Source of the DNA: Vicinamibacterales bacterium
Lineage (GTDB): Bacteria; Acidobacteriota; Vicinamibacteria; Vicinamibacterales; CAVVIG01
Direction of reading: 5' to 3'
Length of the DNA stretch: 36,343 bases
Assembly (NCBI GenBank): GCA_025450765.1
Contig: JANWLS010000158.1
Span: forward strand, 1-36,343
Part shown: positions 1 to 36,343 of the stretch, piece by piece
Layout of the letters: every line of letters starts with the position of its first letter
Position numbering within the stretch: the stretch's first letter is position 1
Position numbers and translations under genes: made by a program
Notes under the pieces: generated by a model
What the model saw: only the letters and a program-made list of their open reading frames with translations
Database searches by the model: none
Told to the model about the DNA's origin: nothing

Positions 1-2
1 CG

Positions 3-413
3 GAGCACGGCCTCGGCCGCGGCAACAGCCAGGTGAGCCTGTGCGAGCGCCGCACCCGGACGCTCGAGAGCTACACGCGGAACACCCTGGACATCTCGGC
101 GATCCCGGTCGTCCAGCAACTCAGCCATCTGCCGGTGCTCGCCGATCCGAGCCACGGGACCGGGCGCCGCGCTAAGGTGGCGTCCATGGCGCGCGCGGCG
201 ATCGCGGCCGGCGCCGACGGCCTGCTCGTCGAAGTGCACTGCGATCCGGACCACGCGCTCAGCGACGGCGCGCAGTCGATGTTTCCGGCGCAGTTCGACC
301 GGCTGATGGCGGAACTGCGGATCATCGCGCCGGCGATTGGCCGGACGATTTGCGTCGAGCCGCAGGCGCGGCGCGGCTGGGGCGCAGGCCGTTCGACGGT
401 TGATACCCGCTAG
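3..413 (+). CDS. aroF: 3-deoxy-7-phosphoheptulonate synthase (DAHP synthase), C-terminal part, truncated by window start
   Basis: Open frame runs in from the window edge; contains LPVLADPSHGTGRR...AIAAGADGLLVEVHCDPDHALSDGAQS, typical of AroF/AroG-like DAHP synthase C-termini. Confidence 0.88.
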   Translation, partial: EHGLGRGNSQVSLCERRTRTLESYTRNTLDISAIPVVQQLSHLPVLADPSHGTGRRAKVASMARAAIAAGADGLLVEVHCDPDHALSDGAQSMFPAQFDRLMAELRIIAPAIGRTICVEPQARRGWGAGRSTVDTR

Positions 414-416
414 CCC

Positions 417-1289
417 TTGGCTCCCTTTGCTCGCGTCGCCATCGTGGGCCTCGGCCTGATTGGCGGATCAATCGCGCTGGCGACGGCGCGCCGCTGGCCC
501 GACACCGCGATGGTCGGGATCGATCGACCCGACCGGCTCGCGGATCTTCGGGGGCGCGGACCGCTTTCGCAGATCAGCGCCGATGTCGCGGCAGCGGCGG
601 ATGCCGAGCTCATCATCCTCGCGGCGCCCGTGAGCCAGATCGCGGCGATTCTCCCGGAGTTAGGGAAGCACCTTCCGGCTCCGGCACTCGTCACCGACAC
701 AGGCAGCACCAAGCGCGCCATCGTGCAGGCTGCCGCCAGCCTGCCTCCACATCTCCGCTTCATCGGCGGACATCCGATGGCGGGCGACGTGCGGCGCGGA
801 TTCGACGCCGCACGGCCCGATCTCTTCGACGACCGTCCCTGGCTGCTCACGCCGGATCGGCCAGTCTCTCCCGAGCTCTCGCGGCTCATGACGTTTGTCG
901 ACGGTCTCGGCGGGCGGCCGGCCCTGATCGATCCGGCGCGCCACGATCGGATCGTCGCCTTCGTCAGTCATCTGCCGCAGCTCGCCGCGAGCGCGTTGAT
1001 GGAGGTGGTGGGATCCGCGGTCGGTGCCGAAGGCCTGGCCTGTGCGGGTGGCGGGCTGCAGGACACGACGCGGCTCGCCGCCAGCGCACCCGGAATCTGG
1101 CAGGAGATCTTTCAGAGCAACGAGGATCTCGTCGGCGGCGCGCTCGACGATCTGATCGCGGCGCTCAGCAGCCTGCGCCGGGATCTGGGCAGCGGCGCGG
1201 AGGTCGAGCGGCTGTTCACAGCGGCGGCAGACTGGCGGGGGCGGCTCCTGAACGGCGATCGGCCGTCAGCGTCCTCACGAGATCGGTGA
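417..1289 (+). CDS. tyrA: prephenate dehydrogenase
   Basis: VAIVGLGLIGGSIALA Rossmann motif, TDTGSTK, GGHPMAG motifs; TTG start 3 nt after the DAHP synthase stop. Confidence 0.88.
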   Translation: MAPFARVAIVGLGLIGGSIALATARRWPDTAMVGIDRPDRLADLRGRGPLSQISADVAAAADAELIILAAPVSQIAAILPELGKHLPAPALVTDTGSTKRAIVQAAASLPPHLRFIGGHPMAGDVRRGFDAARPDLFDDRPWLLTPDRPVSPELSRLMTFVDGLGGRPALIDPARHDRIVAFVSHLPQLAASALMEVVGSAVGAEGLACAGGGLQDTTRLAASAPGIWQEIFQSNEDLVGGALDDLIAALSSLRRDLGSGAEVERLFTAAADWRGRLLNGDRPSASSRDR

Positions 1290-2160
1290 ACACCTTCAGC
1301 AGCGGTCGCGCCGAACCGCGGCGCCACGCCATGCCGATGCGGGTTTGCGTCTGGCCGCCGCTGATCGGTATGTAGCGCACCCCTTTCCATCCGAGCTTCT
1401 CGACCGACCCGGGCACGACCGTCACGCCGACGCCGGCGTCGACCAGGCTCACCGTCGTATACAGCTCCCGGCTCACCTGCACGACGTTCGGCGTGAAATC
1501 GGCGCGGCGGCAGAGCGCGAGCACCTGCGCGTGCAGGCCCGGCGCGACCTCCCGCGGAAACATGATGAACGGATCGCCCGCCAGTTCGCCAAGCCCGACG
1601 CGCTTCCGCCCGGCGAGACGATGCGCGCGCGGCAGCGCCACGTACAGCGGCTCCCACATGACCGTTTCGATGTGAAGGTCTTCGTCCGGATCGGGCTGGC
1701 GCAGGAATCCGATATCGAGCTCCCCCGTGCGCAGTCCGAGGAGCTGTGACGCTGTCGAGAGCTCCCGCAGCTCCAGGCGAACCGCCGGATAGCGCCGCCT
1801 GAATTCCCGGATCATGCGGGGAAGCGCAAAGAACATCATCGAGGCCGCGAAGGCGATGCGAAGAACGCCGGCTTCGCCGCGGCCGGCCCGCCGGGCGGCT
1901 TCGACGGCCCCTTCCAGATCCGCCAGGATCCGCGTCGCCTCGTCGCGGAACACACGTCCCGCATCGGTCAGTTCCACCCGCCGGTTGCTGCGTTCGAAGA
2001 GGCGCAGGCCAAGCGCGTCTTCGAGGCGCCTGATCTGCTGACTGAGCGGAGGCTGGGCGATGCCGAGCCGCGCCGCGGCCCGCCCGAAGTGCAGCGTGTC
2101 GGCCACCGTCAGAAAGTAGCGGAGATGCCGCAGATCGACGCTTCGGGCGATATCTTCCAT
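1216..2160 (-). CDS. LysR-family transcriptional regulator
   Basis: N-terminal HTH VDLRHLRYFLTVADTLHFGRAAARLGIAQPPLSQQIRRLEDALGLRLFERSNRRVELTDAG; divergent from hppD. Confidence 0.93.
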   Translation of the reverse strand: MEDIARSVDLRHLRYFLTVADTLHFGRAAARLGIAQPPLSQQIRRLEDALGLRLFERSNRRVELTDAGRVFRDEATRILADLEGAVEAARRAGRGEAGVLRIAFAASMMFFALPRMIREFRRRYPAVRLELRELSTASQLLGLRTGELDIGFLRQPDPDEDLHIETVMWEPLYVALPRAHRLAGRKRVGLGELAGDPFIMFPREVAPGLHAQVLALCRRADFTPNVVQVSRELYTTVSLVDAGVGVTVVPGSVEKLGWKGVRYIPISGGQTQTRIGMAWRRGSARPLLKVFTDLVRTLTADRRSGAAPASLPPL

Positions 2161-2253
2161 GTATCAATTATAGCTAAGACATATATTGGACATATCAAGC
2201 GGCCGTCCCTACAGTGGAAGAAGGCTGGATTCCAGCCCGGAGGCACTGCATCG
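2161..2253. promoter_or_regulatory. divergent LysR/hppD promoter-operator region
   Basis: A/T-rich island with direct repeat GACATAT at 2178-2184 and 2189-2195 (11-bp period) and TATCAA at 2162-2167 and 2193-2198, between divergent start codons. Confidence 0.5.
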
Positions 2254-3381
2254 ATGGATAGCGCCACACCCGCGCCGGCATTCGAGACCGTGACGGACGT
2301 CTTCCCCATCAACGGGACCGACTACATCGAGTTCTACGTCGGCAACGCGCGTCAGGCCGCGCATTATTACCAGACGACCTTCGGCTTCGAGGTCATCGGC
2401 TACTCGGGGCCCGAGACGGGCGTGCGCGATCGCGCCAGCTACCTGCTGCGCCAGAACAAGGTCCGCTTCATCGTGACCGCCGCGATGGGTCCCGACGGGC
2501 CGATCGCCGATCACGTGCGGCGGCACGGCGACGGCATCCGCGACATCGCCCTCTGGGTCGATGATGCGCGCGAGGCCTACGCGCTGGCGGTCGCACGGGG
2601 CGCGCGGTCGGCGTACGAGCCGCGAGTTCTTCGCGATGGCAGCGGGGAAGTCGTCATGGCCGGTATCCACACCTACGGCGACACCATCCATTCGCTGGTC
2701 GAGCGACGAGGCTATCGCGGGGCGTTTCGTCCGGATTTTCAGCCGATGGCCGGGGGCCCGGCCGTCGAGCCGGTCGGCATCCTGCACGTGGATCACTGCG
2801 TGGGCAACGTCGAGCTCGGGAAGATGGACGAGTGGGTCGGCTTCTACGAGCGCGTGATGGGGTTCCGCAACCTGATCTCGTTCGACGATGAGGATATTTC
2901 GACCGAGTATTCGTCGCTGATGTCGAAGGTCGTGGCCAACGGCAACGAACGGATCAAGTTTCCGATCAACGAGCCGGCGGAAGGTCGTCGCAAGTCGCAG
3001 ATCGATGAATACCTGGACTACTACGGCGGAGCTGGCGCGCAGCACCTCGCGCTCGCCACCCACGACATCGTCCACACGGTGCGCCTGCTCGAGGCGCGCG
3101 GCCTGGAGTTCCTGACCGTGCCGTCCAGCTATTACGAGACGCTGCTCAACCGCGTCGGCCCCATCGAGGAAGATCTCCGCGAGCTGAAGCAGCTCGGCAT
3201 CCTGGTGGATCGGGATGATGAAGGCTACCTGTTGCAGATCTTCACGCAGCCGGTGCAGGATCGTCCGACCTTCTTCTACGAGATCATCCAGCGCAAGGGA
3301 GCGCGGAGCTTCGGGAAGGGGAACTTCAAGGCCCTGTTCGAGGCGATCGAGCGCGAGCAGGCCCGCCGGGGGAATCTCTGA
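2254..3381 (+). CDS. hppD: 4-hydroxyphenylpyruvate dioxygenase
   Basis: VICINAL-oxygen-chelate repeats, e.g. ILHVDHCVGNVELGKMDEWVGFYERVMGF, GGAGAQHLALATHDI, DDEGYLLQIFTQPVQDRPTFFYEIIQRKGARSFGKGNFKALFEAIEREQ; ATG at 2254 preferred to the longer ORF start. Confidence 0.95.
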   Translation: MDSATPAPAFETVTDVFPINGTDYIEFYVGNARQAAHYYQTTFGFEVIGYSGPETGVRDRASYLLRQNKVRFIVTAAMGPDGPIADHVRRHGDGIRDIALWVDDAREAYALAVARGARSAYEPRVLRDGSGEVVMAGIHTYGDTIHSLVERRGYRGAFRPDFQPMAGGPAVEPVGILHVDHCVGNVELGKMDEWVGFYERVMGFRNLISFDDEDISTEYSSLMSKVVANGNERIKFPINEPAEGRRKSQIDEYLDYYGGAGAQHLALATHDIVHTVRLLEARGLEFLTVPSSYYETLLNRVGPIEEDLRELKQLGILVDRDDEGYLLQIFTQPVQDRPTFFYEIIQRKGARSFGKGNFKALFEAIEREQARRGNL

Positions 3382-4535
3382 TGCCGATGTATCACACGCT
3401 CGGCCGGATTCCGCGCAAGCGGCACACGGCGTTCCGCGCGCCCGACGGCCATCTCTACGCCGAGGAGTTGATGGGCGAGGAGGGGTTCTCCGGCGCCTCG
3501 TCGCTCCTGTATCGCCAGCGTCCTCCCACCTCGGTGAAAGCCGTTCGCCGTCTACGGGAGGCCCTGTACGAAGCCGATCCGGATCGGACCCTGCATCATC
3601 GCCACTTCCGCACCGCAGGGCTGACGCGCGGCGGCAGCCCGACGCTCGATCGGACGCCGCTCCTCTTCAACGACGAGGTGACGATGCTCTTCGTGGCGCC
3701 GGATCGCGCCGACGAGCATTTCTACCGGAACGCCCAGGCCGACGAGGTGGTGTACGTCAGCCAGGGAAAGGGCGTGCTCGCGACCGAGTTCGGCGACCTG
3801 CCGTTCGAGCCCGGCGACTATCTCGTGATTCATCGCGGCATCCTGCATCGCTATCAATTCGACGCCGGCGATGCGCGCCTGCTCGTGATTGAAAGCCGCG
3901 GGCACGTGCGCGTCCCGCGCCGCTATCGCACGGACCAGGGGCAGATGAAGGAGGGGGCGCCCTATTCGGAGCGGGATGTCCGGCGGCCGGAGACCCTCAC
4001 GCCGCACGACGAGACCGGCGACTTCACGCTGATCGTCAAGCAGGGCCACGGTCTCAACGAGCTCATCCTCGATCACCATCCGTTCGATGTCGTCGGGTGG
4101 GATGGCTGCTATTATCCGTGGATCTTCAACATCCGCGACTTCGAGCCGATTGTCGGCCGCGTGCACCAGCCGCCGCCGGTGCATCAGACCTTCGAAGGCG
4201 ACGGGTTTGTCATCTGCTCGTTCTGCCCTCGGCCATACGACTTCGATCCCGCGGCTGTGCCGGTGCCGTACAACCACAGCAACGTCGACTCCGACGAAGT
4301 GCTGTTCTACGCGTCGAGCGAGTTCATGAGCCGCAAGGGGATCGAGTACGGCAGCGTCACGCTGCATCCCTGCGGCATGCCACACGGACCGCATCCGGGA
4401 CGCGTCGAAGCCTCGCTCGGCGCGAAGGAGACCCACGAGCTCGCGGTCATGCTCGACAGCTTTCGCTCGCTCAAGGTCGCACGTCCGGCGCTGGCCATCG
4501 AGGATCCGACGTACTTCGCGTCATGGCGGGAGTAG
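3381..4535 (+). CDS. hmgA: homogentisate 1,2-dioxygenase
   Basis: YHTLGRIPRKRHTAFR, DVVGWDGCYYPWIFNIRDFEPIVGRVHQPPPVHQTFEGDGFVICSFCPRP; start overlaps hppD stop. Confidence 0.93.
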   Translation: MPMYHTLGRIPRKRHTAFRAPDGHLYAEELMGEEGFSGASSLLYRQRPPTSVKAVRRLREALYEADPDRTLHHRHFRTAGLTRGGSPTLDRTPLLFNDEVTMLFVAPDRADEHFYRNAQADEVVYVSQGKGVLATEFGDLPFEPGDYLVIHRGILHRYQFDAGDARLLVIESRGHVRVPRRYRTDQGQMKEGAPYSERDVRRPETLTPHDETGDFTLIVKQGHGLNELILDHHPFDVVGWDGCYYPWIFNIRDFEPIVGRVHQPPPVHQTFEGDGFVICSFCPRPYDFDPAAVPVPYNHSNVDSDEVLFYASSEFMSRKGIEYGSVTLHPCGMPHGPHPGRVEASLGAKETHELAVMLDSFRSLKVARPALAIEDPTYFASWRE

Positions 4536-5440
4536 GCGTGTCGGCGCCGACCGCGCTCCGCACCCTCCTCGACGGCATCGTCGACTACGCGGGATTGTTC
4601 CCGCCGGCGGCGCTGGGGATGGCCGAGGCGGTTGCGGAATACGCACAGGCCCGCGCCAGGGCGCATGCCTGGATGCTCGGGCGCCTGGTCGTCCCCGCGA
4701 ACAGGCTCGATGAGCTCACCGGCGAGGTCGGCGTCCTTCCGGAGACGGCTGACGTCTCCTCCTGGCGCGTCAGCGCGCTGGTTGCCGCGGATCTCTCCGG
4801 AAATCTGGACGCGATTCACCGCTTCAACGCACGCCCGAACGGACCGCGCGTCGACGCGATCGAGGCGAAGGTCGAAAGCCTCGAGCAACTGGACGAGGTG
4901 AGTCGCCGCGCGCCCGGTGAGCTGGCTCGGTTCATTGAAATCCCGACTGCCGCCAATCGCGATCAGGTCCTCGAACGTCTCGCGACGCTGCGTCTGCGAG
5001 CGAAGATCCGCACCGGCGGCATCACCGAGGGCGCCTTTCCGTCACCCGAGTCTGTGGCGTCGTTCACGACGGCTTGTCATCGTCTGAATGTGGCCTGGAA
5101 GGCGACCGCCGGTTTGCATCATCCGATGGCCGGCGATCACCGCCTCACCTATGAGCCGAACAGTGCCTGCGGGCGAATGTTCGGATTCCTGAACGTGGCG
5201 CTCGGCGCGGCCGCGGTACGGCAGGGCATGAGCGAACAGGACTTGGCACGGCTCCTTCGCGAGACCGATCCGCACGCCTTCGCATTCGATGCTGGCGGCG
5301 CGACGTGGCGAGCGGTGCGCCTGCCCGCGGCGCTTCTCGCCGACACGCGGCGCGACTCGTTCATGGGCTTCGGCTCCTGCTCGTTCCGTGAACCGGTCGC
5401 GGACCTGGCGACGCTCGGATGGCTCACTCTGCATGACTGA
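4523..5440 (+). CDS. uncharacterised protein encoded between hmgA and fahA
   Basis: In-frame coding from ATG 4523 (or GTG 4538): MAGVGVSAPTALRTLLDGIVDYAGLFPPAALGMAEAVAEYAQ...MGFGSCSFREPVADLATLGWLTLHD; overlaps both neighbours on the same strand. Confidence 0.8.
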   Translation: MAGVGVSAPTALRTLLDGIVDYAGLFPPAALGMAEAVAEYAQARARAHAWMLGRLVVPANRLDELTGEVGVLPETADVSSWRVSALVAADLSGNLDAIHRFNARPNGPRVDAIEAKVESLEQLDEVSRRAPGELARFIEIPTAANRDQVLERLATLRLRAKIRTGGITEGAFPSPESVASFTTACHRLNVAWKATAGLHHPMAGDHRLTYEPNSACGRMFGFLNVALGAAAVRQGMSEQDLARLLRETDPHAFAFDAGGATWRAVRLPAALLADTRRDSFMGFGSCSFREPVADLATLGWLTLHD

Positions 5441-6743
5441 CGACACGCACGACCCCGTCCTCCATTCCTGGGTGAGATCGGCGAACACACCCGGCACCGA
5501 TTTTCCGATTCAGAACCTCCCGTTCGGGATCTTCCGGCGCGCCGGCCGTGACGAGGCCTTCCGGGCCGGCGTGGCCATCGGCGATCAGGTGCTCGATCTC
5601 GCCGCCTGCGCCGATGCGAAGGCGCTCGACCGATCGGCGGCGGTCGATGCCTGTCGTGAGCCGGCCTTGAACGCCTTGATGGCGATGGGTCGCCCGGCGG
5701 CACGTGAGCTGCGACGGCAGATCAGCGCGCTGCTGGCGGGCCGCAGCGAGATGCGCCCCCGCGACCCGTCGACGGCCGCCTCGTGGCTCGTTCCGCAGGC
5801 GGAGGTTGAGCTCGCGCTGCCGACCCGTATCGGCGATTACACCGACTTCTACGCCTCCATTCATCACGCGACGAATGTCGGTCGGCTGTTCCGGCCCGAC
5901 AAGCCGCTCCTGCCGAACTATCGGTGGATTCCGATCGGGTACCACGGACGCGCCTCGTCGATCGTCGTGAGCGGCACGCCGATCGTCCGACCGGAGGGGC
6001 AGCGCAAGAGTCCGTCCGAGTCGTCGCCGTCGTTCGGTCCAAGCCAGCGGCTCGACTACGAGGCCGAGCTCGGCCTGCTGGTCGGCCGCGGCAATGCCCT
6101 TGGCGTGCCCGTGCCGATGGCGGAGGCTTCAGCACATCTCTTCGGATGCTGTCTGGTGAACGACTGGTCGGCCCGTGATATCCAGTCGTGGGAATACCAG
6201 CCGCTCGGACCGTTCCTGGGCAAGAGCTTCGCGACGACCCAGTCGCCGTGGGTCGTGACGATGGATGCGCTCGAGCCATACAGGGTGCCAGTCGCGAGGC
6301 GTGCGGCGGGCGATCCGGCACCGCTGCCATATCTGATGGATGCTGACGACGAGGCACGAGGCGGACTCTCGATCATCGTCGACGTGCAGATCCTGACGCC
6401 GGGGATGCGGAAGGCCGGGCAGGCGCCTGCCCGGCTGAGCCGCAGCAGCGCCGCCGATTTGTATTGGACGGTTGCCCAGATGCTCACGCACCACACGAGC
6501 AACGGCTGCAACCTGCGCCCGGGGGATTTGCTGGCGAGCGGCACCGTGTCGGGCCCCGGCGACGGCGCGCAGGGCTGCCTGCTCGAAATCACCAGGAACG
6601 GTGCGGCGCCCCTCACGCTGCCCGGCGGCGAGTCGCGGGCCTTTCTGCAAGATGGCGACGAAGTGCTCATGACCGCGCGCGGCGAGCGCGAAGGCTGGGT
6701 CGGCATCGGCTTCGGCCTCTGCCGCGGACGCGTCGGCGCGTGA
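5433..6743 (+). CDS. fahA: fumarylacetoacetase
   Basis: FPIQNLPFGIFRR, DYTDFYASIHHATNVGRLFRP, YHGRASSIVVSGTPIVRPEGQ, NDWSARDIQSWEYQPLGPFLGKSFATTQSPW. Confidence 0.95.
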   Translation: MTDDTHDPVLHSWVRSANTPGTDFPIQNLPFGIFRRAGRDEAFRAGVAIGDQVLDLAACADAKALDRSAAVDACREPALNALMAMGRPAARELRRQISALLAGRSEMRPRDPSTAASWLVPQAEVELALPTRIGDYTDFYASIHHATNVGRLFRPDKPLLPNYRWIPIGYHGRASSIVVSGTPIVRPEGQRKSPSESSPSFGPSQRLDYEAELGLLVGRGNALGVPVPMAEASAHLFGCCLVNDWSARDIQSWEYQPLGPFLGKSFATTQSPWVVTMDALEPYRVPVARRAAGDPAPLPYLMDADDEARGGLSIIVDVQILTPGMRKAGQAPARLSRSSAADLYWTVAQMLTHHTSNGCNLRPGDLLASGTVSGPGDGAQGCLLEITRNGAAPLTLPGGESRAFLQDGDEVLMTARGEREGWVGIGFGLCRGRVGA

Positions 6744-6768
6744 TAGCATTTTCGGTTGAGACGACTCC

Positions 6769-7461
6769 ATGAACAAAGTGCTCCAGCGCGCGGAGGACGC
6801 GGTCGCCCTCGTCCCGGACGGCGCCACCATCATGATCGGCGGCTTCGGTCTCTGCGGCATCCCGGAAAACCTGATCGACGCCTTGCGGATCCGCGGCACG
6901 AAGGACCTGACGATCATCAGCAATAACGCCGGCGTCGACGACTTCGGCATCGGCCGGCTGCTGCGTGCGCGGCAGCTGAAGAAGATGATCGCGAGCTATG
7001 TCGGCGAGAACAAGGAGTTCGAGCGCCAGGTCATTACGGGGGAGATCGACGTGGAGCTGATTCCGCAGGGGACGCTCGCCGAACGGATCCGCGCGGGCGG
7101 CGCCGGCATCGGCGGCTTCTTCACCCCGACCGGATTTGGCACGGTCGTCGCCGAAGGGAAGGAAACGCGGGTGATCGACGGTAAGTCGTTCGTGTTCGAG
7201 CAGCCGCTCCGCGCCGACTTCGCCTTCGTGAAGGCCTGGCGCGGCGACCGCAAGGGCAACCTGATCTATCGACGGACCGCGCGCAACTTCAACCCGGTCA
7301 TGGCAACCGCGGCGAAGGTGACGATCGCCGAAGTCGAAGAACTGGTCGAGCCGGGCCGCCTGGACCCAGACGCCATCGTGACGCCCGGCATTTTCGTGCG
7401 TCACATCCTGCAGGGGCCGTCGTACGAAAAGCGGATCGAGAAGCGGACGGTGAGATTGTGA
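6769..7461 (+). CDS. 3-oxoacid CoA-transferase subunit A
   Basis: GATIMIGGFGLCGIPENLIDAL, TIISNNAGVDDFGIGRLL, VVAEGKETRVIDGKSFVFEQPLRADFAFVKAW. Confidence 0.93.
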   Translation: MNKVLQRAEDAVALVPDGATIMIGGFGLCGIPENLIDALRIRGTKDLTIISNNAGVDDFGIGRLLRARQLKKMIASYVGENKEFERQVITGEIDVELIPQGTLAERIRAGGAGIGGFFTPTGFGTVVAEGKETRVIDGKSFVFEQPLRADFAFVKAWRGDRKGNLIYRRTARNFNPVMATAAKVTIAEVEELVEPGRLDPDAIVTPGIFVRHILQGPSYEKRIEKRTVRL

Positions 7462-8108
7462 GAGACAAGCGCGGGCGCATTGTTCAACGGGTCGCACGGG
7501 AGCTGAAGGACGGCGACTACGTCAACCTTGGCATCGGCATGCCGACGCTCGTGGCCAATCACGTGCCGGCAGACATCGACATCACCCTGCACTCCGAGAA
7601 CGGCCTGCTCGGGGTTGGTCCGTTCCCGACCGACGCGGAGATCGATCCGGATCTGATCAACGCCGGCAAGGAGACCGTGACCGAGGTCCCGGGCAGCTGC
7701 TACTTCAGCAGCGCCGACTCGTTCGCGATGGTGCGCGGCGGCCACATCGACCTCACCGTCCTCGGAGCGTTGCAGGTCGACGAAGAGGGCAATCTCGCGA
7801 ACTGGATGATCCCGGGCAAGAAGGTGAAGGGCATGGGCGGCGCGATGGATCTCGTCGCCGGCGCCCGCCGCGTGATTATCGCCATGGAGCACGGCACGAA
7901 GGAGGGCGGCGCGAAGATCCTCAAGCGCTGCACCCTGCCGCTCACCGGGCCGCGCGTCGTCGACCTCATCGTCACCGAGCTCGCCGTGATCGAAGTGACC
8001 GACAAGGGCCTCGTGCTGAAAGAGATTGCCGAGGACACCACGATCGAGGACGTGAAGAAACACACGGACGCCACGCTGATCGTGCCGGACCACGTCGGAC
8101 GCTTTTGA
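7458..8108 (+). CDS. 3-oxoacid CoA-transferase subunit B
   Basis: DGDYVNLGIGMPTLVANHVP, LHSENGLLGVGPFP, GGHIDLTVLGALQVDEEGNLANWMIPGK; GTG start overlaps subunit A stop. Confidence 0.93.
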   Translation: MRDKRGRIVQRVARELKDGDYVNLGIGMPTLVANHVPADIDITLHSENGLLGVGPFPTDAEIDPDLINAGKETVTEVPGSCYFSSADSFAMVRGGHIDLTVLGALQVDEEGNLANWMIPGKKVKGMGGAMDLVAGARRVIIAMEHGTKEGGAKILKRCTLPLTGPRVVDLIVTELAVIEVTDKGLVLKEIAEDTTIEDVKKHTDATLIVPDHVGRF

Positions 8109-8120
8109 GCACGTGCAGAA

Positions 8121-8197
8121 ACTCACGACTCGAGAGCCATCACTCGAAACCCGCGACTGATGACCGATAACTGATAACCGATAGCTGATAACTGAAA
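8121..8197 (+). repeat. tandem array of 11 degenerate phased heptanucleotides (consensus approx. ACTSATA)
   Basis: ACTCACG ACTCGAG AGCCATC ACTCGAA ACCCGCG ACTGATG ACCGATA ACTGATA ACCGATA GCTGATA ACTGAAA, in strict 7-bp phase. Confidence 0.75.
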
Positions 8198-8210
8198 GCC
8201 CATACCCCCC

Positions 8211-9392
8211 ATGCCATCCCCAGTCATTCTCTCGGCCTGCCGGACTCCGATTGGTTCGTTCGGCGGCGTGTTCAAGGACCTTTCGGCCGTCGAGCTCGGC
8301 GCCGTCGCCATCCGCGAAGCGCTGGCTCGCGCTGGTGCCGAGTCGTCAGCGGTGCAGGACGTGATCATGGGCTGCGTGCTGCAGGCGGGCGCCGGCATGA
8401 ACGTCGCCCGCCAGGCGGCGATGAAGGCGGGCATTCCCGCCAGTGTCCCCGCCGAGACGGTGAACCGGGTCTGCGGCTCGGGCCTGCAGGCGGTCGCGCA
8501 TGCGGCCGATCTCGTCCGCCTCGGCGACGCTGACCTGGTCGTCGCCGGCGGCGCCGAGTCGATGAGCACCGCGCCGTACCTGCTCCCCGGCGCCCGATGG
8601 GGCTACCGCATGGGGAACGGCCAGGTGATCGACTCGATGCTGAACGAAGGGCTCACCTGTGCGCTGCAGTCGTGCCACATGGGCATGACCGCCGAGGAGG
8701 TGGCCAGCCGCTTTGGCGTAACCCGCCAGGACCAGGACACCTTCGCCGCCGAGAGCCAGCAGCGCGCCGAGCGGGCCATCGCGAGCGGCGCGTTCTCGGC
8801 GGAGATCGTCGGCGTCGACGTGCCACAGAAGAAGGGCGGCATGCAGCTCGTCTCGACCGACGAATACCCGCGAGCCGGAACGACCGCGGCGAAGCTTGGC
8901 GGATTGAAGCCGGCGTTCAAGAAGGAAGGCACGGTGACCGCCGGCAACGCGTCGGGGATCAACGACGGCGCCGCGGCCCTGGTGGTCGCCTCCGAAGAAC
9001 GGGCGAGGGCCATAGGCCGGGAGCCGCTCGCGCGCATCATCGCGTATGCGGTCACCGCACTCGATCCGATGATCATGGGGATGGGACCCGTGTCGGCCGT
9101 CCGCAAGGCCCTCGATCGCGCAGGGCTCTCACTCGATCAGATCGACCTCTTCGAGCTGAACGAAGCGTTTGCGGCCCAGTCGGTCGCCGTGGTCCGCGAG
9201 CTCGGCGTCGATCCGGCGCGTGTGAACGTCCACGGCGGCGCGATCGCGCTCGGCCATCCGATCGGCGCGAGCGGGGCTCGTGTGCTCACGACCTTGCTCT
9301 ATGCCTTGCGGGCGAGGAAGGCCCGTCGCGGCGTCGCCTCGCTGTGTATCGGTGGCGGGATGGGCATCGCCATGGTCGTCGAAGCGGCCTAG
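8211..9392 (+). CDS. acetyl-CoA C-acetyltransferase (thiolase)
   Basis: [82 protein letters not shown]. Confidence 0.95.
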
Positions 9393-9403
9393 CGAGGCTG
9401 GCG

Positions 9404-9808
9404 ATGGTCGCCATCACAGGGGAAGCGCGTGGCGCGATCCTGGCGCACGCGCGCGAGGCGTGGCCGGCGGAATGTTGCGGCCTCCTCCTGGGCCGCGAGG
9501 ATCGCATCGAGCGTGCGATTCCGGCCCGTAATCTCGCCGAATCGTCCGCCACCCGCTTCCTGCTCGATCCCGCCGATCACATCCGGGCCCGCCGCAGCGC
9601 GCGTGATGCCGGGGAGCTCGTGCTCGGCTTCTACCACTCGCATCCCGACAGCGCACCGGTACCCTCGCCGACAGATGTGGACGAAGCGTCCTATCCGGAG
9701 GCCATTCATGTCATCGCGGGAGCGGGACCGTCTGGACGGCTGAGCGAGATTCGTGCGTTCCGGATCGTGGGCGGGCGCGTACGGGCCGTGGCGCTCGGCG
9801 GCGGTTAG
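9404..9808 (+). CDS. JAB/MPN (M67-like) metallopeptidase domain protein
   Basis: PAECCGLLLG...FLLDPADHIRARRSARDAGELVLGFYHSHPDSAPVPSPTDVDEA: JAMM-type E...HxHPxxxxxPSxxD. Confidence 0.87.
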   Translation: MVAITGEARGAILAHAREAWPAECCGLLLGREDRIERAIPARNLAESSATRFLLDPADHIRARRSARDAGELVLGFYHSHPDSAPVPSPTDVDEASYPEAIHVIAGAGPSGRLSEIRAFRIVGGRVRAVALGGG

Positions 9809-10278
9809 CGGCCGCCGAGGCCCGGGCGAACGATCACTTCCGCGCTGGCGCTGGCCAGCTTCTTCCCATCCCGCGTGAGCGAGAAGCTCACGCGGTAGCG
9901 GCCGGCGTCACGATAAACGTGGCGCACGAAATAGTGGCGCTCGATTTCGCTCTTGCCCTGCTCGTAGGGCTGACAGTCGGCGCTGGCTTCCGACGTGCTG
10001 CCGTCGCCCCAGTTCCACTCGACGCTGGGGCAGTAATACGCCTCGTAACTGTCCGAGCCGCCCTCGAGCGACGCCTGCGCGGAAACTTCCGCGGGTGAGA
10101 AGGCGATCGCGGGCGTGGCACGAACGACGAGCCGCGGCGCCGGCTCGGCGGTCTTCTCGGCGGCCGAAAGCGGTGTGCGGGATCCGTAAGCCACCAGGCA
10201 CACCGCAGCCAGCACGGCGAGCCCCGTGCGGACCAGCAAGCCGTGAACAATCCGGGAAAGATTCATCGAAAGATTCAT
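9805..10278 (-). CDS. exported PKD-like domain protein
   Basis: Hydrophobic N-terminus HGLLVRTGLAVLAAVCLVAYG, then PKD-like VEWNWGDGSTSE...HYFVRHVYRDAGRYRVSFSLTRDGK. Confidence 0.7.
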   Translation of the reverse strand: MNLSMNLSRIVHGLLVRTGLAVLAAVCLVAYGSRTPLSAAEKTAEPAPRLVVRATPAIAFSPAEVSAQASLEGGSDSYEAYYCPSVEWNWGDGSTSEASADCQPYEQGKSEIERHYFVRHVYRDAGRYRVSFSLTRDGKKLASASAEVIVRPGLGGR

Positions 10279-10400
10279 ACAGTCGCTTCCTGAGAGAGGC
10301 GGCCAGGATCGGTCCTGATAGCCACACGCTCGCAGGCAATACAAGCATTGTACCGTCGGCTACCCGGACCAGCAATGGGCTGTGCGACGAATGTGCAAGG

Positions 10401-10475
10401 CGTTGCGAGAACCCGAGCGCGTTCTGGGCGCGAGGACAGGTGGCGGGGGTGGGGCCCCGCCACAAACTTAATAGA
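10401..10475 (+). repeat. dispersed intergenic element copy A with hairpin (stem 10440-10448/10455-10463)
   Basis: TTGCGAGAACCCGAGCGCGTTCTGGGCGCGAGGACAG[GTGGCGGGG]GTGGGG[CCCCGCCAC]AAACTTAAT; near-identical to copy B at 33522-33596. Confidence 0.8.
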
Positions 10476-10485
10476 TAATGAAAAG

Positions 10486-12039
<1,554 letters not shown>

Positions 12040-12062
12040 GGCAGGCCGGGTACAATCACCGC

Positions 12063-12338
12063 ATGCTGCTTTTCGAGATGCTCGCGGCGGCCGAACCGCT
12101 CAAGCCGATCATGGTGCAGGTGGGAGACGCCCCGGCCAAGACCGTGTCGTTCGGGCACGTCCTGCTGTCGGCGGCCGGCTTTACGCTCCTGCTCGTCATC
12201 GGGGCTGCGCTGGTGGGCCTGGTGCTCGGCGGGCTCTTCATCGCCATTCACAAGCTGCGGCCGGGCAACCGGTTCAATGGCCAGCGCCAGCCGGAGCCGC
12301 GCCTCGACCTCAGAAGTATCCGGTCGGGGAAGTCCTGA
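12063..12338 (+). CDS. small single-pass membrane protein
   Basis: MLLFEMLAAAEPLKPIMVQVGDAPAKTVSFGHVLLSAAGFTLLLVIGAALVGLVLGGLFIAIHKLRPGNRF: one strong TM segment. Confidence 0.6.
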   Translation: MLLFEMLAAAEPLKPIMVQVGDAPAKTVSFGHVLLSAAGFTLLLVIGAALVGLVLGGLFIAIHKLRPGNRFNGQRQPEPRLDLRSIRSGKS

Positions 12339-13308
12339 CGTTCGTGCTCCGCCCCTTGAGCGCCTGCTGATACCGCAGAATCCCCTGCAGCAGCGCGACC
12401 GCGATCGCCTGCCGGAAGCCGTCCCGCTTCAGGAACTTCGCATCATCGTCGTTCGTGACGAACGAGATTTCCGCCAGCACGCTCGGCATGTGCGCGCCGA
12501 TGAGCACCGCGAAGGGCGCCTGCTTGACGCCGAGGTCGCGCGTGTCGCCGTTGCGGCCGTGGATGCCGCTGAACATCGCCTGCTGAACGATGCTGGCGAA
12601 ATCGCGCGACTCGTTCAGCTTCGTGTCGAGCGCGATCGCCCGCACCAGATCGGGGAGGCTGCCCATGTTCTGGCCCGACGTCGCGTTCTCGCGCGCGGCG
12701 ACCGCCGCTTCGTCGGCGTTCGAGGCGAAGTTGAGGAAGTAGGTTTCGATGCCGTGCGCCTGGTCGTTGAGGCTGGCGTTGGCGTGAATCGAGAGAAAGA
12801 GATCGGCATCCGCGCGGTTGGCGATGGCCGTGCGCTCCTGGAGCGGCACGTAGACATCCGTGCGGCGCGTCAGGATCACCTGGATCCCGGGTTGTTGTTC
12901 GAGCAGTGTCTCGAGGCGGAGGGCGATGTCGAGCGTGAGATCGGCTTCGGTGAGCCCATTCGCCTGCGCCCCGGGGTCGCGGCCGCCGTGCCCGGGATCG
13001 ATCACGATGCGTGAGATGCCGAGGCCAAGCTGGCGCGCCATCGAGAAGCCGCCGTCGAGATTGGTCGCGGGCGCACGGAGTGAGGGATCCAGGCCGGCGA
13101 CCGGCGCAGCCACGCCGTCTGGCGCGTGGCTCTGAGCGGTCGGCAGCTCGATCGTGGCGTCGGGGAGTGCCGTTCCGGCGAGCAGGCGCGGCGCCGCGGG
13201 ACGCATGCCCGGATACACCTTCGGCCGCAGGACCTGCGCCGAGGCCGTGGCCGTCGCGGCGACGAGGACGATGAGGGCGACGATCGTGAGGCAGGCGGCG
13301 CGCTTCAT
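12310..13308 (-). CDS. N-acetylmuramoyl-L-alanine amidase
   Basis: IVIDPGHGGRDPGAQANGLTEADLTLDIALRLE, SIHANASLNDQAHGIETYFLNFAS, AEISFVTNDDDAKFL: Amidase_3 motifs; signal-like N-terminus. Confidence 0.92.
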   Translation of the reverse strand: MKRAACLTIVALIVLVAATATASAQVLRPKVYPGMRPAAPRLLAGTALPDATIELPTAQSHAPDGVAAPVAGLDPSLRAPATNLDGGFSMARQLGLGISRIVIDPGHGGRDPGAQANGLTEADLTLDIALRLETLLEQQPGIQVILTRRTDVYVPLQERTAIANRADADLFLSIHANASLNDQAHGIETYFLNFASNADEAAVAARENATSGQNMGSLPDLVRAIALDTKLNESRDFASIVQQAMFSGIHGRNGDTRDLGVKQAPFAVLIGAHMPSVLAEISFVTNDDDAKFLKRDGFRQAIAVALLQGILRYQQALKGRSTNVRTSPTGYF

Positions 13309-15668
13309 CGGAGCTGCGCATCCACCTCGTCGAAGTAGTGCTTGTCGACGAGCACGTCGCGGGCCTTGCCGCCCGCGGCAGCCGACACGAGCCCTTCCAT
13401 CTCCATCATGTCGACCAGCCGCGCGGCGCGGCTGAAGCCGATCCGGAGCCGGCGCTGCAGGTACGAGATGGAGGCCTGTCCACTCGACACGATAATCCGG
13501 GCGGCCTCGTCGTAGAGGTCGTCCTTGTCCATCGCGATGGCGTCGGCTTTCGTGTCCTCCGCCGTGATCGTCTCGTCGTACACCGGCTTTCCCTGCTTGC
13601 GCAGGAAGCTGGCCAGGCGCGCGCTCTCCTGTTCCGAGATGTACGGACCGTGGATGCGCGTGAAGCGCGACGACGCCGGCGGCAGGTAGAGCATGTCGCC
13701 GCGGCCGAGCAGCTGCTCGGCGCCGTTGCCGTCCAGGATCGTCCGCGAGTCGATCTTCGACGAGACCCGGAACGAGATTCGCGCCGGCAGGTTCGCCTTG
13801 ATGAGCCCGGTGATGACGTCCACCGACGGCCGCTGCGTCGCAAGAATCAGGTGGATGCCGACGGCGCGCGCCATCTGCGCGAGCCGCGCGATCGACTCTT
13901 CCACCTCGTTGCTCGCCACCATCATCAGGTCGGCGAGCTCGTCGATGATGACGACGATGTAGGGAAGCGGCTTGGGCGCTTCGTCTTCGGCCGAGGCCGG
14001 CCGCTCGGCGAGCAGGTGCTGGATGTTCCGGTTGTACTGCTCGATGTTCCGCACGCCTTCCGCTGCCAGCGTCTTGTAGCGCTCTTCCATCTCACGCACG
14101 GCCCAGCGGAGCGCGTTGGCGGCCTGCTTCGGATCGACGACCACCGGAGTGAGCAGGTGCGGAATGTCCTCGTACATCCCCAGCTCCAGCCGCTTCGGAT
14201 CGATCATGATCATCCGCACATCGTCTGGCGTCGAGCGATAGAGGATGCTGGTGAGCATCGCGTTGATCGACACCGACTTGCCCGAGCCGGTGGAGCCGGC
14301 GACGAGCAGGTGTGGCATGGCGGCGAGATCCGTGACCACCGGCTCGCCGTGGATCCCCTTGCCGAGCGCGAGGGCCACTTTGGACGAGGATCGCCGGTAG
14401 GCGTCCGACTCGAGGAGCTCTCGCAGCGAGATCTGCTCCCGGTTCACGTTCGGAATCTGGATGCCGACCGTGGACTTGCCCGGAATGCGATCGATCAGGA
14501 CCGAGTCGGCCTGCATGGCGAGGCAGAGGTCCTCGGCGAGGCCGGTGATCTTGGCGTATTTCACGCCGGCATCCGGCTTGAATTCGTAGGTCGTGACGAC
14601 CGGGCCCGGATGAATCTGGACCACGTGTCCCTCGACGGCGAACTCGCGGCACTTCTCCTCGAGGAGGCGCGCGCCATCCATCAGCTCGCGCTCGTCGATC
14701 TTGCGTTCCGTTTTCGGCGCGTCGAGAAGCGCCAGCGGCGGGAGCGTGAAGCCGCCCATGCGCCGCTCCACCGGCGTCCGGACGGCGGGCTCGGCTTCGT
14801 TGAGGGGCAGAGGCGGAGTGGTCGGCATCGCCACCTTCGGCGGCTTGGTAGCCGCGCGCGCGACCGCGGCCGGTTCCTGCGGCGGCTCGGTCGGCACGTC
14901 TTTCTCCTTCTCGCGTCGCCGTGCAGCGCGTCCGGGCGCCTCGGCCGCGGCGATCGCGGCACCCGTCTCGCCGGTCTTATCAGCCTTATCAGCGGCCTTT
15001 GCGCGCTTCGCGTGCTTGGCGAGCACTTCCTTCCGCTGGATATTGCGGCGGCGCTCGTCGCGGAACTCGTGAATGGCATCGACCACGCGCGTGCAGGCGG
15101 CACGAATCGAATCGGCGAGCGAGGCGAAGAGGCGGCCCAGCGACACCTGCGTCGCGAGGATGATCGCGAGGAAGATCAACGTGAGGAGGACGATGAGCGA
15201 GCCCGTCCGGTTCAACGATCCCGTGAGGGCGGTCTCGAGCCAGTCGCCCAGATAGCCACCGGCGCGGAACGTGCGGCCGGCGACCGGCACGGCGCCGAAC
15301 GCCAGGCTGAGGAGCGCGCTCAGGCACCCGAAGAAGACCGTCGCCCCGAGCGCCTTGGTTCCCGCCGCATCCACGCGGCTGCACCAGAAGAAGTGCCAGC
15401 CGATGAACGCCAGGAGAACCGGAATCGTGTAGGACGCGTAGCCAAACAGCTGGATCGACAGCTCGGCGAGAAAGGCGCCGACGCGTCCGGCGAAATTGGC
15501 CGGGACGGCGTGCGACCCGACGCTGAAGAACCAGACCGGATCGCTCGGGTTGTAGCTGGCGAGCGACACCAGCCAGATGAGCGCCGCGGCGAAGAGCACG
15601 ACGCCCAGGACTTCGCTCGCGCGCCGCGAAAGGGTCGACGACCTGCTTGACGATCGGGCCACCCTCAA
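13305..15668 (-). CDS. ftsK: DNA translocase FtsK/SpoIIIE
   Basis: N-terminal TM segments; MPHLLVAGSTGSGKSVSINAML Walker A; IVVIIDELADLMM; C-terminal winged-helix gamma domain SISYLQRRLRIGFSRAARLVDMME. Confidence 0.96.
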   Translation of the reverse strand: MRVARSSSRSSTLSRRASEVLGVVLFAAALIWLVSLASYNPSDPVWFFSVGSHAVPANFAGRVGAFLAELSIQLFGYASYTIPVLLAFIGWHFFWCSRVDAAGTKALGATVFFGCLSALLSLAFGAVPVAGRTFRAGGYLGDWLETALTGSLNRTGSLIVLLTLIFLAIILATQVSLGRLFASLADSIRAACTRVVDAIHEFRDERRRNIQRKEVLAKHAKRAKAADKADKTGETGAAIAAAEAPGRAARRREKEKDVPTEPPQEPAAVARAATKPPKVAMPTTPPLPLNEAEPAVRTPVERRMGGFTLPPLALLDAPKTERKIDERELMDGARLLEEKCREFAVEGHVVQIHPGPVVTTYEFKPDAGVKYAKITGLAEDLCLAMQADSVLIDRIPGKSTVGIQIPNVNREQISLRELLESDAYRRSSSKVALALGKGIHGEPVVTDLAAMPHLLVAGSTGSGKSVSINAMLTSILYRSTPDDVRMIMIDPKRLELGMYEDIPHLLTPVVVDPKQAANALRWAVREMEERYKTLAAEGVRNIEQYNRNIQHLLAERPASAEDEAPKPLPYIVVIIDELADLMMVASNEVEESIARLAQMARAVGIHLILATQRPSVDVITGLIKANLPARISFRVSSKIDSRTILDGNGAEQLLGRGDMLYLPPASSRFTRIHGPYISEQESARLASFLRKQGKPVYDETITAEDTKADAIAMDKDDLYDEAARIIVSSGQASISYLQRRLRIGFSRAARLVDMMEMEGLVSAAAGGKARDVLVDKHYFDEVDAQLR

Positions 15669-17404
15669 CTCTCCATGATGACCGGCAGCACGAGCGGCCG
15701 GCGGCCAATCCGCTTACGGAAGAAGCGACGCACCTCGACCCGGATCCGTTCGCCGATCAGCCCCTGATCGGTGCGCTCCTCGGCGCTCGCCGCCTGCACC
15801 ACCTCGGCAATCAGGGTGGCGGCTTCCGCGAGCAGGCCCTCGCCGTGCGGGTCGAGCACGAACCCTCGCGTGATGATCTCCGGCGCCCCCTCGATCCCGC
15901 CGCTCTGGCGGCGGATCGCGACGACGGGGACGACCACACCCTCGGACGACAGATGGCGGCGATCGCGCAGCACCTCGTCGGCCACTTCACCCACGCGCGT
16001 GCCGTCGATCAGCACCCGTCCGGCCGGCGCCCGGTCCGAGCGGGTGGCCGCCTGGCCGTCCAGCCGGAGGATGTCGCCGTCTTCGAGCAGCAGCACATCC
16101 GCCGGAGCGGCCGTCCCGGCCGTCACCTGCCGGGCCACCCGGGCGTGCTCCGAGAGCTGCCGGTACTCTCCATGTATCGGCACGAAATAGCGCGGTCTTG
16201 CCAGGGTCAGGATCAATTTCAGCTCTTCGGCACTGGCGTGCCCGGAGACGTGCACGGGCTTGAGCCCTTCGTGGATCACTTTGGCGCCGCGCCGGGCGAG
16301 GTGGTTCATGACGCGGGCAATGGCCTTCTCGTTGCCCGGAATCGCGCGTGCCGACAGCACCACCACATCGTCCGGCTCGAGATGGACGTACCGGTGGTCG
16401 TCAATGGCGATCCGGGAGAGAGCGGCGAGCGCCTCGCCCTGCGATCCGGTCGTGACGCAGAGGACCTCGCGCGCGGCGAGCGTCGGCACGTCGCTGTCGC
16501 GAATGAGCAGGGCCGGGGGGACGCGGAGATGCCCGAGCCGCATCGCGATCTGCGAGTTCTCCATCATGCCGCGGCCGACGAAGGCCACCTTGCGGCCGAA
16601 CTGCGCGGCGAGATCCACCAGGATCTGCATCCGGTAGATGCTCGACGAGAACGCCGCGACCACGAGCTTGCCCGTGCAGCTCGTGAAGATCTCCTCGAAG
16701 GCGCCGATGACCGTCGTTTCCGATCCGGTGAAACCGGGCCGATCGATGTTCGTGCTGTCGGCAAAGAGCGCCAGCACACCCGCCGTGCCGAGCTCGGCGA
16801 ACCGGTGGAGATCGATGTGTTCGCCGTCGATCGGCGTCTGGTCGATCTTGAAGTCGCCCGTGTGCACGATCGTCCCGACCGGCGTGTGGATGGCGAGCGC
16901 CACGCAGTCGGGCATGCTGTGCGTGACGCGGAGAAACTCGACGGTGAACGGCCCGACGGCGACGCGATCCCGCGGGTGTACCGGCCGCAGGCGGTCCTCG
17001 CCGGCTGCAATCCCGTGCTCCTGCAGCTTCGGTTCGACGAGGGCCAGCGTGAGCGGCGTGCCGTACACCGGGCCGTCGACGAGCGGGAGGACGTAGGGGA
17101 CGGCGCCGATGTGGTCCTCGTGCCCGTGCGTGAGCAGAAGGGCCGCCACGTGTCCCGCCCGCTGCTCGAGGTACGTCAGGTCCGGGATGATCAGGTCCAC
17201 GCCGGGGAGCTCGGGCTCGGCGAACATCACGCCGGCGTCGATCACGATGGTCGTCTCGCCCCAGCTCACGGCCATCATGTTCATGCCGAATTCGCCGAGA
17301 CCGCCAAGCGGCACGATCTCGAGCGCAGGCAGACCGGTACCTGCCGGCTCGCTGGCGTCCGTGATTTGGGCGGAGTCGTTCCCGTCGAATGGGGAAATCG
17401 TCAT
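15665..17404 (-). CDS. rnj: ribonuclease J (metallo-beta-lactamase/beta-CASP)
   Basis: LGGLGEFGMNMMAV, LLTHGHEDHIGAVPYVL, VHTGDFKIDQTPIDG, HVSGHASAEELKLILTLARPRYFVPIHGEYRQLSEHA. Confidence 0.94.
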   Translation of the reverse strand: MTISPFDGNDSAQITDASEPAGTGLPALEIVPLGGLGEFGMNMMAVSWGETTIVIDAGVMFAEPELPGVDLIIPDLTYLEQRAGHVAALLLTHGHEDHIGAVPYVLPLVDGPVYGTPLTLALVEPKLQEHGIAAGEDRLRPVHPRDRVAVGPFTVEFLRVTHSMPDCVALAIHTPVGTIVHTGDFKIDQTPIDGEHIDLHRFAELGTAGVLALFADSTNIDRPGFTGSETTVIGAFEEIFTSCTGKLVVAAFSSSIYRMQILVDLAAQFGRKVAFVGRGMMENSQIAMRLGHLRVPPALLIRDSDVPTLAAREVLCVTTGSQGEALAALSRIAIDDHRYVHLEPDDVVVLSARAIPGNEKAIARVMNHLARRGAKVIHEGLKPVHVSGHASAEELKLILTLARPRYFVPIHGEYRQLSEHARVARQVTAGTAAPADVLLLEDGDILRLDGQAATRSDRAPAGRVLIDGTRVGEVADEVLRDRRHLSSEGVVVPVVAIRRQSGGIEGAPEIITRGFVLDPHGEGLLAEAATLIAEVVQAASAEERTDQGLIGERIRVEVRRFFRKRIGRRPLVLPVIMES

Positions 17405-17552
17405 CGACTGATGAAAACGGAACCTCGGGATTCAGTGTCCGTTGCCTGGCGCCGACCGGGGAGGGCGGCGAGGAGCGGAGGGCAGCCGGCCGAGTGCACG
17501 CCGGCGCCGAGCAGGCAGCTGGGGGCGCCTGTCGAACGGCAGGATGGCGAAA

Positions 17553-18425
17553 CTATACCATAAGCGCGTTCGCGAGCCGGGCCAGTTCCGTGAGGTCGAG
17601 CGTCTCGGGCCTCCGTGTCCCGTCGATCTCCGCGGACGCGAGCATCTGGTTGGCGTCGGCGCCGCGCGACGAGGCGAGGGGCTTGAGGGCATTGAGCAGC
17701 GTCTTGCGCCGGTGACTGAAGAGCTCGCGAACCAGGCGCTCGAACAGATCGGCGTCGTGCACGTCAGCGGCGGGCGGATGGAACGTGAGGCGCACGACCG
17801 AGGAATGGACGGCCGGCGCCGGCCGGAAGGCGCCCGGCGGCAGGTTGAAGAGCCGCGCGATCGTCGCGTGTCGCGTCGCCAGCACCGTGAGCCGGCCGTA
17901 GTCGCGCGACCCGGGCTGCGCGAGCAGCCGATCGGCCACTTCGCGCTGCAGCATGAGCGTGGCATCGACGATCGGCAAGGTCCCGACGTCCATCAATTTG
18001 AACAACACCGGCGACGAGATGTTGTACGGCAGGTTGCCGACAACCCGGAGTCGCGAATCGGCCGGGAGCGCGCCACCGCGCGTGACGAGTGCCGCCAGAT
18101 CCTGGCGGAGCACGTCGCCTTCCACGACCTCCACGTTCTCGGGTGCCGTCGCCTTCAGCGCCGCGGCGAGATCCCGATCGATTTCGATGGCGAGGAGCCG
18201 GGGGACGCGGGCCGCGAGCGGATGCGTGAGCGCCCCGCGGCCGGGTCCGATCTCGATGAAGGTGTCGGTGGGCCGGGCATCGAGCGCCGCGACGAGTCGC
18301 TCGACCCAGGGACGCTCGAGAAAATGCTGCGCGACCCGCTTGCGCGGCCGGTGCGCTGGCCGCCCCCGCCGCTCAGGGCTGGTGCCGCCGCGCGTGGTGC
18401 CAGTACTGCGTCTCGACTTCTTCAA
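17553..18425 (-). CDS. rsmA: 16S rRNA (adenine1518/1519-N6)-dimethyltransferase
   Basis: KRVAQHFLERPWVERLVAAL, FIEIGPGRGALTHPLA, VVGNLPYNISSPVLFKL. Confidence 0.92.
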   Translation of the reverse strand: MKKSRRSTGTTRGGTSPERRGRPAHRPRKRVAQHFLERPWVERLVAALDARPTDTFIEIGPGRGALTHPLAARVPRLLAIEIDRDLAAALKATAPENVEVVEGDVLRQDLAALVTRGGALPADSRLRVVGNLPYNISSPVLFKLMDVGTLPIVDATLMLQREVADRLLAQPGSRDYGRLTVLATRHATIARLFNLPPGAFRPAPAVHSSVVRLTFHPPAADVHDADLFERLVRELFSHRRKTLLNALKPLASSRGADANQMLASAEIDGTRRPETLDLTELARLANALMV

Positions 18426-18768
18426 TCTCCGCCTCGCTCATTCCGAAGTAGTGGCCGATCTCGTGGACGAGCGTTTCCCAGATCGCGCGCTCGATCCCGT
18501 CCTGCCGCGACGTCCGTTCGATCGGTCCCTGAAAGAGCGTGATGCGATCCGGCAACAGGTTGCCTGAGCCCCAGCCGCGCTGCGGAAGCGGAACGCCTTG
18601 ATACAGCCCGAGGAGTGTCCCGGGCGGCTTCACGCCCACATCGTCCAGGAGTTCGGGTGAAGGCTCGTCCTCGACCACGATGGCGAGGTTCTGGATGGCC
18701 TGGCGGAAATCGCCCGGGATGGTGCGGATCGCGACGTCGACGTACGTCTCGAACGCGTCGCGGGTCAC
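18373..18768 (-). CDS. zincin-like metallopeptidase family protein
   Basis: From GTG 18768: VTRDAFETYVDVAIRTIPGDF...LVHEIGHYFGMSEAEIEE (HExxHxxGxxE). Confidence 0.8.
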   Translation of the reverse strand: MTRDAFETYVDVAIRTIPGDFRQAIQNLAIVVEDEPSPELLDDVGVKPPGTLLGLYQGVPLPQRGWGSGNLLPDRITLFQGPIERTSRQDGIERAIWETLVHEIGHYFGMSEAEIEEVETQYWHHARRHQP

Positions 18769-19400
18769 GGTGTGTGGCTCTGGTAATAGTCGCACTCGGT
18801 GCGGACCGCGCATTTCTCGCAGAGCGGCTTGGGGCGGCAGATCTCGCGGCCGTGCAGGATCAGCACATCCGAGCTGAGCGTCCATCGGTCCTTCGGAAGC
18901 ACCGCGCCGAGTTGCCGCTCGACCTCCTCCGCATCATCCGATTCGGCGAGCCCGATCCGGTTCGAGACGCGCAGGACGTGGCGATCGACCGGCAGCCCCG
19001 GCACACCGAGCGCGTGGCCGAGCACCACGTTCGCCGTCTTGCGGCCCACGCCGGGGAGCGCCGTTAACGCCTTCATGTCGGCCGGCACCTCGCCGCCGTG
19101 GTCGTCCACGAGCGCCTGCGCCATCCCGAGGAGCGACCGGCTCTTCTGGCGAAAGAACCCGGTCGCATGAATCAGCGGCTCCAGAACCTCACGGGTTGCC
19201 TTCGCGAGGCGGCGAGCATCAGGGTAGCGGCGAAAGAGCTCGGGCGTGACCAGGTTCACGCGCGCGTCGGTGGACTGGGCCGAGAGGATCGTCGCGACGA
19301 GGAGCTCGAACGCGTTGCGGTGATGGAGCGCCGTGTCGGCGCCGGGATGCTGGGCTTCGAGCTGCTGAAGAATGCGGCGAGCCTCCGCGGGAGACTTCAT
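18765..19400 (-). CDS. nth: endonuclease III
   Basis: LLVATILSAQSTDARVN, LPGVGRKTANVVLGHALGVPGLPVDRHVLRVSNRIGL, C-terminal FeS cluster cysteines; stop overlaps the downstream GTG start. Confidence 0.93.
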   Translation of the reverse strand: MKSPAEARRILQQLEAQHPGADTALHHRNAFELLVATILSAQSTDARVNLVTPELFRRYPDARRLAKATREVLEPLIHATGFFRQKSRSLLGMAQALVDDHGGEVPADMKALTALPGVGRKTANVVLGHALGVPGLPVDRHVLRVSNRIGLAESDDAEEVERQLGAVLPKDRWTLSSDVLILHGREICRPKPLCEKCAVRTECDYYQSHTP

Positions 19401-20080
19401 TAGTGCATTGTAGAACGGTCTTCCAGCTTCGGGCTGCGGGTTGCAGGCCTGGACGTTCGATCGACCGGCAGTACTTGCTTCATTCTGGACATGGCCTGGG
19501 CGGACCAGCGCTCGACGCCGAAGAAGTGGGCGTACCCACGTGACGATCGTCCGTCGTAGCAATCGGCGCATGCTGAATCGTGGGTGAACCCCAATAGCGC
19601 CTGATGGCCCAATTCGTGGGCGGCCGTCGCGCCGACGCCTCGTCCCAGTCCCTCCAGGAATGCGGTGCGGCGCATCGCGCAGGCGTTCAGGTGGGGACAG
19701 TGCAAGGCCGCCAGCTCGTCCAGGAAAAGTATGTCGATCCGGACACTGCTCACCCTGCTCATGGGGAACGTCAGTCCGGCAGCGCCGAGCGACAGACGCT
19801 GGTACAGCGCGGGGGTGCCTGGAGTGTCTTCAACTCGGATCACGCGGTCGCCCGAGTCGCCGCGAATAAAGCTCACGGCAAAACCCTCGAACGCCTCACG
19901 CAGGCAGCTGAACGTCGCTTCCTCCACCACGGCACGATCGTCGGCGTTCAGTGTTTGACCATCGAATGTCCATGCCGTGGCGAACGCGACGACGACCGTG
20001 ATCGGGCGGGACGTGCAGGAGAGTGGGACGAGCGCGATGAGGGCCAGTCCAGCGATCCGCGCGGTTCGCCGGATGGCCAT
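19400..20080 (-). CDS. putative lipoprotein with HELGH zinc-protease-like motif
   Basis: IAGLALIALVPLSCTS lipobox-like N-terminus; GATAAHELGHQALLGFTHDSAC. Confidence 0.65.
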   Translation of the reverse strand: MAIRRTARIAGLALIALVPLSCTSRPITVVVAFATAWTFDGQTLNADDRAVVEEATFSCLREAFEGFAVSFIRGDSGDRVIRVEDTPGTPALYQRLSLGAAGLTFPMSRVSSVRIDILFLDELAALHCPHLNACAMRRTAFLEGLGRGVGATAAHELGHQALLGFTHDSACADCYDGRSSRGYAHFFGVERWSAQAMSRMKQVLPVDRTSRPATRSPKLEDRSTMH

Positions 20081-20084
20081 GGCG

Positions 20085-20414
20085 TCAATGCACGGGCTTG
20101 TGTGGTTCCGCCGGGGGCAGTGGCGGCGCCGGCTGGTTCTCGGCGTACACGCGCAGGTGTTCCTGAAGCGCGCCGATCAGCGCGGGAATGGACTGAACCG
20201 GCAGGACCACCCGCGCGCGGACGGGCGCACGGACGATGCGGTCCGCCTGTGCGTTGCGCACGGCCTCCTCGGAGAGCGGCAGGACCTCGCAGAAGGTGAG
20301 CGTGAAATCGAATGGCGTGTGCGCGATGCCGCAGAAGTTCGCGTACACGCGAGGCTCGTCCGGCGCCTCCTCCGGCACGATCGTGAAGTTCACCTGACGG
20401 GTTGTCTCGTTCAT
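20085..20414 (-). CDS. DUF3467-like protein
   Basis: MNETTRQVNFTIVPEEAPDEPRVYANFCGIAHTPFDFTLTFCEVLP: 'YANF..I.HTPFDF.L.F' signature. Confidence 0.7.
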   Translation of the reverse strand: MNETTRQVNFTIVPEEAPDEPRVYANFCGIAHTPFDFTLTFCEVLPLSEEAVRNAQADRIVRAPVRARVVLPVQSIPALIGALQEHLRVYAENQPAPPLPPAEPHKPVH

Positions 20415-20418
20415 GTCC

Positions 20419-21024
20419 CTAGTACTTTCGCATGACGCCGACGACGACGCCCTGGATCTGCACGCGATCCGCGTCGACGAAAATCGGCTGCATCGTCGGG
20501 TTCGCCGGCTGGAGGCGCACGCGACCGTTCTCCCGGTAGAACTTCTTGAGCGTGACATCCGCGCCCGAGAGCAGGGCGATGACCATCTCGCCGTTGGTGA
20601 CGCTCTTGCGATCCTCCACGACCACGAAGTCGCCGTCGCGGATCTGCTCGTCGATCATCGAGTCGCCCTTGACGCGCAGCACGTAGGTGTCGCGCGCGCC
20701 GACCAGGTCTTCCGGAATCGTGATCGTGTCGGCGCTCGGGACGGCTTCGATCGGCAAGCCGGCCGCGACAAAGCCGAGCATCGGCACTTCGACGGCGCGG
20801 CCCGTCATCCGCGTAGGGACCACCTCGACGGAGCGGCTCCGGTTCCAGGCGCGCTTGATGAAGCCCTTCTCCTGCAGGTTCGTCAGGTGCTTGTGGACGG
20901 TCGCGAGCGAGGAAAGGCCGAAGCGGCGGCCGATCTCTTCGAGGCTCGGCGCGTAGCCGTGCTGCTGGATGAAGTCGTTGAGGTAGTCGAGAATTTCGCG
21001 TTGCCGTTTGGTGAGCGGAAGCAC
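20419..21024 (-). CDS. lexA: LexA repressor
   Basis: MLPLTKRQREILDYLNDFIQQHGYAPSLEEIGRRFGLSSLATVHKHLTNLQEKGFI; VKGDSMIDEQIRDGDFVVVE; VIALLSGADVTLKKFY (Ser/Lys protease dyad). Confidence 0.96.
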   Translation of the reverse strand: MLPLTKRQREILDYLNDFIQQHGYAPSLEEIGRRFGLSSLATVHKHLTNLQEKGFIKRAWNRSRSVEVVPTRMTGRAVEVPMLGFVAAGLPIEAVPSADTITIPEDLVGARDTYVLRVKGDSMIDEQIRDGDFVVVEDRKSVTNGEMVIALLSGADVTLKKFYRENGRVRLQPANPTMQPIFVDADRVQIQGVVVGVMRKY

Positions 21025-21099
21025 GGATCCTCCTTCGTGTGCGCCCGCCGGCGGCTCGATCGTGCCGGCGCAACGTCCGTTTCCGAATCGTGCGCCGAC

Positions 21100-21128
21100 A
21101 CTATACGCAAAGGAAAGGCGAAAGGCAA
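21100..21128 (-). promoter_or_regulatory. candidate lexA sigma70-type promoter
   Basis: On minus strand TTGCCT (21123-21128), 17 nt, TATAGT (21100-21105). Confidence 0.5.
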
Positions 21129-21284
21129 GGACGCGGATAACTATTCCTCAACTGGAACATGAACTGGCCCAAGGAGACGGTCGCGCAGTGGGCGTCCATC
21201 GATACGAATTGATCCCCTATCTGCACGTCGAGGCCGATCCGGACGCCGCAGCTGAGTTCAAGATTGAGCGGTTTGCGGGCTTAC

Positions 21285-21965
21285 CTAAAACCCCTGGACG
21301 TACCCCCACACGGCAGCAGCGGCGACAAGAAACAGGAATACCTGCAGAAGAACGGCGCGACGCCTCACGTCGCGCCGCCTTTGCGGCGCGACCCAGGCCG
21401 CGAGCGCCACCCCAGCGAGTCCCGCAACAAGCAGCGCCCATCCGAGGGCGTGGTTAGCTCGATACCAGATGGGCTCCGAACTCATCGAATACGCTGTTCG
21501 GTATCCGTATACCCCGTTAGGTGGGATGGCTCGGAAGAGCAGTGGTAGGGCCAGCCCAATTCCGCTTACAGGCACCAGCCAGGTGAGCCAGGCATTCAGC
21601 CAGTCAAGTCGCGGAGCCCGCGTTGGACGTTGGCCTGCCGATTGTTTTGCGATCTGGCGATAGCACCACGTTACGAGGAGTGCAGCGACGCAGAAGCCCG
21701 ATTGCTCCAAAACACCGACGCCGGCCACGATGCCGTGCCTGGATGCGATCGCGAATCCGCCGAGTGCGGCGCCCGCCGCTCCAGCCACCAACATCGCCCA
21801 GCCGAGAAAGCGGTTCACGTCGTACCACAGCTCCGGGGAGCTGAGTACCTCTCTCGTTCGATAACCATAGAGATCGTTCGGTGGTACTCGTTCGAGTATC
21901 AGAGGGATAGAAAACACGATGACGACCACTGGAAGGATGAGAGCGGAGACTGTGTTTAGCATCAT
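21285..21965 (-). CDS. SdpI-family membrane protein (putative immunity protein)
   Basis: Two repeats PLILERVPPNDLYGYRTREVLSSPELWYDVNRFLGWAM and PLLFRAIPPNGVYGYRTAYSMSSEPIWYRANHALGWALL, characteristic of SdpI-type proteins; start overlaps upstream stop (TGATG). Confidence 0.85.
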   Translation of the reverse strand: MMLNTVSALILPVVVIVFSIPLILERVPPNDLYGYRTREVLSSPELWYDVNRFLGWAMLVAGAAGAALGGFAIASRHGIVAGVGVLEQSGFCVAALLVTWCYRQIAKQSAGQRPTRAPRLDWLNAWLTWLVPVSGIGLALPLLFRAIPPNGVYGYRTAYSMSSEPIWYRANHALGWALLVAGLAGVALAAWVAPQRRRDVRRRAVLLQVFLFLVAAAAVWGYVQGF

Positions 21966-22942
21966 CAACCTACCCAATCAGCGTCTCGTGCACTTGAAAC
22001 GAGGGCTGAATCGCCGAGCGGTGGATAACCTCGCAGAGGTGCCACTTTTTGCCAATTCGGTTGAAACGCGTGGGACCAAGGCCTCAGGTACAAGATGAGA
22101 GCTCCGGACATCACTACTCCGAAGCTGACAAGCCCCTGACAAATGGCTATTAGTGAGTGAAATGCGATTCCAGCGATCAGCAAGTACTTCCATCTGCGCG
22201 CCGGCATGAACAGTGCCATGGCCAATAGAATCTCAATCGCAATCGCTCCCCACGTCATAAGGGCAACACCGGGCCCGCTCTTGACTAGGAAGCGTACAAG
22301 CGGGCTGAGCCAACCGGAGGTGCCAAATACTGGATCCGTGAGCCAATAGTACAGAGCCGTTCCGTCACGCCATTCAGGCACACCGAATTTTGCAACAGCC
22401 GAATTGAAGTAAATGCCGGCAACCTGCAAGCGAATTGCCCATATGCATGACACAGCGACCACGAACTTTAGAGAGTCGGCCAACCGTCCCGTGCGTGCAA
22501 TCGGTGTTCCCCAATGCCAGCGACGAGAATCCGTCAGGGTCACGGGAATGAGGAAGAGAGCCAAAAGTGCAGCAATCTGGTCGCCGCCATCCAAAACGAT
22601 CGCTGAGGACTGAAAGCTAAAAGCGATCCACCAATGAAGCGTACCCGTAAAGCGCGGGCGATAGCCTGATGCAACTACGGCCAGAGCCACAACTGCGAGC
22701 CACCGAGCGAGATCTAAATGGTGATTAGTTGCCAAGCAAAACAATCCGAACTTACCTACGCCTTCGCAGTAAGGTACCTCAGAAATCCCGGCAGCGGGTC
22801 TAAATAGGGTGCTTGGCCTGTTGAAGATTAGCGTGCTTGCCGTGCCGAGTGCTAGGACAGTCCGAGCCGCCCCGTAAACATTTGTCCAGGGAGTCAGCCT
22901 GCGCTCACGCCGAATGGCGAAGCGACCCATGCGCGCTAGCAT
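21965..22942 (-). CDS. SdpB-like HTTM-type multi-pass membrane protein
   Basis: MLARMGRFAIRRERRLTPWTNVYGAARTVLALGTASTLIFNRPSTLF..., many TM segments, FNSAVAKFGVPEWRDGTALYYWLTDPVFG; ATGCTAG overlap with upstream ORF. Confidence 0.75.
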   Translation of the reverse strand: MLARMGRFAIRRERRLTPWTNVYGAARTVLALGTASTLIFNRPSTLFRPAAGISEVPYCEGVGKFGLFCLATNHHLDLARWLAVVALAVVASGYRPRFTGTLHWWIAFSFQSSAIVLDGGDQIAALLALFLIPVTLTDSRRWHWGTPIARTGRLADSLKFVVAVSCIWAIRLQVAGIYFNSAVAKFGVPEWRDGTALYYWLTDPVFGTSGWLSPLVRFLVKSGPGVALMTWGAIAIEILLAMALFMPARRWKYLLIAGIAFHSLIAICQGLVSFGVVMSGALILYLRPWSHAFQPNWQKVAPLRGYPPLGDSALVSSARDADWVG

Positions 22943-23490
22943 TGACTCCTCAGCTCTACGATGCGAGCCGGCATCCGCATGGAATTGTTGAACGACCGCC
23001 AAGCCCAGGGGAGAGGGGGCTGCCGAACAAACGCTATCTCGCCACACAACGTGGGATTTGGCGAGACGTTCCGGATTGTCATCGTTATGTGCTGGCGCGC
23101 CAAACAACTGAATACAGAGTCACCGCAGATGGCCCATTCGGACGGCCCCTGCAAGTTCGCCTGCAACAGTCCAGCTTCGACTCCTTGAGCACGAGCGCGT
23201 CTATTCAACCCAAAGAGGTTGGAGGGCAGAGAATCGGGAGCCAGCGAAACATCCCGCCAGTTCTCGCCCACCTGTTTATACAGATACAATCTGTCGTCGC
23301 GAGGGCTTTTCGTAAAGAATGCCCACCCCTGTGGCGCCCACATTTCGATGTCCATTTCGTGCTCATAGGGTAGGTGAAGCACGTTGAATGGTAGGGCCGA
23401 GTGTACGATGTAGACGCAGACGACGACCCAGACGGCTGTCGTGACGCAAATCGCAACGCCAACTATTCTCGCTCGGCCCAACATTGCCAA
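22936..23490 (-). CDS. SdpA-like antimicrobial peptide system protein
   Basis: N-terminal TM then MWAPQGWAFFTKSPRDDRLYLYK...LFGLNRRARAQGVEAG; lies directly upstream of the SdpB-like gene. TTG 23490 or ATG 23484 start. Confidence 0.7.
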   Translation of the reverse strand: MAMLGRARIVGVAICVTTAVWVVVCVYIVHSALPFNVLHLPYEHEMDIEMWAPQGWAFFTKSPRDDRLYLYKQVGENWRDVSLAPDSLPSNLFGLNRRARAQGVEAGLLQANLQGPSEWAICGDSVFSCLARQHITMTIRNVSPNPTLCGEIAFVRQPPLPWAWRSFNNSMRMPARIVELRSQC

Positions 23491-23541
23491 GAACCTGTCG
23501 AGTGAAGCGTACCGGGATCGTCGGAGACCGAATTTGTTGAA

Positions 23542-24435
23542 TCAGGCCACCGCAGCCTGGGCATAGTACTGCGCTTCGAATTCGGCTGGCGGGATGTCGC
23601 CGATCGGTCCCAGCAGCCGACGCATATTGAACCAATCCACCCACGCGAGCGTGGCGAACTCCACGGCCTCAAGCGAGCGCCACGGCCCCTTCCGTCGAAT
23701 GACCTCCGTCTTGAACAGCCCGATCACCGACTCGGCGAGGGCATTGTCGTAGGCGTCGCCTTGGCTTCCCACCGACGGCGCAATGCCAGCGTCCGCGAGA
23801 CGGTCGCTGTACCGCATCGAGAGGTACTGCGTGCCGCGGTCGCTGTGATGGACGAGCCCGGTGAGGGCGTCGCCACGCCGAGCGTGGATGGCCTGCTCGA
23901 GCGCATCGAGCACGAAGTCCGTGCGCATTGACGCGGAAACGCGCCAGCCGACGATCCGGCGAGCGAATACGTCGATGACGAAGGCGACGTAGACGAACCC
24001 ATTCCAGGTCGCCACGTACGTGAAGTCCGACACCCAGAGCTGATTCGGCCGCGTCGCGACGAACTGCCGATCCACGAGATCAGCTGGCCGGCCCCCGTCG
24101 GCGGCGTGGGTCGTGATGACCCAGGCCCGTCCGCGGACGGCGCCCGCCAAGCCCATGGCCCGCATCAGGCGCCCGACGGTACAGCGCGCCGCGCGGATCC
24201 CCTCGCGCCGGAGCTGCTTCCACACCTTACGAGGGCCGTACACCTGGTGGTGCTCGTTGTAGACGCGCTGAATCTCGACGCGCAGCCGGTCATCGCGGTG
24301 TGCGCGCGCCGAGCGACGCGCGGGGTCAGCCTGATGCTGCCGATGGCGGTGATACGTCGACGGGGCGATCGGCAACACGCGGCAGATCGACTCGACCCCG
24401 AACCGGTCCCGATGGGCGTCGATGTACGACACCAT
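23542..24435 (-). CDS. IS3-family transposase OrfB (DDE integrase domain)
   Basis: NQLWVSDFTYVATWNGFVYVAFVIDVFARRIVGW; LVHHSDRGTQYLSMRY; DNALAESVIGLFKTEV. Open frame extends to 24675 in -1 phase relative to OrfA, compatible with frameshift expression. Confidence 0.95.
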   Translation of the reverse strand: MVSYIDAHRDRFGVESICRVLPIAPSTYHRHRQHQADPARRSARAHRDDRLRVEIQRVYNEHHQVYGPRKVWKQLRREGIRAARCTVGRLMRAMGLAGAVRGRAWVITTHAADGGRPADLVDRQFVATRPNQLWVSDFTYVATWNGFVYVAFVIDVFARRIVGWRVSASMRTDFVLDALEQAIHARRGDALTGLVHHSDRGTQYLSMRYSDRLADAGIAPSVGSQGDAYDNALAESVIGLFKTEVIRRKGPWRSLEAVEFATLAWVDWFNMRRLLGPIGDIPPAEFEAQYYAQAAVA

Positions 24436-24440
24436 CGTGG

Positions 24441-24770
24441 TTATTTGCTCCGGCGGTCGAGCGCCGCCTGAGCGAAATACGCGGACGCTGTTTTCAGAAT
24501 CTCGTTCGTCCGCTTCAACTCGCGATTCTCGCGCTCCAGCACCGTCAGCCGCTGGCGCTCGCCCGTCGTCAAGCCGGGGCGCTGGCCGGTATCGCGCTCC
24601 GCTTGACGCACCCACTTCCGCAATGTCTCGGCCGTGGTCCCCATCTTCGATGCGACGGACTGCAACGCCGCCCACTCCGATGGCTGCGCCGGGCGCTGCT
24701 CCATCACCAGCCGAATGGCGCGCTCACGCACCTCCGGCGAAAACCGACTCGGACGTCCCATAGACCCCAT
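24441..24770 (-). CDS. IS3-family transposase OrfA (HTH)
   Basis: RPSRFSPEVRERAIRLVMEQ...KMGTTAETLRKWVRQAERD...ERENRELKRTNEILKTASAYFAQAALDRR. Confidence 0.93.
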   Translation of the reverse strand: MGSMGRPSRFSPEVRERAIRLVMEQRPAQPSEWAALQSVASKMGTTAETLRKWVRQAERDTGQRPGLTTGERQRLTVLERENRELKRTNEILKTASAYFAQAALDRRSK

Positions 24771-24816
24771 CCTCTCAAGAAATGAGGTCTCCGAAAAACC
24801 CGGTACGCTTCAGAGC

Positions 24817-25464
24817 TTAGGGTTGCACCAACTTAAGGCGAGACGTCAGCAGCGCGACATATTCCTCCTGCTGGAGCCGATTGCTGTCGTCGGTCTTGAG
24901 AACTGGGCTGAGAATCGGCTTGTACACAGCGGCCGCATAGTATACGAACTCGTACGCTACAAGCGCGAAAGCGGCGACGGCCGCGGCAGCGATGAACAAT
25001 ACCTCGCAGTCTGGTCCAACGCTTGCCGCATTCGTTCTAAAGACTGACGGCCCAGCTTCTTGGGTGACCAAGGAGACTAGCTCCCTGGTCGCTCGCTCTA
25101 AGGTGGTCTGAACAACCAAGGGATTTCCACTTTGCATACCTGCAGCAAAGCTGTTAAAAAACAACGGTTGGGCTGCACGAATTCGCTTGATCACACGGTT
25201 CTCAAGCGCAATCGTTTGCGGGGAATGCAGCTGCGGTAAGAATCGCTGAATGGTTGGATCCTGCCAGACCTCGGGTAGCAAGCTGGCGACAGTGCCCGTG
25301 CCGAAGTAAATACCACGAACGAGTTCCTCGCCGTTGAACTGCCGGTGAGTTCGAGACGCGCGATATTGCCCCAGTGTGCTGTTGAAGGCGAAGCAGGTGG
25401 GACAAGCGATAATTACGCAGACGAGACCAAGAGCAAAGCCGCGCAGCGGACGGAAGCTTCTCAT
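24817..25464 (-). CDS. SdpC-like antimicrobial peptide precursor
   Basis: ATG 25464 preceded by GGAGG; signal-like FALGLVCVIIACPTCFA; FNGEELVRGIYFGTGTVASLLPEVW; C-terminal hydrophobic core CEVLFIAAAAVAAFALVAYEFVYYAAAVY; in operon order with SdpA/B/I-like genes. Confidence 0.68.
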   Translation of the reverse strand: MRSFRPLRGFALGLVCVIIACPTCFAFNSTLGQYRASRTHRQFNGEELVRGIYFGTGTVASLLPEVWQDPTIQRFLPQLHSPQTIALENRVIKRIRAAQPLFFNSFAAGMQSGNPLVVQTTLERATRELVSLVTQEAGPSVFRTNAASVGPDCEVLFIAAAAVAAFALVAYEFVYYAAAVYKPILSPVLKTDDSNRLQQEEYVALLTSRLKLVQP

Positions 25465-25607
25465 CTCCAATTCCTCCAAAGAACCCTGTGGCTCGCAAGG
25501 CTGCCGACGGAAGATGCGCGAATGCGTTATCGTGAAGATGTTGGAAGATTTGGACACAGCACCCTCTTGGAAGTCAAGGTGTCTGAATAAGAAATTGTGC
25601 AAGCGAG

Positions 25608-26573
25608 TTGAGCAGGGTCTTCACCGTGCGGATCCCTTCAGTGTTGCCCTCGGCAGCCTCCTTCGCCTTCGACATCGTCGGCTTCGGGTCGACGAGCGTC
25701 GATCTGTTTGCCGTGCTCGACGCGTATCCGCCGAACGGCTCGAAGCAGCGCCTGCGTCAGCACCTCCGGCTGCCGGGCGGATCGACCGCAACGGCGCTCG
25801 TTGGATGCCAGCGCCTGGGTTGGCGCACGCGCTTCGTCGGCAGGCTGGGCGGCGATGACGAGGGACGGCTCGTGCGGGAGAGCCTGATCGCGGAAGGCGT
25901 AGGCGTGCACGCGCATGTGGTGCCCGGGGCGCGCAACCAGTTCGCGATCATCCTCGTCGATCGAGAGAGCGGCGAGCGGACGGTACTCTGGGATCGTGAT
26001 GCAGCGCTCGACGGGTCGCCGGAGGCGATCGAGCGGGAGGCGCTCGTCTCAGGCCGCATCCTCCTCGTCGACGCCGGCGATGTGCCGTCGGCGACCGCCG
26101 CCGCTGCAGCGGCCCGTCGTCACGGTGTCGTGACCGCGATCGACATCGAACAAGCAGGCCCGGGGACGACGGAGTTGCTGCGTGAGATCGATCTGCTGGT
26201 CGTTGCTGAGACGTTCCCGTCGGCCATCACCGGGAAGGCTGAGACCGGTGCCGCGCTCCATGCGCTCGCAGCCGAGCTGAAGCCCGCGCTCGCGTGCGTC
26301 ACGCTCGGCGCCGCGGGGAGCCTCGCCATCTGTCAGGGCCGCGAAATCCGGACGCCCGGTTTCCCGGTCCGCTGCACCGACACCACCGGTGCGGGCGACG
26401 CCTTCCGCGCCGGCCTGCTCTCGGCCTGGCTGGCTCAGCCCGATGCGGATGTCGCGGATCTGCTGCGCCGCGCGAACGCGGTGGCCGCCCTCAACTGCCG
26501 GGCGCTCGGTGCGTGGGCAGGACTTCCAACGGCCTCGGAGATCGAGCACTTCCTGGCCGCAGAAGGCACGTAA
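25608..26573 (+). CDS. PfkB-family carbohydrate kinase
   Basis: FDIVGFGSTSVDLFAVL, GGSTATALVGCQRLGWRTRFVGRLGGDDEGR, TDTTGAGDAFRAGLLSAWL; TTG 25608 or GTG 25626 start. Confidence 0.92.
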   Translation: MSRVFTVRIPSVLPSAASFAFDIVGFGSTSVDLFAVLDAYPPNGSKQRLRQHLRLPGGSTATALVGCQRLGWRTRFVGRLGGDDEGRLVRESLIAEGVGVHAHVVPGARNQFAIILVDRESGERTVLWDRDAALDGSPEAIEREALVSGRILLVDAGDVPSATAAAAAARRHGVVTAIDIEQAGPGTTELLREIDLLVVAETFPSAITGKAETGAALHALAAELKPALACVTLGAAGSLAICQGREIRTPGFPVRCTDTTGAGDAFRAGLLSAWLAQPDADVADLLRRANAVAALNCRALGAWAGLPTASEIEHFLAAEGT

Positions 26574-26675
26574 CTTTTACGAGGCCGCGCGGTCTAAGTA
26601 TTCAGGACCGGGGGGACACTGACGGATCGGCCCAGGGCGCCAGCGGTTGACGATCTCGATGCGCTCAGCGATGGC

Positions 26676-27200
26676 GTGTTGGTCGACCTCTGCCGAACCG
26701 GACATCGCGAAGCCTTCGACGTGCTCGTCGTCCGCCATCGGCGAGCGGTGTATCAGCTCTGCTACCGCTTCGTCGGCAACCACGAGGAGGCCAGTGACCT
26801 GACGCAGGATGTCCTGCTTCGGGCGTTTCGGGGGCTTCGTAACTTCAAGGGCCGGTCGTCATTCTCCACCTGGCTTTACCGCGTCGGCGTGAACGTCTGT
26901 CTGACGCGCGTAGGACGCGCGGCGCCGATCGCGGTGCCGATCGATGAGGAGCAGCATCCGGTCGAGGACGAGCGCGAGAGCGCTCCCGATCGCCTCCTCC
27001 GCGATGAGCGCGCGCGGCGTGTGCGGGCAGCCATCTCCCGTCTCCCGCGCAAGCAGCGGGCGACGGTGATTCTGCGGCTCTACCACGAGCTGCCGCACCA
27101 GGAGATTGCCCGCATTCTCGGCAGCTCGGTCGGCGCGGTGAAAGCGAACCTGTTTCACGCACTCGGCAACCTGCGGAAGCTTCTGGGAGACCCGCTGTAA
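26676..27200 (+). CDS. ECF-type RNA polymerase sigma factor
   Basis: YRFVGNHEEASDLTQDVLLRAFRGLRNFKGRSSFSTWLYRVGVNVCL; ISRLPRKQRATVILRLYHELPHQEIARILGSSVGAVKANLFHALGNLRKLL; true start may be upstream. Confidence 0.93.
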   Translation: MLVDLCRTGHREAFDVLVVRHRRAVYQLCYRFVGNHEEASDLTQDVLLRAFRGLRNFKGRSSFSTWLYRVGVNVCLTRVGRAAPIAVPIDEEQHPVEDERESAPDRLLRDERARRVRAAISRLPRKQRATVILRLYHELPHQEIARILGSSVGAVKANLFHALGNLRKLLGDPL

Positions 27201-27215
27201 CGGCGGGCAGGCCAT

Positions 27216-27845
27216 ATGGGGCATATCTCAACCTCGGACCTGATCGACCTGGCGGACGGCGGAGGAGAACCGGCGCGGGCGAGCCGGCTCGAGGAGCATC
27301 TCGCGCGCTGTGCGCGGTGCGCCAGGCGACTCGACGCGTTGCGCTCCACGCTGGTGCACCTCTCTGACGTGCCGGTGGCGGAGCCGCCGGCAGGATTCTG
27401 GGAGCATCTGTCCGATCGGGTGCATGATGCGGTGGCGGCCGAGTCGAGCCCATCCGACTGGCGCGGCGCGAGCCCGTTTCTCGCGTGGAGGCCGGCGCTC
27501 GTGCTGGCCGCCGCGATTCTGATCGCCGTCGCGGCGACGGCCTGGCTCGTGCGGGGACGCCAGACCGACGATCGCGCGGGCGCCAGCGCGGCCGTGCTGG
27601 CGAGCGTGCCGGCCGCCGGGGCGGTGCCGCTCGCGGTCTCGCCGCGCACGGTGGAATCGGCGCCGCTCGCGACGAGCGATCCCATCGATTTGATGGCGGC
27701 CCTTTCGGCGAATCTCGATTGGGACGAGGTCGCCGCGGCGGGCCTGGCGCCTCCGCCCGGCAGCGCGGAGGCCGCCCTGACGGATCTCTCTCCCGCGCAA
27801 CAGCGCGAGCTGGTGGAACTGCTGCAGCAGGAACTCAATCAATGA
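27216..27845 (+). CDS. anti-sigma factor (zinc-finger type, single TM)
   Basis: DLIDLADGGGEPARASRLEEHLARCARCARRLDAL (HxxxCxxC); TM PALVLAAAILIAVAATAWLV; directly downstream of sigma gene. Confidence 0.82.
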   Translation: MGHISTSDLIDLADGGGEPARASRLEEHLARCARCARRLDALRSTLVHLSDVPVAEPPAGFWEHLSDRVHDAVAAESSPSDWRGASPFLAWRPALVLAAAILIAVAATAWLVRGRQTDDRAGASAAVLASVPAAGAVPLAVSPRTVESAPLATSDPIDLMAALSANLDWDEVAAAGLAPPPGSAEAALTDLSPAQQRELVELLQQELNQ

Positions 27846-28405
27846 CTCGTCAATCCTTCGTCACGGCGGCGTTCGTGATAGGCCTGTCTGTCGGCATCCC
27901 GTTGGCGGCGCAAACACCGACGGCTCCGCCGGCACCCTCGCAGCCGCCGCGAGCGCTGCGGACAGGTCCCGCCGGCCGCCGAGGTCCCGGATCGGCCGCC
28001 GACGTCCAGCGGCTCTTCGAGGCGTACGTGCTGATGCAGTCGCAGCAGGCGCTCGGCATCACCGAGGCAGCCTACCCGCAGTTCCTGGCGAAGATGAAGG
28101 CGCTGCTCGATCTGCGCCAGCAAACGCAGCAGAGGCGCGCCGCGCTCGTCCGCGACCTGCGGCAACTGACCGTGCAGAACACTCCGGCGGCGAGCGATGC
28201 CGAACTGGGCGACGCCTTGAAGCGGTTGAAGGACTTCGATGCCACGAGCGCGGCCGACCTGGAGAAGGCGACCGCGTCGCTCGACGGCGTGCTCGACGTT
28301 CGGCAGCAGGCGAAGCTGCGGGTCTTCGAGGAGCAGATGGAACGCCGCAAGCTCGATCTGCTCATGCGAGCCCGTGCGTTCCGGGGTAAACTGAATCCCG
28401 AATGA
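27842..28405 (+). CDS. exported helical protein of unknown function
   Basis: Signal peptide MTRQSFVTAAFVIGLSVGIPLAAQ; charged helical body; ATGA overlap with anti-sigma stop. Confidence 0.7.
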   Translation: MTRQSFVTAAFVIGLSVGIPLAAQTPTAPPAPSQPPRALRTGPAGRRGPGSAADVQRLFEAYVLMQSQQALGITEAAYPQFLAKMKALLDLRQQTQQRRAALVRDLRQLTVQNTPAASDAELGDALKRLKDFDATSAADLEKATASLDGVLDVRQQAKLRVFEEQMERRKLDLLMRARAFRGKLNPE

Positions 28406-29010
28406 CCCTCCGGCGCACGGTCCTGCCGGCCCTCTGTGTGACGACCGCCTGGCTCACGCTGGTTCTCGGCGCCGGCGCGGCCGGCCGAACCCCGTCCAGT
28501 CCACAGGCCCAGCAATTTCAGCAGAAGCTGCGCAGCATCGAAGAGAACGCCGGCCGGACCACCGTGCGCCCGCAGCGCGTCACGCTGCTCGAAAGCGAGC
28601 TGAACGCGTTCCTCGGCGGCCCCGGCGCGACGCTGCCGGCAGGCATCCTCAATCCGAAGGTGACGCTGCTCGGATCAGGCCAGGTGTCGGGCACGGCGAT
28701 CGTCGATCTCGATGCGGTGCGCAAGAGCTCGCAGTCGAGCGCCTTCAGCCCGATGGCGTACTTGAGCGGCAAGCTGCCGGTGTCGGTCACCGGCGTGCTG
28801 ACCTCGCACGACGGCCAGGCCCAATTCGCGCTGCAATCGGCCCAGGTCAACGGCCTGTCGGTGCCCAAGGTCCTGATCAACGAGCTGGTGGCGTATTACC
28901 TCCGGAGCGCCGACCTGCCGAGCGGCCTCAGCCTCGATTCCCCGTTTCCGCTTCCTGATCGCATCAAACAGATTGACGTGCAGCGCGGTCAGGCGATCAT
29001 TATTCAGTGA
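28402..29010 (+). CDS. exported protein of unknown function
   Basis: Signal-like N-terminus PALCVTTAWLTLVLGAGAAG; ATGA overlap with previous ORF. Confidence 0.7.
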   Translation: MTLRRTVLPALCVTTAWLTLVLGAGAAGRTPSSPQAQQFQQKLRSIEENAGRTTVRPQRVTLLESELNAFLGGPGATLPAGILNPKVTLLGSGQVSGTAIVDLDAVRKSSQSSAFSPMAYLSGKLPVSVTGVLTSHDGQAQFALQSAQVNGLSVPKVLINELVAYYLRSADLPSGLSLDSPFPLPDRIKQIDVQRGQAIIIQ

Positions 29011-31109
29011 CCGCGCCCGACAATCCGCTCGCCACGCCGCTGCAGTTTCTGAAGGGCGTGGGGCCCCGCCGTGCCGCGGATCTGCAGAAGGCGGGCCTCA
29101 CGACGATTGAGGACCTGCTGTATCGCTTTCCGATCCGCTACGAAGACCGAAGCCGCCTTCAACCGATTGCGACGCTGAAGCCGGGCCAGGCGGCCTCCGT
29201 CACCGGCGAGCTGCTCAACTGCGCCCTGCGCCCGACGCGGCGCCCGGGCTTCCGCATTTTCGAGGCGCTCGTGCGCGATGCGAGCGGCGCCGTGCGCGTC
29301 GCGTGGCTCAACCAGCCGTTCCTGCGCGACGTGCTGCACCCGCACCAGAGTGAGATCCTGTTCGGCCAGGTCGAACAATTCGGCCAGAGCGGCGTCCAGC
29401 TCACCAATCCGCAGTACGAAATCCTCGACGACGAGGAAGGGGAGACGATCCACACCGGGCGCATCGTCGCCATCTACGAAAAGACCGGCAGCCTGACGCC
29501 GAAGATGCAGCGGCGGCTCGTGCACGACGCCCTGGAGAGGCTCCCCGTCGATCTCGAGGATCCCTTGCCGTCCTCCGTTCGCGAGCGTCGGCAGCTGCCA
29601 TCACGGCGCGACGCGCTCGAACGGACGCACTTTCCGGAAGCGGGTGCATCCATCGACGTGCTGAATCAATTTCGCTCGCCGGCGCAGGTCCGACTGATCG
29701 TCGAGGAGTTCTTTCTCTTTCAACTGGGGTTGCTGGCGCGGCGGCGCGACCTGCGGCAGGAGCGAAAACCGCAGCCCGTCATCGTGGACGATCGGATCCG
29801 CGACTCGGCGCGGCGCGTGCTCCCGTTTCACCTCACCGGCGGCCAGCGGCAGGCGTTGAAGGACATTGTCCAGGACATGCAGCGTCCCGAGCCGATGAAC
29901 CGGCTGCTCGAAGGCGACGTCGGGTCCGGTAAGACCATCGTCGCGCTGCTCGCGGCGATCGTGGCCATGGAAAACGGTCTGCAGGTCGCCTTCATGGCGC
30001 CGACCGAGATCCTGGCCGAGCAGCACGCCGCCAATCTTCGGCGCCTGCTTGCGGGGTCGACGTTCCGCCTCGAACTGCTGCGAGGCGGACGCGGCCGGTC
30101 TCGCGCCCGCTCGGCGCTCCTGGCCGACATCGCCGCCGGCCAAGTGCCGCTCGTCGTCGGCACGCACGCGCTGGTGCAGGAGTCGGTGCGCTTCGCGTCG
30201 CTGGGGCTCGTGATCATCGACGAGCAGCACCGGTTCGGCGTCGTGCAGCGGGCGATCCTGCGGGCCAAGGGCCTCCATCCAGACGTGCTCGTGATGACGG
30301 CGACGCCGATTCCGCGGACGCTCGCGCTGACGGCGTACGGCGATCTCGACGTGTCCGCCATCCGCGAGGCGCCTCCGGGCCGGCTGCCGATCAAGACGGT
30401 CGCGAAGCCCGACTCCCGCCGCGACGAGGTGTACTCGTTCATCCGCCGCGAGCTCGACACCGGGCACCAGGCCTACATCGTCTATCCGCTCGTCGAGGAA
30501 TCGGCGAAGGTCGATCTGAAAGCCGCGACCGAGATGGCCGACCATCTCGCGCAGGAGATCTTTCCGGCCTACCGTGTCGCGCTCCTGCACGGCCGGATGA
30601 AAGCCGATGCGAAGGAGCGCGTCATGCAGGCGTTTGCCGCGCGCGAGGTCGACGTGCTCGTCGCGACGACGGTGATCGAGGTCGGTATCGACGTGCCGAA
30701 CGCCACGGTGATGGTGATCGAGCACGCCGAGCGCTTTGGCCTGGCGCAGTTGCACCAGTTGCGCGGACGCGTGGGACGCGGCGGGAACCAGAGCGCGTGC
30801 ATCCTGCTGTACCAGGCGCCGCTGTCCGACGACAGCCGCGCACGGCTTCGGGTGATGACCGAGACGACCGATGGTGCGGTGATTGCCGAGCGCGACCTGG
30901 AGCAGCGCGGCCCCGGGGACTTCTTCGGGACGCGCCAATCGGGGATGCCAACGCTGCGTGTGGGCAACCTGCTGCGGGATCGCACGCTGATGGAGGACGC
31001 GCGGCGCGAAGCCGCGGCCTGGCTCGACGCGGCGGACCCGTCGTCGACGAGTCTCGAGAGCCTGCGCCGCACCTGGGCCGAGCGCTTCGGCCTGATCGGT
31101 GTCGGGTAG
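29007..31109 (+). CDS. recG: ATP-dependent DNA helicase RecG
   Basis: LKGVGPRRAADLQKAGLTTIEDLLYRFPIRYEDRS; LLEGDVGSGKTIVALLAA; IIDEQHRFGVVQR; VMTATPIPRTLALTAYGDLDVS; VGRGGNQSACILLY. Confidence 0.97.
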   Translation: MTAPDNPLATPLQFLKGVGPRRAADLQKAGLTTIEDLLYRFPIRYEDRSRLQPIATLKPGQAASVTGELLNCALRPTRRPGFRIFEALVRDASGAVRVAWLNQPFLRDVLHPHQSEILFGQVEQFGQSGVQLTNPQYEILDDEEGETIHTGRIVAIYEKTGSLTPKMQRRLVHDALERLPVDLEDPLPSSVRERRQLPSRRDALERTHFPEAGASIDVLNQFRSPAQVRLIVEEFFLFQLGLLARRRDLRQERKPQPVIVDDRIRDSARRVLPFHLTGGQRQALKDIVQDMQRPEPMNRLLEGDVGSGKTIVALLAAIVAMENGLQVAFMAPTEILAEQHAANLRRLLAGSTFRLELLRGGRGRSRARSALLADIAAGQVPLVVGTHALVQESVRFASLGLVIIDEQHRFGVVQRAILRAKGLHPDVLVMTATPIPRTLALTAYGDLDVSAIREAPPGRLPIKTVAKPDSRRDEVYSFIRRELDTGHQAYIVYPLVEESAKVDLKAATEMADHLAQEIFPAYRVALLHGRMKADAKERVMQAFAAREVDVLVATTVIEVGIDVPNATVMVIEHAERFGLAQLHQLRGRVGRGGNQSACILLYQAPLSDDSRARLRVMTETTDGAVIAERDLEQRGPGDFFGTRQSGMPTLRVGNLLRDRTLMEDARREAAAWLDAADPSSTSLESLRRTWAERFGLIGVG

Positions 31110-31660
31110 TGCGGATCATTGCCGGCGCGTTCAAGGGCCGCCGTCTTGCGACCCCCACCTGGGCCGGGCTGCGGCCCACCTCCGATCGCCTGCGCGAAAC
31201 GCTCTTCAACGTGCTGCGCGATCGGACCGCCGGCGCCCATGTGCTCGACGCGTGCGCCGGCACGGGGGCACTCGGCCTCGAGGCGCTGAGCCGAGAGGCC
31301 GCCGATGTCGTGTTCCTCGAGCAGGATCCGCGCGCCTGCCGCCTCATCGCGAAGAACCTCGAACTCTGCGGGGCGTCGCAACGCTGTGCTATCATCCGCG
31401 CAGGTGTTCCCGCGGCCCTTGCGCGCCTGGCGGGCACGGATCGGTTCGATCTCATCCTGTTCGATCCGCCGTACGAGGCGCCACCGGACCAGATCGAGAC
31501 GATGCTCGCGGCGCTCGGCGATCGTCTGACGACGACCGGCATGCTCGTCTACGAACATGCGCACCGCCGGGCGGCGCCGCCCGCCACCGGCGCGATCGTC
31601 AGGACGCGCGAGCTTCGGTCTGGCGATAGTGCGCTCGCGTTTTACACGCGATCGGTGTAG
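31109..31660 (+). CDS. rsmD: 16S rRNA (guanine966-N2)-methyltransferase
   Basis: GTG start: VRIIAGAFKGRRLATPTWAGLRPTSDRLRETLFNVL, VLDACAGTGALGLEALSR, LILFDPPYEAPP. Confidence 0.93.
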   Translation: MRIIAGAFKGRRLATPTWAGLRPTSDRLRETLFNVLRDRTAGAHVLDACAGTGALGLEALSREAADVVFLEQDPRACRLIAKNLELCGASQRCAIIRAGVPAALARLAGTDRFDLILFDPPYEAPPDQIETMLAALGDRLTTTGMLVYEHAHRRAAPPATGAIVRTRELRSGDSALAFYTRSV

Positions 31661-31678
31661 TCGAGCGCACGACGTCGT

Positions 31679-31768
31679 TTCGAGCTTCGAGTTTTCGGTT
31701 TTTGAGTCAGAGCATCGGGATCGAGTCGTGGCCGCTCATCGCTGAGAACTCATAACTCATGACTGCGA
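31679..31768. repeat. degenerate phased heptanucleotides in both orientations
   Basis: Left, minus-oriented: TTCGAGC TTCGAGT TTTCGGT (T) TTTGAGT (31679-31707); right, plus-oriented: GCTCATC GCTGAGA ACTCATA ACTCATG (31734-31761), running into the coaD start codon. Confidence 0.55.
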
Positions 31769-32277
31769 ATTCTTCCCCGTGGCCCGGCCGCCTGGCCGTG
31801 TACCCAGGGTCGTTCGATCCGCTCACCACCGGTCACGTCGACATCATCACCCGCGGCGCGCGGCTCTTCGATCGCATCATCGTCGCCATCCTGGTCAATG
31901 CCGAGAAAGCGCCGCTGTTTTCCATGGCCGAGCGCCTGGAGATCGCGCGCGACGTGTTCCGCGACCTGCCGAACGTCGAGGTCGACACCTTCGATGGCCT
32001 GCTCGTCGATTACGTGAAGCGCCGCGGGGCGCACGCGATCGTGCGGGGGCTGCGCGCGGTCTCCGATTTCGAGTTCGAGTTCCAGATGGCGCTGATGAAC
32101 CGCCGGCTCGAGGCCGCCATCGAGACGGTGTTCATGATGCCGGCCGAGCAGTACAGCTACATCAGCTCGCGCCTGATCAAGGAAGTGTTCGCCCTGGGCG
32201 GCCGCGTGAGCGGGCTGGTCCCGGAAATGGTCGAAGCGCGGCTGCGCGACAAGCAGGCCGATTTGGCACGCAAGTGA
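31759..32277 (+). CDS. coaD: phosphopantetheine adenylyltransferase
   Basis: AVYPGSFDPLTTGHVDIITRGARLFD; AIVRGLRAVSDFEFEFQMALMNRRL; YSYISSRLIKEV. Confidence 0.96.
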   Translation: MTANSSPWPGRLAVYPGSFDPLTTGHVDIITRGARLFDRIIVAILVNAEKAPLFSMAERLEIARDVFRDLPNVEVDTFDGLLVDYVKRRGAHAIVRGLRAVSDFEFEFQMALMNRRLEAAIETVFMMPAEQYSYISSRLIKEVFALGGRVSGLVPEMVEARLRDKQADLARK

Positions 32278-32290
32278 GCGAGAGAGACAG

Positions 32291-33514
32291 ATGATAAAGG
32301 GCCTCGCAGAACGGACGTCACGGATTGCATCGTCGCCGACGATGAAGGTGGCCGCGGAAGCGGACCGGTTGCGGCGCCAGGGCGTCGACGTGGTCGACTT
32401 CGGCGCCGGGGAGCCGGACTTTCCGACGCCCGACCACGTCAAGGCGGCCGCACATGCGGCGATCGATGCCAACTACACGAAGTACACCCCGAATGCCGGG
32501 GCGGCCGATCTCAAGCAGGCGATCTGCGATCGCTATCGCACCGACTACGGCGTCGAGTACACGCCCGCTGAGGTGATCGTCACCGCCGGCGGCAAGCAGG
32601 CGCTGTTCAATATCGCGCTGGCGCTCTTCGGCCCGGGCGACGAGGTCATCACGCACACGCCCGGCTGGCCGACGATCCCCGAACAGATCAAGCTGGCCGA
32701 TGCCACGCCGGTCCTCGTCCCGACGCAGGAGAGCGACGGCTTCGCGATTCGAGCCGCCGCGCTCGCCGAGGCGATCACGCCGCGAACCCGCGGCCTCGTG
32801 ATCAACTCGCCGTGCAATCCGACCGGCGCGTTGATGAGCGAAGAAGAGCTCACCGCGCTGGCGCAGGTCGCCGCCACACGCGAGCTCTGGATCGTGCTCG
32901 ACCTTTGCTACGAAAAGTTGATTTACGACGCCGTCCCGCACAACCTGCCGGCCGTCCTGCAGCGCCAGCTGCGCGAGCGCGCGGTGCTCTGCGGGTCCGC
33001 GTCGAAAGCCTACGCGATGACCGGGTGGCGCTGCGGATGGGCGCTGGCGCCGGCGCCGGTGATCGCCGCCTGCAACGCCGTTCAGAGTCACGCCACGTCG
33101 AATGCGGCGTCCATTTCACAGAAGGCGGCGCTCGCGGCGCTCACCGGTTCCCAGGCGCCGGTGAAGGCCATGCTCGACGAATATCGGAAGCGGCGCGACA
33201 CCGTGCTCCAGTGGCTCGCGGCGGAGCCGCGCCTCACGTGCCACGCCCCGAGCGGCGCGTTCTATTTCTTCGTGGATATTTCGGACGTGCTCTCGCCCGA
33301 TGGGATTCGCACGTCGGCAGAGTTCGCCGAGCGCCTGCTGCAGGAAGCACGCGTGGCGCTGACCGCCGGCGAGGCGTTCGACGCTCCAGGGTTCGTCCGC
33401 ATTTCGTACGCCACCTCGCTCGACCGCCTGCGCGAGGGCACCAACCGGCTGCTGGCATTCGTCGCGAAAACGGCGCCGCGAAGCATCGGCACGTCGGCCG
33501 GCGCCTACAAATAG
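32291..33514 (+). CDS. PLP-dependent aspartate/aromatic aminotransferase (class I)
   Basis: DVVDFGAGEPDFPTPDHVKAAA; NYTKYTPNAGAADLKQAI; LVINSPCNPTGALMSEEEL; GSASKAYAMTGWRCGWALAP. Confidence 0.94.
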   Translation: MIKGLAERTSRIASSPTMKVAAEADRLRRQGVDVVDFGAGEPDFPTPDHVKAAAHAAIDANYTKYTPNAGAADLKQAICDRYRTDYGVEYTPAEVIVTAGGKQALFNIALALFGPGDEVITHTPGWPTIPEQIKLADATPVLVPTQESDGFAIRAAALAEAITPRTRGLVINSPCNPTGALMSEEELTALAQVAATRELWIVLDLCYEKLIYDAVPHNLPAVLQRQLRERAVLCGSASKAYAMTGWRCGWALAPAPVIAACNAVQSHATSNAASISQKAALAALTGSQAPVKAMLDEYRKRRDTVLQWLAAEPRLTCHAPSGAFYFFVDISDVLSPDGIRTSAEFAERLLQEARVALTAGEAFDAPGFVRISYATSLDRLREGTNRLLAFVAKTAPRSIGTSAGAYK

Positions 33515-33521
33515 ACCGGGA

Positions 33522-33596
33522 CCTTGCGACAATGCCGAGCGCGTTCTGTGCGCGAGGTACAGGCGGTGGGGGTGGGGCCCCACCGCAAATTGATTG
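33522..33596 (+). repeat. dispersed intergenic element copy B with hairpin (stem 33563-33571/33578-33586)
   Basis: CCTTGCGACAATGCCGAGCGCGTTCTGTGCGCGAGGTACAG[GCGGTGGGG]GTGGGG[CCCCACCGC]AAATTGATTG; matches copy A with compensatory stem changes. Confidence 0.8.
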
Positions 33597-34982
33597 ATGC
33601 TGACGTCAGACCTGCTGTTGCGGCTTCGCGATACTGTTGGCGAGATCCACGTCCGCACGGACGCCGACGCCCTCGCCACCTACGCCCAGGATGCGCTCAA
33701 GAAGCCGCACGCGCCCGACGCCGTCGTCTTTCCCGGCACGACTGAGGACGTGGCGGCCGTCGTCCGCGCCTGCGCGGCGGCGCGCGTCCCGATCGTGCCT
33801 CGCGGGGCGGGCACTGGCTACACCGGAGGCTCGGTCCCGAGCTGCGGCGGTGTCGTCGTCGCGATGGAGCGTTTCGATCGGATCCTCGCGATCGACGAAG
33901 AGAGCCTGCTCGCGGTCGTCCAGCCGAACGTCATCACCGGGCACTTGCAGGAGGCGGTCGAGCGCCTCGGCCTCTTTTACCCTCCCGATCCGGCCAGTCT
34001 GAATCGCTCGGTCGTGGGCGGCAACGTGGCCGAGTGCGCCGGCGGGCCGCGCGCGTTCAAGTACGGCACGACCAAGCGTTACGTGCTCGGGCTCGAAGCC
34101 GTGCTGCCGAGCGGGGAGATCGTCCGCACCGGCTCCAAGACGGTGAAGAACGTCGTCGGCTACGACCTCACACAGCTGCTGGTCGGGTCCGAGGGAACGC
34201 TGGCGATCATCACCGAGATCATCCTGCGCCTGGAGCCGAAGCCGCGCGCGCGCGCCACGCTGCGCGCGACGTTTGCCGGGATCGCGGAGGCGGTGAGCGC
34301 GGTCACCGCGCTCATTCGCGCCCGCGTCGTCCCGGCGGCGCTCGAGCTGATCGATCGCGCCTCGCTCGAGGCCGTGGCGGCCTATGCCGGTCGACTGGCG
34401 CCGGAAGGGACGGGCGCGCTGCTGCTCCTCGAAGTGGATGGCGGGGAAGCCGCGGTCGCGGAGGAAGCCGAGCGCGTCGAGGCGGCCTGCCGGGCATCGG
34501 GCGCCACGGAAATCCTGCGCGCCTCGAGCGAAACGGAACGCGAGGCCCTCTGGCGGGTCCGGCGCGAGCTCTCGTATTCGCTCCGTCTCATCGCCGCGCT
34601 CAAGATCAACCACGACGTCGTCGTGCCGCGCGGGCGTGTGCCGGAGCTCTTCGACCTCGTGGAGCGCCTGCGTACCGCGCACGCCCTGCGCATCGCCTGC
34701 TTCGGTCATGCCGGCGACGGCAACATCCACGTCAACATCATGGTGGATCCGAACGATGCGGCCGAAGTGGCGCGGGCGCACGAGGCCGAGCGGGAGCTGT
34801 TCGGCGGCGTGGTGGGGCTCGAGGGCTCCATCAGCGGCGAGCACGGTATCGGATTTGCGAAAGCTCCGTACCTGGGTGTGGAGTTGTCGCCGGAAACGAT
34901 CGCGCTGATGCAGCGCGTGAAACAGGCTTTCGATCCGGATGGGATTCTGAACCCCGGAAAGATTTTTCCTCCCCATGCCTAA
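33597..34982 (+). CDS. FAD-linked oxidase (glycolate/D-lactate dehydrogenase GlcD-like)
   Basis: VPIVPRGAGTGYTGGSVPSCGGVVVAMERFDRI; SVVGGNVAECAGGPRAFKYGTTKRYVLGLEAVLPSGEIVRTGSKTVKNVVGYDL; FGHAGDGNIHVNIM. Confidence 0.94.
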   Translation: MLTSDLLLRLRDTVGEIHVRTDADALATYAQDALKKPHAPDAVVFPGTTEDVAAVVRACAAARVPIVPRGAGTGYTGGSVPSCGGVVVAMERFDRILAIDEESLLAVVQPNVITGHLQEAVERLGLFYPPDPASLNRSVVGGNVAECAGGPRAFKYGTTKRYVLGLEAVLPSGEIVRTGSKTVKNVVGYDLTQLLVGSEGTLAIITEIILRLEPKPRARATLRATFAGIAEAVSAVTALIRARVVPAALELIDRASLEAVAAYAGRLAPEGTGALLLLEVDGGEAAVAEEAERVEAACRASGATEILRASSETEREALWRVRRELSYSLRLIAALKINHDVVVPRGRVPELFDLVERLRTAHALRIACFGHAGDGNIHVNIMVDPNDAAEVARAHEAERELFGGVVGLEGSISGEHGIGFAKAPYLGVELSPETIALMQRVKQAFDPDGILNPGKIFPPHA

Positions 34983-35346
34983 GACCATCGCCGTGATTGG
35001 CGCGTCCAACGATCGCAGCAAGTTCGGGAACAAGGCCGTGCGCGCGTACCTGAAACACGGCTACGCGGTGGTACCGATCAATCCCCATGAAACGGAAGTC
35101 GAAGGACTGAAGAGCTACAAGTCCGTGCTCGACGTGCCCGACCCGATCGATATGGCGACGATCTACGTGCCGCCGGCCGCCGCCGAGCGCGTGATCGAAG
35201 AGGTTGCCCGGAAGGGGATCACCGAGCTCTGGCTGAATCCCGGCGTGGACGACGACGCGATCATCGCCAAGGCGAAGGCGCTCAAGCTCCAGCCGACCGT
35301 GGCGTGCAGCATCGTCGGAATCGGGGAAAACCCACACCAGTTCTGA
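34975..35346 (+). CDS. CoA-binding domain protein (YccU-like)
   Basis: [80 protein letters not shown]. Confidence 0.9.
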
Positions 35347-35351
35347 ATTTG

Positions 35352-35381
35352 TTGACAGCTCGCCGGATCGTTTCCTATACT
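35352..35381 (+). promoter_or_regulatory. candidate sigma70-type promoter upstream of rho
   Basis: TTGACA (35352-35357), 18-nt spacer, TATACT (35376-35381), about 87 nt upstream of the rho ATG. Confidence 0.65.
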
Positions 35382-35467
35382 CGACGACGACTGATAGCCT
35401 CCGCACGGCGGGCTCGGGCTTCTTCCTCCCCGCTGCCGCGAACCATTCCAAGCCTCCTGTAGGACCC

Positions 35468-36343
35468 ATGCCCAGCAATCAGAAGCGCCACGCGTCGGCG
35501 CGTCCGCCCAACGGACCCGCTGTCTCCGAGTCGGCCGCGCAGCCGGCACCCGCTCCGCAGACACCCGAAGCTCCCGAACCCGCGAGGCCGCGGCGCCCGG
35601 GTGACGGGCTCAACATCGGCGAGCTGAAGGACATGAGCATCCAGAAGCTCACCCAGGTCGCCAAGGACCTGAACGTCGTGGGCGCGACCGGCATGCGCAA
35701 GCAGGAGCTGATCTTCCAGATCCTGAAGGCGCAGACCGAGCAGAGCGGCTTCATCTTCTCGGAAGGGGTGCTCGAAGTCCTGCCGGACGGCTTCGGTTTC
35801 CTGCGGGCGCCTGATTACAACTACCGGCCCGGTCCCGACGACATCTATGTGTCGCCGTCGCAGATCCGCAAGTTCGACCTGCAGACCGGCGATACGGTGT
35901 CCGGGCAGATTCGGCCGCCGAAAGACGGCGAGCGCTACTTCGCCCTGATCAAGGTCGAAGCGGTCAACTTCGAGCCGCCCGAGCAGGCGCGCGACAAGCT
36001 GTTCTTCGAGAACCTCACGCCGCTCTATCCCGAAGAACGGCTCAAGCTCGAAACGTCGGCCGAGAATCTGTCGGCGCGCGTGCTGGATCTGATGGCGCCC
36101 ATCGGCAAGGGGCAGCGCGGCCTGATCGTGGCGCCGCCCCGCACGGGCAAGACGATGCTGCTGCAGAGCATCGCGCAGTCGGTGGCCACCAACCATCCCG
36201 AGGTGTACCTCATCGTCCTGCTCATCGACGAGCGGCCCGAAGAAGTCACCGACATGCAGCGCTCGGTGAAGGGCGAGGTCGTGTCGTCGACGTTCGACGA
36301 GCCGGCACAACGCCACGTCCAGGTCGCCGAAATGGTGATCGAA
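35468..36343 (+). CDS. rho: transcription termination factor Rho, N-terminal part (runs off window end)
   Basis: ATG 35468, open to the window end; [113 protein letters not shown]. Confidence 0.97.

What the first reader, a model, noticed from the sequence alone, without database searches (positions are those of the whole stretch)
21285..25464. Apparent SdpABC/SdpI-type antimicrobial peptide operon in a high-GC, probably non-Firmicute genome
Seen: on the minus strand, in order, a signal-peptide protein with FNGEELVRGIYFGTGTVASLLPEVW and a C-terminal hydrophobic core, an IS element, a one-TM protein with PQGWAFFTKSPR, an HTTM-like polytopic protein, and a two-repeat YGYRT protein. The last three ORFs have overlapping stop/start codons (ATGCTAG and TGATG). 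Established: in Bacillus subtilis sdpABC makes and matures the SDP cannibalism toxin and SdpI gives immunity. Inference: this is a diverged, probably horizontally acquired sdpC-A-B-I locus, in an A/T-richer island between lexA and pfkB. Gene order differs from B. subtilis (sdpABC plus sdpIR) and no ArsR-type SdpR is visible here.
Basis: partly seen in the sequence, partly recalled or inferred. Interest (0 to 1): 0.88.

Follow-up and report, generated by a model that had tools for sequence, protein, structure and literature searches.

The report
SDP-type toxin operon in an acidobacterium
A soil-type bacterium, probably an acidobacterium, carries a complete and apparently imported set of genes for a peptide that kills other bacteria, of the kind Bacillus subtilis uses against its siblings, together with the gene that should protect the producer; such sets turn out to be widespread, so this is a new member of a known kind.

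Summary
On the minus strand lie sdpC (25464-24817), an intact IS3 element (24812-23503), then overlapping sdpA (23484-22936), sdpB (22942-21965) and sdpI (21965-21285). SdpA, SdpB and SdpI pass curated cut-offs; SdpC matches its model at E 1.5e-24 but falls below the cut-off, as do most non-Bacillota SdpC tested. The 4.5-kb low-GC island splits lexA and pfkB, direct neighbours in many relatives; no genus, family or order relative searched has sdpB. The host is most likely a vicinamibacterial acidobacterium. Across 87 related loci in seven or more phyla sdpC, A and B travel together; order C-A-B is the rule outside Bacillota, so neither order nor host is unusual. Less expected: (1) SdpC signal peptides end in a lipobox-like cysteine in 21 of 22 Gram-negative-type loci and 0 of 61 Bacillota/Actinomycetota loci (the window's case is ambiguous); (2) SdpI here is an internal duplication; (3) SdpB folds like vitamin-K gamma-carboxylase and keeps its catalytic lysine and histidine. 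The IS sits exactly between toxin and maturation genes and may have uncoupled them. Verdict: new member of a known kind.

The parts
24817..25464 (-). sdpC: SDP-type pro-toxin precursor, 215 aa (signal peptide, helical carrier domain, hydrophobic core, C-terminal helix)
   Evidence: TIGR04032 E 1.5e-24 (86.7 bits, cut-off 99.2); family profile E 3e-49; model: carrier 45-137 and helix 193-211 confident, core 152-190 pLDDT<50
25402..25464 (-). SdpC signal peptide with lipobox-like IIAC (Cys21); an SPase-I-like CFA|FN follows, so the cleavage type is ambiguous
24892..25008 (-). predicted mature toxin core, starting at Cys153 (position of the N-terminal Cys141 of B. subtilis SDP); C-terminal end inferred
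   Evidence: alignment of 83 SdpC; SDP = C141-S182 in PMC6818787
23503..24812 (-). IS3-family insertion sequence, 1310 bp, inserted in the sdpC-sdpA spacer; 3-bp target duplication GAG (+ strand) at 23500-23502 and 24813-24815
   Evidence: NF033516 309 bits; terminal repeats; single copy in assembly
22936..23484 (-). sdpA: one-TM maturation factor with PQGWAFFTKSPR
   Evidence: TIGR04034 133 bits, PF17418 1.4e-42; conserved residues kept
21965..22942 (-). sdpB: polytopic HTTM / gamma-carboxylase-fold maturation factor; overlaps sdpA (ATGCTAG)
   Evidence: TIGR04033 293 bits; AF2 pLDDT 89.5; ten best Foldseek hits all GGCX
21285..21965 (-). sdpI: probable immunity protein, two SdpI domains, 6 predicted TM; overlaps sdpB (TGATG)
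   Evidence: PF13630 twice above cut-off; halves 40% identical over 102 aa
20419..21024 (-). lexA, left flank of the insertion site (host gene)
   Evidence: Pfam LexA_DNA_bind + Peptidase_S24; 74-88% identical orthologues in relatives
21100..21128 (-). lexA promoter (TTGCCT-17-TATAGT), conserved as TTGACC...TATAGT in relatives; the island begins next to its -35 box
25635..26573 (+). pfkB-family kinase, right flank of the insertion site (host gene)
   Evidence: PF00294; adjacent to lexA in relatives

Best explanation
The locus is a horizontally acquired SDP-type antibacterial-peptide operon, sdpC-sdpA-sdpB-sdpI, in a vicinamibacterial acidobacterium, later interrupted between sdpC and sdpA by a host-type IS3 element. 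Inferred mechanism: SdpC is exported; its folded helical domain carries the hydrophobic segment that begins at Cys153; the membrane proteins SdpA and SdpB act on it so that the segment of about 35-42 residues is released; the freed peptide inserts into and de-energises membranes of sensitive cells; SdpI, translated from the same message as SdpB, protects the producer. Shown here: gene identities, order, coupling, co-occurrence, foreign origin and insertion history. Inferred from B. subtilis: processing, killing, immunity. Unknown: whether the operon is still expressed after the IS insertion.
For: Family hits. Co-occurrence: SdpA 86/87, SdpC 83/87. Family-conserved residues of SdpA and SdpB are kept almost throughout. 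SdpC shows the family layout with a single Cys ahead of an Ala/Val-rich core and a model with a confident carrier domain and an unresolved core. Overlapping sdpA-B-I genes. Occupied versus empty lexA-pfkB site. Low GC and GC3 of the sdp genes against host-like GC3 of the IS. SDP maturation, killing and SdpI immunity are established in B. subtilis (PMC6818787).
Against: SdpC is below the NCBIfam cut-off (86.7 vs 99.2), though so are 7 of 10 other SdpC proteins tested. The IS may have cut transcription of sdpA-B-I from the sdpC promoter; the promoter scan finds no more sites than chance. No regulator. Neither killing nor immunity was testable. Most non-Bacillota loci lack an adjacent SdpI, so immunity by SdpI rests on Pfam and coupling alone.
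Confidence: 0.82

Rival explanations
1. The operon is a disarmed relic: the IS3 insertion separated sdpC from its maturation and immunity genes, so no toxin is made and the locus is decaying.
For: IS3 element exactly in the sdpC-sdpA spacer with an intact target duplication, so a fairly recent event; no promoter beyond chance in the IS right end.
Against: All four sdp frames are intact. IS3 elements often provide outward promoters (general knowledge). The downstream overlapping genes would still be co-translated.
Confidence: 0.3
2. The last gene is not immunity: the SdpI-domain protein is a general membrane stress protein that happens to be coupled to sdpB.
For: SdpI-domain proteins occur in genomes of the same order that lack sdpB; other C-A-B loci mostly have other downstream genes. 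In B. subtilis the paralogous YIT toxin uses an unrelated immunity protein, YitQ (PMC6818787).
Against: The gene overlaps sdpB (TGATG), is the only SdpI-domain gene found in the assembly, has no close homologue in the relatives, and SdpI genes lie next to sdpB also in Spirosoma L078 and Acidimicrobiia L090.
Confidence: 0.12
3. Variant of the best explanation: in Gram-negative-type hosts pro-SdpC is a lipoprotein (lipobox Cys), held at a membrane and cut free there, unlike B. subtilis SdpC, which is secreted and then loses its signal sequence.
For: Lipobox-like Cys at the end of the signal h-region in 21/22 SdpC of Bacteroidota, Myxococcota, Deinococcota, Krumholzibacteriota, a proteobacterial MAG and the two acidobacterial loci together, versus 0/61 in Bacillota and Actinomycetota.
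Against: The rule was refined after first inspection (a stricter regex gave 11/22); sequences are not independent; in the window itself Pro follows the Cys and an SPase-I-like site is nearby; the other acidobacterial-phylum member (L017) lacks it.
Confidence: 0.45
4. Assembly artefact: the island belongs to another organism and was mis-binned or chimeric.
For: Draft genome, 82.6% complete, 4.6% contamination; foreign composition.
Against: The contig joins the island on both sides to lexA and pfkB, whose adjacency and promoter are conserved in relatives; the IS in the middle has host-like GC3.
Confidence: 0.04

Closest known systems
Bacillus subtilis sdpABC-sdpIR (SDP cannibalism toxin)
   Same: Homologues of SdpA, SdpB, SdpC and SdpI; pro-toxin layout; Cys at the start of the hydrophobic core
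   Different: Order C-A-B-I not A-B-C; no SdpR; SdpI is two tandem SdpI domains; lipobox-like signal; IS insertion; different phylum
B. subtilis yitPOM-yitQ (YIT toxin; PMC6818787)
   Same: Paralogous A, B and C proteins; toxin core sequence varies between members
   Different: Immunity protein YitQ is unrelated to SdpI
C-A-B loci of Streptomyces, Tsukamurella, Rhodococcus, Myxococcus, Calidithermus, Bacteroidota (among L009-L094)
   Same: Same order sdpC-sdpA-sdpB; SdpB about 28-54% identical to the window's; coupled downstream SdpI also in Spirosoma L078
   Different: Most lack an adjacent SdpI; a two-domain SdpI was not seen among them
Brevibacterium aurantiacum sdpABC-like genes (PMC5719810)
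   Same: Published occurrence outside Bacillota of an sdpABC-like cluster, also strain-variable
   Different: Actinomycete host; described there as weak homology
Human vitamin K-dependent gamma-carboxylase (GGCX)
   Same: Fold of the membrane domain and the catalytic Lys/His positions shared with SdpB
   Different: SdpB is much shorter and lacks the large lumenal part; no carboxylation is known in SDP

Membership tests
SdpABC antimicrobial-peptide system | SdpB family protein (TIGR04033) | tested here: met
   293 bits, cut-off 178.4
SdpABC antimicrobial-peptide system | SdpA family protein (TIGR04034, PF17418) | tested here: met
   133 bits, cut-off 53.1; PF17418 1.4e-42
SdpABC antimicrobial-peptide system | SdpC family pro-toxin (TIGR04032) | tested here: inconclusive
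   E 1.5e-24 over positions 5-171 of 172, but 86.7 bits is below the cut-off 99.2; 7 of 10 further SdpC, all non-Bacillota, also below; wider family profile E 3e-49
SdpABC antimicrobial-peptide system | the three genes adjacent in one operon | tested here: met
   same strand, sdpA-B overlap; sdpC lies next to sdpA, with only the IS and about 20 other bases between them
SdpABC antimicrobial-peptide system | export signal and hydrophobic C-terminal core in SdpC | tested here: met
SdpABC antimicrobial-peptide system | SdpA/SdpB-dependent release of an active peptide | not testable with these tools
   needs expression and mass spectrometry
SdpI immunity family | SdpI domain PF13630 | tested here: met
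   two copies, 50.2 and 47.1 bits, cut-off 28.2
SdpI immunity family | protects against the cognate toxin | not testable with these tools
   needs a protection assay
B. subtilis-type sdpABC-sdpIR locus | A-B-C order with an ArsR-type SdpR beside SdpI | tested here: not met
   order C-A-B-I, no regulator ORF in the island
IS3 family | transposase family, terminal repeats, short target duplication | tested here: met
   NF033516 309 bits; 14-bp perfect repeats; 3-bp duplication

The most novel reading that the evidence does not exclude
SDP systems of Gram-negative-type bacteria, this one included, are a distinct variant in which the pro-toxin is a lipoprotein displayed on a membrane and is matured with the help of a quinol-dependent enzyme, SdpB, which keeps the vitamin-K carboxylase fold and its catalytic lysine and histidine.
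Probability: 0.22. Interest if true: 0.7.

Novelty: new member of a known kind. Interest (0 to 1): 0.36.

Why it matters
It adds (probably) Acidobacteriota to the phyla with SDP-type toxins and shows the operon as cargo at a chromosomal insertion hotspot. The comparison set built to judge it gives two testable leads on an open question, how SDP is matured: the lipobox split between Gram-negative-type and other hosts, and the GGCX-type active-site residues conserved in SdpB.

Tried and rejected
Viral-contig scan for SdpB relatives: none, so a phage carrier is not supported. Plasmid search for the two-domain SdpI: only one weak partial hit, Thermus. PDB sequence and fold searches with SdpC: nothing significant. 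First alignment A1 was too diverse for a collection scan, replaced by A2. The + strand ORF overlapping 21131-21285 has no Pfam match. Recent transfer from a Bacillus-type locus rejected: the window lies outside the Bacillota clade (support 100) and is not sister to the other member from its phylum, L017. A first lipobox script had an anchor bug that left several sequences empty; one search replaces it. The idea that the SdpB lysine is special to SdpB was rejected: distant HTTM proteins mostly keep it too.

Full report
Observation. The minus strand of 25464-21285 carries sdpC, an IS3 element, sdpA, sdpB and sdpI as described. NCBIfam and Pfam identify SdpA (TIGR04034 133 bits; PF17418 1.4e-42), SdpB (TIGR04033 293 bits), SdpC (TIGR04032 E 1.5e-24, below the curated cut-off) and SdpI (PF13630, 1.5e-23). 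The sub-threshold SdpC score is common for the family outside Bacillota: of ten other SdpC proteins tested, seven, all from other phyla, also fall below, and a wider profile built from the loci gives E 3e-49.

Insertion sequence. The IS3 element runs 24812-23503 with perfect 14-bp terminal repeats and a CTC/GAG target duplication. It lies in the spacer after the sdpC stop (24817) and before the sdpA start (23484). None of the sdp frames is broken. Its GC3 (0.84) is host-like while the sdp genes have 0.56-0.67, so it most likely jumped in after the operon arrived (inference). It could have uncoupled sdpA-B-I from the sdpC promoter; no promoter stands out from chance. It is present once in the assembly.

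Host and island. The window is contig 158 of a 3.3-Mb draft genome. Its order contains two one-contig genomes of one genus, 7.5 and 6.5 Mb. The second fits Luteitalea sp. TBR-22, 6,468,984 bp, class Vicinamibacteria, Acidobacteriota (PMC8852301); that the first fits L. pratensis is from memory. The host assignment is therefore an inference. lexA and pfkB are divergent neighbours, tens to a few hundred bases apart, in at least ten relatives, and the lexA promoter is conserved next to the junction. In the window they are 4.6 kb apart. The sibling genome of the same genus has the empty site on one contig and a transposase beside pfkB on another; another family member has about 4.2 kb of other cargo there. 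The site thus looks like an integration hotspot. None of the 59 genus, family and order relatives has sdpB; in the wider phylum one other genome of 396 does, above cut-off.

Related loci. 77 named genome loci plus eight plasmid loci, the phylum relative L017 and the window were analysed. SdpA was found in 86 and SdpC in 83 of 87; of the four without SdpC, three are cut close upstream by a contig or record end. Order is A-B-C in Bacillota and in two Myxococcales loci, and C-A-B elsewhere. In a tree of SdpA+SdpB the window lies outside the Bacillota clade and groups loosely with Myxococcota, Krumholzibacteriota and Bacteroidota sequences on a long branch; L017 groups with Krumholzibacteriota (support 99), so the two members from this phylum do not share one recent origin. 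The profiles were seeded from sdp loci and the loci were found through SdpB, so the co-occurrence count speaks for SdpB-centred loci only.

SdpC. The conserved part is a helical domain (model residues 45-137, pLDDT about 90) plus a C-terminal helix (193-211); between them lies a hydrophobic segment of low confidence (152-190). In about 60% of 83 sequences the segment starts with a Cys, often after a Gly-rich stretch. B. subtilis SDP is C141-S182 (PMC6818787), so Cys153 here is the likely first residue of the toxin. An unexpected pattern: the signal peptide ends in a lipobox-like Cys in 21 of 22 loci of Gram-negative-type phyla and in none of 61 from Bacillota and Actinomycetota (Fisher 9e-19; stricter regex 11/22 against 0/61). 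The rule was tuned after a first look and the sequences are related, so the p-value is only indicative. In the window the motif is IIAC followed by PTCFAFN, which could equally be cut by signal peptidase I.

SdpI. It consists of two halves 40% identical over 102 residues, three predicted membrane helices each, both above the PF13630 cut-off. Shorter relatives occur in genomes of the order that have no sdpB. I did not see the two-domain form in the loci examined; how common it is elsewhere was not tested. Its overlap with sdpB makes immunity the likely role. SdpI immunity is established for B. subtilis SDP only, and the related YIT toxin uses an unrelated protein (PMC6818787).

SdpB. The family profile matches human GGCX at E 5.8e-7; the AF2 model (pLDDT 89.5) has GGCX structures as its ten best fold matches, probability 0.99-1.0, next best 0.23 (Foldseek E-values 1.7e-3 and weaker). 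In the sequence alignment SdpB K185 (86 of 87 sequences) falls on GGCX K218, the base that deprotonates vitamin K hydroquinone, and H143 on H160 (PMC12589487; residue numbers read off the printed alignment). The lysine is kept by distant HTTM proteins too, so it is a superfamily trait; the histidine is not kept in most of those alignments. That SdpB is a quinol-dependent enzyme is a hypothesis.

Verdict. It is a new member of a known and widespread kind. Interest lies in the side observations rather than in the presence of the operon.

Noticed in passing
window 21965-22942 (SdpB) and loci L017-L094: SdpB shares fold and active-site Lys/His positions with vitamin K-dependent gamma-carboxylase; a DUF393 protein (annotated in L010) and similar short ORFs, judged by eye, lie beside sdp genes in other loci (L011, L028, L032, L054, L059, L094).
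   Followed up: partly
L022, L024, L026, L044, L047 and other diderm SdpC: SdpC precursors in Gram-negative-type phyla carry lipobox-like signal peptides, those of Bacillota and Actinomycetota do not.
   Followed up: yes
L104 (G007:C14:165400-171400), L109, L102: The lexA-pfkB junction is an insertion hotspot in this family: a possible toxin-antitoxin pair plus large membrane proteins in G007, about 0.7 kb of extra DNA in G034, a transposase beside pfkB in G001.
   Followed up: partly
L017:2870-3646: C-terminal core of the SdpC in the phylum relative G077 gives a sub-threshold match to the daptide-type RiPP model NF041808 (17.1 bits, cut-off 25).
   Followed up: no
window 21131-21285: Short low-GC remnant between sdpI and lexA with an open + strand frame (ITIPQLEHELAQGDGRAVGVHRYELIPYLHVEADPDAAAEF) without a Pfam match; may be part of an earlier insertion.
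   Followed up: no
L016 (Curtobacterium plasmid pTCL) and L020: SdpC-like genes occur twice in one locus (either side of sdpA-B in L016, two upstream in L020), suggesting several toxins per maturation pair.
   Followed up: no
L012, L014, L016: CPBP-family intramembrane protease genes lie near sdp genes on three unrelated plasmids (Tsukamurella, Flammeovirga, Curtobacterium): possible immunity or processing partners.
   Followed up: no
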